A DNA stretch of 64,000 nt. Origin: Paenibacillus aceti (lineage in GTDB: Bacteria; Bacillota; Bacilli; Paenibacillales; Paenibacillaceae). The stretch is taken from NCBI RefSeq assembly GCF_003614185.1, contig NZ_KZ987724.1, positions 3,129,324-3,193,323 on the forward strand, in the 5' to 3' direction. The notes under the pieces are model-generated. The model searched no databases and was not told the DNA's origin. It saw only the letters and a list, made by a program, of their open reading frames with translations. The stretch's first letter is position 1. The number at the start of each line of letters is the position of its first letter. The translations under genes were made by a program, and so were the position numbers. Shown in pieces: positions 1-64,000 of the stretch.

Positions 1-78
1 GGAACGGAGAACGAATAACTTTCTTATATAGAAGAAAGATATTCGGGAGCCATCCCCCCCGAGGGGAGGGATCATTAG

Positions 79-195
79 GATTGGGCAACCAAATGGCAAT
101 ACCGCATCCATTACTTCTATATAGTTAATCTAGAAACCGATGCTGAATTCGGACTTGCCCTCGACCGTTCCAGCAATTATTTTTACGAGCTATAA
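79..195 (+). pseudogene. Possible 3' end of a plus-strand gene (fragment)
   Basis: Plus-strand frame 1 is open from just after a TAG at 76-78 to a TAA near 193. It encodes about 38 residues of protein-like composition ending in NYFYEL. A strong hairpin terminator starts about six bases after the stop, as expected for a real gene end. There is no start codon. A second open plus-strand frame (frame 3, from the left edge to about 130) overlaps it, so the pair could be a frameshifted remnant, perhaps near the seven-C run at about 54-60. No family is recognised and confidence is low. Confidence 0.2.
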
Positions 196-200
196 AAGAA

Positions 201-243
201 AGGCAGTATAAAACTCGATGAACGAGTCCTATACTGCCTTTTT
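201..243. terminator. Bidirectional intrinsic terminator
   Basis: The arms AGGCAGTATA (201-210) and TATACTGCCT (230-239) form a perfect stem, extended inside by CTCG/CGAG. A T run follows on the plus strand and a TTTCTTTT stretch on the minus strand. It ends the minus-strand gene at 260 and possibly the plus-strand fragment ending at 195. The same stem core recurs at 3318-3358. Confidence 0.75.
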
Positions 244-259
244 CCAACTTATATGATAT

Positions 260-466
260 TTAACACTGACTCTTTTCAAATTCCTCGATTAACTCAAGCA
301 AAGTAAGTTCAAGATCTTCGAGATCGGTTCGCTTAAGTGTGCGAACCGCATGATTCACATCAGTATCCATCAATATATTTTTCTCGTTTATTATTCTTAG
401 ACACGTCTCCCGGTACGGTTCCCATCGAAGCCCGTAGAACAAAGCCACTCTTTGTTTCAAGTCCAC
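260..466 (-). CDS. Small hypothetical protein
   Basis: A short protein of about 68 residues, rich in Leu and Glu and predicted helical towards the C-terminus (LELTLLELIEEFEKSQC). I recognise no family. The first ATG at 475 overlaps its own AAAGG Shine-Dalgarno, so the GTG at 466, nine bases downstream of AAAGG, is the better start; this spacing is the rule in the block. It is followed at once by the terminator at 201-243, so it is the last gene of its transcript. Confidence 0.5.
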   Translation of the reverse strand: MDLKQRVALFYGLRWEPYRETCLRIINEKNILMDTDVNHAVRTLKRTDLEDLELTLLELIEEFEKSQC

Positions 467-626
467 AGCGATCATCCTTTGCTCGATTCATACAATAGAA
501 ATTTGTTTGGTAATATAGCATGATTCGCTGGTTATTACCAACATAAAAGCCGACAGCGTCCCAACCGCAATTTAAACGCGTTCCTTCTATTGTAATGTAA
601 TCAGAGCCGAACCTGAACGACAACAA
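360..626 (-). CDS. Doubtful 88-residue open frame overlapping the previous gene
   Basis: A frame with a TTG start only seven codons after an in-frame stop. Its first 55 residues (to about position 462) look protein-like, with many aromatics and cysteines. Its last third overlaps the gene at 260-466 in another frame and looks like noise there. I see no good Shine-Dalgarno. It may be a decayed gene whose 3' part was lost, or spurious. Confidence 0.2.
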   Translation of the reverse strand: MLSFRFGSDYITIEGTRLNCGWDAVGFYVGNNQRIMLYYQTNFYCMNRAKDDRCGLETKSGFVLRASMGTVPGDVSKNNKREKYIDGY

Positions 627-668
627 AGCAAAAAGCGATAAGCCTTACCCCATAATGAATTAAACGCC

Positions 669-772
669 TTGTAATCGATTTAATTTCGATACCAAAGCCA
701 CCAGTACAAGAAAATCGATTTGTGAACCTCGTGGAGGAGACTTACAATTTTTGAAAATAAATTCTACAAGGC
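669..772. repeat. Inverted repeat in a gene-free stretch
   Basis: GCCTTGTA at 669-676 and TACAAGGC at 765-772 form an 8-bp inverted repeat about 104 bp end to end. Two copies of AATCGATTT lie inside, near 678 and 713. This sits just downstream of the gene ending at 783 on the minus strand. It could be a terminator-like structure or an operator; nothing here proves either. Confidence 0.3.
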
Positions 773-782
773 TACGTCGAGA

Positions 783-1193
783 TCAGGAACTTTGAGCCGA
801 GAAACCTTTCCAATTATTATGAAAGTGACTCATTGCACTTTGGATACCCCGAACCGTTTTTGCCCTATTTATATTTTCAATCGTCCTTTCGCCTACAAAG
901 ACGCGCATCTTATTATCGACTTCGGATAGGGTATTTCTTAATTGTTCTTCTGAAATGCGTAGCTGAGCTGCTGCAGCTTTAAGGTTACGCTTGTTTGAAA
1001 TATAGCTTTTTACGCAAAGCTGAAATTGACCAGACAAGCGACTTGTGAAGTCATTAACCATAAAGAACGCAATAAATCTTAAGGCATTGAACTTTTCCGT
1101 AATGAGCGGTCTCAACATCGGATCAGCCCCACTTGAACTCATCAAATCCGAGTAGCGAATATAATTACTCTCAAGTCTCGATAAGAACTTCAT
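783..1193 (-). CDS. Helix-turn-helix family protein, paralogue 1
   Basis: A protein of 136 residues starting MKFLSRLESN. The ATG at 1193 follows AAGAAAGGATTTGATCGA, a good Shine-Dalgarno; the open frame extends further upstream but without support. The centre (LKAAAAQLRISEEQLRN) looks like a helix-turn-helix, and after it comes a signature MRVFVGERTIENINRA. That signature is shared with the neighbour at 1349-1756 and, more distantly, with the proteins at 27453-28283 and 28280-28705. The layout resembles sigma-factor region 4 or small phage regulators. A DNA-binding regulatory role is inferred, not shown. Confidence 0.65.
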   Translation of the reverse strand: MKFLSRLESNYIRYSDLMSSSGADPMLRPLITEKFNALRFIAFFMVNDFTSRLSGQFQLCVKSYISNKRNLKAAAAQLRISEEQLRNTLSEVDNKMRVFVGERTIENINRAKTVRGIQSAMSHFHNNWKGFSAQSS

Positions 1194-1348
1194 TCGATCA
1201 AATCCTTTCTTCGGAAAAATATAGTAATTGAAGATCGAACCCCAAATGACGCAACAAAAGGGCATCGGCTACTTGTATAAGATTGATGTCGTAGCAACTG
1301 CCAAATTTGGATCAATGTCATGAATGAAAAATACACTTGCTAGAACAG

Positions 1349-1756
1349 TTATGCAGAAATAGAGTACCGTTTTAACATTTTATTGAAGCCCCTCATGGCT
1401 TTATGAATATCCCAAACAGTCCTAGCCCTGTTGATATTCTCGATTGTGCTTTTACCGACAGTCATCATCATTTCTACATCAACACTGGTTAGAATCTTCC
1501 TTAGTGTGTCCTCCGGCAAGTTGAGATCGGATGCCGATTCAGGAATACTGAATTTGTTCATTTGGAAAATCTCCACACACTTCTGATTATGAATTGTAGT
1601 GTTATCTAAGAAATCTCCGTACAGGAATATGATAATCCGTCGAAGGGCATTGTGCTTCTCACTGAGGATCATCTTCGTCCGTCGATCGATACCTTTTGAA
1701 TGTAATAATCGCTTGTAACGCTTATAGCTCTTTTCTACGCTCATGAGGAACTTCAT
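1349..1756 (-). CDS. Helix-turn-helix family protein, paralogue 2
   Basis: A protein of 135 residues, clear paralogue of the 783-1193 product: both begin MKFL, carry KHNALR or KFNALR near residue 40, and share TIENINRA followed by TV and an AM-x-x-F/H pattern near the end. The start is the ATG at 1756, nine bases after AGGAAGG; the ATG at 1765 overlaps the ribosome site. A helix-turn-helix is predicted in the segment with DLNLPEDTLRKIL. The two genes are about 150 bp apart and probably arose by tandem duplication. Regulatory function is inferred. Confidence 0.65.
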   Translation of the reverse strand: MKFLMSVEKSYKRYKRLLHSKGIDRRTKMILSEKHNALRRIIIFLYGDFLDNTTIHNQKCVEIFQMNKFSIPESASDLNLPEDTLRKILTSVDVEMMMTVGKSTIENINRARTVWDIHKAMRGFNKMLKRYSISA

Positions 1757-1861
1757 GGTTATCATCCTTCCTTACTCCAAGATTTGGAGGACAGTAATGT
1801 CCTGTACTTATAGGCTTAATGATTTATTAACTGCTAAATCAGAATCATCTCTGAGAATAAG

Positions 1862-1905
1862 AAAAAGCAGTACAGAACTCGACATGCGAATTCTGTACTG
1901 CTTTT
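1862..1905 (-). terminator. Intrinsic terminator after the 76-residue gene
   Basis: AAAAGCAGTACAGAA and TTCTGTACTGCTTTT form a 15-bp perfect stem around a 13-base loop, with a T-rich tail on the minus strand. It lies about ten bases past the stop at 1915. Confidence 0.8.
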
Positions 1906-1914
1906 CCAACTACT

Positions 1915-2145
1915 TTACCTGCAGTTACTACACTCGATTAAGGTTAGCTTTTCCTTGTAGCTAATATCGTAAATGTCTAGGGCTTCCTCTTTTGACCGAA
2001 ACAGATTCCAGTTTCCTGACCCCTGTTGTTTCTTCCATCCAAGCTCGGTTCTCTGTTTCATTTCCGTGACATACTGACATAAATCATGGTCAAGGTGCAC
2101 GGTGTACGTTTTCAATGGAATGTCGATATTTGCCCAGGCTTTCAT
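1915..2145 (-). CDS. Small protein coupled to the PLD-EVE gene
   Basis: A 76-residue hypothetical protein whose ATG overlaps the stop of the preceding PLD-EVE gene (ATGA overlap), with a Shine-Dalgarno AAGGTGAG inside that gene. Translational coupling implies a joint function. It ends in a Cys-rich tail (IECSNCR), so metal binding is possible but unproven. I do not recognise a family. The transcript ends at the terminator 1862-1905. Confidence 0.65.
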   Translation of the reverse strand: MKAWANIDIPLKTYTVHLDHDLCQYVTEMKQRTELGWKKQQGSGNWNLFRSKEEALDIYDISYKEKLTLIECSNCR

Positions 2146-3194
2146 CTACTCACCTTCTTTGATTTTACACTTCCTTCGATTAATTCTATGGCATGCTTAG
2201 CAAATGCATCGGTCAGTTGTATTCTGTCTGACCCACGTTGCAATGCTCTAAGTGTACTTCCGCCAACATTGGTTACAGGATTAACATGGTCATAAGATGC
2301 TACGACACTGGATATCGTATTATCAAATGTGACCCAAGATTCACTATACTCTGGACATAAGTTCTTTGCTTCTAATTCCCATGACCATCTGCTTGTGCTA
2401 TCCCAAATGTAAGGATCGCTGACTACCTCAAAATAACCTAAGAGCTTCGTTGTGCCAACCCCATAACAGATTAAGATGTCTCCGATTCGGACAGGATTAG
2501 GTCTTCGAGCAAAATGCATTTTTTCTATACCGTTGTTCAGTTTCCTTGTTGTTGCGAATGGACGGTCGGAGTAACCGACAGGCTTAATGAAATACCGAAC
2601 ATCTGATTTAAGTTCCACAGTTTTCTTCTTAAAGAGATGACCCACCTCAAGGTCAATCTTTGTTTTCTGCTGAGCTGCTACATTTTCAGTATAGTTGTCA
2701 ATCTTTTCTATGATGCCTTTAAGCTCCTCGTGAGTAAGAGCGTGGCTGCTAACATTGAAGATATCGGCAATAACCTTCTTCAACGATTCTTGATCCTCAA
2801 TTAGTACGCCCCACTCATGATTTTTGTTTAGCCCACTATCTGTAAAGTTTGCAGAAGTGATAATACCCCTCAGAGGGATTCCATTCTTTCGTGCAATATA
2901 AATCTTCCCATGTAGCTTATTGTCTACATGAACTCGAAAAGCAATGGAATGAGTAACACAATTTAAAAGAAATGAATGTAAAGAATCAGCCTTTTTCAGC
3001 AGGTCAGGATCATTGTCCTTTAAGGTTGTTACCAGTACAACCCGCTTCACATCTGAAGAAGCGATAATCTCGTCAAAGAAAACATCAAATGATTCCATCA
3101 GGAACGGACTGACAATATGTAGCTCGTCCGTTCCATCTACAAGTTGCTTTAGCTCATCAAAATGTCTGGAATCAATGTTATTCAGAATCCTCAT
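2142..3194 (-). CDS. PLD-family nuclease fused to an EVE/PUA-like domain
   Basis: A protein of 350 residues in two parts. Residues 1-170 match a single phospholipase-D-type nuclease domain: H95-x-K97 (LHGKIYIA), then the conserved SANFTDSG segment with N116, then NHEWGVLI. Residues about 200-345 resemble the EVE/PUA-like fold: RIGDILICYGVGTTKLLGYF followed by EVVSDPY. PLD enzymes of this type act as dimers on DNA or phosphodiesters, and EVE domains in other proteins recognise modified bases. A nuclease aimed at modified DNA, as in type IV restriction, is therefore a reasonable inference. It is coupled to the 76-residue gene after it. Start ATG at 3194 follows GAAGAGG. Confidence 0.75.
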   Translation of the reverse strand: MRILNNIDSRHFDELKQLVDGTDELHIVSPFLMESFDVFFDEIIASSDVKRVVLVTTLKDNDPDLLKKADSLHSFLLNCVTHSIAFRVHVDNKLHGKIYIARKNGIPLRGIITSANFTDSGLNKNHEWGVLIEDQESLKKVIADIFNVSSHALTHEELKGIIEKIDNYTENVAAQQKTKIDLEVGHLFKKKTVELKSDVRYFIKPVGYSDRPFATTRKLNNGIEKMHFARRPNPVRIGDILICYGVGTTKLLGYFEVVSDPYIWDSTSRWSWELEAKNLCPEYSESWVTFDNTISSVVASYDHVNPVTNVGGSTLRALQRGSDRIQLTDAFAKHAIELIEGSVKSKKVSR

Positions 3195-3317
3195 GTATCC
3201 TCTTCCTTTATGTTTGATTGTTCTAACCTACCTATGTATATTCCAGTCACTTTTGCATTATGACAAAACCTAATAAAATTTTATGAGACTCACTGAAAAT
3301 CGGTACCTAACAACAAA

Positions 3318-3358
3318 AGTAGCAGTATAGATCCCATTAAAGAGTTCTATACTGCCTT
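3318..3358 (-). terminator. Intrinsic terminator ending the protease operon
   Basis: GCAGTATAG (3322-3330) pairs with CTATACTGC (3347-3355). It lies just downstream of the stop at 3383 and has nearly the same stem as the terminator at 201-243. Confidence 0.7.
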
Positions 3359-3382
3359 TTATTTACCTTCTTGCTAAATAGA

Positions 3383-4111
3383 TTACTTCTGAGGTTTGAT
3401 GTCGAATAACTTATGAAAGATTTGAGCGCTTTTCGTAACGTACTCTTCCAACTTCACCAAAAGTGTGGCGGTGAATTTCAAATCATCTTCTTCTGCAAGC
3501 CAGTCAAACCGAAGATCAAAGTGATGATGTACATTGGCATAATCATAGAATGCCTTTACAGAAAGTTTATTTGTCTTTGGCAAATTAGCAAGGTATAAAC
3601 GGGAACCAACCGGTAAAATCTTCTTGTCACCTGATTCCTTAAACTGACCTTTCAGTTCCGATGGAAGCTTCTTAAAATGATCCCCAATCTTCTTTAGAAC
3701 ATGGGTTTTACTATCTTCCTTTTCTTTGTTGAAGCTTACCCCTAACTGAGCATAATCTTCTCTATACTTTGAATCAATATCGTAATCCTCTGACATGAAA
3801 TGCACCTGCATCGCTCGGGCATACTCTTTACCGAACTTCTCGATGTTATAAAGATTGATGTAGTCCTCGAGCATCGGCTTCAAGTAATATCTTTTAATCG
3901 AGTACAGGTCAGGCTCATCATGTAAGAGCGCACTGACTATATGAGATGAACTCCTTAATACCCCATCGTATAAGGAGCGACTGAAGGCTAACCGCTTGCA
4001 TTCCATATTCTGCTTACTGTCAATATTCTTTTGAATAAACTCCGAATTTACTTCCATTAAAACTACCAATTCGCTTATTAGTTTCAATACCTGATTCGCC
4101 TTATCTCGCAT
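3383..4111 (-). CDS. Helical hypothetical protein, third gene of the protease operon
   Basis: A protein of 242 residues, almost entirely predicted helical, with no signal peptide or membrane segment. I recognise no family. A short aromatic/His stretch, YDYANVHHHFDLRF, near residue 195 is the only distinctive motif. The start is the ATG at 4111 after GAGAGGTGATGGTT; earlier GTG and ATG codons overlap the ribosome site. It lies 63 bp downstream of the trypsin-like protease and before a terminator, so it is probably co-transcribed with the protease and the GNAT protein. It could be the protease substrate or regulator; that is inference. Confidence 0.65.
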   Translation of the reverse strand: MRDKANQVLKLISELVVLMEVNSEFIQKNIDSKQNMECKRLAFSRSLYDGVLRSSSHIVSALLHDEPDLYSIKRYYLKPMLEDYINLYNIEKFGKEYARAMQVHFMSEDYDIDSKYREDYAQLGVSFNKEKEDSKTHVLKKIGDHFKKLPSELKGQFKESGDKKILPVGSRLYLANLPKTNKLSVKAFYDYANVHHHFDLRFDWLAEEDDLKFTATLLVKLEEYVTKSAQIFHKLFDIKPQK

Positions 4112-4174
4112 AACCATCACCTCTCCTCACCCCATCCTAACATGATTTGGATGGTCATTCCACTTCGCTATCCT

Positions 4175-4948
4175 TTAGAAGAACTCCTTTTCAATTAACT
4201 CAGCTACTTCGTTAAACGGAATTACCCATAGGAATCCTGCTTCCTTATTCCCATTTGACAAAATACCGAGAAGTCTGAAAGGTGTCTCAGTATCCCGCCT
4301 ATATGAATATGCAAAGGAACCGCTCATCCCATTGAAAGTGGGCAATTTATGCCCGTGTTGACCAAATTCGTTTATTCCATCCGTACCTGCTAGAAGCACG
4401 ATCCTTTTAGATGCATCATCCACCCGTTCAATAAAAGTTGTATATGGTGTTGTTTCCATTTCAACAATGAAATCTTCATAGTTAATGTTAGTTTCTTCAC
4501 CAGTAATACCGTGTAGAAAAACAACATCTGAGATTTTGTCAAAATAGCCCAGTGGATCTTCATCAATTAATGTATGATCTAAAAAACATTTTCTATTTTC
4601 TTGTTCCATTAACCGAGCCGATTGGGGATCTATCTCGATTACTGCAATATCGCTTTCTTTATCATCCACATGCTTAATAAGCGTCAAATACTTCGTTTCG
4701 ATTCCATACTGATAGGGAATTACAACATCCGTCAGCCGTTCTTCTTCCGAGACTAAACTTAATACGTGACTTGCAGTTACCAAAAAATATCTATCTTGAT
4801 ATTTAAGAAAACCCGCTGACCCTAAAGAACCAAGTTCGAATCCTGGAACCCCAGTCTTATTAAATACGCGTGTGAGAATCGGTCCCGACCATTCTTTACA
4901 CTCTACTGTTTTCTGTAACAGTTCTGCTTGCTCTATTATTTTTTCCAT
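4175..4948 (-). CDS. Trypsin-like serine protease, cytoplasmic
   Basis: A protein of 257 residues with a complete trypsin-fold triad: His61 in LVTASHVL, Asp100 in ESDIAVIEID and Ser209 in NGMSGSFAY. There is no signal peptide or membrane anchor and no PDZ domain, unlike HtrA-type proteases, so it probably acts inside the cell. Stand-alone cytoplasmic trypsin-like domains occur as effectors in bacterial conflict systems, which fits its position next to a PLD-EVE nuclease. The gene lies between a GNAT gene (26 bp upstream) and a helical protein gene (63 bp downstream). Start ATG at 4948 follows AAGGAG at nine bases. Confidence 0.8.
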   Translation of the reverse strand: MEKIIEQAELLQKTVECKEWSGPILTRVFNKTGVPGFELGSLGSAGFLKYQDRYFLVTASHVLSLVSEEERLTDVVIPYQYGIETKYLTLIKHVDDKESDIAVIEIDPQSARLMEQENRKCFLDHTLIDEDPLGYFDKISDVVFLHGITGEETNINYEDFIVEMETTPYTTFIERVDDASKRIVLLAGTDGINEFGQHGHKLPTFNGMSGSFAYSYRRDTETPFRLLGILSNGNKEAGFLWVIPFNEVAELIEKEFF

Positions 4949-4974
4949 TCTGTGATGCTCCTTCTCGGTATAGC

Positions 4975-5601
4975 TTAATTAACCTCGCCATTTACAAGCT
5001 CGTTATTTACCCAAAGAATAGTACCTTTCTTATTCTCATGATCGAGTTGGCAGTCGAAACCATGTTTTCTGTAGAAATGTTCCGATCTATCGATATGATC
5101 CCAATCTACAGAGGAAATCCATCCTGTAATAACTTCGATTTGCATCTCATGGACAATCTTCATTAGCCCTTCCATCATGATCGACCCGTAACCCCTATTA
5201 ACCCGCTCTCCTTCAATCTTTATATCCGCAATATCCATATGCTTGTTCTCAACATGCACGTGGACATTCGAATCAGGCACTTTTACCCCATCTTTAGATA
5301 TGACCTTCACCTTAATATGAATGTTCACATCATCCATACCGTCATCATACATTAAGCGGTAAATCATGACGCTTTCCCCGAATCGGTTCTGGGCAACATG
5401 AATGACCTTATGCCCATCCTTTTCAAGATCAGCCGTGTGCCAGCTGACTTCATACTCAATATCGCCCTTTTTCTTCAACGGGAGCGGTTTGTACTCCCTT
5501 TTCAACACTGGAAACGGATCGCTGTCTCCAAACAAATCCTTAAATATATCGGTAAGCTGCTTTGAGCTCTTTTCATCAAGCGGGTCATTTCTCTTCATCA
5601 T
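4975..5601 (-). CDS. GNAT-family N-acetyltransferase domain protein
   Basis: A protein of 208 residues. The C-terminal half carries the acetyl-CoA binding signature of GNAT enzymes, GERVNRGYGSIMMEGLM, followed by the typical end SEHFYRKHGFDC. The first 100 residues are not recognisable and may bind the substrate or partner. It is the first gene of a likely three-gene operon with the trypsin-like protease and the helical protein. The substrate is unknown. Two ATGs are adjacent at 5601 and 5598. Confidence 0.75.
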   Translation of the reverse strand: MMKRNDPLDEKSSKQLTDIFKDLFGDSDPFPVLKREYKPLPLKKKGDIEYEVSWHTADLEKDGHKVIHVAQNRFGESVMIYRLMYDDGMDDVNIHIKVKVISKDGVKVPDSNVHVHVENKHMDIADIKIEGERVNRGYGSIMMEGLMKIVHEMQIEVITGWISSVDWDHIDRSEHFYRKHGFDCQLDHENKKGTILWVNNELVNGEVN

Positions 5602-5772
5602 TTAATCACTCTTTTCTGCGTAGCTATTCATTGAATCTATAATAGTAAATATTCTCCACTTCCTTCTCGAACCCCTTCCTAATTTCGACTCGATTCTACA
5701 TAAGGAAAAAGGTATGTGGCATTCAACTTTTACAACCATCTTGACTTTATAAAAACGTATTCTAAGCAGGCT

Positions 5773-5812
5773 AGTGGTTTATTAATTTTCAATTCGGAAT
5801 TTATAAACCACT
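5773..5812. repeat. 10-bp inverted repeat in the 5602-5973 intergenic gap
   Basis: AGTGGTTTAT (5773-5782) and ATAAACCACT (5803-5812) are perfect inverted copies. No T run follows, so an operator upstream of the GNAT operon is as likely as a terminator. The gap holds no supported gene. A single TTTCTGTTCGG at about 5828 matches the core of the 42-bp repeats at 29.4 kb. Confidence 0.45.
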
Positions 5813-5866
5813 CATATTCCTAATAAATTTCTGTTCGGAGGATATAAAACACTCAAGACAAGTTAA

Positions 5867-5894
5867 AACCCCAAACCACATCGTGATTGGGGTT
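5867..5894 (-). terminator. Intrinsic terminator after the acidic membrane protein gene
   Basis: AACCCCAA (5867-5874) pairs with TTGGGGTT (5887-5894), followed by a short T-rich tail on the minus strand. It lies 80 bp past the stop at 5974. Confidence 0.6.
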
Positions 5895-5973
5895 AATGTA
5901 AAGTTCCTTCCTGGGTAGACCGGGTAGGGTGGGTTCTGTGGTCAGACTGGACTATTTAATAATGTAGAAATCA

Positions 5974-6963
5974 TTATCCGTTTTTACCACCGAAGTTCGA
6001 TGATACTTCTTTATATAAGGTTACCAATACTTTCTTAACGGCTTCGTAAGCTTGGAATATCATATCCTCTGCAGACTGTCCAGAGTCTGAGAAGTTACCT
6101 ATCAAAACGTAAAAACATACTATTAAAACGATACTGAAGAATCCCCATTTTAGCAAATTTCCGATTGAACTAAAGAAACTCTTTATTCCATTGTGTAATA
6201 CTGTGAACACAACTTTTACTGGGTCTTTGACGAGTGTCCGAATCGTCCAATCTACTGCGATACCAACTCGGTCGGCTGCAGTTTTCTTGTTAGCTTCGAC
6301 ATGCTTCTCAACTTCAACCATTTTCTCTTTAACAGGAATGATCTTATCTTGGTACTCTTCCTCCAACTTCTCAAATTTTTGAAGGTCATCTATAAACAAT
6401 GTGGGTTCAACATCATCATCAGCTATGTTATACAAGTCCTGGTTTGAAGGGGCTAATTTCTGAGCGATCATAGCGGAATCAATTCTTAAGCTGTCTACTA
6501 CTAAACGAGAATCCACTGTATCCATTGCTTTACGCGTTTCAGCGAAAAGCTTGGTGCTCTTCTCGAAAATATTATCAGGTTCAGGCGGACTGGATTCAGT
6601 TTCTATTGACTCGTCAGAATGAATAATTAGTCCAGATGAGCGTTCTCTCTCCGGCTCTGCCGCGGGAGTGTCAGGTTCATCGGTTTGATGTTCGGGAGTA
6701 TCGCTTTCTAATGTCGGTACAGCATCATCGACTTCGGCTACTTGAACGACTAATTCGGCATGGTCGTCAAATGGTTCAGTGTCACTCTTCTCCCGGTCAA
6801 AATTGTGACTCGGATCGATGCCCATCCCGATGCCAGCATTGATCTCGCTTTCGTCAGTGGAGAAGAACGAGAAGTGCAGGTCGTCAATTGTATCGGATTG
6901 TGGAGTATGCGTTTCGTCCTTTGTCTTGGTTAAGGTGCTTGCTTCATTCAGTGTAGCTGTCAT
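5974..6963 (-). CDS. Acidic single-pass membrane protein
   Basis: A protein of 329 residues. Residues 1-140 are acidic, Pro-rich and probably disordered. A coiled-coil-prone segment lies near residues 205-225 (FEKLEEEYQDKI), and a membrane helix near 275-295 (WGFFSIVLIVCFYVLIGNF). No signal peptide is present, so the long N-terminal part is probably cytoplasmic. The family is not recognised; a link between cytoplasmic partners and a membrane complex is one guess. The ATG at 6963 is eight bases after GGAAAGGG; the frame opens earlier with GTG and ATG inside the ribosome site. Confidence 0.65.
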   Translation of the reverse strand: MTATLNEASTLTKTKDETHTPQSDTIDDLHFSFFSTDESEINAGIGMGIDPSHNFDREKSDTEPFDDHAELVVQVAEVDDAVPTLESDTPEHQTDEPDTPAAEPERERSSGLIIHSDESIETESSPPEPDNIFEKSTKLFAETRKAMDTVDSRLVVDSLRIDSAMIAQKLAPSNQDLYNIADDDVEPTLFIDDLQKFEKLEEEYQDKIIPVKEKMVEVEKHVEANKKTAADRVGIAVDWTIRTLVKDPVKVVFTVLHNGIKSFFSSIGNLLKWGFFSIVLIVCFYVLIGNFSDSGQSAEDMIFQAYEAVKKVLVTLYKEVSSNFGGKNG

Positions 6964-7156
6964 TATCATCACCCTTTCCTCTTGTTGTTAATAAGATTTT
7001 TCTCACATCAACTCATGAAATCGTTAGAGGTCAAGAACGTATTGAAAAACTGTTGCCTATATAAAATACCAACTAGTTTCATCGGCTAATTATCGATGCT
7101 TTGTATTTCAAGAACACAAGAACATCGGTCAGACGATATTAACTCAAAAATTCTCG

Positions 7157-7190
7157 AAAACCTTCGCGCGGCGGGATCTATACCCCTGAA
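7157..7190. repeat. Non-coding motif shared with 29643-29706
   Basis: AAAACCTTCGCG followed by GGCGGG and, after a short gap, TACCCCTGA. The same parts in the same order recur at 29643-29706 with a longer spacer. Both copies sit just beyond an intrinsic terminator of a minus-strand gene. Confidence 0.35.
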
Positions 7191-7198
7191 CAGAAGAA

Positions 7199-7224
7199 AA
7201 CACCTCGTTTAGCGCGAGGTGTTT
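7199..7224 (-). terminator. Intrinsic terminator of the large LRR surface protein gene
   Basis: AACACCTCG (7199-7207) and CGAGGTGTT (7215-7223) form a perfect stem, with a TTTTCTTC tail on the minus strand. It is 15 bp past the stop at 7239. Confidence 0.8.
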
Positions 7225-7238
7225 CTGTATTGTTGTAT

Positions 7239-10200
7239 TTAATTCTCTGGAGAAAACACGATGAAGTTTAGATCGTCTGCCAACTCGACTTGCGTAATGG
7301 TGTCGCCATATTTAATGTACAAATCAATATTCCTGAAGCTATTTGGCTTTCGGAAAACCACTTTGAATGCACTTGCAGCATAACCAGTAAGATCAATGAC
7401 AGTTTCAGGCTTCGCCTTCACCCTAATCTTTTTAATCAGCAGATTAGCTCCGTTGTAAATCACCACATTCCTTCTTCTGGAATACGCCAGAAGAATTATG
7501 ATTAGCGGGGGAGTCGCCACTATCGGAACGATAGGGAACTTCTTGTCAGGCGATACCGGTTCTGGTTGTTCAATGGCTTCAATAACGAAGTCAACCCGTT
7601 GAGTACTCATTGATTCATTTAATTCGATTGACCGTTTTACTTCTTCTGCTACTTGCACCGATTCAACCGTAGTCGAATCTGAGTCTCTGTAGTCCTTGTA
7701 CGCAACAACGTTGATCCGAGAAATTTCTTTGTCGGTAAATGGATTTTTCAATATAACCGTATGCTTCCCAAGCTCGACATTCTCAAAGCGGTACTCGCCG
7801 TTCTCGTTGGTAAAAGTAATTCGTGGATCGGAATGAAGTTCGACTTTTACTCCCTGCATAGGATTACCGTTCGCGTCCTTCACAACCCCGTATACAACAC
7901 CAAACAGTTCGTTCGGCTCAGCTTCTTTCAGATACCTGAAGGTAACTGTTAAAGATTCACCATTCTCGCTGATAAATACCGTTTGCTTATCCGATCCGAT
8001 CAAAGAGTAGCCAGCGATAATGGGGGCTTTGACCTCATTCAAACCTAAGTGCAAGGTATCGATTTCCTCAGTTTGGAGAAACTCCTCGGACTCATGATCT
8101 ACAGCTTCAACGAGCAAAGTATCCATTTTCTTTTCAACCACTGGAGCAGGCACTGTGCTCACATGGCTGCTTCCTTCTCGGTCTGGATTAAGATCCTGAT
8201 CCTTTTCATTCGATTTTGTTTCAGGCTCCGGCTGTGACTCTACCTTTGGTAATTCCGTCTTGGGTGTCGGTTCAGGTTTCGGCTCTGGTTTCGGCTCTGG
8301 TTTCGGCTCTGGTTTCGGCTCTGGTTTTGGCTCAGGCTTCGGTTCCGGTGTTGGTTCTGGCTTCGGTTCTGGCTTCGGTTCTGGCTTCGGTTCCGGTTTC
8401 GGTTCTGGCGTTGGCTTTGGTTCAGGATCAGGGCTAGGTGTCGGTTCAGGATTTGGCTTCGGCTCTGGTTCAGGTGTCGGAATGACAACGTCTTTCTTAT
8501 AGAAATAGGTCAGCTTTCCGAATGGCTCGGCTGCTGTTAGTACGACATTTTTAACAGCTTCTCCAATTAGCTTATATACCCCGATAAACGCATCAGCTCT
8601 ATATGAATGATCACCTAACGGCAAATCCGACAGAATTACATCTTCTTTGAGCTTACTGTTCGTTTCCCAATCAACAAATTCAACTGCTATACTACCTTTC
8701 GGTTCTGGTGATGGAACGACTGGCTCGAAATAGGCTTGGACGATCTTGTCCTCATCCATCTTAAACGAGAGCGACTCTTCAACAATTTCCTGTCCATCCA
8801 TCATCCATTTAGTGAATTTATGCCCCTTAACAAAATTCATTGATACGGATATTTCAGTGCCTTCCTTAAACTGTCCTACTGCGCCGCGCACATCTTGGAA
8901 CACTTCTTTCGTTTCTTCATTTAGAACATTGACTGTACCTTCACCTACGACTTCAACGATCAGCTTGAATTCCTTGGGCGGTGATGTAATGGGGATGAAG
9001 TGCGCTATCGCTTCAACATTACGATCCATATACAAGGTGAGACTCTGATCGTCTGACTCTAGCCCATTCACGACCCATTTCTCGAACTTATATCCCGGCG
9101 AGGGATTAGCCATCAGGCTGACCGATTCAAACTCGGGAAAATTCGTAACACTGCCAGCTGCGAACGGAGTAACTGTTCCCATTCCAACTTGATTAACCGT
9201 TAGCGTATACCGTGTAGGCTGTGGTTGGTTTTGCTTGAAGTGAGCTATTGCTGTTTTGTCGCTGTCCATTTTCAAGCTTACCCCATAACCAAAGGCATCG
9301 AAGTAATCCTCGCCATCAATCACCCATTTTTCAAGTTCATATCCTGGTACTGTATTCCGAGCAGAGATGGAAACCCATTCTCCGTCATCGTATTCGTAAG
9401 TGCCAGTTGCAGGAAAGGTTGTACCTTGCCCTTCCATACCGACTGTTAACTTATGCTTCGCTAATGAAGCAGAAGATTGGTAATAGAAAACGATGACATT
9501 GTCCTTGCTTCCAAAGGTGTCGAAAGTGAGCGGATAAATGCCATGAGATACCCCTTCGCTATGAATATTAACCTCTGTAGTTCCTTTACCAACAATGTTG
9601 TATTCGCCCGCTGTATCGGTAGTGGTCAATATCCCTTCATCCGTAATTGAACTAGTCATATTATCTGGCAGTCCTACATTGGAGATCGATAACCCATTTC
9701 TTGAATTAACTAAGTGACGCTCTGTGCCGATTTTGGAAGTGAAAATATGATCTTTGTTTAAAACATACTTACCTGAATCACCAATGAGGGAATAACCTTC
9801 AAAATTCTTGGCATTGTACGTAATGGAAGCGTTCAAGTCCAAAGACTTGTCCGCTGTCGAATATTCCTCAAAAGATAGCAATTCATCTGTTCCTTTGACA
9901 CGATGCTCGACTCTTAACGTGTCAGCACCTTTAACGAATCGATAATTGTATTGCGGAGTATTGGCTCGGTTGTCGCCCCTCGATAGACCGGATATTTCTA
10001 ACCAATCGTTGTAGAACTGTTTACCTGCTGCCTGGTCGTCAATAAAAATATAATTGTAGTCGAACAGCAACTGAGGTTTTGCTACTTGGTCGAAAAGTTT
10101 GAACAGCTTCGATAAAGTGGGAATGTTACTATTGGTTAAGAAATTGTAACTGAAATCAACCTTATTTGCATTTAGTGTATCAAGCATGCTTACATTGTTT

Positions 10201-11405
10201 AGCCCCTCGATGTTGGAGAGCCGGTTATGACTGAAATCAAGAACACTGGTCGTTGTCGCCGCTGTCTGCGGCTCGATCAACCTTCTCAAATTATTCAAGC
10301 CATCTAGGTCGGTTAATTTGTTATTGGACACATCTAAGTGACTTAGCCTTTCAAGACCGCTTAGCCCGTCAATGTTCTCCAACTGATTATTACTGAGATC
10401 CAGAAAATTTACCCCATTCAGGAAGCTCAGGGCATTCACTTCACGAAGCTGATTGCCGCTAAACTGAAATACTGCATTGTCTGAGAACTTAGGGTCGCGA
10501 AGGATACTGTCCTTGAATAGCTGCAGACCCTCTAAGCTTGTGAATCCCTTGAAATCATCGGAGCCGAATGAGAAGTGTCCTTTATTCTGGTAAAACCTTT
10601 GCATCCTCATTTCGACATCACGCTTATTGATCGTATCGTTGATCGTCCCGTTCCAGACTGGTGTTGTCCATAGTCCCCAAAGCTCGCCCATCCAATGAAC
10701 AAAATAATCTGCCAGCTCACTACTTTGGAACAGCTCGCTCACGACAACATCTTCACCTCGATGGAAGCGAGACATAGCATCTTGTGATCCATAGTCTGTT
10801 TCTGTAGTCCAAGGCTCATCAATACTCAAAAAATTGATGTTTCGTTTACGTGCAAAGCTTTCTGCGGTCGAATTGTTATGTCCGATAATTGTAGCTTGGT
10901 ATGGGATCACAATGTCCCAATCAGACAAACCATTCTTGTCACCAATTATCGTATCAGGATTTTTAAATACAATACTTTTAATTCCATAGCTGTACGCAAA
11001 CGCATTAACCTCGACTCGCTCAACACTTTCAGGTATAACTACGCTCGTAATACTTTGATTACCCAGAAATGCTGCTCCAAAAATCCTTGAAACGGGTCGC
11101 CCTTCGATTGTCGCGGGGATGACCACATCTCCACCTGGTCCGATATACTCTCGGATATAGGCATAAGGTTCATTCATCCATTCCGGATTTAACTCGTAAA
11201 CGAAGTGACTCGGATCGGAAGCGTATACTGCATTCGTAACACTGGTTTCACCGTAAACGGCATCCGTTACGCTCACTTCATTTCCGTAGTCGCTGTCACT
11301 TGGTTGATCATCAGCAAGAGCACTCATTGGGAATAACCCGATGAGTAGAGCGATCACCAAGAGAACTGAGATGATCCTTTTTCTTTCCTGTTTACTGTTT
11401 GCCAC
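7239..11405 (-). CDS. Giant surface protein with LRR, InlB-like and Pro-rich repeat domains
   Basis: A protein of about 1388 residues. A signal peptide ([19 protein letters not shown]) is followed by a BspA-type leucine-rich segment (about 65-160), then internalin-type LRRs (about 310-450; [20 protein letters not shown] and similar). Three InlB B-repeat/Big-like modules follow, each ending in a pattern like AIAHF (about 650-885). Then come MucBP-like domains on either side of a Pro-Glu-Pro-Lys stalk, a carboxypeptidase-regulatory-like domain ([15 protein letters not shown]) and a C-terminal membrane helix ([19 protein letters not shown]). This points to a membrane-anchored adhesin. The GTG at 11405 is nine bases after AAGGAG; the ATG at 11414 abuts the ribosome site, and the frame opens as far as 11501. 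Confidence 0.8.
8260..8480 (-). repeat. Tandem 12-bp repeats encoding the PEPKPEPK stalk
   Basis: About 18 imperfect copies of a 12-bp unit of the type GGTTCTGGCTTC (plus strand) encode Pro-Glu-Pro-Lys repeats. The copies vary mainly at third positions. Such a tract is prone to copy-number change, which would vary stalk length. Confidence 0.85.
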
Positions 11406-11562
11406 ATCCTTCATCTCCTTACTTGTGCTTATTCTTTTTCTCTTGGTCTTATAAATTTGCTCTTGCTGACTGTCTTGAAAATCATCTAATCTCCACAACA
11501 TTTTGAAATTTTTCTAGTAACTAAATGCCAGCAAATCGTGCTTCGATTAGCATAAAAGAAAA

Positions 11563-11593
11563 TGCAGTGACCCCTAACTGGGAGATCACTGCA
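11563..11593 (-). terminator. Intrinsic terminator after the CAP-domain gene
   Basis: TGCAGTGA (11563-11570) pairs with TCACTGCA (11586-11593), with TTTTCTTTTA after it on the minus strand. A second small hairpin (AGATGC/GCATCT) lies between it and the stop at 11646. Confidence 0.75.
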
Positions 11594-11645
11594 CACATAA
11601 AGAAAAGAGCCAGATGCTCAATGCATCTGACCCCAATTTGGAGAA

Positions 11646-13787
11646 TTATTCTGATTTAATGATTGCAATAAAATTTGTTTGATCCCAACTTACTTCGGCT
11701 CCAATAGATTCACTAGCAAATCTTAAAGGTACATAGGTTGATGAGTTATTGATAAACGGTGCTGTCGAAAGTGTAATCGCCTTGCCATTGACATACGCAG
11801 TCTTACTGCCGATTGTCAGCTTAACTGTAGTACTTTCTCGAACAATAGTTACTTCTTGCTTGTCATTATTCCACTTTACTTCTGAGTTGAGCTTCTCGAA
11901 AACTCCACGAAGTGGGATGAAGGTGCTTCCGTTGACGATCTTCGCAGGAGGATTCAAACTTACCAAATCGCCATTAATTGTTACACCGACATTGTCCTTG
12001 TTAAAGTTACCCGTGATTGCAGAAGTTGAACCGCTCGGTGGAGGGTTTACATCTCCACCTCCAGTAGGAGGGGTAGTTACGTTCCCATTAGAGCCGCTTG
12101 CTACAGTTGTGAAAGACCAAGTCTTGTTGAGAGTTTTGCCTGCATACTCGTCCTCATACAACGGCTTGTAATTGACAGATACCGTGTAAGTTTCACTGTT
12201 TTTCAAAGGTTGCTTAGTGTAGAAGAACCAATAACCCATGTACCATTCAGAGAAGAAAGGTACACTAGCGCCCTTACTATCTTTGATAGTTGCATCAATA
12301 TTTTTAGTGTCTAGTACATGGGGCGGATAGAACGAGATAACATAGCCCGATCTTTCAATACCAAACTTTCTTAGCGGGTTAGGGTCTTCATCTGCTCCGA
12401 CAAACGTTGTAGGTACATTCTTTTGACCATTGTAAGGGTACATCGAAATATCCGTTGTATCCGAACTACGGGTTTTTGATACCATTGCGAATTTCTTTCC
12501 CTCAAGTCCCACGCCTACTTCCGATGCGTAAGGATCTAGGAACGGTGTTCTGTGGTACGCCGTATTGACTAGGGTATCAATTGCTGCCTTTACAGTGGAG
12601 TTATTAACTGTAAGAACTTCAACTAATCCTTGAGCCAATTGAGAATCCCCACCTACCGCAAGTACTCTGTCCTTGGGCGTTACACCAGTGAAGCCCTTCT
12701 TACCCTCAATTTCATCATGGTCATAGGGATTACCAGCATTGAGGTATTTCGCATGGTTTTCAGCCGCTTTCGTAAGGAATGGGTTCAGCTTTACTTCGCT
12801 GAGTCCTGCATCCTTGCGGATTTTGTTGATGTAATCTAAGGCTTCTTTTGCTTCTTTTGAGTAACCATCATTTGAATTCGATACTTTATTATCAGAACCA
12901 CTGTTAGATGAGCTTCCTGCAGTTGTGAAAGACCAAGTTTTGTTGAGTGTTTTTCCTTCATACTCTTCCTCATAGAGAGGTTTATAGTTTACTGACACCG
13001 TATATTTTTCGCCATTTTTTAGCGGTTCTTTCGTGTAAAAGAACCAATAACCCATATACCACTCAGAAAAGAACGGTACATTGTTTCCCTTGCTGTCCTT
13101 TATAGTTGCGTCGATATTCTTTGAGTCGAGTACATGCGGAGGATAGATTGAAATCACATACCCCGATTTGCTAATACCGAACTTACTCAACGGGTTTGGA
13201 TTTTCAGCTCCAGTAAACGTTGTTGGTACATTTTTCTGCCAGTCATATGGATAGACAGAAATCTTAGTCGAATTTCCAAAAGATGAGTCCAGCATAACGA
13301 AATTCTTACCAACCATGCCAATACCAATCTCAGTAGCGAATGGGTTGAGGAATGGAACCCTATGGTACGCCGTATCGACCATAAGATCGATAGAGCCTTC
13401 TACAGTTGTCTCCGAATACGAAATAACCTCACTAGCACCTTGTGCTATATTTGAACCTCCAACAGCAAGAACCCTATCTTTCGGTCCTTCACCAGTAAAG
13501 CCTTTCTTGCCCTTTACCTCATCGTGACCTGTTTCTCCATTCGCGTCTAAATATTTAGCATGATTCTCTGCGGCTTTTGTAAGGTAAGGATTAAGCTTAA
13601 CCTCATCCAGTCCTGCCGACTTACGAATTTTATTGACGTGAGCCAAAGCATCTTTTGCTTCCTTGGAATAATCGAAGTCCGCAGAAGCAATTTGGACTGG
13701 TTTTTCAGACTGCGCCGCGAGTGCGCCTTGACCCCCTAAAATAATTGAGAATGCAAGTATTACTGCTGTTAACTTTTTCGTTTTCAT
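11646..13787 (-). CDS. Secreted protein with two CAP domains and a copper-amine-oxidase-type stalk domain
   Basis: A protein of 713 residues with a signal peptide (LTAVILAFSIILGGQGALA). Two tandem CAP/SCP units (about 40-180 and 310-450) each start like SKEAKDALAHVNKIRK and contain ENHAKYL and TAYHR. Each is followed by a domain ending SVNYKPLYEEEY and TWSFTT. The C-terminal 110 residues match the copper amine oxidase N-terminal-like domain common in secreted Paenibacillus proteins (GSTFIPLRGVFE and YVPLRFASESIGAEV). CAP proteins of the YkwD type are secreted, wall-associated and of varied function. The repeats are near-identical in places, indicating recent internal duplication. Start ATG at 13787 follows GGAGG. 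Confidence 0.85.
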   Translation of the reverse strand: MKTKKLTAVILAFSIILGGQGALAAQSEKPVQIASADFDYSKEAKDALAHVNKIRKSAGLDEVKLNPYLTKAAENHAKYLDANGETGHDEVKGKKGFTGEGPKDRVLAVGGSNIAQGASEVISYSETTVEGSIDLMVDTAYHRVPFLNPFATEIGIGMVGKNFVMLDSSFGNSTKISVYPYDWQKNVPTTFTGAENPNPLSKFGISKSGYVISIYPPHVLDSKNIDATIKDSKGNNVPFFSEWYMGYWFFYTKEPLKNGEKYTVSVNYKPLYEEEYEGKTLNKTWSFTTAGSSSNSGSDNKVSNSNDGYSKEAKEALDYINKIRKDAGLSEVKLNPFLTKAAENHAKYLNAGNPYDHDEIEGKKGFTGVTPKDRVLAVGGDSQLAQGLVEVLTVNNSTVKAAIDTLVNTAYHRTPFLDPYASEVGVGLEGKKFAMVSKTRSSDTTDISMYPYNGQKNVPTTFVGADEDPNPLRKFGIERSGYVISFYPPHVLDTKNIDATIKDSKGASVPFFSEWYMGYWFFYTKQPLKNSETYTVSVNYKPLYEDEYAGKTLNKTWSFTTVASGSNGNVTTPPTGGGDVNPPPSGSTSAITGNFNKDNVGVTINGDLVSLNPPAKIVNGSTFIPLRGVFEKLNSEVKWNNDKQEVTIVRESTTVKLTIGSKTAYVNGKAITLSTAPFINNSSTYVPLRFASESIGAEVSWDQTNFIAIIKSE

Positions 13788-13967
13788 ATTGACCTCCGAT
13801 CTACAGGATTCGCTAAACTTTAAAAGAAGGAACTGTGTATCTGTCCCTTATTCCCACTCCATTCCATTTAGAAGGCATCATCTTCATTATATAAAGAACC
13901 CGAATAATAGTCTGTTGTATTTAAGTCACATCGATCCTACAATTTCAAACTCTCGCTACTTACGTGA

Positions 13968-14240
13968 TTAATACTCATGCGGAAGCATGAATGTATAATA
14001 CTTCATCTTCCCCTCATCGCCGTATACTGCCCAAACTACTTCTGAAAATAACTTCTTGTTGTCGATAGTGAGTAAATGACCGTCATTCCCATTCGTAACT
14101 ACCGTTTTCTTCCCAACAGTCTTAAAAGACAGAAACTCTTCTTTGCCATAAAAGTGCTTGATGATTAATGAAATAACCAGTTGCCAATCCCTACAGCCAA
14201 TCTCTCGAACCCCATGAGTCATTACTATTTGTAGGCTCAA
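13968..14240 (-). CDS. Small hypothetical protein downstream of the cyclotransferase gene
   Basis: A protein of 90 residues. The TTG at 14240 lies six bases after GGAGGAGGT and immediately follows the stop of the upstream cyclotransferase gene (14245), a strong case for this unusual start; the longer frame to 14417 would overlap that gene out of frame. The product contains DWQLVISLIIKHFYGKEEFL and ends FMLPHEY. No family is recognised. It is probably translationally coupled to the cyclotransferase gene and may belong to the amidoligase module. Confidence 0.6.
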   Translation of the reverse strand: MSLQIVMTHGVREIGCRDWQLVISLIIKHFYGKEEFLSFKTVGKKTVVTNGNDGHLLTIDNKKLFSEVVWAVYGDEGKMKYYTFMLPHEY

Positions 14241-14244
14241 ACAC

Positions 14245-14757
14245 TTACCTCCTCCGTCTAGCTGTTCTATAACCTTCATAATAATCCGTGTCCCTATAAT
14301 CGCTTTTAATAGCTGCAACAGAAAGGGGGCGAACATCAATGTTGTTCTGTTGGTAGCCTTCAAGAATAGTCTCATAGTATATCCGAGTAGGCGCCGATAT
14401 TGGTCTTGATTCGGCATTCATGATATAAACCATCGCTCCTAGTTCAATTGGAAGATCACTTTCATTAAACACGTCATTTTTTACACTAATCGATTCTAAC
14501 TTTATCTTAATGATCTCTTTTCTGTAGAGTCCAACTGAAACGCCTTCATAATGATCTAAAGCGATTTCATCCCTTTCGGAGATCATCCACAACACAACAG
14601 GTACAAATAGTCCGATATGTTTAGAGATGGTGGCTACGCGTTTAAACACTAGCTCATGATCTTCAATACACCCAATCCCGATGATATACGCATCAGGACA
14701 ACGCATCTTCATTTGCTTAATGTGCATATTGCTCCCGTAAGCTACATAAGGCTTCAT
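14245..14757 (-). CDS. Gamma-glutamylcyclotransferase-like (AIG2/GGCT fold) enzyme
   Basis: A protein of 170 residues. The N-terminal YVAYGSNMH motif (residues 4-12) is the hallmark phosphate/backbone-binding loop of the GGCT family. Glu71 in LDHYEGV is at the expected place for the catalytic acid, followed by LYRKE and VYIMN. Family members release 5-oxoproline from gamma-glutamyl amines or cleave related isopeptide bonds. Next to an amidoligase gene (110 bp upstream) it may cut or edit the amide bond that enzyme makes. The ATG at 14757 is eight bases after GGAGG. Confidence 0.8.
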   Translation of the reverse strand: MKPYVAYGSNMHIKQMKMRCPDAYIIGIGCIEDHELVFKRVATISKHIGLFVPVVLWMISERDEIALDHYEGVSVGLYRKEIIKIKLESISVKNDVFNESDLPIELGAMVYIMNAESRPISAPTRIYYETILEGYQQNNIDVRPLSVAAIKSDYRDTDYYEGYRTARRRR

Positions 14758-14867
14758 ACTCGGTACCTCCAATATCAATAGTTAGTTGGTAAGTTTACCT
14801 TGGATTACGATTGGTTGTACAGTGTTCAATAACGGTCAGGATCGCCCAAGAATACCCCGAATGGGGC

Positions 14868-15839
14868 TTACTGCGCTTCGACGTCTGACAAGCCCCGAGC
14901 GTCATCATTCGTTGGCGGCTCCCTCCATGCAGAATTACCTTCAAGGTACTTAAGTAGGTGATAACGCATGGTTTTGAACTCATCACCAATACCACCAAGT
15001 CTGAGAAGCCATACACGAAATGAATACTTCTCATTCCCGTTGTCAGGCACTGTTACCCGACTGGTTGCTTTCTTTTGGTTAAGGGCTTGAGCCGCGATGA
15101 GCAAACTCAACTGGATACTTGCTTTCACTTTGCCGGCATGCAAAGTTCCATTGAATAAACGGAACTCTACTGTCTTTAATCTGCCGCTTAATAACTGGTG
15201 CAAATTCAGTATCCGGTACCTGGAGTCGTTATATCGATCGTTTCGACGGAAGGGTAAAGCATTGAATCCGTGATACCAAACTTCTGCAAACTCCCCCATC
15301 GTCTTCGGCTTCTTTTTATTCAGCTTCTTTATAAACTCATCCGAAAGATCCAAGCAGTATCTGCGCCGATCCTGTCTGCAATCCAATGCCTTGGTCAGCA
15401 AAGATTGTTTTGCGTAGATAATATTACAAAGAGTTCTCAAGTTATTTGGGGAGAATCTCTCAGCTCCTACATGTACATGTAATCCGCAACTCTTGTTTAC
15501 TAATGCGCCGCTTTCCTTCAATTCTCGAATTAATCTCTGCAATAAAGGAATATCAGAATACCCCAAAACAGGGGATACAAGTTCACACTGATAATCATCC
15601 GATACGATTACTATTTCGGAGTTCTCTTGTCGAACCGCTTGAACTGATGCGTCCTTAACGACTCTCCATATCCGTCCGGATCGATCCTTTATTTCATAAG
15701 TATCATGACCCCATCCACCAATTTGTGTTGGTCTGCCTGTGTCGAAGAAGTCCGCAACAACATGAGCTGCCACTGAACGTTTTATCCCCGTGAATTCTAA
15801 TTCAAAACCGAATGATAAACTTGTGTATTCAACATGCAC
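14868..15839 (-). CDS. Amidoligase-family (glutamine-synthetase/GCS-like fold) enzyme
   Basis: A protein of 323 residues resembling the putative amidoligase family. FGFELEFTG (10-18) supplies the paired acidic metal ligands E13 and E15. CELVSPVL (85-92) and SCGLHVHVG (117-125, with H121 and H123) are the other active-site strands, and VEFRLFNGTL comes later. Such COOH-NH2 ligases are predicted to form amide or isopeptide bonds on peptides or cell-surface polymers using ATP. It starts at GTG 15839, eight bases after AGGAGG. Together with the GGCT-like gene it forms a recognised type of gene pair; the substrate here is unknown. Confidence 0.8.
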   Translation of the reverse strand: MHVEYTSLSFGFELEFTGIKRSVAAHVVADFFDTGRPTQIGGWGHDTYEIKDRSGRIWRVVKDASVQAVRQENSEIVIVSDDYQCELVSPVLGYSDIPLLQRLIRELKESGALVNKSCGLHVHVGAERFSPNNLRTLCNIIYAKQSLLTKALDCRQDRRRYCLDLSDEFIKKLNKKKPKTMGEFAEVWYHGFNALPFRRNDRYNDSRYRILNLHQLLSGRLKTVEFRLFNGTLHAGKVKASIQLSLLIAAQALNQKKATSRVTVPDNGNEKYSFRVWLLRLGGIGDEFKTMRYHLLKYLEGNSAWREPPTNDDARGLSDVEAQ

Positions 15840-15976
15840 TCCCTGAGCCTCCTAACCAACCACAATTAACTGGTTAGTTATGTAATTTTTCTCAGGTTTG
15901 AAGTTACTTTTTGACGCACTTTTCATAGGTTTTTTGAAAAAATGTTGAGCCTAATTTATCTAAAATCAAAAATAAA

Positions 15977-15999
15977 GATCACCTTAGTGAAAGGTGATC
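15977..15999 (-). terminator. Intrinsic terminator after the CxxC zinc-finger gene
   Basis: GATCACCTT (15977-15985) and AAGGTGATC (15991-15999) form a 9-bp stem with a TTTATTTTTG tail on the minus strand, 41 bp past the stop at 16040. Confidence 0.75.
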
Positions 16000-16039
16000 A
16001 CTTTGTAAGCTATAGATTAGACCCATGCCCCCAATGCCC

Positions 16040-16306
16040 TTAAACGAACATCAACGGGAAATGCTGACGAATTTCTAAATCACATTGATTACAAACGATA
16101 AAGTTCTTTTCTCCTGTTCCTATAAATTTAATCTCAATCCGATAATCTACATCAGGCATCACTTTTTCAGGTAGAAAGCTGCCGCGGCAAACTCCGCATG
16201 ATCCGTGTAGTTTCATGTAACACTCTACGCAAAGCGACCCAATATCATGAGTAAGGTGATTAAACAGTACTTCAGCTTCGCTAGAACAAAATGTACAACA
16301 TTTCAT
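16040..16306 (-). CDS. Small CxxC-rich putative zinc-binding protein
   Basis: A protein of 88 residues with four cysteine pairs: CCTFC, CVEC, CGVC and CNQC, which would bind two zinc ions. The ATG at 16306 is nine bases after GGAGG; the frame is open further upstream but runs through a terminator hairpin and promoter, so the longer version is not credible. No family is recognised. The gene is preceded by a leader with promoter and hairpin, suggesting transcription attenuation. Confidence 0.65.
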   Translation of the reverse strand: MKCCTFCSSEAEVLFNHLTHDIGSLCVECYMKLHGSCGVCRGSFLPEKVMPDVDYRIEIKFIGTGEKNFIVCNQCDLEIRQHFPLMFV

Positions 16307-16341
16307 AAGAATCATCCTCCAATTGTCATTGAACGCAAAAA

Positions 16342-16378
16342 ACCGCAGACTACGCCCGTTAATAGGCTTGTCTGCGGT
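16342..16378 (-). terminator. Hairpin with U-tract in the leader of the zinc-binding protein gene
   Basis: ACCGCAGAC (16342-16350) pairs with GTCTGCGGT (16370-16378), with an extra GCC/GGC pairing inside, followed by six Ts on the minus strand. It lies between a promoter (16412-16440) and the gene start at 16306, so it would end a transcript of roughly 65-70 nt unless read through. It is either an attenuator or the end of a small RNA. Confidence 0.6.
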
Positions 16379-16411
16379 GCTTCCGCTTCCAAAGAATATT
16401 TTATTAGTTCC

Positions 16412-16440
16412 AATATACCCCATCCGCGCACAAAGGACAA
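16412..16440 (-). promoter_or_regulatory. SigA-type promoter for the leader/small RNA
   Basis: On the minus strand TTGTCC (16435-16440) and TATATT (16412-16417) are separated by exactly 17 bases. Both hexamers are close to the vegetative consensus. Confidence 0.55.
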
Positions 16441-16556
16441 GATATACCATTTCATCGAAATGAACGACTTAAATCAACTTTTACCTTCAAGAGCCAGAAT
16501 AAAGAGTCACCTTAAGTCCCTTAGCTGGCTGTTTTTACTACTTCTCAAACAAAAAA

Positions 16557-16590
16557 AGTCGGAAACTCTTCTATTGAAAAATTTCCGACT
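16557..16590 (-). terminator. Intrinsic terminator after the 1720-residue membrane protein gene
   Basis: AGTCGGAAA (16557-16565) and TTTCCGACT (16582-16590) form a perfect stem, followed by seven Ts on the minus strand, 11 bp past the stop at 16601. Confidence 0.85.
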
Positions 16591-16600
16591 GTTCCAATCT

Positions 16601-19600
16601 TTACTTCTCGGATTTCTTTTGCTGGCTTTGATCGGACTTTATATCTTTACCAACAGAATCACTTTTCTTAGTTTGCTTTCGCATCCCATCGTCTTTCCTA
16701 TCAGTACTCTCTGCTCTTCGGGATGACAGATCATCAATATAATTCTCAAACTTACGATCTTTCTCATTAGGTAGTACGGCATTATTCGATTGCCCATCTC
16801 TGCCGTTCATCGAAGGGTTACTCTTTTCATTACCATCTGAATGGCTCAGGTTAAGCTGATCGTGGTTATACATAATTCCTTTTCCGAATCTCGATCTCAA
16901 CCCTGAAGGCTTATTACCACCCATCGGTCCACCATTAACTGCATTTTCACCTTCTGTATCAAGAGCGTGACTTAGAGCTCCATCAAATGTCCTGCTCATC
17001 GATGAACGCATATATTGTTTAAATGCAGTCATTGCACCTACTGCAAGCCCTACAGTTGCAAAAACAGTTGAAATAACATGCGACTTCAATGATGCGATGA
17101 GTAACTTCGCAATTTTCCAAAGGATAAAGACGTACAAAACGTCAACAGCCACCATTAATAACATGACTATCGAAGGATCGCTAACTCCGAGTGATGGCGT
17201 TCTTCCTCCAACATATCCCGTTAACCCTTCACCCATGAATAGTGAGATCACAAATGCAAACCCAATACTCGCTGCCAAGAAGATCAGAGACGGTATAAAC
17301 AAATTCTTACTAATGGTTCTTGTCAGTCTCTCTGGAGGAACCAACACACTTGATAAGCAAATCGCAATGGTTAAGAACAAAAGCAACAGCAATACGAATA
17401 ACTTCGCTACTGGCACAACGATGACAGCCATCAAATCACACAGAATCAAAAGTAATCCTGAGAATATCGACGTCTTTTCAAGAACCCGTGCGTACAGGTC
17501 TTGATCGTCCATTAACGCTTCTCCAGTAGAATTCATTAAGATCAGTCTCATGAAAGCATCGTAATTAAAGTTTTTTAGCTCAAAATTTTGCGGGTACAAC
17601 GTACTACTTTCTCCAAGGAGCCTATTTTCAGAGAATTCACGATTAAAGTTAAATGTCGCCATCATTGCTGCTGCAGTAATGAGAACCTCATTATCGAAAT
17701 CGTAATAGTTCGTTAAATACATTAGATCCTTGTACGTTGATTTCAGTGTGGACTGGATTCTCCGTTCTACATCAGTAAGCTGAGAGTAATTATACCCCTT
17801 CGCATACATATCTGCCTCAGAAAAGATCATCGGTCTTCCGGCATCATCGTATGCACCTGGGTTAGCCGTATCAGTAACATACACTTTTTTATTGGCAATT
17901 GGAACTTGTTTCCCCATTACATCGAGAGAATAAATCTGGTCAACCCAAGGTGAGTACAACTTCCAAACAGCTTTTAAGTCTTCTTTACGTTTCGCTTCTT
18001 CGTTAAATTTTGCCTTCATCGCAGGATCGGAAGGCTCTAATGCGTTTTTGAAGTTAAAGGTATCGACACTCTTCCCATTCGTTGCCGTCCACCTATATAC
18101 ATAGTCATTTCCTTGGTATAAATACGGAATCACGTAAGTAAATAACCCCTCCAGATCGAGGAAATCCCTCATTGAATTATTTACCTTCAGGTTATCACTT
18201 GAAGCCCTGAACACTTCTTTGGAAAGTAAGGCTGATTTAAACTCTCCATCAACTCTTGAATATCTGCTCTTCAATGCATTGTAGAAGTAATAAAACGGAC
18301 TTTCAGTTGATAACAGGAAGGCTTCGGAATGCTCATCTGTCGCGGCACGTAATCCTGCATTAGAGTTGATATCATTTCGGAAAATGGCTTTAGAAACATC
18401 GGAACTATTCAACGCCCAATACCTATAGCTCTCCTCCATTTCAGAATTATCGGTGACTGATAGTGTTGCACTCGATTTTATTAACTGATTTTGTTGATCA
18501 GAGTATTGAACTTTCTTATTGTCGTCCAATAAAGACTTAAATCTGTACTCAGGGAAAACGAAGGATGACTCTTTAGCGTTTAATAATTTGTTGGCAGACT
18601 CATTTCTTGATACTGCTTTTTCTGTAAGTTTGGAGTACGAATTTTTGGCTGCTGTAGCTATAGCGTTATATGGTCTATATAAGTAGGTGACCAGTGGATC
18701 ATTGAAAACATACTCTTCTTGGTTAATAAAACTGCTGAATAACCACCTAAAGATGTTCAGATTTTCATTTAACGTTTGAGTTATTTTCCCTTTGTTAAAC
18801 ATATCATCGAAAACATCATCTTTCTTAGGTGACATCCATTTAACCCGAACTCCAACATCTGAGGAATATGCCTCCCTTGCTAACTCCATGTTTTGAGCAA
18901 TAATATAGTTTTTCTCATCATCCATAAGCTTTACATTACGCATAGAAGACAGTGCTTGCTGATGCTGAGTAATTGCCCAATAATTAAACCTCCCAGAATA
19001 CAGCTTATCTCCTGCAGTATTTGATAAATTTACTACACTTGAAATAAAGAACTGAGGAATTATCAGTACGAAAGCCATTACGATGAAGATTAATACCCCT
19101 TCTCTAATTGAACGCACATGTGTTATGACCATTATTATCACGATCATCGCAACAAATAAGATCAGCAACAAGTATATTGACATGTAATCGTCCAGTAACC
19201 AAGAAGTTATAGGTAACTCCGTCAGACTAGGCGTATTGATGTAACCAACAATCGAAGCATATGATTGGTTTCCGCCTGCACTTACACTTAAAATATTTCC
19301 GATCCACGAACCGGTAATGCTTCTATGGGTGGATATAATCCAGCTGTCTTGTGCAGATTTGATCAGCTTATCTCTGTACTGATTTGGACCGTCCGAGAGA
19401 AGACCATAAATCTTCTTAACGATATCGGTTTGCATTTCCTGCATGGTTTTTTCTTCGGAAGCAACAACCCCCGATCCTCCGATGATCGTAACAAGGTCTA
19501 ATCCCCCACCCATCGTATTCAATATAATTGTGGGCAATAAATCATTCTCGAAACGTTTGCTATCCCATTTTTCCTCACCAGTTTTACTGTCTTTACTCTT

Positions 19601-21763
19601 TTCGATGCCGAGTAGTTGCACCATGTAACCCCAATAGATACCTGGGTAGTTATTGACATCATTCATGATCGCAGTCCGAGTAGTATATTTACCTAGAACG
19701 CCATCTACTTCTGTTCCAGCGTACATGTTGCTCGTTAATTGTCGGGTAAAGGTACTATTCATTCCAAATACCCGATACACCATAGAATTATAGAACAGAG
19801 TAGAAATTGCATTTTGTCCGTTTGTCCCAACAACCTTCTTACTCGATCCTTTGACAGTATCATGACCTACGATTTTTCCGCCATTTCCTGACTGAAAAAG
19901 ACCAGCACCATTAAATTCAAAGTAAGAATAATCATCAAATCCGTTATATTGTTTAAAGAAAGCACTCTTTCTTATCGCAATTGAAATATACCCCAGAAAA
20001 GAATCATATTCAGTTAAACCAAAGCTAGTTGGAGATATAAGTTTTGGTTGGTACCAGTTTGATCGTATAAGATTATCCTCGACGAGTGTCGATGAGGGCA
20101 ACACATTATAAACGAAATTATTACTGTCGAATTTCAATAGCTTTAGCGCGGCATTAATTGTATCAGGATCATCTGTCCCAAAACTTCCCGAATCCAAAAA
20201 ACTCTTTAACGCTTTAAACTCAGCAGAAGTTGAATTTAAAGTTTTATTGGTCGTGTTATCTTGAAGCCATTTCACTAAAAAATCTACTTGATCCTGTTCG
20301 TTACCAGAACTCTTGCTATCGTAATAATAATGAAGAAAGCCGTTGAAGGGTGACGAGAAGTAAGAGCCTTGATAAAACTGATATTGACCCGATACTTCTT
20401 TGGCGAACATCTTCTGCCTCATCATCAAAGCATCATCATCGGTTTTCCAATCACCTTCACCGCCGCTGGCTCCAGTTGGTACGTTGAAATAGTACATATC
20501 GTCAGCTAATTCATCCAATGAAAAAACACTGCCACCGAATAAGTATTTGGACAAAGTATCCTTCTGATCACTGTTGAGTGCTTCTTCATCTACAAAATAT
20601 TTTTGTCCATTGGTGAATTTACTTGCATCAATGGTCAAAAAGATAAACGAATTGTTACTTGAAAAAGTGCTAGATACGGTTTCGTTAATATACTTCTGAA
20701 CATCTTGATACGGATTTGAGGTGACCTTATCACTGTTCATGATCAAAGTGTCTGAATCGCCCAGACTTCGGAATGCTGAACCCCCTGATAGCTTTGTCAT
20801 ACTGGAATGCGATTGAATACCAAAGATACTAAGCATATTACTTCTGTTCATTGTGCTTCCTGCCGAAGAACCGTTCGTAAAGTAATCCTTAATGTTATAG
20901 TACGGAGTCATGAAGGGTTTTCCGTCTAAAAAGTTTTCCGTAATCTTAACTATACCGCCCATAACAAATACGTTTGCGACCGGAAACTTACCCCCAGTAG
21001 CGGTTCCAGAGAACACAACCGGATTTAATGCTGCAGGAAGAATCAGTACATACTCTTCTATTGCGACATTATCGTAAGCCCCCCAAATGTTACCTAATCC
21101 ATCGATATACATGGCGGTTAAAGCCCTAAGTCCTTTCTCCTTATCCAAAATCAACTCTGGCGAATAAGAGAACAGTACTTGAATAGCTGCTCTTGTTGCT
21201 TTATCGTTCAAGTCCATTACAACATTGTCGCCTGAACCATTCTTCGCATATATTTTTCGATTCGTGTCTACTCCTGCCAGTTTGTTGTAAAAATCTTCTC
21301 CTGACATTGGAAGTGACCCATCTTGAGGAACGGACTTAAACAAACCGAAGGATGACTTTGAGGATTGGAATACCTCCATGATCGCATTGTATAACTTCGT
21401 ATTGACGTCCACGATCTGCTTATAATTATCAGGCGATCCAAAAAATTTATTGCTCACAATCCTTGGAATGGTGTCCTGCTTATCCGTTGAAGCATCGACC
21501 ATATCACTTAACTTGGTCTTCCCTGGGATAAAGAAATTGGAAAGAAATACCCCATACACCATCAATTCATCTCTAGAAACCCTGTCTACAGCAAGCTCCG
21601 TTCTGTCTTTCCGGAAGAAGTCAATCATCGAACGTGCCATAGCATTTGGGGAGTCTGTTGAAGGAGTACCGACTGCAGAAGCCGAATTTAGCGGTATGGA
21701 TGTTATTAGAAGAAATACGGCAATAAGCGCCGCTATAAATCGATTTATACGCTTAGGTTGCAA
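16601..21763 (-). CDS. Very large polytopic membrane protein, candidate conjugation or secretion channel component
   Basis: A protein of about 1720 residues with a signal peptide (FIAALIAVFLLITSIPL then SASA). A long extracellular region follows to about residue 875, then a membrane cluster (LLLILFVAMIVIIMVITHV and VLIFIVMAFVLIIPQFFI), a second external region, and a C-terminal cluster of five or six helices (about 1430-1600). The tail is charged and disordered. This layout resembles VirB6/TrbL-like channel proteins enlarged by extracellular domains, as in Gram-positive conjugative elements; that is inference by topology only. The start is TTG at 21763, eight bases after GGAGG; the ATG at 21778 abuts AAAAGG. 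The 73-residue gene lies 30 bp upstream. Confidence 0.7.
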   Translation of the reverse strand: MQPKRINRFIAALIAVFLLITSIPLNSASAVGTPSTDSPNAMARSMIDFFRKDRTELAVDRVSRDELMVYGVFLSNFFIPGKTKLSDMVDASTDKQDTIPRIVSNKFFGSPDNYKQIVDVNTKLYNAIMEVFQSSKSSFGLFKSVPQDGSLPMSGEDFYNKLAGVDTNRKIYAKNGSGDNVVMDLNDKATRAAIQVLFSYSPELILDKEKGLRALTAMYIDGLGNIWGAYDNVAIEEYVLILPAALNPVVFSGTATGGKFPVANVFVMGGIVKITENFLDGKPFMTPYYNIKDYFTNGSSAGSTMNRSNMLSIFGIQSHSSMTKLSGGSAFRSLGDSDTLIMNSDKVTSNPYQDVQKYINETVSSTFSSNNSFIFLTIDASKFTNGQKYFVDEEALNSDQKDTLSKYLFGGSVFSLDELADDMYYFNVPTGASGGEGDWKTDDDALMMRQKMFAKEVSGQYQFYQGSYFSSPFNGFLHYYYDSKSSGNEQDQVDFLVKWLQDNTTNKTLNSTSAEFKALKSFLDSGSFGTDDPDTINAALKLLKFDSNNFVYNVLPSSTLVEDNLIRSNWYQPKLISPTSFGLTEYDSFLGYISIAIRKSAFFKQYNGFDDYSYFEFNGAGLFQSGNGGKIVGHDTVKGSSKKVVGTNGQNAISTLFYNSMVYRVFGMNSTFTRQLTSNMYAGTEVDGVLGKYTTRTAIMNDVNNYPGIYWGYMVQLLGIEKSKDSKTGEEKWDSKRFENDLLPTIILNTMGGGLDLVTIIGGSGVVASEEKTMQEMQTDIVKKIYGLLSDGPNQYRDKLIKSAQDSWIISTHRSITGSWIGNILSVSAGGNQSYASIVGYINTPSLTELPITSWLLDDYMSIYLLLILFVAMIVIIMVITHVRSIREGVLIFIVMAFVLIIPQFFISSVVNLSNTAGDKLYSGRFNYWAITQHQQALSSMRNVKLMDDEKNYIIAQNMELAREAYSSDVGVRVKWMSPKKDDVFDDMFNKGKITQTLNENLNIFRWLFSSFINQEEYVFNDPLVTYLYRPYNAIATAAKNSYSKLTEKAVSRNESANKLLNAKESSFVFPEYRFKSLLDDNKKVQYSDQQNQLIKSSATLSVTDNSEMEESYRYWALNSSDVSKAIFRNDINSNAGLRAATDEHSEAFLLSTESPFYYFYNALKSRYSRVDGEFKSALLSKEVFRASSDNLKVNNSMRDFLDLEGLFTYVIPYLYQGNDYVYRWTATNGKSVDTFNFKNALEPSDPAMKAKFNEEAKRKEDLKAVWKLYSPWVDQIYSLDVMGKQVPIANKKVYVTDTANPGAYDDAGRPMIFSEADMYAKGYNYSQLTDVERRIQSTLKSTYKDLMYLTNYYDFDNEVLITAAAMMATFNFNREFSENRLLGESSTLYPQNFELKNFNYDAFMRLILMNSTGEALMDDQDLYARVLEKTSIFSGLLLILCDLMAVIVVPVAKLFVLLLLLFLTIAICLSSVLVPPERLTRTISKNLFIPSLIFLAASIGFAFVISLFMGEGLTGYVGGRTPSLGVSDPSIVMLLMVAVDVLYVFILWKIAKLLIASLKSHVISTVFATVGLAVGAMTAFKQYMRSSMSRTFDGALSHALDTEGENAVNGGPMGGNKPSGLRSRFGKGIMYNHDQLNLSHSDGNEKSNPSMNGRDGQSNNAVLPNEKDRKFENYIDDLSSRRAESTDRKDDGMRKQTKKSDSVGKDIKSDQSQQKKSEK

Positions 21764-21793
21764 CCTTTTCACCTCCATCCTTTTCCCTGGCTC

Positions 21794-22015
21794 TTATTTC
21801 GATTTTGAAGCTCGCTCCTCAGCCCAGTGCTGAACTCGATCCAACCATGCAGTTATTTTCTCTAAGCGATTTAGCCACTTTTCGGCTCGGATCATCTTTT
21901 TCTGAAACTTTAAAAACTCCTTGTCACTGAGTTCATCTGAATGCATATCTGCTTCGACACCTTCACCGTGATCAATAACGAACCCATTGACCTGACCGCT
22001 CTCAATACCCCTCAT
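21794..22015 (-). CDS. Small charged helical protein
   Basis: A 73-residue hypothetical protein. The second half is a charged amphipathic helix (FLKFQKKMIRAEKWLNRLEK) likely to form a coiled coil. The ATG at 22015 is nine bases after AAAAGGAG; the ATG at 22024 overlaps the ribosome site. It ends 30 bp before the large membrane protein gene and is presumably its operon partner. Confidence 0.6.
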   Translation of the reverse strand: MRGIESGQVNGFVIDHGEGVEADMHSDELSDKEFLKFQKKMIRAEKWLNRLEKITAWLDRVQHWAEERASKSK

Positions 22016-22221
22016 TCCCGTCATCTCCTTTTCTGAAAATCGTTTTATTTATGTGCTACTTTTGTAATCCTTCTGCAAAATCAGATGTCGAAGTTGTGTT
22101 AATCTCAAACGTCATACAAAGGTATTTCTAGGTTTCATGTGTTGCGGGGTGATAAATGAACCACTCGAGGCTTCTTAACTCGACGATTTCGGTATTACTG
22201 CTGCTTAATCTAAAAGAAAAA

Positions 22222-22244
22222 TCCCCTCATGAAATGAGAGGATT
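22222..22244 (-). terminator. Intrinsic terminator after the 281-residue membrane protein gene
   Basis: ATCCCCTCAT and ATGAGAGGAT form a stem closed by three bases, with TTTTTCTTTT on the minus strand, directly past the stop at 22251. Confidence 0.8.
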
Positions 22245-22250
22245 AATGTT

Positions 22251-23096
22251 TTATACAACTCCACTTCCAAGACTCAGGAGCCATGCGATAAGTCCGCCAA
22301 GCTCTCCGCCGATCAGGTAGAGCAAACAGAGCGAGAGGATAATGTAGGTCAGAACCCTTCGTTTGAAGTAAAGCATGTACGCATTTTTATAGCTGCCTGT
22401 TGACTTTAATGAAGCTTCTGTTTCCCTAACAGCAGAAATAGCATCATTGCTAATTCCGAATGGCTTCTTTCGCCTTTTATTATTCGCCTTCATGTCCATT
22501 GACTCTCTTGCTACAGGTAGTCCAATGTAAAACAAATCGGCAATCGATGTTGCAATCAGATAAATTGTAAGTAAGATCGCCCCTATGCCGAAAACTACTC
22601 TAACGTAAGGCAAGATCGGATTGATCCATATCATTGCAGTATACATATCTGCTGAAGCACTTTCCGTAACTAAAGGGATCAGCAACATTGAAACTTCACT
22701 GTTCAAAGCAGATATTGAACTCATTATTACTTGTTGCGTTTGATCCGAGACTGCCGACCCCTGAAGCGCCTCAACGAATTCCCTTAGCACTCTTTTCCGT
22801 GATTTTTCAGTTGCATCCTGAAAATTGGTATTGTTGAATTTTACCGTTCCGCTCGTACCATCGTAGACAAGAAGCCGAGAATCGGGATGATCTCCTGTGT
22901 TAGCTTCAAAATCAAGGTTAAGACGACTTCCTGCATTCCCTAATTTGCCCCAAACGTCTTGCATATGCTTCTTATCGCCTGAAGGAATCTCAATAGATTT
23001 TATATCTGCATCTGCTGCGGCGATTACTCTAGAAGAACTTAAGCAGATGAATACGGCACAGATAATCAGAAATGAGACTCTTATCTTAAATTTCAC
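22251..23096 (-). CDS. Secreted/membrane protein with two C-terminal membrane helices
   Basis: A protein of 281 residues with a signal peptide (VSFLIICAVFICLSSS then VIAAADA), an external domain to about 150, and membrane helices near 160-190 (VVFGIGAILLTIYLIATSI) and 250-280. A basic cytoplasmic loop (NNKRRKK) lies between them. The topology would suit a subunit of the same membrane complex as the 1720-residue protein. No family is recognised. The GTG at 23096, eight bases after AAGGGGG, is preferred over the ATG at 23123. Confidence 0.65.
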   Translation of the reverse strand: MKFKIRVSFLIICAVFICLSSSRVIAAADADIKSIEIPSGDKKHMQDVWGKLGNAGSRLNLDFEANTGDHPDSRLLVYDGTSGTVKFNNTNFQDATEKSRKRVLREFVEALQGSAVSDQTQQVIMSSISALNSEVSMLLIPLVTESASADMYTAMIWINPILPYVRVVFGIGAILLTIYLIATSIADLFYIGLPVARESMDMKANNKRRKKPFGISNDAISAVRETEASLKSTGSYKNAYMLYFKRRVLTYIILSLCLLYLIGGELGGLIAWLLSLGSGVV

Positions 23097-23233
23097 TGTA
23101 TCAACCCCCTTCGGTTTGAACATCGGAACGTGATCTGTATGATCATGTCACTAGTGGCTTATAGTTGTTGTAAGGTTTATCTGGTAACAACTCTTGAAAT
23201 GAAAATGCTATATGCAAATGGGCAAAAAAAAAA

Positions 23234-23256
23234 TTCCCCTCTGGAATTGAGGGGAG
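23234..23256 (-). terminator. Intrinsic terminator after the GLUG-repeat gene
   Basis: CCCCTC and GAGGGG close a stem extended by TTCC/GGAA-type pairing, followed on the minus strand by AATTTTTTTTTT. It lies 20 bp past the stop at 23275. Confidence 0.85.
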
Positions 23257-23274
23257 CGAATGACTTACTCAATA

Positions 23275-24873
23275 TTAACTTGCTAGTCCAACACGAGCAT
23301 ACATTGTATAATCAAGTACTTTTGATTGTTTAAACGCCATTCCATGTTTCCCATCCAAAGCAAATACCTTTGTACCTAGCTGATCAATCCTCACTGTATC
23401 AATCACTGAACTCGGTTCTTCTGTAGTTTCTGCTGGCGACCAGTAGGTCTTGCCATCAGTTTTAATTCCAAGTGCAATTTCAGTTTCGGATTTTGAAGTA
23501 GGAAGCTTACCCCAATCTGGATACTTATCTGCATTTACAACCTTAGCTGTCGTTCCTTCTTTGGATTTGAATCCTAAAAATGCGATTTCTATAGGCGAGT
23601 TGGTCTGATTCTCTACACTAAATGGAGCACTGATAAACGGATCAGTTTCTGAATTAGTCTTGATTGCGAAGCTCAGTGTAGTAGGAACGGTTACCACAAT
23701 TATCGACGCTGATACGCTTCCAGTAATATCAATATCTCGACTAGATTCAGAATCTGAATTTCCTTCATCCCCACCGCTTCCCATTAATGAAAATGTAGGG
23801 AAGCCGTTATTTGTGTTACTCGCTAATAACCATTCAGCCTCTAATGCACCTCGGTTACTATTTAACAATTGTGCAAAATCAGCTGATTTCATTTCAACAA
23901 CCGTCTTTGCAATTGTCACAACATTGTCGCTGCCGACCCCAAGCTTTGGATTTTGAGGAATGTTACTCTCTTTTATGTCGCTATCTGAATTCCAATATGA
24001 GGACGTGATCCTCCCATATCCATCACTATTATATCCAGAAAAGCCGCCGATTTCCCCTTCTCCCGAAAGATTTCCTGTAGCATAAGAGTTAGAAATAAAT
24101 CCGCCATTTACTCCGACAAAACCGCCCACACGGATTCCTCCTGTTACATTTCCAGTTGCATAGGAATTCCGAATGTCTGAATAATTATATCCCGTCAAAC
24201 CACCGATATCTACGCTGCCTGAAACACTTCCCGTTGCAAATGAATTGTAAATTTGACCCCCGCTATTATATCCAACCAAGCCTCCAATATGCCTGTTCCC
24301 TGTGACAGTAGCTGTTGAATACGAATCATAGATTCTACGATTATTATCACCAATTAAACCGCCAATTTTGTCATTACCTGACACAATCCCAGTTACGTAT
24401 GCATTTCTCACCTCTCCAAGTGTACGCCCGATTAGACCTCCTACGTTATCCTTTCCTGAGATGTTCGCATTTACAATCCCTATGTTCTTAATAGTAGCTA
24501 AACCACTCGAAACCCCGAATAAGCCAACATAATCAGATGAAGACTTATTGATCGTTAAGTTACTAATCTTGTGATTCTTACCGTCAAATGTCCCAGAAAA
24601 CATTTTCGATTGGGTTCCGATTGGGGTAGCCTCCCAACCTGACGCATCAATATTCTGAGATAACTCCAAAAACTTATTTTCAAATGAGTTGCCCGAGTTA
24701 ACTTGATTAGCAACCCATTCCAAATGACTTACTGAACTAATCGCATATGGATCACCTTCCGATCCCGAACCTGAAGGAACCACTGGAGCTGCGTGAGACT
24801 TCATCGGCGTAAACGATGCAATTACCATGAAACTGAACATTGACATAACGAGAAACTTTGCAATGGACTTCAT
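23275..24873 (-). CDS. Secreted GLUG-repeat beta-solenoid protein with a C-terminal beta domain
   Basis: A protein of about 532 residues. A signal peptide (KFLVMSMFSFMVIASF, ending SHAAP) is followed by at least six GLUG-type repeats (DNVGGLIGRT, DKIGGLIGDN, RHIGGLVGYN, VDIGGLTGYN and others) that form a beta-solenoid (about 60-310). Residues about 385-532 are a domain homologous to the whole of the next upstream gene's product (24959-25549). This suggests a surface fibre or adhesin plus a shared assembly domain. The start is uncertain: ATG 24873 follows GGATGGTG, ATG 24885 is the alternative, and the frame opens to 24939. Confidence 0.75.
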   Translation of the reverse strand: MKSIAKFLVMSMFSFMVIASFTPMKSHAAPVVPSGSGSEGDPYAISSVSHLEWVANQVNSGNSFENKFLELSQNIDASGWEATPIGTQSKMFSGTFDGKNHKISNLTINKSSSDYVGLFGVSSGLATIKNIGIVNANISGKDNVGGLIGRTLGEVRNAYVTGIVSGNDKIGGLIGDNNRRIYDSYSTATVTGNRHIGGLVGYNSGGQIYNSFATGSVSGSVDIGGLTGYNYSDIRNSYATGNVTGGIRVGGFVGVNGGFISNSYATGNLSGEGEIGGFSGYNSDGYGRITSSYWNSDSDIKESNIPQNPKLGVGSDNVVTIAKTVVEMKSADFAQLLNSNRGALEAEWLLASNTNNGFPTFSLMGSGGDEGNSDSESSRDIDITGSVSASIIVVTVPTTLSFAIKTNSETDPFISAPFSVENQTNSPIEIAFLGFKSKEGTTAKVVNADKYPDWGKLPTSKSETEIALGIKTDGKTYWSPAETTEEPSSVIDTVRIDQLGTKVFALDGKHGMAFKQSKVLDYTMYARVGLAS

Positions 24874-24958
24874 TCTCTTCACCATCCAATTCAAATTTTC
24901 AATCAAAGTAAAATGTGACGGGATATACACTCCCGCCACGATTCGTTAACTCCATATT

Positions 24959-25549
24959 TTAGTTTTCAGTCAGTGCAACTCTCGTATAGAGCTTGTAATT
25001 CAAAGTCTTAGCCGAACCCCATGCGTTACCATGTTTCGCATCTACCATAATGTCCTCTGTGCTGTTCGGTTCGAGCTTGATTGTTCCGGCTACAGTTGAT
25101 GGTGTGACTCCATCACTTTCGGCAGGCGACCAAATAGTTGTCCCATTTGATACCCCCTTAATACCGAGGGCGATTTGCGATTCTGTAGCTGCTTTACCTA
25201 AGCCCTGCCATTCTTGATCAATATGCATCGATTGATCTACAACCTTAACAGATGTACCTGGCTCAGAAATAATACCAAGAATCTGAAAATCAATTGGAGC
25301 ATAAGTGCCATTAGTTACCGTTGCAGGAACGGATGTGAAAGGAGCCGGTGAGTTCGGATCGATGGCGAATGCTAAAGCTGTTGGTGTTGTTACCACAATA
25401 ATAGTAGAATCGGCGGTACCTGATACGTCAATCGTAGATCCGTTCTCGGGATCGATCGTTTGGTCTGCCGCCGAAGCAACAGCTGAACTTAACAGCATCG
25501 TCATCAACATTGCACTAACTGTGAACTTCTTTAGCATTGATTTCATCAT
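24959..25549 (-). CDS. Secreted all-beta protein, stand-alone version of the GLUG protein C-terminal domain
   Basis: A protein of 196 residues with a signal peptide (FTVSAMLMTMLLSSAVASA). The mature part contains STIIVVTTPTALAFAI, EIALGI-like SQIALGIKG, WSPAES and a C-terminal LNYKLYTRVALTEN. The same pattern ends the GLUG-repeat protein at 23275-24873. A pilin-like or matrix-fibre subunit is a plausible role; I cannot name a family. The ATG at 25549 is eight bases after AGGAGG; the GTG-initiated frame to 25582 lacks a ribosome site. Confidence 0.7.
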   Translation of the reverse strand: MMKSMLKKFTVSAMLMTMLLSSAVASAADQTIDPENGSTIDVSGTADSTIIVVTTPTALAFAIDPNSPAPFTSVPATVTNGTYAPIDFQILGIISEPGTSVKVVDQSMHIDQEWQGLGKAATESQIALGIKGVSNGTTIWSPAESDGVTPSTVAGTIKLEPNSTEDIMVDAKHGNAWGSAKTLNYKLYTRVALTEN

Positions 25550-25635
25550 TGATTCTGCCTCCTGTATTTGTTTTAGGTTCACTTCTAACTTTTTGCTCTT
25601 GATTATTCAAGAGGTATCGAACCAAATTGGCATTC

Positions 25636-26205
25636 CTAGACCCCCTTAGATTTATTAACTGCTTGAATCGCAACCTCAACTACACCAATGATATTGTCCT
25701 GATAAACCTCGTTATACCGGACGATCAGCTTGTTTATGTCCTCAGATAGCACCTTGGAAAGCTCTGCACTTTGGATGTATTGCTTTGGTTTTAATAATGG
25801 GGAAGTGTAGATGACTTCTCCCGCGTCTACAATTTCGAAGTAGCAGTCCACTGAGTTCTTTTCAGGATTGGCAACCATCAGATTCAGTACATTGCTTCCA
25901 GTTTCAAAAGTGGCTTCCGCATTAACTGCAGTAGTAAAAAGTGAAGCATCTTGTTTCTTCTTTAAATACTCTCTAATTTGCTCGTCCGACATATTCGGAA
26001 GGTCGCCATCAAGTACTTCACCTACACCTGGTCTTGCAATAGGATCATTGCGTTCCACTGGAGCTACGGGATCAGAAGAACAACTCCGAATAATCATCAA
26101 TAAAATCGCTATAAGAACAACGATTCCAATGAGTAAAGTGACCTTCTTTTTCTTCTTTTCTTTACTTTGATTTTGATCAGAATACTGTTCATTGTCTTTG
26201 CTCAC
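25636..26205 (-). CDS. Membrane-anchored protein with a Lys-rich N-terminus
   Basis: A protein of 189 residues: a basic cytoplasmic start (KEKKKKK), one membrane helix (VTLLIGIVVLIAILLMIIR), then an external domain. It is first in the order 25636, 24959, 23275 and may be co-transcribed with the two secreted beta proteins. The type II single-pass topology resembles accessory subunits of conjugation or pilus machines, but no family is recognised. The start GTG at 26205 lies after GAAAGGATGATCAAG; the ATG-initiated frame to 26274 is less likely. Confidence 0.6.
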   Translation of the reverse strand: MSKDNEQYSDQNQSKEKKKKKVTLLIGIVVLIAILLMIIRSCSSDPVAPVERNDPIARPGVGEVLDGDLPNMSDEQIREYLKKKQDASLFTTAVNAEATFETGSNVLNLMVANPEKNSVDCYFEIVDAGEVIYTSPLLKPKQYIQSAELSKVLSEDINKLIVRYNEVYQDNIIGVVEVAIQAVNKSKGV

Positions 26206-26502
26206 CTTGATCATCCTTTCATATCTGTATTTGGTTCCCTCCATCATCCTTTGTGTTTCAAGAGCAATCATCAATTACTGTTGCAAACATCGATGAAGTG
26301 TTCTTTTAGAAACTTCCTAAAAGATCCCACATGCAGGAACTGCACATGGGCAAAGGAGATTGAAATGCGGCTAAGATATTGAAAATCGGACCAATGGCTA
26401 ATCTGATGTTCAATATCCACTTAATATAAAATTGATCAGCTATCCACTCCTAAAATTCATTGGATCTCGAGACTAGTTTTCAAATTTTCCGTAAAAATAA
26501 AA

Positions 26503-26534
26503 AAGTGCATCATACCCCGAAGGGAGATGCACTT
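26503..26534 (-). terminator. Intrinsic terminator of the helix-turn-helix operon
   Basis: AAGTGCATC (26503-26511) and GATGCACTT (26526-26534) form a perfect stem, with TTTTTTATTTTT on the minus strand. It lies just beyond the small gene at 26577-26705. Confidence 0.85.
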
Positions 26535-26576
26535 GAAGATTTAGCAACTAATGTGTGTTATTGAGCAAGATCAGTT

Positions 26577-26705
26577 TCAGGCTATTGAAACATACTCGCC
26601 AGAAGGAAACATAATACAAGCAAATCGGTTTAATTTACTTTGCAATGGAATTAAATCACTCACAAAAGCACAGATATTCTTGGCTTTAGGCGGAAGAACG
26701 ACCAT
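26577..26705 (-). CDS. Short protein at the end of the helix-turn-helix operon
   Basis: A minus-strand frame encoding 42 residues (start MVVLPPKAKNICAFVSDL, end SGEYVSIA) lies between the stop at 26759 and the terminator at 26503-26534. The ATG at 26705 follows AGGGTG at eight bases. An upstream ATG at 26744 would give 55 residues, close to an AGGATGAT site. Terminator placement and protein-like composition support it, but it is short and unrecognised. Confidence 0.4.
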   Translation of the reverse strand: MVVLPPKAKNICAFVSDLIPLQSKLNRFACIMFPSGEYVSIA

Positions 26706-26758
26706 AAAATATACACCCTGTAGTCTTAAACTTCGAAAAATCATCCTAAGTCGGCTTA

Positions 26759-27448
26759 TTAAAAACTAAACCTTGACCTGTATTGTTCGTGTTTAATATC
26801 TTTCACTTCTCTGCCGCTGAGTATCGCCTGGAAAAAATCAACTGGATTATAAAACAAGGTGGTCGTTACTTTACAGGATCTTATTTTTGCAACTGGAGGA
26901 AGTAATAGTTTCACTTGAGCAAAAGCAAGTTCCCATTTATCCGGCTTTACGACCGCTATGAGCAAACGATTGAAGGGATTGCCACTCTGGAGACAGTATC
27001 TTGCTATTGAGGTAATTGATCGTATCTTGTCTCCTGAAGTGCTATCAGAAGATAATTTAATCGTATATACCCCGATGCCCCCGAAGAAATGCTCTCCTGA
27101 AAAGAATTTGAATTCGCGTGAACAATCGCAAGTTCCTGGGGAACGGAACGAAGTGTCGAAATATAAGCAGTTTACAGACGATACCGCGTTGACTATCTTG
27201 CAATCCCCATAAGCGAATTGATCGACCGTTGACTTCCTCTCCACTATTTCTGCAAAGCTCTCATCAATATATGGACGAAAGGCTGTTATTGAAACAGAAT
27301 ATGCAAGCCTTACCCAGTTCTCATCTCGATATGGAGCTGCCGCTAACTCACTCATTTCATCATATTTCATTTGTTCAAGGTTGGTTTTGAGGAAATGAAC
27401 AGAAGTATCAGCAGGTAATTTGTATAGCGGAATAGCCTTTAAATACAT
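26759..27448 (-). CDS. Hypothetical protein of the helix-turn-helix operon
   Basis: A protein of 229 residues starting MYLKAIPLYK. The ATG at 27448 is nine bases after AAGGAGG and follows the upstream stop (27453) closely, so it is preferred over the longer frame to 27523. It has no signal peptide or membrane helix. A central Cys-rich stretch GTCDCSREFKFF is notable. The family is unknown. It is probably co-expressed with the two helix-turn-helix proteins upstream and could be their effector. Confidence 0.65.
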   Translation of the reverse strand: MYLKAIPLYKLPADTSVHFLKTNLEQMKYDEMSELAAAPYRDENWVRLAYSVSITAFRPYIDESFAEIVERKSTVDQFAYGDCKIVNAVSSVNCLYFDTSFRSPGTCDCSREFKFFSGEHFFGGIGVYTIKLSSDSTSGDKIRSITSIARYCLQSGNPFNRLLIAVVKPDKWELAFAQVKLLLPPVAKIRSCKVTTTLFYNPVDFFQAILSGREVKDIKHEQYRSRFSF

Positions 27449-27452
27449 GTGC

Positions 27453-28283
27453 TTACCCCTCCTTGGAAGCCAACTCAAGCCCTGAACCGGCATCATGGAA
27501 TATGTGTTGTCTCCGTACCTCATCGAGTGCTTTCTCGACTTGATACTTGTTACTTATGGGTTCACCATTGTCCGTCGTACTGAATTCTCCATTAAATAAC
27601 TTCAAGATAGCTTGGCGTTCAATGGCTACTTTCTCACGGCTATGATGCCCATTCTCAAAATACGACTGAAGAACCTTATCATCGCCTGCTTCCTCAATCA
27701 ATTTCTTAGAATTATCCGAAATCAGATAGAGAATATGTGCCAATTTCTCCTGATCACACTCCTCAATCGTGTTTTTCATTCCATGTTCTGTTAGAACATT
27801 TAAAAAACGAATCTCAGAACTGCATTCCTCTAGGGAACTGAACATTCGATACTTGGGTTCGGGCAAATACTTTGCCGCTTCCGGCAAGAAAAACCCCTTT
27901 GCTGATTCGTTTAATATCCCTGACCTGAATACTCTTAACGCCTCCGATACCTTATCTTGAAGTATCATGTCGATGGTCTCTTTACCGACAAGTGACTCTA
28001 ACTGCCGCGAAACCCGTGATACCATAACATCAATCGAATTACGAGATGTCCCGAAGTGGGTCGCTGTTTCCTGATAATCATATTTGGATCGAAGGAAGAA
28101 GGAGAATTTCTCCTTTACCCTCGGACTTTTAATGTAATTCATCTGCTTTACAAAGTTCACGATCCCCATCAGAGCATCCAATTTACTTTGTTGGATTTGC
28201 GTTGTATCTGAGAAGGGGTCGCTCTCTGGCAGTTTATTTTTAACTGTAATAATTGCATTCTCCAGCTTTTTTGGGAAGATCAC
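27453..28283 (-). CDS. Helix-turn-helix family protein, paralogue 3 (extended)
   Basis: A protein of 276 residues. Residues about 65-110 contain the family core YDYQETATHFGTSRNSIDVM followed by SLVGKETIDMI, matching the VG-x-x-TI signature of the proteins at 783-1193, 1349-1756 and 28280-28705. The C-terminal 160 residues are extra, helical and unrecognised. It starts with GTG overlapping the stop of the upstream gene (GTGA), so translation is coupled. A DNA-binding regulator is inferred. Confidence 0.65.
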   Translation of the reverse strand: MIFPKKLENAIITVKNKLPESDPFSDTTQIQQSKLDALMGIVNFVKQMNYIKSPRVKEKFSFFLRSKYDYQETATHFGTSRNSIDVMVSRVSRQLESLVGKETIDMILQDKVSEALRVFRSGILNESAKGFFLPEAAKYLPEPKYRMFSSLEECSSEIRFLNVLTEHGMKNTIEECDQEKLAHILYLISDNSKKLIEEAGDDKVLQSYFENGHHSREKVAIERQAILKLFNGEFSTTDNGEPISNKYQVEKALDEVRRQHIFHDAGSGLELASKEG

Positions 28284-28705
28284 ATAAACACGCCCTTTCT
28301 CTCCTTGGCATTTTGTATAAATTGATTCATTATTGCTACTAGCTGCTCTGCGGATGTAGCGGAAACTATTGAAGCAATAGTCTGATCACCCACCAAAACT
28401 CTGAGTTTGTTATCAAAGTAAATGATCTTGGATCGTAATGAGTCAGTCGTTATGCCGTACTTCGCTGCCTGTTTTGAAGAATTTCTGCCTGTGCTTTTGT
28501 TTATCCACATCTCGTACCTTAGTTTTGACTTCTCACTTAGATTGCTGAGTTCTCCTAATGATAAAATAATAGTTTGAATGGTCTTATACTTCTGAAACTC
28601 TAACTCCCTGTCTGCATCATTGAACTCCTTCGACTTTAGATTTTTCTCGATTGTCGAAACAGCTTCAGTTATCTGCCACCACAACATTTTCTTTGGCTGA
28701 TCCAT
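28280..28705 (-). CDS. Helix-turn-helix family protein, paralogue 4
   Basis: A protein of 141 residues starting MDQPKKMLWW. The family core is SKQAAKYGITTDSLRSKI followed by LRVLVGDQTIASI. The 22 bases ending at its ATG, covering the Shine-Dalgarno AAGAAAGG, are identical to those before the start at 1193, showing common descent of leader as well as coding sequence. It is first gene of the operon 28280, 27453, 26759, 26577. Confidence 0.65.
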   Translation of the reverse strand: MDQPKKMLWWQITEAVSTIEKNLKSKEFNDADRELEFQKYKTIQTIILSLGELSNLSEKSKLRYEMWINKSTGRNSSKQAAKYGITTDSLRSKIIYFDNKLRVLVGDQTIASIVSATSAEQLVAIMNQFIQNAKERKGVFM

Positions 28706-28800
28706 TCGATCAAATCCTTTCTTCATGTAATACTTTCGACTGGTATTCGGCTAAATCGGCGTGAAACGACATAATAAAAGCATCTTTCGTTAATTCCATA

Positions 28801-28840
28801 CCGACTTACTTAAATTAGCCGCATATCGGGCTGACGTAAG
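28801..28840. repeat. Nested inverted repeat upstream of the helix-turn-helix operon
   Basis: GACTTAC and GTAAGTC form the outer arms and AGCC/GGCT the inner arms around GCATATCG. It lies about 100 bp upstream of the 28705 start, so an operator for this regulator-rich operon is plausible. Confidence 0.35.
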
Positions 28841-29368
28841 TCCTCTGATTTTCTTTTGAAATGAAAAACCCTAGAGCCAGAGAGGAAAATCAGGGCTAAA
28901 CTGAAAGCACAATCTGAATTTAAGTCAGTTTTGAGAAAGTGAGCTTGTAAGTACTGTAATTTTGCTTCATTTTCAATTCCTGAATGCGATCCTATTTCGT
29001 GAGTAAACCGAAATTATCTCAAGATTATTTTTGTTGCTGCACATTGGTTCGGATTAAATCAAATTATGTCAGGAAAGAGTAGAGGGATATTAATTCAACT
29101 GACGAGAAATCAACAGTTTTCCGAAGGGTTGGGAGGAAAATGGTTCTAGAAGGTCATGATTCAACTCTGGATTATATTTTTATTTCGACCTATCTAATAA
29201 ACGGATCAGATAGAGACACACTAAAGCCTCGATTAAGAACATAATTTAGGGAACGAGTAGTCTAAACAAATCTTAGAACTGGTATTTGATGTGACAGCAT
29301 AATAAAAAGACCTAGCTCTTCATATGCGTTTCTGACTCAGTTTTTGAACTGCTCATATCTTTTATAAA

Positions 29369-29545
29369 ATTGTGTTCGGCTGGGTATATCGGCTCGACAC
29401 TATATAAGGCTTCTGTTCGTTCCTTCTGAATCCACTTCGCCTTGTATAAAATTTCTGTTCGCTGTTCTAATTCCACTTCGCTTATTTATTCAATTTCTGT
29501 TCGGTTGGATAACCAAACTTCACTGTTTATGAAAAGTGGATTCGC
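29369..29545. repeat. About five degenerate 41-42-bp direct repeats in a 1-kb non-coding region
   Basis: TTCTGTTCG occurs at 29411, 29453 and 29495, exactly 42 bp apart. A variant TTGTGTTCG starts at 29370 and a weaker one ends near 29544. The first two full units share a second box CCACTTCGC at the same offset and an AT-rich end. The whole stretch 28706-29716 has no supported gene. Spaced direct repeats in a gene-free region of a mobile element are typical of iterons (replication origin), a centromere-like partition site or an oriT; the sequence does not decide which. Confidence 0.7.
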
Positions 29546-29642
29546 TCTTCTAAATTAACTCAGTTATTTTCTCAGGAATTCACTTCAAATATCCCGTTCT
29601 TAAGCTACTCTTAAAAATCAAAGTTTTAATTAGAACCACGAT

Positions 29643-29706
29643 AAAACCTTCGCGGCGGTGCATGTTAGTCCAGAATTTCCGATAAAGTTCGGTCAATACC
29701 CCTGAG
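29643..29706. repeat. Second copy of the AAAACCTTCGCG ... TACCCCTGA motif
   Basis: AAAACCTTCGCGGCGG at 29643 and TACCCCTGA ending near 29706 repeat the elements found at 7157-7190. It lies directly downstream of the terminator of the HNH gene. Confidence 0.35.
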
Positions 29707-29716
29707 AGGATAAAAA

Positions 29717-29746
29717 TAGCGAGATCTCTGGATACGAGTCTCGCTA
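29717..29746 (-). terminator. Intrinsic terminator after the HNH endonuclease gene
   Basis: TAGCGAGA and TCTCGCTA form a perfect stem, with TTTTTATCC on the minus strand, 55 bp past the stop at 29801. Confidence 0.8.
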
Positions 29747-29800
29747 CACTATAGACCATTTTCTTAACATTTAACTACTTCTCCTAATCATTCGTATATC

Positions 29801-30490
29801 TTAACCACACTGCTCATCTTCCGATTCGCCTAAACACCATTCAGCAAATACAACTTCTCCGTTACGAACTACTAACATTGGACGTTCTCTTAGATATTTT
29901 TCGTAATGTGTTTTATTATACGATCTAGTTCCGATCTCTAAGTTATCCAGTCGGCAGTTAGTTGGGTCACCATCAATATGATTAATATCAAATATCCGAC
30001 CTTTTTGCCCCAGTGCATTGATTGCCATTTCCGATCCGAAACACATTAGAATGACCAATTGATGTATTCTGGGAATAAAATGTCCCCTCTTCCTAGTACC
30101 AAGTTTTATGCATTTGTATTTGTTGTTCCCTCCTGCTTTAGAATAGCCATTCAATAAAAAGCTTCTGTCAGTGGGATAAAAAACCCCATCTTTATAAACA
30201 ACAAGAGATTTCTCTTTCTTAGCAAGTATCAATTTATTTTCCTCATATGTTGCTGAGTAGAGTCGATTGTTGAACCAATATGCTTCCCCGCTCTCCGGAT
30301 GTACAAGAATTGTATAGTTTTCATATGTTGTCTGGGCAACTCCTGGAAAAACTTCAATTGCTCGGTTATATGCATATACCATCTTTTTCTGGCTCGGTTC
30401 CCACGAATGTCTAATTTTGATTTTCCTGCCGAGACATAAACCAGTTGATTTATAAGTTATGCTTCCATTCTCCATGTTAGTTATGATCAC
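29801..30490 (-). CDS. HNH endonuclease
   Basis: A protein of 229 residues. The C-terminal part has the HNH pattern of phage and intron endonucleases: HQLVILMCFG, then INHIDGDPTNCRLDNLEIG, then SYNKTHYEKYL. The first 120 residues are unrecognised. Such genes are usually mobile selfish nucleases or belong to phage packaging and restriction functions. No intron signature is visible around it. It starts at GTG 30490, eight bases after GGAGG. Confidence 0.8.
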   Translation of the reverse strand: MIITNMENGSITYKSTGLCLGRKIKIRHSWEPSQKKMVYAYNRAIEVFPGVAQTTYENYTILVHPESGEAYWFNNRLYSATYEENKLILAKKEKSLVVYKDGVFYPTDRSFLLNGYSKAGGNNKYKCIKLGTRKRGHFIPRIHQLVILMCFGSEMAINALGQKGRIFDINHIDGDPTNCRLDNLEIGTRSYNKTHYEKYLRERPMLVVRNGEVVFAEWCLGESEDEQCG

Positions 30491-30523
30491 TTTTAACCCC
30501 TCCTCAACTATGAGTTAATCACA

Positions 30524-31189
30524 TCAAGACAATCCAACAGCATCAGCTGCCTTTTTATTTGTAATGATATACCCTACTAAATCCCTTAAACTGTGTTCCT
30601 CCAAGTAGATGATTACTTTTTGAATCATGTTTGGGTTGATAAATGACTTGAAACACTCTTTATCTTGCGATACAAGCGGCAGTCTGCTAAAATCGTTGAA
30701 TTCTTCAATCAATCTTCCAAGATAATCAATATCTTTTGATCTGCCTGTTCTTAAAGCAATTTCTATAACTAAGCGCAACCACTTTTTCTTATGGTTATAT
30801 ATCTCGGTCTCCACCAGTTCAAATACAGCCTTGATTACTTCGTAATCAGTGTCTAACGATTCAAGCCACCTGTCATTATCAGAAAAATCCTTTATCTTAA
30901 AGACTGCTTCCGATACCCCGCCTTTACGACCGGCTTCAATTTCATCAACCGTCAGAATCGGAACCTCCTTGCTGCTAATAGCCATTTTTGTATTTTTCTC
31001 AACCACATATCCAAATGCGCCTACTTTTATGGGCTGATCCAAATACCCATCAACCGTTTTAACAAAACCTTCGCTTATTCCTAAACTTTCAAAGCGACTG
31101 TAATGGGCTACAGGTTTCTTCCTAGGTACAACCCTTACTCCAGCATCTCCAATCCGCTCTTCTGTCGGATTCACACTAAAAGTTATCAC
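30524..31189 (-). CDS. Hypothetical protein next to the resolvase-like gene
   Basis: A protein of about 221 residues, soluble and mostly helical in the C-terminal half, without a recognised domain. The start is ambiguous: GTG 31189 lies ten bases after AAAGGAG and is used here; GTG 31174 lies after GGAGGTGAT. The gene follows the resolvase-like gene by about 20 bp and is probably in the same operon. Confidence 0.55.
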   Translation of the reverse strand: MITFSVNPTEERIGDAGVRVVPRKKPVAHYSRFESLGISEGFVKTVDGYLDQPIKVGAFGYVVEKNTKMAISSKEVPILTVDEIEAGRKGGVSEAVFKIKDFSDNDRWLESLDTDYEVIKAVFELVETEIYNHKKKWLRLVIEIALRTGRSKDIDYLGRLIEEFNDFSRLPLVSQDKECFKSFINPNMIQKVIIYLEEHSLRDLVGYIITNKKAADAVGLS

Positions 31190-31211
31190 CTCCAACTCTC
31201 TCCTTTCCAAA

Positions 31212-31736
31212 TTAAAACCTAAATTCAAAAACAATAATCAAATCTCGAAATGTATTAACACTAATTTGTAACTTCTTTGCTGCTTCCAGCCTGTTATATT
31301 CCTTATTCCGATATCCCTTATATACTTCAAGGAAGTTGGGAGGGTAAGGTTGCACAGGTCTGCCTTTTCGCTTCTTCTTTTCCCGAATTTGTTCCTTTTC
31401 TTTTATGAAAGTATCTATTAACGTGAGGATCTTAAGTCCTTCATCCGAAAGGACACCTGTACTGACTGAGTTCAGAAGATGTAGTTCAGTACCTATATCA
31501 CGCAAAGTCGCCATTAATGAACGTAATTCGGCTACGGTATCTGCCAGTTCACTCAACCCTCGAACAACAACCTCATCACCACTGACTAACTTTTCGAGCA
31601 TTACTTCAAGCGAATTGTTCAAAGTAACACCGAATTCGTTAGCCAAATCAATAAATACTTCATCTGCCTGAGCTTGCTGCTCAAATTCTTCGATTTCCTG
31701 CTTGCGTTGACAGCGGATATAGGCAAGTCGTGCCAT
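31212..31736 (-). CDS. Serine-resolvase homologue lacking catalytic residues
   Basis: A protein of 174 residues with the overall resolvase plan: ARLAYIR at the start, SGDEVVVRGLSELADTVAEL at residues 52-71, then a C-terminal helix-turn-helix (RLEAAKKLQISVNTFRDLII). The nucleophile position of the Y-x-R-V-S motif is Gln10 instead of Ser, and the Arg-rich DRLGR motif is replaced by SELAD. It should therefore be unable to cut DNA by the serine recombinase mechanism. A DNA-binding, regulatory or synapsis role is inferred. Start ATG at 31736 follows GAGAGGGG. Confidence 0.75.
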   Translation of the reverse strand: MARLAYIRCQRKQEIEEFEQQAQADEVFIDLANEFGVTLNNSLEVMLEKLVSGDEVVVRGLSELADTVAELRSLMATLRDIGTELHLLNSVSTGVLSDEGLKILTLIDTFIKEKEQIREKKKRKGRPVQPYPPNFLEVYKGYRNKEYNRLEAAKKLQISVNTFRDLIIVFEFRF

Positions 31737-31751
31737 ATTTTTACCCCTCTC

Positions 31752-31973
31752 TTATACATTAACCATGTACTTAGTCCCTTTTCTTAAATTGAAGCTGATG
31801 CCTTGAATGACTACATACCAATCATGGTCTAGCTCAAGCCGACATGGAACTTGATCACCACAAATGTAAAGCTCAAAGCCTTCACCGCAATGCATCCAGC
31901 ATTTCTTATCATTGAGAATCACATACCACCGATCTGCATCAGCATCATATTGCATAGGAATTTTGTCTGCCAT
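31752..31973 (-). CDS. DUF5348-like small protein
   Basis: A protein of 73 residues, MADKIPMQYDADADRWYVIL at the start, with repeated W and CG-type motifs (LYICGDQVPCRLELDHDWYV). The pattern is like the DUF5348 family, common on Firmicute mobile elements and of unknown function; family assignment is from memory of its pattern. The ATG at 31973 is eight bases after AGAGGAG. Confidence 0.6.
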   Translation of the reverse strand: MADKIPMQYDADADRWYVILNDKKCWMHCGEGFELYICGDQVPCRLELDHDWYVVIQGISFNLRKGTKYMVNV

Positions 31974-32033
31974 GAAGTTCGCTCCTCTCGTTCCATCTTG
32001 TTCTTTTACAAACTTCAAGTTCACTGTTGCAAA

Positions 32034-32216
32034 TTACAAGATTAAAATCACGGCTAATATCCCAATCACTGCCGCTTCAATGATCAGTGCATATCCGGCA
32101 ATGTGTCGATGAGTAATCGGCACTTCTCTGTTAATACCAATCTTCACAAGTTCCAAATTCAGAAGTACAAATGGCAGAAACAAAACAATCCCCAAAACCA
32201 TCAAAGCTATAAACAT
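32034..32216 (-). CDS. Small two-helix membrane protein
   Basis: A protein of 60 residues consisting of two hydrophobic helices (FIALMVLGIVLFLPFVLLNL and a C-terminal one ending AVILIL) joined by a short polar loop. The ATG at 32216 is nine bases after GGGAGG. It is the first gene after the palindrome at 32242-32272 and probably leads the operon running down to 30524. The function is unknown. Confidence 0.6.
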   Translation of the reverse strand: MFIALMVLGIVLFLPFVLLNLELVKIGINREVPITHRHIAGYALIIEAAVIGILAVILIL

Positions 32217-32241
32217 CTTTATCATCCTCCCGATTATTTTT

Positions 32242-32272
32242 ACTTAAATTTACTTTTTTAGTAAATTTAAGT
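32242..32272. promoter_or_regulatory. Perfect 13-bp palindrome upstream of the small membrane protein gene
   Basis: ACTTAAATTTACT (32242-32254) and AGTAAATTTAAGT (32260-32272) are exact inverted copies separated by five Ts. The position 26 bp upstream of the 32216 start is that of an operator. A dimeric regulator such as the resolvase-like protein or a helix-turn-helix protein could bind it. Confidence 0.6.
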
Positions 32273-32379
32273 TATTTAACGTGTATCAATAATAGCTTCA
32301 TTTAGTGATTAATTCAAGTGTTTTTTGATCTTTTTTAGGGTTAATTTTTAGAACCAAAAAGCCCGAAAACCCTTGATAC

Positions 32380-32620
32380 GACTGGAAAAACGAGAACCCC
32401 ATACAGAGCGACAAGGCGACAACTGAGCAGGACGCCCTGAAAGCCCCTGTAAGCGACCGAAAGGGCAAAACTAAGGGGAATAGACCTGCCAAGGGAGTCG
32501 GCGGCTATACGAGCCGATTTAGACCGCCGAGCAAAAGCCGCCGCAGAAAGGAGCAGGGCGACCGATACTGGAATAGGTTTACATTCGGAGAAAATCAGGA
32601 GTTACGGAAAAACGGGATCA
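32380..32620. other. GC-rich, possibly structured non-coding segment
   Basis: This stretch is clearly richer in GC than its surroundings and has no convincing gene; a plus-strand open frame of about 85 codons lacks a start codon. It contains interleaved pairings GCCCT/AGGGC and CCCCT/AGGGG (about 32433-32478) that could form a pseudoknot, and a nested CGGCGG/CCGCCG hairpin with GGCT/AGCC inside (about 32499-32530). It could be a structured RNA or an oriT. The rest of the 32273-33081 gap holds only the terminator at 32913-32952 and one copy of the GGTTGGAGGGATGG repeat. Confidence 0.4.
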
Positions 32621-32912
32621 CAGAATATCGAACTGATGTTGCTTAACTCAAAATTTCATCGACTCCTTCAACCGAACATGGAATCCCCTCGAAATCCCTT
32701 CTTCATCGTTCTTACTGACAGCTTTCGACACGAATTGCAAGAAATTCGCGTCAAATAAGGAGCGTAGTGTGTTTTAAGGCATACCTCGAGATAGTTCGAA
32801 TGGTGTTCTGCTCAAAAAAGTGTGTTTATAGAAGGGTTTGCGACAACATGCTGTCAGTTGCAGCTCTCGTAATTGCAAAAATTACGCCCATTTTGTTCCT
32901 TTAGGCATAAGA

Positions 32913-32952
32913 AAAACACTCTCAGCACAGATTGCCTGGTCGAGAGTGTTTT
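32913..32952 (-). terminator. Intrinsic terminator after the methylase gene
   Basis: AACACTCTC (32915-32923) and GAGAGTGTT (32942-32950) form a stem with TTTTTCTTA on the minus strand. It lies 130 bp past the methylase stop at 33082. Confidence 0.75.
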
Positions 32953-33051
32953 CTGATCGTTACTGGTATAAGGCTGTCGTTATGCCGTTCTCAAGGATTA
33001 TTGTGACAAATCAAGATAATTCAACAGAATCAGCATATTTCGAGTTCAACA

Positions 33052-33065
33052 GGTTGGAGGGATGG
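33052..33065. repeat. GGTTGGAGGGATGG repeat, copy 1
   Basis: This 14-mer occurs three times on the plus strand: here, at 34892-34905, and inside a coding region at 42094-42107. Copies 1 and 2 share a further A on the left and flank the methylase operon. Confidence 0.5.
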
Positions 33066-33081
33066 AGGAAGTTCAATCCTT

Positions 33082-33978
33082 CTACTCGGCATTATGTGTC
33101 CAGTCAAGAACCCAATCTGGAATCTTGATGTTACTCCAAATATACTCGGCAATCATCTTACCTATCCCTGAACTCGGGACGTGAACCGTTCCAACGAAAT
33201 ACCTGTAAAACCCATTCTGCTCAAGTCGCCTATAAGCATCATTTTTATAGCCACTTACAATAATCTTGTTCTTACATTCAGGTGACGTTATGTTGTCGAT
33301 CATTAATTCATGATCCTCTTTAGTAAACGGATGGACATAACCGTTTGTAGCTTTTGTTTTCTTCCGATTACCCCTCTTCCCCTCAACAGCTTCCGTAGTC
33401 AGATACGGGGGATCTAACCACACAAGAAGGTCTTCCCGATGCTTATACTTATGGAACTGTTCTTTATAATCTCCACAGTAAATCTGAACATCGCCAATGA
33501 TTTCATCGAAACCTACCAACTTGTCCAGACTAGAATGAATTAGTTTGGTTCCTACGTTTGCTTTGCAGAAATCCTGCCTATTTGTTGCCCTGCTATGCAT
33601 GGTAACGATATACGTCAAAGCGCCTGAGATAATTTCATCGGTTTGCTCATCCAGCCTTATTTCACAAGCAGTTGTAAAGCGCTCCTCAGTATCAACATAA
33701 TCCGCCAGCTTCCAAATTGAATCGATTAGTTGATCAGTCTTGTATGGGTCTTGCAAACATTTGAAAAAGGCGACAACCCCTCGATCGATCTCATTAGCCA
33801 GTTTGAACTTAATTTGGTCACAATCAAGGTGGAGGAAAAGCCGATTACCACCCATGAAATAATCGACTGCTCCTGTCAAACCATACTCTTCAATGCAATA
33901 ATGGAAAATCTCAACCATTCGATCAATGATCTGCGATTTTCCGCCAAGGGTCGGGAACGGATCTGGTCTAGTTGCCAT
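33082..33978 (-). CDS. D12-class DNA adenine N6-methyltransferase
   Basis: A protein of 298 residues. FPTLGGKSQIIDRM near the N-terminus is the SAM-binding start of the D12 (Dam-like) class, and VWLDPPYLT is the catalytic DPPY motif near residue 190; IVSGYKND follows. It would methylate adenine at an unknown site. Its ATG overlaps the stop of the upstream gene by one base, so the two are coupled. No restriction endonuclease partner is adjacent, suggesting an orphan methylase that protects the element or marks its DNA. Confidence 0.85.
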   Translation of the reverse strand: MATRPDPFPTLGGKSQIIDRMVEIFHYCIEEYGLTGAVDYFMGGNRLFLHLDCDQIKFKLANEIDRGVVAFFKCLQDPYKTDQLIDSIWKLADYVDTEERFTTACEIRLDEQTDEIISGALTYIVTMHSRATNRQDFCKANVGTKLIHSSLDKLVGFDEIIGDVQIYCGDYKEQFHKYKHREDLLVWLDPPYLTTEAVEGKRGNRKKTKATNGYVHPFTKEDHELMIDNITSPECKNKIIVSGYKNDAYRRLEQNGFYRYFVGTVHVPSSGIGKMIAEYIWSNIKIPDWVLDWTHNAE

Positions 33979-34745
33979 TACGCCAGTTCCCCCTTGAATA
34001 AAGATGGGTCAATACGAATCATAAAGAATTTCACTTCAACCCCTTTTGACAAGGTGCGTTCAAATGTGAATGCCTCCGACTTCTTTTTCTTTTTGCCTGA
34101 ATTCGGAATCAGAACCCCAAGAGTATGCAAAGCATCAAGAATTTGATTGTACTCATTGTCATTCCTGACACTGAACAGACTCCTAAAGTCTTCGCGCAAA
34201 AACGCAATTGTCAGAACGCCTTCTTTGTCGACAGGGTACTCTACATCAAGGATTGCTCCTTCATGTTCCTCCGAATTGAAGGTGTTGCTGATCTTTGTAG
34301 GGAACTTCTCCTGGTTTTCCTGAAAGTGCCGATAAACAAGTCGATAATGCTGCAGGGCATTCAATGACCCCAAGTCAAATGGAACATACACATCGATACA
34401 GTCCATCAATTTCTGCTTCTTTTCCATGATCATTCCGTCAGCAACATCGACAAAGTGCTTAATGTAACTGCGCTTGATGAGAGCAATTGAACCAAGGCTC
34501 TTAATAACCAGATCCGTCTGCTTGATGTCTCGCAGGTCTTCGAGTAGATAATAGAACTTTTGACCGTCCAGCTTACAAGTGACTTCCACTACGTTCTTTT
34601 CACGACCAGATGCTGACTGCCATCCATAAAACACATCGACGCTCCATATAGCATCGGCTTCCTTAGCTGCACTTCCTTTGAACTCGGCAATCTTTTCATC
34701 GTTGCCTTGAACCTCATTTGAAACCGATAAGTCTTTCTCATTCAT
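33978..34745 (-). CDS. Hypothetical protein coupled to the methylase
   Basis: A protein of 255 residues without signal peptide or membrane helix. Features are a central VYVPFDLGSLNALQHYRLVY segment and a basic GKKKKK run before the C-terminal strands. No family is recognised with confidence; the C-terminal part might be a winged-helix. The ATG at 34745 is eight bases after GGAGG. The tight overlap with the methylase gene suggests a joint role in DNA metabolism of the element. Confidence 0.6.
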   Translation of the reverse strand: MNEKDLSVSNEVQGNDEKIAEFKGSAAKEADAIWSVDVFYGWQSASGREKNVVEVTCKLDGQKFYYLLEDLRDIKQTDLVIKSLGSIALIKRSYIKHFVDVADGMIMEKKQKLMDCIDVYVPFDLGSLNALQHYRLVYRHFQENQEKFPTKISNTFNSEEHEGAILDVEYPVDKEGVLTIAFLREDFRSLFSVRNDNEYNQILDALHTLGVLIPNSGKKKKKSEAFTFERTLSKGVEVKFFMIRIDPSLFKGELA

Positions 34746-34891
34746 ACCGCTTACCTCCAAGTGATTGAATTTTAATCACTTAGAAGCTGTTGACTCTTGA
34801 ATCATGTGTTGAAGTTAAGTTATGTAAGCCCCTTGTCGTCCCAACTCCATACAAATGCTTGTAAATAATAGTTGTGCGAATCCCATTCAAA

Positions 34892-34905
34892 GGTTGGAGG
34901 GATGG
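34892..34905. repeat. GGTTGGAGGGATGG repeat, copy 2
   Basis: Second copy of the 14-mer, in the intergenic region just upstream of the methylase operon. Confidence 0.5.
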
Positions 34906-35023
34906 CGGGGAATCAAAGGAACCTTATCCTGCTTGAATCGATTAGTAATAAGCTTCTACAGGAACCCCATTAAATCGAACTAAACAATCGAGCGCTTATA
35001 AAATAATCGTCACATAAAAAGAA

Positions 35024-35044
35024 GATGCCGATTTTCTCGACACC
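35024..35044 (-). terminator. Intrinsic terminator, near-identical to that at 35458
   Basis: GATGCCGA and TCGACACC pair with two G-U wobbles in the minus-strand RNA, followed by TTCTTTTTATG. It lies just past the stop at 35055. Confidence 0.65.
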
Positions 35045-35054
35045 TTCCACAAAG

Positions 35055-35369
35055 TTAAAACAGGTTTTCGGATAGCTTCTTGTACTTCTCTACGATCAGG
35101 TAGACTTCCTGATGTGGACTGTACATCTCGACATGGAGCCGGTCGAATACTTCCCTGATTTCATAAATTGCCACTTCTACTGGCATGCTCCTTGAGGAAA
35201 AGAACTCTTCGATTTCAGCAAGCATCTGTTCAATCAGTTCCAGCACTGGCTCATCAAAATCCCAAGGCTTGGGATCACTAAAGAATCCCTCATCCTTTTT
35301 AACTGTGGGAACGACCGGAACCGCCCACTTGAATCTGGCATACAACGACAACTCGGATAATTTAGCCAT
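35055..35369 (-). CDS. Small protein related to the 46833-47243 product, without its zinc site
   Basis: A protein of 104 residues. Its N-terminus (LYARFKWAVP), the middle (MLAEIEEFF) and the end (EVYLIVEKYKKLSENLF) line up with RFPWSIP, MFTEIEEVY and NELIVKYQEISVKICEGC of the protein at 46833-47243. It stops just before the CxxC pairs of that relative. The function is unknown. The ATG at 35369 follows GAGGTGATGTT. Confidence 0.65.
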   Translation of the reverse strand: MAKLSELSLYARFKWAVPVVPTVKKDEGFFSDPKPWDFDEPVLELIEQMLAEIEEFFSSRSMPVEVAIYEIREVFDRLHVEMYSPHQEVYLIVEKYKKLSENLF

Positions 35370-35457
35370 AACATCACCTCATTTCAAGAATGGTAGGAAA
35401 ATAAATGTATCTACTATAACTTGAAACGAAGGTGAATTGAACCCCAAAAATAAAGAA

Positions 35458-35477
35458 GGTGCCGATTTCTCGACACC
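35458..35477 (-). terminator. Intrinsic terminator after the 1670-residue protein gene
   Basis: GGTGCCGA and TCGACACC pair around TTTC, with TTCTTTATTTTT on the minus strand. It is almost the same sequence as the terminator at 35024-35044. Confidence 0.7.
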
Positions 35478-35495
35478 TCCCATTAAGGTAGAGCT

Positions 35496-38400
35496 TTATT
35501 GAACTGTACTGAACGTGTCCATTATCGAAGTGTTACCCACTATGAAGTCAGTCGACCGTTTACCGCCAAAGTCGCCCTTGGAGCTGTCGAACACCATGCC
35601 GACATGACCAACTTTGTAGCTCAGCTTCGTATGCCCAGTGAAGCCCTTGCTGAAGAATTGATTCTTGTCGCCAGATACCTCAAGCCCTGGAATCTCCATC
35701 GGTATTTTGTCGACATACATATGGCTCGGCAATTCGAAGGTTGTTGTATAGACACGAATGACCAAGGTAGTCGTATCTTCTGCATACCATCCAGAACCAA
35801 CCTTCAGATCATTCGAACCCCTTACCGCGTTACCGAGGGTCGCTACGGCTTGCTCAGTAAGCTTATCACCGTTGCCGCTCTCGAAGGAACTGAAGATGTT
35901 ATCGTTACCGAGAATATGCATCCGAGTGAGAGCGTCCTTCAATTCTTGCGGAAGGCTGTCCAAGTTTCGATTGCCATCAACCCCGACCAATTTACCGCCG
36001 CGCACTTCCAATGTATGTTCGGTAACAGTTGATTTCGACTCTGTTGCTGTCAGCTTGGCAGATTGACCGCCATGCTCCTTATTGTCGATGACCAGTTTGC
36101 CATCAGCATCGAAGGTTACTTGCCATTTACCAGTAGCTTCATCCTTTGTAGCATACTCGCTCAAGTATGTTTCATTGATGGCATCCGTACTATAAGCCGA
36201 GGATGGATTCCAAGCGTTCTTAAGTGCGGAAGAACCGATGTCGAGAGCAAAGGTCTTCAACTCCAATTCGCCCGTCACTTCAAAGTTCGTGGTTATCGCT
36301 GACCCCTTATAGATGACCTGCTTACCTCCAGCGTTCAGATTCTTCGCTAGGGCTTTTGCATTTGCATCGGTCGCCGTACTTGCGCCGACTACTTCTGGCT
36401 TGACCCCGACATTAACGAATTGAGCCAGATTGTAGCTCACTGGACGAATTTCTCTCAGCTTGTCGCCCGCGGCGAAGGCAACACTTGTGTTTCCTGACGC
36501 ATCATCGTAGGCGTATAGAACCTCTGGATTCACTTTTAAGGTTTCTTTGCCTTGTTTGGCTTGCCAGAACATACCGTTAGCTGAATCGGAAGCATCGGCA
36601 ATCGCTTTTGGAGCCGAGCTATCTTTCGGAATGTAACGGTTAAAGCGGATGCTTGTTTCATAGTCTGCCGTCAGATACGACGGTGTTGCCGACCCCGACC
36701 AAGTATATGGAACATAATAACCACCATACTGCGTTGAAACCCAATTGTATCTCGTCTCGCTGTACGTATAGGAGGAATAAGGGCTTTTTACCCCATATTT
36801 AAAATCATGTGACTTCGATACAACTGGCTTATTCTCAGCTGCGCCTGTACTTGCTGAAGCGATCCTTCCATCAAATAAACTGAAATTGTTCAACCATGAA
36901 GCCAGTTTGATATTCGCTACCGAACTGTTGTCTCGAACAGCTAACAGATCGCCAGCTAAATTGAACGATGCTGCAGGGTTATATACCGAGATGTTCTTAG
37001 TTGGTGTATCATTAAACAGTTTCGCTCGGCTTAATGCCCAAGGTGTATTGCTCAAGTCTGGATCAACTAAGCTAAACAATGTGTTTCCAGAAGGACTAAG
37101 TTTAGGGTTCGTGAACGTGCTGATCGGTAAAGACAAATTGAACCTTGCTTTGTTGATACCCTTATCCGAGATGTTATCCCAATACTTCGAAAGTCTCCAT
37201 TGAGGAACATCGTAGTTCGAAGCGATTGGCTCAATTGAGTCCTCTTTAGCTTTCACATACAAAGTGAGTTGAGCATTGGAGTAAGCATCCGAACCTTCAT
37301 ATTTGTTCTCGACTGTAGAAGAAGCTAACGAAGTCGTTCCTCCTAAATACTTATGCAGATCAAGTGGAAGCGGAGTGTCCCATCCAAGCTCAATTTCCCA
37401 AAGGTCTGAACCAGATGTAGGAATGGAGACTGTTCCTTCTTCACCGGCTGCTTCTTTCGTAAGCTGTCGCTTATTGATATTTTCTTTATCCTTCATATCG
37501 ATAAGTTCGAATTTTGCTTTTTCGTCTGGAAGAATGTCGTAGGTCTTTCCGTTATGCCCTACAGACATACCCCCTGCGATGAATACATCGCTTGCTGACT
37601 TCAAATCACCCAAATACTTCTGGCTTTCTTCTGACCATCCATTGACTGGAACCGTGAACGAATCCTTTGTTGGGTTACCGTTTTTGTCAACTACCGTTAC
37701 GTTCAACTCAGCCGTGATTGCAGGTTTTTTCGCAGCTTCTCCGTCTCCGTAACCCCAAGGTTGATAACCCCAACCGCCGAATCCATTGACCGAAGCGTCC
37801 GATGACATCGGGATTGCAGAACTTACTGGCTTCAACGTTCTGGCGTAGAAGTCTCGGGCATATGTTCTGAACGTATTCGGGAGGTTGCCGTTCTCCTTGT
37901 AGGGAGATTGGGAACCTTGCTCGGCAGAGGTAGCTCCACCTTTCGAGACAGCTTCAAATTCTCGATTTGCTGTTAACCCCTGCAGAACGGAATCGGTCGG
38001 ACGAGCCTTTTGTCTTGTCCAGAGATACCAGTCCGTTGCATCGTGCATCGAGATAAAGGCATAGTCACGATCATATGCACTACGACTATCCTTGACCGAG
38101 ATACCGATAACTGTTTGGGCGAAGAAGATCAGTTCATTCTTGTTGAACTTGTCACGCATCATTTGTTCGAAAGTGATGTAGTCCTCGCCTTTCAAGATTC
38201 CTTTTGACTTGATCAAGTCCAGATACCCCGAGAACATCAGACTGCCAATAACTTGGGCATCGAACTGCTCTCCTGCATCTTGGCTACCGTGACGGAGAAT
38301 GTAGGCTTCGATCATCCCTTTCAAGGAATCACCAATCACCTTCACGTTACCTTCACCGGAAAGAGTACGGTTCGAATCGCTCGGAGCGATATTGTACAGC

Positions 38401-40508
38401 GTATCGGCAATGATTTGCTCGAAGTAGTTGATGTTGCTCGATTTGGCTATGGCTTTGTCGGCGTAATCCAAAGTACGCTTCATCAACTCGGCATGGCTCT
38501 GACCTTTAGGGCTATCTGGATAGAGTGGGTTGTTTCCGTAAAGAGTCGATACTCCAGTTCCTCGCTCAAAGGTGATTACGCCTGAGCCAGCTTTACGGAA
38601 TAAGTTGTCCGAAGTCTTGCTCGGAGCCATGTAGAACAACAGGTCTTCATAATTGAACTTGAACGGATCTTCGAGATCAGCCTTCTTCGAATCAGGATTC
38701 AGAACCCCTTTACCATCCGATTTGACCTTGTTCGGGATGAAACCAAACTGCAAAACGGCGATCCGCTCGGAGGTTTGGAACGTTCCTGCCGCAGTTGATG
38801 AATTAGCACCGCCCGATGCAGGTGGAGTACCTCCCACGTTTGCATCCGATGAAGCTGCATGAACCCCTGAAGGGGCAAAAAGCGGAGCTACCAACGCGAC
38901 CGCCAGCATAATACTCAATGCCGAAATCTTAGGTGAGGAATTTTTACGTTTTCTGTTGTAGAGAACAAAACATCCTGCCGCTACACTCAATGACAAGATA
39001 AAACCAATTACTAAATAGATAATGTCATCCCCTGTATGGGGTGTGCTTGCCGAACCGCCGAAAACGACTCCTGCACCTAAAACGACTCTAGTGATCGGGG
39101 AGTTGGCGTCGATGGCGACTGTCTCTACTTTACCTGTATCGTTATCCTTAATCATAAACGATTCTCCCGGCGTTACCGCGAATGAGATTGGATTAGTGCC
39201 TTTGTATTGCTTGTCCGCAACCTTCTCAACGTTGATGACAGAGAAGTTGAATGATTTGCCGTCCTTACTAATTTCGAGGAGATGCTTCGGCTTAACGATG
39301 CCCCCGATGCCCCCTTTACCATCATTCAGGGTAACAAGGGCATCGGAATTGAGCTTGACCTCTGCATACTTGGCTGTGACCGATGCCTTGTATTTGCCGT
39401 TTGCAATTCCTTCGATCTCAGTGGTGTCCAGACTCGCAGTGAAAGTGCTGGATACCCCATTAGGATCAGAAAGAGCAATATCGAATTCTGACCATGCTTT
39501 ACTCAAGTCCGTATTGGCTTCGGTCGAGAAGTCTACCTTTAAGCTGCCGCTTGTTGACTCAGTTTCAAATACGATTGGGAAAGTCAGGACGCCCTTCTGC
39601 GTGTTGGCTATAACGGTTGAAGGAAGCTCGATTTCGGCTTTACCGTTCGAACCGTCTTTGACGATCTTTCCTTCCGCTGAAACGAGGAATTTCCAAGTTA
39701 GCTTGTTGCTGTCGAGCCATACCATACCGCTGTCATTTGACTTGGCTGTTAGGGTTCCCTTGCCTTCCAATAGCTTGATATTGACTGGTAGCTGCTTCAA
39801 GGGTGTGCCTGATTCAGATTGGAGCTGCAGTCCAATCTTTTTCCCGTTGGTCTTAAGCGAAGCCTCGATGGGGTTAAGCTTCGTGGCGGTCAGGTATTGG
39901 AAAACCTTCTCGTCATTTACCCCTTCATAATAAACGAATGGCTCAATGCCGAACTTGAAGTGGGTGTTTACCTTCACGCTGTAGCCATTGAAATTAATCT
40001 CATCAATGATACCGTCAGCACTTCTTAGGATTAGTGCGAACTGATCACCTAGCTTGAAGCCTGGGTGATTGAAAATCAGGCTGTACTTGCCGTTACTGAA
40101 GTTCTGGCTGTTGCCTACCGCGCTGCTAATTAATTTGTCTTCGGCTACATTCCATAGTTCCAACTTGAACTCGGGGATGTAGGAGTCTTGATCGGACTCG
40201 TAATAAACTACAACATGCAGACCGTCTGTTACTGTTCGGGCTGTGTTGTCGGAAGAGACTGTATTTGTGGTCTCTTCGGGTTGTGCGGTCTCATTGGGTT
40301 GAGTGGTCTGACTGGTTAAATCATTGGGTTCATCTTCGGTCGAGATGGCTTCATTGACTGAATCGCCCCCTTCGGGCTGTGTGCCTCCTTCTGCTTCAAT
40401 TTCGCTCTGGACAATTTCGTTAGGCTCAACTTCACTCGCAAAGGCTGAAGCTGCGAATAACGAAAGAAGCAGGGCGAGGACTAAAATGCTGGAAACTATC
40501 CTTCTCAT
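35496..40508 (-). CDS. Two-part secreted protein with internal sortase-type signal and internal signal peptide
   Basis: A protein of 1670 residues. It starts with a signal peptide (VSSILVLALLLSLFAASAFA). An acidic linker and beta-rich external part lead to TPHTG at 489-493, a membrane helix (IIYLVIGFILSLSVAAGCFV) and RKRK at 519-522: a complete LPxTG-like sorting signal, but in mid-protein. A second signal-peptide-like segment follows (ISALSIMLAVALVAPLF to GVHAAS, about 528-553), then a 1100-residue secreted-type region. No ribosome site or stop separates the halves. It may be a polyprotein cut by signal peptidase and sortase, or a gene fusion. Start ATG 40508 is nine bases after GGAGG. The long region is not recognised by family. 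Confidence 0.75.
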   Translation of the reverse strand: MRRIVSSILVLALLLSLFAASAFASEVEPNEIVQSEIEAEGGTQPEGGDSVNEAISTEDEPNDLTSQTTQPNETAQPEETTNTVSSDNTARTVTDGLHVVVYYESDQDSYIPEFKLELWNVAEDKLISSAVGNSQNFSNGKYSLIFNHPGFKLGDQFALILRSADGIIDEINFNGYSVKVNTHFKFGIEPFVYYEGVNDEKVFQYLTATKLNPIEASLKTNGKKIGLQLQSESGTPLKQLPVNIKLLEGKGTLTAKSNDSGMVWLDSNKLTWKFLVSAEGKIVKDGSNGKAEIELPSTVIANTQKGVLTFPIVFETESTSGSLKVDFSTEANTDLSKAWSEFDIALSDPNGVSSTFTASLDTTEIEGIANGKYKASVTAKYAEVKLNSDALVTLNDGKGGIGGIVKPKHLLEISKDGKSFNFSVINVEKVADKQYKGTNPISFAVTPGESFMIKDNDTGKVETVAIDANSPITRVVLGAGVVFGGSASTPHTGDDIIYLVIGFILSLSVAAGCFVLYNRKRKNSSPKISALSIMLAVALVAPLFAPSGVHAASSDANVGGTPPASGGANSSTAAGTFQTSERIAVLQFGFIPNKVKSDGKGVLNPDSKKADLEDPFKFNYEDLLFYMAPSKTSDNLFRKAGSGVITFERGTGVSTLYGNNPLYPDSPKGQSHAELMKRTLDYADKAIAKSSNINYFEQIIADTLYNIAPSDSNRTLSGEGNVKVIGDSLKGMIEAYILRHGSQDAGEQFDAQVIGSLMFSGYLDLIKSKGILKGEDYITFEQMMRDKFNKNELIFFAQTVIGISVKDSRSAYDRDYAFISMHDATDWYLWTRQKARPTDSVLQGLTANREFEAVSKGGATSAEQGSQSPYKENGNLPNTFRTYARDFYARTLKPVSSAIPMSSDASVNGFGGWGYQPWGYGDGEAAKKPAITAELNVTVVDKNGNPTKDSFTVPVNGWSEESQKYLGDLKSASDVFIAGGMSVGHNGKTYDILPDEKAKFELIDMKDKENINKRQLTKEAAGEEGTVSIPTSGSDLWEIELGWDTPLPLDLHKYLGGTTSLASSTVENKYEGSDAYSNAQLTLYVKAKEDSIEPIASNYDVPQWRLSKYWDNISDKGINKARFNLSLPISTFTNPKLSPSGNTLFSLVDPDLSNTPWALSRAKLFNDTPTKNISVYNPAASFNLAGDLLAVRDNSSVANIKLASWLNNFSLFDGRIASASTGAAENKPVVSKSHDFKYGVKSPYSSYTYSETRYNWVSTQYGGYYVPYTWSGSATPSYLTADYETSIRFNRYIPKDSSAPKAIADASDSANGMFWQAKQGKETLKVNPEVLYAYDDASGNTSVAFAAGDKLREIRPVSYNLAQFVNVGVKPEVVGASTATDANAKALAKNLNAGGKQVIYKGSAITTNFEVTGELELKTFALDIGSSALKNAWNPSSAYSTDAINETYLSEYATKDEATGKWQVTFDADGKLVIDNKEHGGQSAKLTATESKSTVTEHTLEVRGGKLVGVDGNRNLDSLPQELKDALTRMHILGNDNIFSSFESGNGDKLTEQAVATLGNAVRGSNDLKVGSGWYAEDTTTLVIRVYTTTFELPSHMYVDKIPMEIPGLEVSGDKNQFFSKGFTGHTKLSYKVGHVGMVFDSSKGDFGGKRSTDFIVGNTSIMDTFSTVQ

Positions 40509-40648
40509 CCTTCATTTCCTCCCTTTTGCTGTTCTTGTTTTGCTCAACTGTTTTGGATGACAGTCTTTTGCTTGTATCTATAAGTTAAATGTCCCGCCAA
40601 CTCTTGAAATTGGGCTTAAGTCTTGAAAAATTTTCACAAAATTAAAAA

Positions 40649-40672
40649 GACGATGCCGTGAATGACATCGCC
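40649..40672 (-). terminator. Intrinsic terminator after the transglutaminase-like gene
   Basis: GACGATG and CATCGCC pair (one G-U) with TTTTTAATTTTG following on the minus strand, 15 bp past the stop at 40687. Confidence 0.65.
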
Positions 40673-40686
40673 TCATACTGAATTTA

Positions 40687-42276
40687 TTATTTGCTTATCA
40701 CTGATCCGAAGGTCGGCTGAGTATGAATACCCCGATCTGGATTCTCTTTCAGGAACTTTGAAATATCTCCACTAGTTCCTGCTTTAGTGAACGTGCCTGA
40801 AACGATTGAATACCAGATTCCATCAATCTCAACATAAGGATCAGCATGATTTGGACTGGAGCCAATCATCGTGTTATAGCCCATTGCGTCAAATACTGCT
40901 GAAAATACCTGGCTATCGGAATCGCAATCTGTCATGCGCGGGGAACGTGCAAGGGCATCAAAAGCAGATCTTGGAGAACCATCTTTAGGGTCTGGTACCC
41001 CTCGTAACAAGTCGTAGGCAATCGAAGCTATTGTGTCGACCTTTACGATCTCCTCTTTACTGACTCCAGCCTTTATTAAATCGCCAATTGAATTCTCTGC
41101 CGCATACAAGCCACGATTTCGGTCGGATCGATCCGATTTATCTCCTGTCCATCTGGCTCCATCGAGGTATTCGTAATAGTACTTCTGATATACCCCTCCA
41201 AAACCAGATTCGTCATAGCCGTTTACCGCATTCTCAACAATTTTCATTACTTGATCGTACTCACTCTGGTTTCGACTTGCGTATGTGTGTTTGCCGTGTT
41301 TTACAGAGATACCGTCAACTGCCTGGTGCTTAACCGAATCAGATACTTTTGCACTTTCAATATAAGCTGTCATTGTTTTCGAATCCCATTTAACCTCTCC
41401 CCCAAGGGCTTCGCTGACAAAGCGAAGCGGAACCATTGTTGCCCCATTTATAACCTCGCCTTTAGCGGCTAATAGGACTGCTTTCCCGTTAACATAAGCC
41501 GTTGGTTGTCCAATAGTTAGCTTAATGGTCGTACTTCCTTTTGTTGCTGTGGCTGTTTGAGTTGGCTGATCCCATTTCACATCTGCTTTTAACGCTTCAA
41601 ATACCCCTCTCATAGGTACAAGAGTATTTCCATTCTTTACGATTGCTGACTGCGGGAAATTTTGCTTCACACCATCGATAAAGACTGTTACCTCGTCCTT
41701 GGCTACTGAAGCTATCCTTACCTCGTTCTTTTGAGCAACTGGCGCTAAATTAACATTATTCCGGTTGGACTTCATTCCAAGCATTTCCTGCATTCGATAC
41801 AATCGTTCAGGAGCATCATTCTCGCGAAGGGTAGACAATCCATCAGCCCCATGAGCCGTAAACACTTTTTCAGTTTCGGCAAGAGCAGTTTTCAGAGGGC
41901 TTCTCAACTCCTCTTTGCCCTTGAAAATATTCCCTTCAAATAACCTGTCCTCAATCAAGGTTAATTGATCCATGATCTTGGTCAATCTTTCTATCGTCCA
42001 GCCCTCTTCCTTAATCGCTTTAACCGCCATGTTGAGATTGGCTATTAATGTCGCCTCATCTTCGAAATTGACTTGAACTTGTTGCGCGGCGATGGTTGGA
42101 GGGATGGAGGGATTGGGCGCTGCATTAGCCGGAACCCCTCCTGAAGCTATACCAGCAAGAAATGCTGCGCTTATTATCATACCTTTGATTACAAAACTGA
42201 AAGTCCGTTTAGAACTGCCCTTAGTGTATACAGTCGATGAATAAATCTTGGTATCCTCATTTACATAGGGTGGCAT
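40687..42276 (-). CDS. Secreted protein with copper-amine-oxidase-type domain and transglutaminase-like C-terminus
   Basis: A protein of 529 residues. After a cytoplasmic start and a signal-anchor (IISAAFLAGIASGGVPANAA) comes a helical region. Residues about 200-305 form the copper amine oxidase N-terminal-like domain (LVPMRGVFEALKADVKW and MVPLRFVSEALGGEV). The C-terminus has a transglutaminase-like triad order: Cys in MTDCDSDSQVFSAVFDAMGY, then His in SPNHADPY and Asp in EIDGIWYSI. Cross-linking or cleaving of surface proteins is possible; activity is inferred from motif order. The ATG at 42276 is eight bases after AAAGGAGG. The 14-mer repeat at 42094-42107 lies within its coding sequence. 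Confidence 0.75.
   Translation of the reverse strand: MPPYVNEDTKIYSSTVYTKGSSKRTFSFVIKGMIISAAFLAGIASGGVPANAAPNPSIPPTIAAQQVQVNFEDEATLIANLNMAVKAIKEEGWTIERLTKIMDQLTLIEDRLFEGNIFKGKEELRSPLKTALAETEKVFTAHGADGLSTLRENDAPERLYRMQEMLGMKSNRNNVNLAPVAQKNEVRIASVAKDEVTVFIDGVKQNFPQSAIVKNGNTLVPMRGVFEALKADVKWDQPTQTATATKGSTTIKLTIGQPTAYVNGKAVLLAAKGEVINGATMVPLRFVSEALGGEVKWDSKTMTAYIESAKVSDSVKHQAVDGISVKHGKHTYASRNQSEYDQVMKIVENAVNGYDESGFGGVYQKYYYEYLDGARWTGDKSDRSDRNRGLYAAENSIGDLIKAGVSKEEIVKVDTIASIAYDLLRGVPDPKDGSPRSAFDALARSPRMTDCDSDSQVFSAVFDAMGYNTMIGSSPNHADPYVEIDGIWYSIVSGTFTKAGTSGDISKFLKENPDRGIHTQPTFGSVISK
42094..42107. repeat. GGTTGGAGGGATGG repeat, copy 3 (inside a gene)
   Basis: Third exact copy of the 14-mer, here on the non-coding strand of the 40687-42276 gene, where it encodes part of a Pro/Ser/Ile stretch. 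Confidence 0.45.
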
Positions 42277-42451
42277 TGGTCGTTCCTCCTTTACGCTTGT
42301 TTTTCCTTTGCATGTAATATAAATTAGCTCGGATAACTTGTCCTGAAGTTCAGTGAATTTTCAATAGCATAAATTGAACAATCATCTATAAGCTCATGTA
42401 CCGATTAGCTAAGTCAATTTTATTCGACAAGGTCATACTGCCAGTTCAAGG

Positions 42452-45400
42452 TCAGCGTCTAGTTCGCTTTGTCCCTTGGCGATATCTTGGGTCCTGAGTT
42501 TGCTGTTGCTGTTGCCATTGCCACTGACTTTGCCTTTGTTGTTGAGTTGGCATTTGCCCTTTAAGGTGTTTTGGCATTTGAGTTTGTTTATGTCCTTGGC
42601 GATTTCTTAGTTCCTGATATGCTTTATAACCTGCAAGACCTGCGAAGACGATACCCCAAGGACCGAGTAAGCTCGCTGCAAGCGTCATCCCCTTGAAGGC
42701 TAATGTCCAGCCTACCGCACTTCCCATGACTCTTACCGGCTTTGAATCCCAAACCCGCTCCATGTGAGAGGACGAAACCACATTTACCCCAAGACCGAAT
42801 GCATTTCTCAACTTTTCCGTTAACGTGAATCCGCCGCGACCACGATTGTCATACTCTTTAGCCGTCTCCTCATCCGCAATAAGCTCTCCACCGATATACA
42901 GTTCACTAAGATGACGGAAATGGTCGAATAGCTTGAACCATGACTTTCTCTGATCCCAACCAATTTCGCGTCTTACACGCCCTTCTGCAAGACGGGCATT
43001 ATCGATTCGAAGACAAACTAAATTTTTGAACCTAAAGATGTTTTTGAAATGGAATAGCTCTACGACATTCCCTTTCTCTGCCTTCACCCTTATTGCATAT
43101 GGCATGGATTTCAATACTTCTTGACTGAATGTTGGTCTAAATGCAACATCGTTGATGATAAGACCATTACCAGTGACCTCAAAACTTTCAATCCTTTTCA
43201 AATCTCCAACCATTTGCTTAATCTGCTTCATAAGCATATCCGACATCATTCTGAATGCAGTCATAGATGAGAACGGATTGAGGTTATCTCGATTCTCAAC
43301 TTTGAATACTTCAAATGGATTTACCTCGGGATCAATCTGAGCTTCATAAATTGCTGAAAAAGCATTCTGTTCTCTTGGTGAAACGTATGGATCTTGGAGG
43401 ACGTGATTTTGATATACAGGTCGAGCATTCTTCAATTGCAAGTGGTCATCGGGTACTTCTCGTCTTTCGGTTAGAATCGTCCCACTAGATGTTTTCTCGA
43501 GTGGACGATTCTGCTCAACTACGTTGGTCGGGGTTGGACTCTTTTTAACAGAATCGGCTTCGTAAACATTCAATGCATCATCAAGTACGTCCGATGCGTC
43601 ATTGTTATTTCCGCTCAATACACGTTCGGTGTAGTATTCAAATTCCTTTTGCGAGATAACCCCTAAATTACGAAGGGTTGCATACACAATGTTATTGGGT
43701 TTACCTAATGTAACTTCAAATGCATCAAAATAACCTTCAGCCAAAGCCAACCTTACGATTTTGTCCAATTCTTGCATGCCGCTGAGTGAAGAATTTAGGT
43801 CTCTGATTGCATCCAGACGTTCATCCTTCGAAACAAATAAACTTTTAACCAAATCCGTTTTCCCTTTCGGTCCCGCGTAAAATACCCCCTGGCTTAGGAT
43901 TGGATTCGGATTATCGAGGGCACCATGCTTCTCCTCATAGCCTTGAACCGCTTGATTCTGAGTGACCCCGAAATACTCATAACGCTCGTCTGCCATCTTA
44001 CCGAAGATATTGTAGTTATAGTTGCTTCGCTCATCACTGGCAATTAGCGTCTTACTCGGATCTTGACCACCTAATAACCAGTGAAAGCCGCTTGTTCTGG
44101 TCAACCTTGCTAAAATCAATCCTTTGTAAACACTCTGCGGAATTGCAGGATCACCTTTGATGCTTGCATAAAGAGAATTCAGCTCATCGACCAAAAAGAA
44201 GATGCGCGGAAGCCTTGTGATTCCCTTGTAATTGTGATTGCCTTTATTAAACTCGATAATGTCAGAACAGCCTGTCTCCTTGAGAATAACCTGAATCGTT
44301 TGATAAACCACTCTGGCAAAAAGGATACCCCCGATATAAGCATTGACCTTAAAGGGAATATTCTCGACTATTCTTTCCCCACGCTTGATGTCGACCCACT
44401 TCAATTCGGCAGAGTTCAGTACTTCTCCGTCAAAACCGTAAAACGGTACTCCTAAGCTGTTAAATACCTTCCTCCAAATCGGAACCCATTCTTCCTTTTG
44501 GTCGATGAGAACCACAGAGCCGTTTCCTTCAACCCCCTGCAGGGCAACTGATTGCACCAATAAACTGTCATACATTGCGGTTTTACCTGAACCGGCTCCT
44601 CCACCTACAATACCGCTCACATTGTATTTTCCTGTACAGTCAAATCGTTCGGCTTTCAAAGCTCCTAGCATAACACCGACAACGATCTTCTCACCTAAAG
44701 ACAAATCATCGAATGAAGCAAAGTCGTTCTGTTCGCCCTGACAAGCTCTGATGTAATCCCGCAACGACCAATTGGCGTTTCGGAATGCCAGTAAGTCCTT
44801 GGATAAAACCATCTCGATACAATCGTAGGCTGCCGTAACTTTCCTCGTTGAGCCTAAGTTACAGACTCTCGGTTGTTTCATTAAGGAACTGGAATAGACG
44901 GTTCCCGCTGAAGGATTCATGTTGCTGAATAATAACGGGATAGCGTCCAATTCGCTGGACTTCCTCGAGAAATCAAAATTGGTGACTCCTACTGGTAGCT
45001 TTATCAGAACTGTGAATGAAATATCGTCTTCTTTAATGAATACTCGGAACATCAAATCTTCGTCCAGAGTGTATGTTGCTGCGTTCCAGATATCGACTCC
45101 TTTTGGGTTAGCACCTTTGGACTCCAAAAGGGATTGATTGACCATGTACACTTTATCCTTGAAGCCAAGACTACTAACTGGTGACTCCGAGTAGAACAGC
45201 TTGATTAAGCCAATCAGAGTGTCATGAATACCTGTTTTCCCTGCAACAGAAGTCTTATTATCCTTCGGGAAAAAACCCTTTGATGCAAGCTCTCTGATAT
45301 AGGTTTGCTTGTCTTGTGTAGGTCTAGCGGCTCTTTCAGAAACAACCGATGAGTTTCCTGTTCCGACAGTGTTCAAGGCTTTCAATACCCCAAGCAAATC

Positions 45401-45946
45401 TGAAATGACTTCAAAATCACCCTTCTCTACGGAGCGGCGCTCTACTGCAACTGATCTTACAAAGTCGGTAATCGGAAAGACTTCGTTTTCAAAATAAACC
45501 GTAGTGTCACAAACTTGTTGGGTAACTCCTTGAAACTGCTTCGTATCGATTGACTTCGCCTTTACTTTATTCTCGATTTCGTTCCAAACAACTAATGACA
45601 TTGCAACTGTAAGAAGCTCCTGTAAATATAGACGATTCTTTGAATGATCTACATTGTCCACCAACTTAGCCAAAGTCGGATATAGCTCACATACCAACGC
45701 TTTGTACTTATCATCTTCGTTGTTATGAGAAAGGATTATTTCGTCGGTCATTCCTTTCTTCGCAGCTAGTGGCAGTAATGTCCTTTCTATAAGATGGTGT
45801 CGCAATTGACTCGAACTAAGCCCAGTTAAAGCTGCAAAGTCCTGTGCCATTGCCGCTATAGCGTTCAAACTTAGCTCGGTAGGCACGGCGGCATCTTCGT
45901 CATCCATGTTCATAGGATACTCCTCGATCCATTCTGGTTCACTCAA
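42452..45946 (-). CDS. FtsK/HerA-superfamily ATPase, candidate DNA or protein transfer motor
   Basis: A protein of 1164 residues. A 440-residue N-terminal domain precedes the Walker A loop GGGAGSGKTAMYD (about 443-455), Walker B RIFFLVDELNS (about 577-587) and a sensor-like segment GFHWLLGGQDPSK (about 617). This layout fits TcpA/FtsK or VirB4/VirD4-type motors. The C-terminal third has a hydrophobic segment (LAASLLGPWGIVFAGLAGY) and a Gln-rich tail. With the polytopic membrane proteins at 16601 and 22251 it could power a conjugation or secretion complex. It starts at TTG 45946, seven bases after GGAGG. Confidence 0.75.
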   Translation of the reverse strand: MSEPEWIEEYPMNMDDEDAAVPTELSLNAIAAMAQDFAALTGLSSSQLRHHLIERTLLPLAAKKGMTDEIILSHNNEDDKYKALVCELYPTLAKLVDNVDHSKNRLYLQELLTVAMSLVVWNEIENKVKAKSIDTKQFQGVTQQVCDTTVYFENEVFPITDFVRSVAVERRSVEKGDFEVISDLLGVLKALNTVGTGNSSVVSERAARPTQDKQTYIRELASKGFFPKDNKTSVAGKTGIHDTLIGLIKLFYSESPVSSLGFKDKVYMVNQSLLESKGANPKGVDIWNAATYTLDEDLMFRVFIKEDDISFTVLIKLPVGVTNFDFSRKSSELDAIPLLFSNMNPSAGTVYSSSLMKQPRVCNLGSTRKVTAAYDCIEMVLSKDLLAFRNANWSLRDYIRACQGEQNDFASFDDLSLGEKIVVGVMLGALKAERFDCTGKYNVSGIVGGGAGSGKTAMYDSLLVQSVALQGVEGNGSVVLIDQKEEWVPIWRKVFNSLGVPFYGFDGEVLNSAELKWVDIKRGERIVENIPFKVNAYIGGILFARVVYQTIQVILKETGCSDIIEFNKGNHNYKGITRLPRIFFLVDELNSLYASIKGDPAIPQSVYKGLILARLTRTSGFHWLLGGQDPSKTLIASDERSNYNYNIFGKMADERYEYFGVTQNQAVQGYEEKHGALDNPNPILSQGVFYAGPKGKTDLVKSLFVSKDERLDAIRDLNSSLSGMQELDKIVRLALAEGYFDAFEVTLGKPNNIVYATLRNLGVISQKEFEYYTERVLSGNNNDASDVLDDALNVYEADSVKKSPTPTNVVEQNRPLEKTSSGTILTERREVPDDHLQLKNARPVYQNHVLQDPYVSPREQNAFSAIYEAQIDPEVNPFEVFKVENRDNLNPFSSMTAFRMMSDMLMKQIKQMVGDLKRIESFEVTGNGLIINDVAFRPTFSQEVLKSMPYAIRVKAEKGNVVELFHFKNIFRFKNLVCLRIDNARLAEGRVRREIGWDQRKSWFKLFDHFRHLSELYIGGELIADEETAKEYDNRGRGGFTLTEKLRNAFGLGVNVVSSSHMERVWDSKPVRVMGSAVGWTLAFKGMTLAASLLGPWGIVFAGLAGYKAYQELRNRQGHKQTQMPKHLKGQMPTQQQRQSQWQWQQQQQTQDPRYRQGTKRTRR

Positions 45947-46102
45947 CTGTATCCCTCCGTTCTTTTAGTTTGCATTGTTTAAAAATTGTTCTTACTTAAT
46001 ATGTTTTTGGTCGACTTTCAGGTGTTGAAGTATCGAGAATTTTCAAGTCCCTAAAAATTTTTATTTGAAGAAATAGTCACTCGCAGTATGTTAAGTGCAA
46101 AA

Positions 46103-46138
46103 AATCAAGACAGCTTGAGGACTTAAGCTGCCTTGATT
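46103..46138 (-). terminator. Intrinsic terminator after the 146-residue gene
   Basis: AATCAAG-x-CAGCTT pairs with AAGCTG-x-CTTGATT (one mismatch) and TTTTTTGC follows on the minus strand. Confidence 0.85.
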
Positions 46139-46145
46139 GTGTATT

Positions 46146-46586
46146 TCAATTTTCACTTTTCTGGAGTTCACCATATTTCATTATTACTTCTTGCTTTCTT
46201 TTGTAATGATCCATACCCCATATATCCCTGCATATAAAACCAAATCGACTTTCAGATGAATACCCAATTGGCTCTAGGAATTCAAGTGCCTTTACAGTTC
46301 CACTATTGATTGACTTACGTTTGACCATATTCATTAAAATGTCAGCGACACTAAGATCAGAAGGTTTGATCTCAGAAAGATCATCATCTCGAAAGGTAAT
46401 TTGCTTTTTGCCTAAAAGTGATATTCTCTCATTCTGATGCCTCCAGTGAAATGTATCAATTATTTCTACATAAGGGTTGAACCAAATTAATAATCCTGTT
46501 CCGTTAGGAAAGAAAGCGATACCTTCTTCCTCCATATGTGTATAAATGATTTCTCCTTGGCTCCAGTAACCCGTAATATTTGCCAC
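46146..46586 (-). CDS. Hypothetical protein
   Basis: A protein of 146 residues with many aromatic residues and no signal peptide or membrane helix; no family is recognised. The GTG at 46586 lies ten bases after GGAGG, while the ATG at 46595 abuts it. The gene precedes the ATPase gene by 560 bp on the other side of a terminator's worth of spacing, so it is probably transcribed alone. Confidence 0.55.
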   Translation of the reverse strand: MANITGYWSQGEIIYTHMEEEGIAFFPNGTGLLIWFNPYVEIIDTFHWRHQNERISLLGKKQITFRDDDLSEIKPSDLSVADILMNMVKRKSINSGTVKALEFLEPIGYSSESRFGFICRDIWGMDHYKRKQEVIMKYGELQKSEN

Positions 46587-46685
46587 AATTCTCATTCCTC
46601 CAAATTACGTCCGGTTATCGTTTTTAATACATTAGCTTGAACGAGGTCGACTTGAAAAGAAAAACCTTAAATAAAAAAAAAAACA

Positions 46686-46709
46686 AAGCCCCACACTTAG
46701 TGTGAAGCC
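46686..46709 (-). terminator. Intrinsic terminator with long T run
   Basis: GCCCCACAC and GTGTGAAGC pair with two G-U wobbles in the minus-strand RNA, followed by TTTGTTTTTTTTTT. It serves the gene ending at 46833. Confidence 0.85.
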
Positions 46710-46832
46710 TTGCCAGTGATGTAGAAGGGAGTCACCCACGAATTCCTCGATACATTCTGCAGATCTTTATTAACGTTACCCACTTTCGAAGGATGGTAAA
46801 AAGCCATCGAAAATACCTATAATATTAGACAT

Positions 46833-47243
46833 TCACCCTAATCCTACTCTTGCTTCTTCAATCCGCTTATCGTAACAGTCATCGCATAATGTTGTCCAGT
46901 AATGCACTCTCCGCTGAATGCTACTCTCAATACCACATCCCTCGCATATCTTTACCGAAATCTCTTGATACTTAACTATCAGTTCATTGACTTCGGGAAG
47001 TGCATCGTGAATATAAACTCTCAACTCTCCGAATTTTTGTTTGATTTGCCCAACAGTTAGTTTGATCTTGATTCCATTATTTTTATAGACTTCTTCTATT
47101 TCAGTGAACATGTCCCAGAGGATTTGATACCAGCCGTCCCCACATTCAAAAGTATATTGTGTCCAAGGACTCATGGTGTCAGATTTGTCTGGTATCGACC
47201 AAGGGAAGCGAGTGAACAACTTTTCTTTTAGCTCGAGCTTCAT
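46833..47243 (-). CDS. Small protein with C-terminal CxxC zinc site
   Basis: A protein of 136 residues. The N-terminal two thirds (FTRFPWSIP, QIKQKFGELRVYIHDALPEV) are of a type common in phages and mobile elements. The C-terminus has two Cys pairs, CEGCG and CDDC, spaced as in a zinc ribbon. It is related to the shorter 35055-35369 product, which lacks the Cys pairs. The function is unknown. Start ATG at 47243 follows AAGGACGGTGA. It is the last accessory gene before the core chromosome. Confidence 0.7.
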   Translation of the reverse strand: MKLELKEKLFTRFPWSIPDKSDTMSPWTQYTFECGDGWYQILWDMFTEIEEVYKNNGIKIKLTVGQIKQKFGELRVYIHDALPEVNELIVKYQEISVKICEGCGIESSIQRRVHYWTTLCDDCYDKRIEEARVGLG

Positions 47244-47527
47244 TGGAAATCACCGTCCTTCTGATGTTCTCTTAAACGCGTTAGTTCAGTTTCAACATAA
47301 GGTCGCATTTCGTGGTCGACCAACCCCCACGCCATAAAATATAAGTATTGTAAAGTTGTTGTGTATTCTAGCGTACTTGTTTAAATCGTACAAGTGTATC
47401 CAAATCCGAATTTCAAATTCTCTACAAAATAAAACACAGCTTATGGATTTCTCCTTTAGCTTTTTAAATGTGCTAACATTTTGTCCTTCAGATGAAACCC
47501 AAGTATATAAGGTCGAATACCACGAAA
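47244..47527. other. Gene-free junction between the accessory block and the core
   Basis: About 280 bp without a credible gene (an 85-residue minus frame here has no ribosome site and poor composition). It contains an imperfect inverted repeat, TACTTGT near 47370 and ACAAGTG near 47387. Composition changes across it. The right end of the element probably lies here, but no attachment duplication can be identified without the left end. Confidence 0.4.
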
Positions 47528-47552
47528 AAGGTGCTAAAAATTTTAGCACCTT
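47528..47552 (-). terminator. Intrinsic terminator of maf
   Basis: AAGGTGCTAAAA and TTTTAGCACCTT form a 12-bp perfect stem with a T-rich tail on the minus strand, 15 bp past the maf stop. Confidence 0.85.
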
Positions 47553-47566
47553 CCGTTAGAAAAACT

Positions 47567-48361
47567 CTATTTTTCTTGAAATGGACTAATACCAAATTTC
47601 AGGAGCATTTGGTACAACAGGTTTAAGGGTAGCCCCATTATACTGAAAAAATCACCCTCAATTTTTTCAATAAAAACAGCGCCCAACCCCTGTGCCCCGT
47701 AACTTCCTGCCTTATCGAGTGGCTCACCAGTTTTTACATAAGCTTCGATTTCCGCGTCACTCATAGGTCTAAACGTTACTTTACTGACAGTATGTCCCAC
47801 AATTACCTCTGGCTGTCCGCTTGGCGACTGAGATAATACACGATACTGACCAATGTCTCCAAGGTGCATTGTGGTGTCGTAGTCCCCAGCTTTGTCGAGC
47901 CCTTCGCCACTGGCCGCGTAAGCTTCAATTTCCTGCTCCGTCAGCTCCTTCATCGTGACGATCGTCGAGCGGTAGTCTACAAGACTCTCACCCGTCCGAC
48001 TATCTATGCAAGCGACTCCCGTATACACGGTGTGGCTTCTGCCTTGAAGTGAGCGCAGCATGGATGCCGCTTCCTGCCTATTCTCCGGCTTACCTAGCAC
48101 AATCTCATCTCTGACAACCACCGTATCGCTGCCGACGATAATTCCGGCAGAATCCTCATGGAATTGTCCGGAATGATATACCGCCTCGGCTTTCCGTCTG
48201 GCAAGCTCCTGTACAATTTGCACTGGTGTCCACGTCTTTGGTGTGCTCTCATCAGCATGGCTTGGAACAATGTCGAATGGAATTCCCAGGGAAGCTATCA
48301 ATTCACGGCGACGCGGTGAGGTCGATGCCAATATGATATGGCGTGGTGCGTTGGATTCCAA
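47567..48361 (-). CDS. maf: Maf-family nucleotide pyrophosphatase with a 60-residue internal repeat
   Basis: Maf/YhdE proteins hydrolyse non-canonical or dTTP/UTP nucleotides to monophosphates. HIILASTSPRRRELIASLG is the family start, with SDTVVV and LGKP following. The end LDKAGSYGAQGLGAVFIEKI is also canonical. The protein has 264 residues against about 190-200 usual. The excess is a 60-residue insertion: EIEAYAASGEGLDKAGDY (about 145-161) is repeated as EIEAYVKTGEPLDKAGSY (about 205-221). The first copy replaces GxQG by DTTMHLGD, so only the second looks functional. Start TTG 48361, ten bases after AAGGAG; the frame is open to 48430. Confidence 0.9.
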   Translation of the reverse strand: MESNAPRHIILASTSPRRRELIASLGIPFDIVPSHADESTPKTWTPVQIVQELARRKAEAVYHSGQFHEDSAGIIVGSDTVVVRDEIVLGKPENRQEAASMLRSLQGRSHTVYTGVACIDSRTGESLVDYRSTIVTMKELTEQEIEAYAASGEGLDKAGDYDTTMHLGDIGQYRVLSQSPSGQPEVIVGHTVSKVTFRPMSDAEIEAYVKTGEPLDKAGSYGAQGLGAVFIEKIEGDFFSIMGLPLNLLYQMLLKFGISPFQEK

Positions 48362-48513
48362 GACCGGGTCTCTCCTTCTGGCAATAATATAGTAGTAAAT
48401 GTCGAAAAAATCAAATGATGACGACAGCAATATACTAATCTGTTGTCAACCTCGCCATTTTTTGACACTTCATTATTATAAGGTTATTTCACCCGCAATA
48501 CAAACACAAAAAA

Positions 48514-48548
48514 GGCAGGGGGAACTATTTCCAGTTCCGGCTCCTGCC
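48514..48548 (-). terminator. Intrinsic terminator after the SPOR-domain gene
   Basis: GGCAGG-x-GGAAC pairs with GTTCC-x-CCTGCC and six Ts follow on the minus strand, 35 bp past the stop at 48583. Confidence 0.85.
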
Positions 48549-48582
48549 CGTTTGATCGTTATTCCTTCACTTCACTGCTATT

Positions 48583-49857
48583 TTACCCTTGAAGCAGCTT
48601 CTGCTCCGTCAGAATGAAACGCATCAGCTCATTTTGCACTTCCCATAAGAGAGATTTGGAGGGCTTCTTGTTGTATTCAGACAAGGCTTCAATCGCACTA
48701 TTCATCGCCTTCTCCATTTCGCCCGTCTCGGTTTCCATCCCCTGGGCGATCTTGCCCCGGATCGCGGCGGCACTCTCTGTCCATAGCTGGTGCTTCTGAC
48801 TTAATTCCGCGATCTCGTCAGCGCTCTGAGGTCCTGGCTCCACCTCGCTTAATTTTGTAGCCGAGAATGTACTAAGCATGTCTACCAATTCTGCGCTCTG
48901 GGCCATATATTGCTCAAGTGGCTTGATATCCCCCGCATACTCCAACGCCGCTGAAGCGGGCAGAGAAATCTCATGCAGGATCAGATGAACCCCTGCTGAC
49001 TTAAGCTGGCTGCTGAGCAGCTTGGCCTGTTCGCGGTCGACAGAGACCCCTGCGTAGACCCGCTTGGTATCCACCGTATCTCTAGCCGCTGCGACTCCCG
49101 ACGACTGGAGCTCCTGCTGGGCAAGCTCGACGCCTTGGGACGTACTGAACACCCCATATTGGAGGAAATGATAGGTCCCCGAGGGCAGTGCAATGTTCAC
49201 CAGTTCCTTCTGACTAGCGGCCCCCTGCTCTTCCTCACTGATCTGTCCCATGACGGGAATATCGGTGGATTGACTAGCTGCTGATTGCTTCGGTACGTTA
49301 ATCCCGGGGATCGGCAATGTAATCTCTTGATTAAAAATAGAGAGCACCACAAAGCCGAATAGTGCACCGGTCACAATCGCGCCGGTTACGGAACCGACCA
49401 TCTTCCACCAGGGGTTTCTAGGCGGACGGTCCGTATACGAAGGAATCACAACGCCACCGGCTCCTGTGTATTCCGAAAATGGATCACCGTAATCCAGCGC
49501 CGTCTCTACCGTACGATAAGTATCCTTTGTACGATCATAACCGTCATCCTCCGTTGCCGGATCGGTCGCTTCCGCTTCTACTATTTTCAATTGTTCTGGT
49601 GGTCCTGGTAGGACGTGATCTGCAGAATAGTCATAGTCTGCTTCTCCATGGCTGGGCCATCGGGGGTAGGATTCACTTGCGTCCCCTTGCTGATTATCGC
49701 TTGTTACTGAGGTATGCACATCCTGCTGCTTGTCCACATGGAAGGATCTCCATTCATAATCAGAGTCATAGCCAGCAGTCTTGATTATGGGCTGCTCCGC
49801 AGCGCCTATTTCCTTACCCTGCTTATCAAACCGGAAGGTCATCTTCGCCTTGTTCAC
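48583..49857 (-). CDS. SPOR-domain membrane protein
   Basis: A protein of 424 residues with a long cytoplasmic N-terminus rich in acidic residues, one membrane helix (VTGAIVTGALFGFVVLSIF, about 165), and an external SPOR-like domain (about 235-320; TYHFLQYGVFSTSQGVELA and VYAGVSVDREQAKLL). SPOR domains bind denuded peptidoglycan. Its position between murC and maf is normal for Paenibacillus-type chromosomes. A ribosome site AAGGAG precedes GTG 49857 by ten bases; ATG 49842 is an alternative. Confidence 0.8.
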   Translation of the reverse strand: MNKAKMTFRFDKQGKEIGAAEQPIIKTAGYDSDYEWRSFHVDKQQDVHTSVTSDNQQGDASESYPRWPSHGEADYDYSADHVLPGPPEQLKIVEAEATDPATEDDGYDRTKDTYRTVETALDYGDPFSEYTGAGGVVIPSYTDRPPRNPWWKMVGSVTGAIVTGALFGFVVLSIFNQEITLPIPGINVPKQSAASQSTDIPVMGQISEEEQGAASQKELVNIALPSGTYHFLQYGVFSTSQGVELAQQELQSSGVAAARDTVDTKRVYAGVSVDREQAKLLSSQLKSAGVHLILHEISLPASAALEYAGDIKPLEQYMAQSAELVDMLSTFSATKLSEVEPGPQSADEIAELSQKHQLWTESAAAIRGKIAQGMETETGEMEKAMNSAIEALSEYNKKPSKSLLWEVQNELMRFILTEQKLLQG

Positions 49858-50013
49858 GATCCGCACGCTCCTTGTCCATTCTCCTAACATACCTTATGTC
49901 TGGAAAGAGAAATATATGCTCTTCAAATGGAAAGAACCTTCATCTCCACAAATTCATAGAGATAAAGGTTCTGTATTACATCCAGGCATCTGCGGTCGTA
50001 AACCGTGCTTATA

Positions 50014-51399
50014 TTACTGGGAGATTCGCTTCGCCAGCTCGTCTCCAACTCTCCATATGTCACCAGCGCCCATCGTCAGTACAAGGTCTCCGGATTCAAG
50101 CCGATTCTCAAGATCAGCGATGACATCCTGCTTGGTCGGCAGATATCTCGCTCCGGCATTACTATTCTCCTTGATCAATTCAACCAGCTTCGAGGAGTTT
50201 ATGCCTTCGATTTGCTTCTCCCCGGCAGGGGAATAGATATCGGTGATAATGACCTCATCGGCCCCGCCAAACGCTCTACTGAAGGCATCCAGCAGGAAGA
50301 AGGTTCTCGTATAGCGCTGTGGTTGGAACACAGCGATGATTCTTTTACCTGTAGCTTTAGAGGCAGCAATCGTCGCTTCAATCTCTGTAGGATGGTGAGC
50401 ATAATCATCGATAATCAGAATGCCCCGACTCTCGCCAAGCACCTGGAACCGCCGTTTGGCTCCATGGAATTGCTTGATCGCTGCAGCGATCTCCGCAAAC
50501 GGAATGTCCGCTTCCAGACAGACGATCACAGCTGCCATGGAATTATAGACATTATGCTTGCCAGGAACTGATAACTCTATCGTTCCCAGCTTCTCATCGC
50601 CACGCTTCATGGTATAAGATACATGGCGATCCCCCAGTTCTATATCCTCAGCGGTATAATCGCAGACGGAATCAATCCCGTATGTGACGATATTGCAATT
50701 CAGCTTAGGCAGCAATTCGCCCAGAATATGATCATCACCGCATACGATAGCAGCTCCATCAGGCTTAATTTGATTCAGGAACTGCACATAGGCGTCCTTC
50801 AGCCGTCCGAAATCCCCGCCGTAATTCTCAAGATGATCCGCCTCGATATTCGTCACGATCCCCAGCGCCGGATGGTATTGGAGAAATGAGCCATCGCTCT
50901 CGTCCGCCTCGGCGACGACATACTTGCCTTTTCCTGCCTTGGCGTTCGTGCCCATGTCCATAATTTCCCCGCCGATAATATAAGTCGGATCAATTCCACA
51001 CTGTTCCATAACTAACGCGATCATCGAAGAGGTCGTCGTCTTACCATGCGCTCCAGCAACAGCGACCCCAGTCCGTTCATTCAGCAGACGCGCCAGCATC
51101 TGCGAACGATGCAGAACCGGAATTCCCCGCTCCTGTGCTTCAACCCGTTCTACATTATCCTTCGGAAGAGCTGTCGAATATACGACCAGATCGGCACCGT
51201 CGATTTGCTCAGCCGTATGGCCGATATAGATTTTGGCCCCTTTCGCCTTCAGCTTCTCGATCAATTCCTGGGAAGCTACATCCGAGCCAGTCACCGTGTA
51301 GCCCATCTCCAGCATTACACGTGCGATGGCGCTCATTCCGTAACCGCCGATCCCAATAAAATGTACATGTTGTTCTCTAGTATTTAACAATATGGTCAC
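50014..51399 (-). CDS. murC: UDP-N-acetylmuramate--L-alanine ligase
   Basis: MurC adds L-alanine to UDP-MurNAc in the cytoplasmic phase of peptidoglycan synthesis. The protein has 461 residues, the normal length. It shows the Rossmann start HFIGIGGYGMSAIA, the ATP loop AGAHGKTTTSSMI, VVAEADESDGSFL and the C-terminal DDYAHHPTEI. The GTG start at 51399 overlaps the folC stop by four bases (GTGA), so the two are translationally coupled. Confidence 0.97.
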   Translation of the reverse strand: MTILLNTREQHVHFIGIGGYGMSAIARVMLEMGYTVTGSDVASQELIEKLKAKGAKIYIGHTAEQIDGADLVVYSTALPKDNVERVEAQERGIPVLHRSQMLARLLNERTGVAVAGAHGKTTTSSMIALVMEQCGIDPTYIIGGEIMDMGTNAKAGKGKYVVAEADESDGSFLQYHPALGIVTNIEADHLENYGGDFGRLKDAYVQFLNQIKPDGAAIVCGDDHILGELLPKLNCNIVTYGIDSVCDYTAEDIELGDRHVSYTMKRGDEKLGTIELSVPGKHNVYNSMAAVIVCLEADIPFAEIAAAIKQFHGAKRRFQVLGESRGILIIDDYAHHPTEIEATIAASKATGKRIIAVFQPQRYTRTFFLLDAFSRAFGGADEVIITDIYSPAGEKQIEGINSSKLVELIKENSNAGARYLPTKQDVIADLENRLESGDLVLTMGAGDIWRVGDELAKRISQ

Positions 51400-52772
51400 C
51401 AGCCTTTTTCAGAATCGGTGTGATGTAAAAGGGTCGCGCGCACGTCAGAAATCATATACAACGTACCAGTAACCACTCCTAGATCCTCCCGTTCCGTCCG
51501 CGACATCAATAGCTCCAGAGCCTTTTTCCAGTCGCGTTCTACGATAATTTCCAAGTTTTCTTTTGCTCTTGCTGCTTTAAGTTGCTCCACAATATTGTAG
51601 AGCGCCTCCACATCCATTTTCCTGCGAAAATCAGGCTCGGTCAAAATAAGCGTATCCACTATTGGTAATATATGCTCCAAGTAGCCGCGATGATGCTTAT
51701 TTGCCAGCATCCCCATCATCAAATTCAATTTGCGATATTTATAGATTTCCGGAATGCTCCTGGCGAGCGTCGCTGCTCCTTCAGGATTATGCGCTCCATC
51801 CAGAACGACCCGCGGCTCGCGGCTGACCTGCTCCAATCTTCCCGCCCAGGCCGTGCTGCGGAAGCCAGACAGAACGGCCTCATCCTCAAGCACAAAAGCC
51901 ATATATTGACGAAGGACCTCAAGCACCATCATAACCCCGGCGGCATTCTTGCACTGATGCTCACCCAATAGGGAAATATTCAGCTTAAGCTCCCGGTATG
52001 GTCCGCGGAAGTTCATAGCCTGCTCGTGATCATTACCTTCAAGACGCTCGTAAGAGAACTGTTCCCCGAGCAAATACAAGGTTGAATGCTTGGCCTGGGC
52101 TGTCCTGCGCAGAACCTCGATCGCCTCCGGCTGCTCAACACAGCTCACGACCGGAACGCCAGGCTTGATAATCCCCGCCTTCTCCGTAGCGATTTGCTCA
52201 ATCGTATCCCCCAGAACATCTGTATGATCCATGCCGATATTCGTAATCAGCGAGACGATAGGCGTAACAATATTTGTTACATCCATCCTTCCCCCGAGAC
52301 CTGTCTCCCATACCACAACATCAGGATAACATTCTTCTGCAAAATATAAAATCGCCAGCGCCGTGCTAACCTCAAACATCGTGGGTGAGCCTAGCTCAGA
52401 GGCTGCGATTTCCTCGATCAAAGGGAGGAGACGGTTCGATAGCGATACCAGCGTATTCTCTGGAATATCTTGGCCATTATACTGGAATCGGTTCGTAAAC
52501 TTAGTGATGTAAGGAGACGTAAAGGTTCCCACATCAAAGCCACTCTTCATCAGTGTCGATGTCAGAAAAGCGCAGGAGGAACCCTTGCCATTCGTTCCTG
52601 CCACATGGATAAACTTCAGCTTGCGATGCGGATTCCCAAGCCCCTCCATCAATCGTTCAATCCGTTCCAGTCCCGGCCGTATACCGAACGGGATCAGCCC
52701 ATTGATCCATTCTACCGCCTCGTTATAATCTTGCAGCGTTGTCTTGCTATCTTCCCCAGTACGAGCCCACAT
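51396..52772 (-). CDS. folC: Folylpolyglutamate synthase / dihydrofolate synthase
   Basis: FolC adds glutamates to folates (and can act on dihydropteroate). The 458-residue protein has the ATP loop HVAGTNGKGSSCAFL, SPYITKFTNRF, the TVWETGLGGRMD-like WETGLGGRMDVTN segment, and GAHNPEGA in the C-terminal domain. The ATG at 52772 follows GAAGGTG by six bases; a GTG at 52781 overlaps the ribosome site. It is coupled to murC downstream and lies after valS, a standard order. Confidence 0.96.
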   Translation of the reverse strand: MWARTGEDSKTTLQDYNEAVEWINGLIPFGIRPGLERIERLMEGLGNPHRKLKFIHVAGTNGKGSSCAFLTSTLMKSGFDVGTFTSPYITKFTNRFQYNGQDIPENTLVSLSNRLLPLIEEIAASELGSPTMFEVSTALAILYFAEECYPDVVVWETGLGGRMDVTNIVTPIVSLITNIGMDHTDVLGDTIEQIATEKAGIIKPGVPVVSCVEQPEAIEVLRRTAQAKHSTLYLLGEQFSYERLEGNDHEQAMNFRGPYRELKLNISLLGEHQCKNAAGVMMVLEVLRQYMAFVLEDEAVLSGFRSTAWAGRLEQVSREPRVVLDGAHNPEGAATLARSIPEIYKYRKLNLMMGMLANKHHRGYLEHILPIVDTLILTEPDFRRKMDVEALYNIVEQLKAARAKENLEIIVERDWKKALELLMSRTEREDLGVVTGTLYMISDVRATLLHHTDSEKGW

Positions 52773-52798
52773 GAAATTCACCTTCGTCTATTAGTCGT

Positions 52799-52810
52799 GT
52801 TCAAAAAGTC
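52799..52810. repeat. GTTCAAAAAGTC repeat, copy 1
   Basis: A short intergenic match to the longer repeats at 55998 and 57533, in the valS-folC gap. Confidence 0.4.
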
Positions 52811-52841
52811 GAAGCCTTATCAAAATATTCCTGCCCAGCGC

Positions 52842-52884
52842 AGAGCAATCGGACTGTTACCATTGATAACAATCCGATTGCTCC
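52842..52884 (-). terminator. Long hairpin between valS and folC
   Basis: AGAGCAATCGGA and TCCGATTGCTC form a strong stem with further GTTA/TAAC pairing inside. It has no T run on either strand, so it may be a weak terminator, an RNA-stability element or a remnant of a repeat. Confidence 0.4.
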
Positions 52885-52910
52885 CTGACTTGGACGTAGA
52901 AGCTAGGGTA

Positions 52911-55583
52911 CTAAGCTTTTAATTCGTTAATCCGCGCAAGCACCTTGTCACGTTTGGCGGAGTAATCATTCATCTTGGCCCGTTCTTCCTCAATCACCTT
53001 GGCTGGTGCTTTGGAGACAAAGCCTTGATTGGACAATTTCTTCTCCACGCGCTCTACTTCTTTATTCAAATGGTCGATTTCTTTCTCCAGACGAGCGATT
53101 TCCTGACTGATATCGATCAGACCAGCCAGCGGCAGATACAGTTCTGCGCCGGTGACAATCGCCGTCATCGCTTTATCCGGTGCTTCCAACTCGAGCGAAG
53201 CGTCATATTCAGACGTGTTGCAGAAGCGGCGAACATAGTGCCCATTACGGCTAAGAATATCGAGTAATTCTGAGGAGCCCGGTTTTACGAGCAGCTCGAT
53301 CTTCTTGCTCATAGGAACATTCACTTCGGCCCGAATATTGCGAACTGAACGGATAATGTCGATCAGCAGGTTCATTTCCTGAACCGCATCCGGAGCTTCA
53401 AGAACAGCATCATACTTAGGCCATTCCGCCAAAGTAATCGTCTCGCCACTATGCGGCAAATGCTGCCATATTTCCTCGGAAATAAACGGCATGAACGGAT
53501 GAATCAAGCGCAATGTACGGTCGAGTACATAGGCCAGTACGGATTGGGTCTTGCGTTTCGCCGCTGCATCTTCACCGTAGAAGCTCAGCTTCGCAAACTC
53601 GATATACCAGTCGCACAGATCATCCCAAATAAAGTTATACAATACACGGCCCGTTTCGCCAAACTCATAGGAGTCGATCAGACGAGTCACATCACGCGCC
53701 GTCTCATTGAAGCGATGCAAAATCCAGCGATCCGCCGTCGACAAATCCCCGCTAATATCGATGTCTTCGTAGGTTACGCCTTCCATATTCATCAGCGCGA
53801 AGCGCGAAGCATTCCAAATCTTGTTGGCGAAGTTACGCGCCTGCTCCACACGTTCCCAATGGAAGCGCAAATCCTGCCCCGGCGTGCTGCCGGTAGAGAT
53901 CATGTAACGCATCGCATCTGCGCCGTATTTTTCGATAATATCGAGCGGATCTACACCGTTGCCGAGTGATTTGGACATTTTTTTGCCTTCGCTATCGCGA
54001 ACAAGGCCGTGCATCATAACATGCTTGAACGGCATTTTGCCCGTGAACTCCAGCGAAGTAAAGATCATACGAGCTACCCAGAAATAAATAATATCATATC
54101 CGGTAACAAGTACGTCTGTCGGGAAATAGCGTTTGAAATCCTCGCTTTGCTCATTCGGCCAGCCCAGCGTAGAGAATGGCCACAAGGCCGAACTGAACCA
54201 GGTATCAAGAACATCCTCATCCTGCTTCAGATCATCGCGTCCCAGCTTAGCGCGAGCTTCTTCCTCGCTGCGGGCGACAACCATCTCTCCCGTCTCTTCG
54301 CTATACCAGGCCGGAATACGGTGTCCCCACCACAGCTGCCGGGAAATACACCAGTCGCGGACATTCTCAATCCAATGCAGATAGGTTCTCTCGAACCGAT
54401 CCGGAACAAATTCAACACCTTCACCCGCGTTTTGGGCGGCGATAGCAGCTTCAGCGAGCGGCTTCATTTTGACGAACCATTGCAGGGACAAGTAAGGCTC
54501 GACGACAGCCCCGGTCCGTTCACTATGACCTACTTGATGCACATGATCTTCAATTTTGATCAGAACGCCCATTTCCTGCAAATCCTTAACGATCTGCTTA
54601 CGGCATTCAGTGCGATCCAGGCCTTTATATTTGCCAGCGGCCTCATTCATCTTGCCGCCCTCATCCATCACGGTAATTTGCGGAAGATCATGGCGCTGCC
54701 CTACCTCGAAATCATTCGGGTCATGCGCAGGCGTGATCTTAACCGCGCCACTGCCGAATTCCTTATCTACATACTCATCGGCAATGATCGGAATCTCACG
54801 GTCTACAATCGGTAGAATAAGCGATTTACCGATCAAATGGCTGTAGCGCTCATCCTTCGGATGAACCGCAACCGCCGTATCACCTAGCATTGTCTCCGGC
54901 CGTGTCGTAGCTACGGTAATGTAGCCATCCCCGTCCTTAAGCGGATATTGCAGATGATACAGATGTCCGTTAACTTCCTTGTACTCTACTTCGATATCGG
55001 ACAATGCAGTACGGGCAACCGGGTCCCAGTTGATGATGTATTTGCCTCGATAAATCAAGCCTTTCTCATACAGCTTGACAAAGACTTCACGTACAGCCTC
55101 GGACAGCCCCTCATCGAGTGTGAAGCGCTCGCGGGAATAGTCGAGAGAGAGCCCCATTTTCGACCATTGCTCGTGGATCGTATTAGCGTATTGCTCTTTC
55201 CATTCCCATACTTTGTCGAGGAACTTCTCGCGACCCAGATCATAGCGACTGATACCCTGCTCCCGCAGCTTCTGTTCTACCTTAGTTTGGGTAGCGATAC
55301 CCGCATGGTCCGAGCCTGGCAGCCATAAGGCATCATAGCCCTGCATCCGCTTGGTGCGGATCAGAATATCCTGCAATGTAAAATCGAGCGCATGCCCGAT
55401 ATGCAGCATACCGGTTACGTTAGGCGGCGGGATGACGATCGTAAAAGGCTCGGCTTCAGGCCGCATGCCTGCCTTGAAGAACTGGTTCTCCATCCAGTAA
55501 CGGTAGCATTTGTTCTCCGCAGCTTTCGGATCATACGTTGTTGGCATTTCTGCCGTAGTTTGTTGCCCCTGGTTTTCTGTCAT
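52911..55583 (-). CDS. valS: Valine--tRNA ligase
   Basis: ValS charges tRNA-Val. The protein has 890 residues, the usual length for Firmicutes. The class I signatures are [13 protein letters not shown] (HIGH) and [11 protein letters not shown] (KMSKS). An editing domain lies between them ([15 protein letters not shown]), and a C-terminal coiled coil ([18 protein letters not shown]) ends the protein. Preceded by a T-box leader. The ATG at 55583 lies eleven bases after GGAGG. Confidence 0.98.
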
Positions 55584-55683
55584 TTTTGCTTCAACCTCCA
55601 TTACAATTCAGCGTAGCCTTGGCGAAAGCAGACAGCTATCTTTCAGAGTCATAGCCGCTATCTTCGCGACGGCAGAAAACACA

Positions 55684-55990
55684 AAAAACCTCTCGTCTCA
55701 AAGGACGAAAGGCTTTATCTTTCGCGGTACCACCTTTGTTTCGTAAGCTGCTGGCCTACGTCTGATATTTCAGCCTGATATGATATTCCAGGCTCAGACC
55801 TAGCTAGAAGCTCGCGACACTTATACAGATAACGGCTGCGACCGGCCCGTTCTAACCGAATGAAGATCAGCGGTTCAAACGGACGACTCCCGGGCGACTT
55901 CGGCCAGCAGTATCCTGCGGAATCTTCCAGCGATACAACTCCGCTCTCTGAAGGGCTAACTGCCTACTATTCCCGTTCCAAGTCTTTAGA
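55684..55990 (-). promoter_or_regulatory. T-box riboswitch leader of valS
   Basis: The conserved T-box sequence GGTGGTACCGCG lies at 55723-55734 (minus strand), directly before a terminator hairpin (CCTTTCGTC with GACGAGAGG, 55689-55712, then TTTTTTG). The 250 bases upstream contain the stem I and II/III region, including an AGAGAG-type stretch. Uncharged tRNA-Val pairing would form the antiterminator and allow valS transcription. The specifier codon is not assigned; a GUC occurs near 55888. Confidence 0.93.
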
Positions 55991-55997
55991 TTAGTTT

Positions 55998-56029
55998 GTT
56001 CAAAAAATTCCATTTTGATAACGATGAGC
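55998..56029. repeat. GTTCAAAAAATTCCATTTTGAT repeat, copy 2
   Basis: Matches the first part of the 57533 element (GTTCAAAAA, then CCA-TTTTGAT-ACGATG) with a few differences. Located between the T-box promoter region and the spoVID-like gene. Confidence 0.45.
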
Positions 56030-56149
56030 ACCTTAAAATATAAAATCAGAGAAATTCATCATTTGTAAATCTATATTATAATAACTTGGATGAAGCCGGG
56101 AGTCAATAGTGTCCGTGTCTTCCCGGATCATCCATGGCAAGCAAAAAAA

Positions 56150-56176
56150 GACCATCCATATGGGGCCTGAACGGTC
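56150..56176 (-). terminator. Intrinsic terminator after the spoVID-like gene
   Basis: GACC-x-TTCA pairs with TGGA-x-GGTC (one G-U), followed by seven Ts on the minus strand, 24 bp past the stop at 56200. Confidence 0.75.
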
Positions 56177-56199
56177 CTTTGAATGGCCTTTGCATGATC

Positions 56200-57474
56200 C
56201 TATGGTATATACAACACTTGTCCTTCCGCCAGATTAAGCTCTGACAAGCGGTTATATAGCTGAAGCTCCCGTGTGCTAAGCTGATAACGCTCTGCAATAT
56301 CATCGAGCGTCTCCTCCCGCTGTACAATGACAAGGCGAACCTTGCGGAAGGGAGTCTGTTCCTCGGTATTGCCTAGGAACAGGCTCTTCCAGCGTACTTC
56401 CTCGCCATCCTCCTGAGCCACAACGGTGTTCTCCTCAGCATCTTCCACGAGCTCTTCCGACTCTTTGCCGGGACGGTTAGATAGCAGTTTGCTAATTCCG
56501 AAACCCTCGCCCGCTTCCTTGCCGTTATACTTCTTGCTGCCAAATGCGACCTTCAGTTCCTTCTTCTCAGTTGGAGAAGAGGTCTCCTCATGTTCTACAG
56601 CGCTAACTTCCTCAACAGCTTCAACTGGCTCTGATTCTTCTAATTCCACGGCGGCATGGGCGGCCTCAAACTCAGACTCTTCAGGGGCCTCCGACTGAAC
56701 CGCAGCCTCTGCTTCATCTGCACGCTGAGAATGAGTATGCACCTGCTCCTCTTCCTCGAACCAGGTTGCAGTCTCCTGCTCCGAAGTTTCTTCCCAGTTG
56801 GCTGCCGTCTCTTGTGCTTGTTCCTCTTCATCAGGCTCCTTGTCCGCCGTAAATGTCGGTGTCAATAACGGAGCAGAATCCAACCAGGAGAGCGTCTCCT
56901 CCCCATGTTCATTACGCTGCTCACTAACCTCATCCGGATCATCGACAGCGAAAACCTCCTGGGCCTCGTCTGTCTCCTCCTCGGAAATTCCCGAGACTGG
57001 CTGTGTATACATGTCCTGTTGAGCCTCAGCATCTTGTTCTTCTTCCGTTCCAAGCACAGGCTCATGCGCAGCAACATACTCCCGGTCCGTCCACTCCTCA
57101 GCCTCTGAACGCATAGAAGCCGTCTCAATCCCCTGTAAAGAGAGCACGCCTGTAATATTCAAGCTGCGTGCGCTTAGCAAATCTACGTCGAAGTTTTCAA
57201 TTTCAACGGTGATCTCCTCCAGCCTGTTAACCCGACTGAGTGGAATCGTAATTTCAACAGGGATCCAATGCTCCAGCTCCCGTGTCTCACCCTCACCACG
57301 ATAAAGGCCCGACAACAATAAATGACCGCGCAGAGCCGCATATTCATCACCGGGATATACTTGGATTTTCGGGAAAAGCTCAATCTCTTCCAGTTCCTCG
57401 ATACCGATCACATCTTCGGACAGATGGACGCGCTCATAAATATCAAAACGCAGTCCGTAGGAATGATCAACCAA
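56200..57474 (-). CDS. spoVID: SpoVID-like spore coat morphogenesis protein with LysM domain
   Basis: A protein of 424 residues. The first 140 residues (DHSYGLRFDIYERVHLSED, IPVEITIPLSRVNR) match the N-terminal domain of SpoVID, needed for spore encasement. A long acidic low-complexity centre follows. The C-terminus is a LysM domain (VIVQREETLDDIAERYQLST, ending QVLYIP). Position between hemL and valS matches the known spoVID place. Start TTG 57474, eight bases after AAGGAGG; an earlier in-frame TTG at 57498 contains the ribosome site. Confidence 0.85.
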   Translation of the reverse strand: MVDHSYGLRFDIYERVHLSEDVIGIEELEEIELFPKIQVYPGDEYAALRGHLLLSGLYRGEGETRELEHWIPVEITIPLSRVNRLEEITVEIENFDVDLLSARSLNITGVLSLQGIETASMRSEAEEWTDREYVAAHEPVLGTEEEQDAEAQQDMYTQPVSGISEEETDEAQEVFAVDDPDEVSEQRNEHGEETLSWLDSAPLLTPTFTADKEPDEEEQAQETAANWEETSEQETATWFEEEEQVHTHSQRADEAEAAVQSEAPEESEFEAAHAAVELEESEPVEAVEEVSAVEHEETSSPTEKKELKVAFGSKKYNGKEAGEGFGISKLLSNRPGKESEELVEDAEENTVVAQEDGEEVRWKSLFLGNTEEQTPFRKVRLVIVQREETLDDIAERYQLSTRELQLYNRLSELNLAEGQVLYIP

Positions 57475-57532
57475 GAACACTACCTCCTTTTTTAGCAAAT
57501 CCGAAAATGACCCACATCCCCATAAAGAGGTC

Positions 57533-57606
57533 GTTCAAAAAGTCCACTTTTGATCACGATGTAAATCAGGAAGTTGTCTCGGTGCTGAAAACCGACCTTT
57601 TTGAAC
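57533..57606. repeat. 74-bp intergenic repeat element with 10-bp terminal inverted repeats
   Basis: GTTCAAAAAG (57533-57542) and CTTTTTGAAC (57597-57606) bound the element. Its left part matches the copies near 52799 and 55998. It looks like a dispersed intergenic repeat of this genome. Confidence 0.6.
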
Positions 57607-57703
57607 ACGTACTTAAAGATGGATGGTCCAAATCTTCGCTCGTTCTATCTATATGCTAAAAAAGGAAGAGCATGCCTGCTATTTACTCGAATAGCGATAT
57701 GGT

Positions 57704-57818
57704 GTTTCGTTAGAGCTTCCGAGAAACTTGCCCGTACTTTTCAACAGTCAGAAATATGCCCAAATATGCAGAAATTCACCCTCCCTGGGTGAACCTCTAC
57801 ATCCAGCTCTAACGAAAC
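57704..57818. repeat. 115-bp element with 14-bp perfect terminal inverted repeats
   Basis: GTTTCGTTAGAGCT (57704-57717) and AGCTCTAACGAAAC (57805-57818) are perfect inverted copies. Inside lies a small hairpin TCACCC/GGGTGA (57776-57792). No coding potential. It resembles a MITE or REP-like element. The region 57499-57858 otherwise holds only the 74-bp repeat. Confidence 0.6.
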
Positions 57819-57858
57819 GTGGTAACGCTAAACGTGCTCAACCGCAGCTAAAAGAAGA

Positions 57859-58782
57859 TTACTCCTCAAGTCTGGCCTGACTATGCAAACTATTGCGCAG
57901 CCCCTGCCATTCCTCCGGCCAGGGATCTTCGACGCAGATCCTCTCTCCGGTTAGCGGATGAGAGAACGTCAGGCTCTCGCCATGCAGCGCCTGATAAGGC
58001 AGCAGCTTCGTACTCCCTCCATAGAGCGCATCTCCGACCAGAGGATGCCCGGCAAAGCTTAAATGGACGCGAATCTGATGAGTACGCCCGGTCTCCAGCG
58101 TCAGACGCACCAGACTCGCCTGGTTCATCGTCTCTAGCAATTCGACATGGGTGATCGCCCTTTTCCCAGAGGGGGAGACGCGCCGACGCTGATTGTGATG
58201 GCGATCCCGCCCGATCGGCTCATCGATGACCGTAAGTTTGGGACTTACGATTCCTTCTACCAGCGCCACATACACCCGCGTAATCTCCTTCCGGGACATC
58301 GCCGCATCCAGCTTAAGCTGGGCATAAGCGTTCTTCGCATACAGCACGGGACCAGATGTATATTCATCCAGCCGGTGGATATGCATCGGTGCCACCTTCT
58401 CCCCGCGCTCCGCATAAATAGCGGATACCCGATTCGCCAGCGTAGGCTCCGAGCTCTCGCCATCCGGATGGATCTTCACCCCGGCCGGTTTATGCACAAC
58501 GAGGCAGAAATCATCCTCATACAAAATAACCGGCGGCTTGCCTACCGGCGCAAAGGACAGCTCCCGCGGAGGAAACAAACGAAGGCGGAGGCGATCCCCC
58601 GCCAGCTTGATTCCCTCCTCGGTCTCCAACTGTTTCAGCAGCTTGGGCGGAGCCATAAGCTCCTGCTGCAGCCAGATCATAGCCGCCTCATATCGACCGC
58701 CGTTCTCTGGAACCGGCAGCTTGCCGGGCATCAGCTCAATCCATTCTCCCCGCCTCTGCCCCGCCGCCTTCTTCAGACTCAC
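57859..58782 (-). CDS. RluA-family pseudouridine synthase
   Basis: A protein of 307 residues. [11 protein letters not shown] carries the catalytic Asp139 of the RluA family, and [20 protein letters not shown] is the second family signature. There is no S4 domain at the N-terminus; the first 80 residues are a shorter, family-typical lead. It would isomerise uridine in rRNA or tRNA; the site is not predictable. Its GTG overlaps the hemL stop by four bases, so it is read with the heme operon. Confidence 0.93.
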
Positions 58783-60080
58783 AGTCGTTTCAGCGCATTG
58801 CGATGCGCTTCAATCGTCAATTCAATATCCTCATCTGTGTGCACTCCAGAAATGAACATGCCTTCGAATTGCGAAGGAGCTACGTTAATCCCTTCCTCAG
58901 AAAGTGCAGCGAAGTAACGGCGGAACAGATCAAGATCACTGCTCTTGGCCGTGTCAAAGTTAGTCACCTTCTGATCCGTCAAGAAAGGACACATCATCGA
59001 GCCTACACGATTAATCGAGCAAGGAATTCCCCGTTCCTTGGCATTGGCGGTAAAGCCCGCCTCCAGCTTGGCCGACAAAGTCTCAAGGCGATCATATACC
59101 TCTGGCGTCAAGAGAGACAGCGTTGTATAGCCTGCAGTCATCGCGAGCGGATTACCGCTCAAGGTTCCTGCCTGATAGATAGGACCGGATGGAGCGATCT
59201 TGTCCATGATCTCCTTCTTGCCGCCATAAGCACCTACAGGCAAGCCGCCGCCGATAACTTTACCGAGACAAGTCAAATCCGGCGTAATGCCGAAACGTCC
59301 CTGCGCACAGTTCAGACCCACGCGGAAGCCCGTCATAACCTCATCGAAAATAAGTACACTGCCGTACTCCGTCGTCAATCGGCGCAGACCTTCAAGGAAG
59401 CCTGGCAGTGGCGGCACCACGCCCATATTACCGGCGACAGGTTCAACAATTACACCGGCGATCTCTTCGCCGAAGCGCTTAAAGGCCAGCTCAACCGATT
59501 CCAGATCATTATAAGGCACAGCGATTGTACCGGCAGCGACCCCAGCAGGAACGCCCGGACTATCTGGAAGTCCCAGAGTAGCTACTCCAGAACCTGCCTT
59601 GATCAGCAGGCTATCTGCGTGACCATGGTAAGATCCTTCGAACTTGAGGATCTTGCTCCTGCCCGTATAACCGCGGGCCAGCCGAATGGCACTCATCGTC
59701 GCCTCTGTACCGGAATTCACCATCCGTACAATATCCATGGACGGCACACGCTCAACGACCAGCTTCGCCATCTTCGTCTCCAGCAAGGTCGGCATGCCGA
59801 AGCTTGTCCCTTTGGCAGCAACCTCCTGCAGCGCCTTGACCACCTCAGGGTGAGCATGACCCATGATCAGCGGCCCCCAAGACCCTACATAGTCAATATA
59901 GCTATTGCCGTCGATATCATAAATTCTTGAGCCGGAAGCATGATCCGCATAAATCGGAGTTAATCCGACAGACTTATAAGCCCGCACCGGACTGTTCACC
60001 CCGCCAGGCAAATATTGCTTCGCCTCTTCAAAAGCAGTATAAGACTTACTATCCTGTTTACGTCCGAGCATTTCATTCAT
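58779..60080 (-). CDS. hemL: Glutamate-1-semialdehyde 2,1-aminomutase
   Basis: HemL converts glutamate-1-semialdehyde to 5-aminolevulinate with PLP. The 433-residue protein has the class III aminotransferase features [26 protein letters not shown] and the PLP-lysine segment [16 protein letters not shown] (about residue 270). The ATG at 60080 lies ten bases after AGGAG; the longer frame to 60161 overlaps hemB and is not supported. Fifth gene of the heme cluster. Confidence 0.97.
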
Positions 60081-60120
60081 TACAGCTTCACTCCTCACCT
60101 TGTTCGGTAGATTCAATAAA

Positions 60121-61125
60121 TTAATTGCCTTCACGCAGCCAACGCGCAGCATCCTTGGCAAAATAAGTAATGATCATATCCGCGCCCGCACGTTTCATCC
60201 CCAACAGCATTTCGGTAACAATCGCCCGCTCGTTAATCCAGCCCTGCATGGCGGCAGCTTTCACTAGAGAATATTCTCCACTGACATTATACGCTACAAG
60301 CGGCAGATCAAATTGATCGCGAACTTGACGGAGCACGTCTAGAAAGGCCAGCGCCGGCTTCACCATCAGCATGTCAGCACCCTCTAATACATCAGATTCG
60401 GACTCCCGTATAGCTTCTCGAACATTCGCAGGGTCCATCTGATAGGTCTTGCGGTCTCCGAACTGCGGAGCGGAATCAGCTGCTTCGCGGAACGGGCCAT
60501 AGAAGGCAGAGGCATATTTCACGGAATAGGCCATAATCGGCACATGGCTGAAGCCAGCTTCATCCAAGCCGGCACGGATCGCCGCAACATATCCGTCCAT
60601 CATATTGGAAGGGGCGATGATATCCGCTCCCGCCTCGGCTTGAGACACCGCTGTGCGCACCAGCAGCTCCAGCGATTCATCATTCATCACATCTCCGCAT
60701 ACATGGCCGTCGCGCTCATAAGTATGCACCATTCCGCAATGCCCATGGTCGGTGAACTCGCACAAGCAAGTATCAGCTACAACCAGCAAATCCGGGTATA
60801 GTGCTTTGATCTTGCAAGTAGCCTGCTGTACAATACCATCCTCGGCATAAGCACCCGAGCCCACGCTATCCTTGGATTCCGGAATACCGAAGAGCAGCAC
60901 CGCTTTGATTCCTAGCTCGGCGATCTCTTTTACCTCGTCCTCTAATGTATCGAGTGAGAAATGATATACCCCCGGCATAGAGGAAATCTCATTCTTTATT
61001 CCACTGCCCGGAACGACGAAGATCGGCTGGATGAAGTCATCCACCGTCAATACTGTCTCGCGTACGAGACTACGAATAGCAGCAGATTGGCGTAAACGAC
61101 GATGTCTTACAATTGGAAAAGCCAT
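60121..61125 (-). CDS. hemB: Porphobilinogen synthase (5-aminolevulinate dehydratase)
   Basis: HemB condenses two 5-aminolevulinates to porphobilinogen. The 334-residue protein has the zinc-binding [15 protein letters not shown] segment and both active-site lysines: [16 protein letters not shown] (about 200) and [11 protein letters not shown] (about 254). It starts at ATG 61125 after AGGAGGAATTATAT and lies 30 bp after the cobA-hemD fusion. Confidence 0.98.
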
Positions 61126-61155
61126 ATATAATTCCTCCTAGGTGGTTCATGTTTA

Positions 61156-62706
61156 TTATGAATTTTTGTTGAGCTTCCAGGCGAGAAGGCCATCTACCAG
61201 GCTAGGGATTGTAGATTGCTCCGCCATAACCGTTACATCCAGTCCTGCCTCACGCGCCGTCTTGGCCGTAAGCGGGCCGATACAACAGATAGCCGAGCCT
61301 TCAAGAGCCCGCACAGGATCGGCAATGCCCATGTTCCTCAGAGCGGCCAGGAAGTTGGTTACTGTCGAAGAACTGGTAAAGGTCACCGCATGAATTCCCC
61401 CTTGCGCAAGTAGCTTAAGTAGTTCCTCATCTGCTTCACCTACCGGGACCGTCTCATACATGACCGCATCAGTCACCTCGAGTCCTCTAGCCTTCAACAC
61501 CTCAGGCAGCCAGGCGCGAGCCAGATTGCCGCGGGGTAGAAGCACCTTCTGGCCCGTTGTCATTTGATGATCATATGCTTCGAACAAGCCCTCGGCCTGA
61601 AAATGGTTCGGCAATTCCTCCGCAGCAATCCCGTAGCGCCGTAGCGCTTCCTTCGTCGCCGGACCGACAGCGGCAATCCGGGCACTGTGCAGCCCCCGGA
61701 TATCCTTCCCAAGTCTGTCCAGATGCTTGAAGAAATACTCTACGCCATTCACGCTGGTGAAGAATACCCAATCGTATTGTTCCAGATGCTGCAGAGCCTT
61801 CCCCGTCTCATCCAATCGCTCCGGACTGGTCGGCATCACCGTCTCGATCACGGGAAATTCATAGGTCTCCCCGCCTAGATCCTCGATCTGCCGCACCAGT
61901 TCACTGGCTTGCGATCGGGAACGGGTCACAAGTATCCTCGCTCCGAATAACGGCATGTCCTCGGCCCATTTCAGCCGCTCACGCTGCTGGACAGCTTCGC
62001 CCACCACAATGACGGCCGGGGGTTCAAAGCCTGCCGCAAGCACCTTCTGTTCGATATTCTCCAGTGTGCCAGTAAGAACAGCCTGCTCGGCCCGAGTCCC
62101 CCAGCGGATCAGGGCGACAGGAGTCTCTGGCTGTCTGCCGTGCTGGATCAATTGTTCGGCGATATAGCCGATCTTGGTCAGGCCCATCATAAATACGAGC
62201 GTACCAGTAGTCTGGGTCAACTTATCCCAATGGATCGATTGATCCAGCTTATCCTGGCTCTCATGTCCGGTAATAATCGATAGGGAAGATGCGATGTCTC
62301 GGTGGGTAACAGGAATCCCTGCATAGGCTGGTACTGCTATCGCGGCGGTAATCCCCGGTACGATCTCATAAGGTATCCCATGCTGCCGCAGCACGCCGGC
62401 CTCTTCGCCAACCCGCCCGAAGATGGTCGGATCACCGCCCTTCAGACGGACGATGGTTCTCCCGGACAGCGCATGTTCTACAAGCAGGTTGTTGATCTCC
62501 TCCTGCTTCATCGTATGTCGGTTCAATGTCTTGCCCACGTAAATTTTCACAGCACCGCGCTTCATTCTCGTCAAAAGACTGGGATTGGCCAGTCGGTCAT
62601 ACACAACTACGTCCGCCCTCTCCAAGCATTCCAGGCCTTTCAGTGTTATTAACCGCGCGTCTCCCGGACCCGCCCCGACTAAATATACCTTCCCTGCTCG
62701 AGCCAT
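61156..62706 (-). CDS. hemD: Fused uroporphyrinogen-III C-methyltransferase / uroporphyrinogen-III synthase
   Basis: A protein of 516 residues in two parts. Residues 1-255 are a CobA-type SAM methyltransferase (VYLVGAGPGDARLITLKGLE, VVRLKGGDPTIFGRVGEE, GIPVTHRD), which makes precorrin-2. Residues about 260-516 are HemD (ARILVTRSRSQASELV, AAVGPATKEALRRYGI, TFTSSSTVTNFL), which cyclises hydroxymethylbilane. The fusion links the heme and siroheme/cobalamin branches and occurs in several Firmicutes. It lies 7 bp after hemC. Confidence 0.96.
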   Translation of the reverse strand: MARAGKVYLVGAGPGDARLITLKGLECLERADVVVYDRLANPSLLTRMKRGAVKIYVGKTLNRHTMKQEEINNLLVEHALSGRTIVRLKGGDPTIFGRVGEEAGVLRQHGIPYEIVPGITAAIAVPAYAGIPVTHRDIASSLSIITGHESQDKLDQSIHWDKLTQTTGTLVFMMGLTKIGYIAEQLIQHGRQPETPVALIRWGTRAEQAVLTGTLENIEQKVLAAGFEPPAVIVVGEAVQQRERLKWAEDMPLFGARILVTRSRSQASELVRQIEDLGGETYEFPVIETVMPTSPERLDETGKALQHLEQYDWVFFTSVNGVEYFFKHLDRLGKDIRGLHSARIAAVGPATKEALRRYGIAAEELPNHFQAEGLFEAYDHQMTTGQKVLLPRGNLARAWLPEVLKARGLEVTDAVMYETVPVGEADEELLKLLAQGGIHAVTFTSSSTVTNFLAALRNMGIADPVRALEGSAICCIGPLTAKTAREAGLDVTVMAEQSTIPSLVDGLLAWKLNKNS

Positions 62707-62713
62707 TCCTCCA

Positions 62714-63676
62714 TCACTCCCTGGCTGCGGCTAATATCCGGTCCGCACCTTGTAAAATCAGCTTATTCGCTACTTTCTCACCGAGCGAAGCCGGATCTTC
62801 CCCGGTCAGAGTCTCCTTCAGAATCAGACTCCCGTCAGGATCGCCGACCATCCCTGTCAGCGTGATGGACCCAGCTCCTGCGGGAGAATTGCCTCCATTC
62901 ATACCATTCCAGACGGCATACGCCCCGATCGGCACCTGGCAGCCGCCATTCAGCACAGCCAGGAAGCGCCGCTCCGCCGTAACCGTAAGCGAGGTAACGC
63001 GGTCATTGTAGAGCGATAATAAATGCCTTAGCTCCGCATCATCTTCACGGCATTCCAGGCCGAGCGCTCCTTGGCCGACCGCTGGTAGACAGACATCAAC
63101 CGGCAATAGCGAGGTAATCCGGTCCTCCCAGCCCATCCGCTTCAGCCCGGCAGCCGCCAGAATAATCGCGTCGAAGCCTTCCGTCTCCAGCTTGCGCAAG
63201 CGGGAATCAATATTCCCGCGGAGCGATTCCAAGCGTAGATCCGGACGGATGGCCCGAAGCTGGCTGGAGCGGCGGAGACTGCTCGTCCCCACCTTGGCGC
63301 CGTGAGGAAGCTCCTCCAAAGAGAGTCCTTCTCTGGAGATCAGCGCATCTCTAGGCTCGACCCGTATCGGGATCGCTCCATTGATAAGCCCCTCCGGGAG
63401 CTCCGAAGGCATATCCTTCATGCTATGTACAGCCAGATCGATCTCCTTATCCAGCATAGCCTGCTCGATCTCTTTCACAAACAGCCCCTTGCCGCCAACC
63501 TTGGATAGCGTGACGTCCAGAATCCTGTCGCCCTTCGTCAAAATTTTGCGGATTTCAAAGGCGAACGGCAGTCCGTGCTCCTGACACAGCTTCTCAAGTG
63601 AAGCTATGACCTGGCCCGTCTGGGTCAGAGCCAGCTGACTTTGCCTCGTCCCGACTACTAATATACGCTTCGTCAT
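62714..63676 (-). CDS. hemC: Hydroxymethylbilane synthase (porphobilinogen deaminase)
   Basis: HemC joins four porphobilinogens. The 320-residue protein has [42 protein letters not shown] and the dipyrromethane-cofactor cysteine in [12 protein letters not shown] (about 243). Start ATG 63676 follows GGAGGGG. It begins three bases after the upstream precorrin-2 dehydrogenase gene stop, so the genes are one operon. Confidence 0.97.
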
Positions 63677-63679
63677 TCC

Positions 63680-64000
63680 CTACCCCTCCTGATATTGATC
63701 AATCCAGCATATCATTTCTTCCCCATCTGGCGGCGAGAATTTCCCCGCCTGGATAGCTCTTAATATATCGATCTCTAGCAATTTCTTAAATAATCTTCTT
63801 CTCCGCGAGGCATCCTGTACCTGATCCTTAATCACCGATCTGGCTTGGGATAGGAAGTGAATGTATTCCTCGTATTCATCTCCGAATCGCGTCGCAATCT
63901 CGTCGCATATCTGCTTCGCTGCCCCTGGAGCCGCTCCTGAAGTAGATACAGCAACAATCAATTCTCCTCGCCGGAACGAACTGGGCGTAATAAAGGAACT
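63680..64000 (-). CDS. Precorrin-2 dehydrogenase/sirohydrochlorin ferrochelatase-like protein (5' part cut by window edge)
   Basis: The frame runs from the stop at 63680 without interruption to the window end, so the gene continues beyond 64000. The visible part, FITPSSFRRGELIVAVST then SGAAPGAAKQI, is the typical middle of YlnF/Met8/CysG N-domain proteins, which oxidise precorrin-2 to sirohydrochlorin. It lies three to four bases before hemC and matches the siroheme branch served by the CobA half of the fusion. An internal ATT/ATG-like start at 63961 is not used. Confidence 0.88.
   Translation of the reverse strand, partial: SSFITPSSFRRGELIVAVSTSGAAPGAAKQICDEIATRFGDEYEEYIHFLSQARSVIKDQVQDASRRRRLFKKLLEIDILRAIQAGKFSPPDGEEMICWIDQYQEG

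Follow-up and report, generated by a model that had tools for sequence, protein, structure and literature searches.

EVE domains fused to PLDc nucleases have been predicted to act in modification-dependent restriction (Bell et al. 2020, PMC7641849). In VcaM4I, a fusion endonuclease, the EVE domain reads 5mC/5hmC by flipping (PMC7897488), and YTH domains have been named as readers of 6mA (PMC11037411). Here we analysed a 64,000-nucleotide stretch of Paenibacillus aceti DNA (the window; host genome 5.6 Mb) that encodes a 350-residue protein of this kind, hereafter PLD-EVE. It joins an EVE/YTH-like domain to a PLD nuclease, the combination described for the fusions of Bell et al. (PMC7641849), and represents one well-conserved family of such previously predicted fusions. 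No characterised PLD-EVE enzyme was found in the open-access literature searched, nor in the accessible sections of PMC11090510, PMC12839542 and PMC12707154.

As far as the accessible sections of the source papers describe them, several characterised enzymes share part of this architecture. SauUSI, which is modification-dependent (PMC7913695), likewise has an N-terminal PLD nuclease with an HxK motif and a C-terminal reader of the PUA superfamily, but an ATPase/helicase absent from PLD-EVE lies between its domains, and its reader is an SRA domain whereas that of PLD-EVE is EVE/YTH-like. BfiI, R.NgoAVII and R.CglI (PMC4267653) also combine an N-terminal HxK PLD nuclease with a C-terminal DNA-reading domain at similar length; their reader, however, is a B3-type sequence-reading domain, and the NgoAVII and CglI systems additionally contain a methyltransferase and an ATPase. 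VcaM4I (PMC7897488) resembles PLD-EVE in joining one EVE reader to one nuclease and differs in that its nuclease is of the HNH type and its EVE domain is N-terminal. The PLD-wH endonucleases Aba4572I and CbaI (PMC11037411) similarly pair a PLD nuclease with a modified-base reader, but theirs is a winged-helix reader of 6mA in GATC, and those enzymes were not expressible.

Results

Gene arrangement and nuclease half

Both genes described in the earlier note are present in the ORF list on the minus strand, and the ATGA overlap it reported is seen there, the 76-residue gene starting within the stop codon of the 350-residue gene. The features are as follows.

1862..1906, no strand assigned: terminator-like palindrome following the small gene (matches, on both strands, a pattern drawn up from the window itself, for which 100 shuffles gave an expectation of 0)
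1915..2145, minus strand: 76-residue small protein (ORF; same gene in L002, L017, L027 and L028; dN/dS)
2142..3194, minus strand: main gene, 350-residue PLD nuclease-EVE/YTH-like fusion protein (ORF; Pfam PF09565 and PLDc_2; alignment of 14 proteins; AlphaFold2 model)
2145..2609, minus strand: EVE/YTH-like reader domain, residues 196-350
2604..2681, minus strand: low-confidence linker, residues 172-197 (segments 172-185 and 187-197 with pLDDT <50)
2685..3194, minus strand: PLD nuclease domain, residues 1-170
2841..2858, minus strand: TSANFT, residues 113-118 with S114 and N116 (invariant in 14/14)
2895..2924, minus strand: DNKLHGKIYI with the HxK residues H95 and K97 (invariant in 14/14)

The HxK PLD signature and the SANFT motif that had been read in the first half are both seen there. 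PF09565, the NgoFVII family, matches this half at 43.2 bits (Pfam cut-off 23.8) and was listed for all 14 aligned members at E up to 10, with a best value of 1.1e-12. Together with PLDc_2 it is the only Pfam family above cut-off in the 350 residues, and no SauUSI-type ATPase/helicase was found in the chain at that level. H95, K97, S114, N116, the GDIL stretch and E127, which lies in HEWG 11 residues after N116, show no variation among the 14 proteins, so that HxK with a downstream Asn and Glu is present in every one. BfiI uses an HxK motif and a downstream Asn and Glu with the same spacing. The acidic residue of the classical HKD motif, HxK(x)4D/E, is absent from all 14, position 102 being R, S, C, L or F. 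In structural comparisons of the PLD half the nearest nuclease was SauUSI, and NgoAVII and BfiI were among the best matches, their alignments being confined to residues 1-178 and 1-168 of the model, respectively. The gene is under purifying selection (dN/dS 0.07-0.09 in three pairs). The PF09565 match above cut-off, 18 related loci, the invariant residues and purifying selection on both genes together argue that the observation is not due to chance.

C-terminal reader domain

The second half, which contains RIGDILICYGVG and EVVSDPY, had been proposed to be EVE/PUA-like, and the predicted structure bears this out. The AlphaFold2 model of this half alone is confident (pLDDT 89.8, pTM 0.87). Among the 50 entries that the structural search listed, 45 are YTH-domain proteins and three are EVE proteins (PH1033 twice and MJECL36); the titles of the other two, 2ar1 and 4r3i, carry no family name. 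The Foldseek E-values are modest (best 7e-5; four matches at or below 0.001). The 50 entries listed include no B3 protein, which leaves room for a B3 fold, and the domain is as similar to RNA-binding YTH domains as to EVE.

In sequence comparisons, the 17 families listed for the 14 members with E up to 10 do not include the Pfam EVE model PF01878, this model had no match in the host genome, and searches of PDB sequences with the C-terminal profile returned no EVE match. Alignment by hhalign to a Paenibacillaceae-type EVE profile was weak (probability 6), one of 50 shuffles reaching a higher probability at a slightly lower score; pooling this type with archaeal EVE sequences gave a probability of 17, beaten by one of 100 shuffles. 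The archaeal EVE pair alone gave 89.7, the pair having been picked after an earlier result had been seen. The model and structural matches support assignment of the predicted fold of the C-terminal half to the EVE/YTH branch of the PUA superfamily; a fold outside the PUA/EVE type, which would have spoken against the original reading, was not what the model gave. Within the same bacterial family, a further genome (L055) has an EVE match inside an 835-residue open frame, possibly a larger EVE fusion protein.

The 76-residue small gene

The small gene was found in five of six close lineages, a group that counts the window and has identities of roughly 80% and above. It comes after PLD-EVE in the window and in L002, L027 and L028; the frame in L028 has no ATG at that place, and in L027 it is open while the PLD-EVE frame is broken. 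The copy in L026 is identical to that of L002. In L017 (P. tyrfis) it follows a PLD-EVE remnant from which the PLD half is gone; there, at 7650-8414, a frame with an AAA domain (PF13401) is joined to the reader half with the small gene retained, which may be a scar left by recombination or a newly formed fusion. The truncated PLD-EVE copies L012 and L031, 79.7% identical over residues 1-232, were found without the gene. Nine of ten pairs among the five lineages gave dN/dS of 0.04-0.17, the tenth not being computable, from which we conclude that the gene is real. By eye, H17, H20, C23, C72 and C75 are retained in all five lineages, and this His/Cys pattern suggests that the protein binds metal. 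Membership of a known family was rejected, as Pfam, PADLOC, PHROGs, NCBIfam and PDB sequences gave no match at the limits used.

Farther afield the gene was found beside none of 15 more distant loci (L003-L011, L013-L016, L018 and L019; E up to 10). L014, L016 and L018 gave only pieces at chance level (E 4 to 6), none adjoining the PLD-EVE gene, and the sequence downstream is short in L005 (1.3 kb) and L010 (2.4 kb). Nor was it found beside six further loci (L029, L030, L032, L035, L057 and L058; E up to 1), where L032 had one non-adjacent piece at E 0.81, or beside L061 and L062. At least five of these eight loci are probably duplicates, L029, L030, L032, L061 and L062 corresponding to L018, L006, L016, L014 and L005. 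A search across 398 genomes of the phylum yielded the own genome and three weak matches (E 0.0015-0.006), two in YabA-like frames by eye and the third with an internal stop. The gene was accordingly rejected both as widespread and as a general partner of PLD-EVE. The two-gene system envisaged in the earlier note thus holds for one branch and is unsupported as a feature of the family, the gene not having been found beside the more distant loci. The same note would have counted homologues lacking the small gene and carrying mutated HxK residues against its reading; homologues of the first description exist, and HxK is intact in them.

Gene neighbourhoods

The neighbour census covered 20 chosen proteins and a partly overlapping set of 52, nine neighbours being named by locus. 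The 52 flanking proteins comprise 47 of 149 listed and five scanned earlier; the list of 149 was confined to frames of at least 120 residues without X, and omits part of the sequence repeated among near-identical loci as well as L002, L010 and L035. The commonest Pfam family occurs in at most four of the 52 (25 commonest of 78 families shown), DEAD matches reach four of 52 with helicases near some homologues, and no cognate methyltransferase is a regular neighbour among them. Named neighbours include ThsA and ThsB of Thoeris with an HNH protein (L007), AIPR (L013), SIR2 and a DpdF-like helicase (L015), PIN and Hypoth_Ymh with a HamB-like helicase (L004), GajA and GajB of Gabija (L016), an AriA-like protein (L018) and type I restriction genes (L017). 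One of the nine, L011:13420-14853, had no match at E up to 1e-20, and no obvious defence gene was seen by eye beside PLD-EVE in L003. The PLD-EVE gene follows a serine recombinase in L009 (Pfam) and, by eye, in L008, L011 and L014. The neighbourhoods are defence-rich, and the flanking proteins scanned include no constant partner. On a Priestia megaterium plasmid (L035, 6628-7626) PLD-EVE adjoins, in back-to-back orientation, a gene weakly matching PUA-like and HNH families, both just under cut-off; the two genes may encode distinct nucleases for modified bases.

Three similar terminator-like palindromes (GCAGTAYARRACTC...) lie between gene units of the window at 193-242, 1862-1906 and 3315-3365; two fit a common pattern, none being expected in shuffles, and the third repeats the first. 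In L002, L017, L027 and L028 a hairpin of similar kind was seen by eye behind the small gene. The palindromes could be either shared terminators or traces left as genes were inserted one by one. Neighbouring proteins of unknown function at 783-1265 and 1349-1765 are mutual paralogues (41% identical, E 4e-31), have no Pfam match above cut-off and keep their order in L002. The window further encodes a 257-residue protein at 4175-4948, protease-like by eye, with a weak PADLOC LmuA match (E 1.5e-5) and no Pfam match, and at 7239-11501 a 1420-residue surface protein with InlB-type and leucine-rich repeats and, by eye, a long Pro/Glu/Lys repeat. To the left of the window on the same strand (L060, 16520-17119 and 8082-12296), serine resolvase-like, PIN-like and UvrD-like helicase genes, recognised by eye, suggest that the defence-rich stretch runs on beyond it.

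Distribution of relatives

Eighteen loci of the species collection encode PLD-EVE relatives, 13 as open frames in the alignment and five broken or partial (L012, L015, L016, L017 and L018); one is from Dysgonomonas, a member of the Bacteroidota. With the own genome included, relatives occur in 8/296 genomes of the family, 3/398 of the class and, in a search with the reader half, 3/398 of the phylum. The nearest named relative, from Paenibacillus humicus (L002), is 93% identical and, one extra frame aside, has the same neighbouring genes as the window. One of 72,556 plasmid records carries the gene, none of 50,697 phage records matched the protein, and pattern scans of viral contigs with A1 or with the small protein found no relative. 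C5-methyltransferases were present in 4/12 carrier genomes vs 51/98 of a family sample that includes carriers, and, by our own sorting, in 4/8 intact and 0/4 broken carriers. Carriers are thus not clearly separated by these enzymes, and there is no exclusion pointing to 5mC.

Discussion

A restriction-type nuclease joined to a modified-base-reader fold, occurring singly amid varying defence genes and at times decayed, is best explained as a type IV-like endonuclease: PLD-EVE is probably a modification-dependent restriction endonuclease in one chain. As its reader is shaped like known modified-base readers, it would probably cut foreign DNA carrying modified bases. Two PLD domains would pair as they do in BfiI and SauUSI, their HxK motifs together making up a single active site; a modified base in invading DNA would be flipped and captured by the EVE/YTH-like domain, and the PLD dimer would then cut nearby without metal ions or NTP, via a covalent histidine intermediate. 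The 76-residue protein, specific to one clade, would be translated along with PLD-EVE in an accessory role, perhaps as a regulator that binds zinc. The type IV-like defence suggested from the DNA at the outset stands as the best explanation. The analysis shows the domain composition, the conserved catalytic residues, a predicted fold of EVE/YTH type and the defence-rich neighbourhoods, whereas dimerisation, base flipping, DNA as the target, the identity of the base and activity in defence are inferred.

For the Paenibacillus-like branch we offer, tentatively and as a doubtful extension, that PLD-EVE and the co-translated 76-residue protein, with zinc bound at its His/Cys residues, might form a two-protein machine, a compact type IV system that is independent of NTP and carries its own regulator. 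The small protein might hold back the metal-independent nuclease as long as no modified base is bound, or might add sequence specificity.

The likeness to eukaryotic YTH domains raises a reading as an abortive-infection nuclease, with modified or structured RNA as the ligand of the C-terminal domain and RNA or single strands as the substrate of the PLD domain. This is unlikely: the nearest nuclease match, SauUSI, is a DNA enzyme, the Pfam family matched bears the name of a restriction endonuclease, and RNA-targeting or Abi-type genes occur in only some neighbourhoods. A BfiI-like, sequence-specific type II endonuclease, its C-terminal domain reading an unmodified site and a cognate methyltransferase protecting the host, would suit the NgoFVII family assignment, the structural matches to NgoAVII and BfiI, and a C5-methyltransferase about 4 kb from the gene on the Priestia plasmid. 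However, no methyltransferase family occurs in more than four of the 52 flanking proteins, the nearest methyltransferase noticed among the window genes scanned, a D12 enzyme, lies at a distance of 30 kb, a search of the host genome at E up to 1e-10 found no C5-methyltransferase, and the C-terminal fold resembles readers of base modification, all of which make this quite improbable. That the nuclease depends for its activity on a separate helicase, or on a further defence system of the same island, in DrmC- or NgoAVII-like fashion, is very improbable, for although DrmC models (best E 2.5e-9) and a ZacB model (1e-8) match the PLD half and helicases lie near some homologues, the DISARM DrmC equivalog (NCBIfam NF038319) scores 30.9 bits, under its cut-off of 133, and no helicase family is common to more than four of the 52 flanking proteins.

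If PLD-EVE is indeed a one-chain, modification-dependent endonuclease, it would be a very simple enzyme of this type, needing neither metal nor NTP, and would be useful for modified-base mapping. Because its reader is equally EVE- and YTH-like, tests of it would reveal whether domains of this sort that the Pfam EVE model does not cover recognise marks on cytosine or on adenine in DNA.
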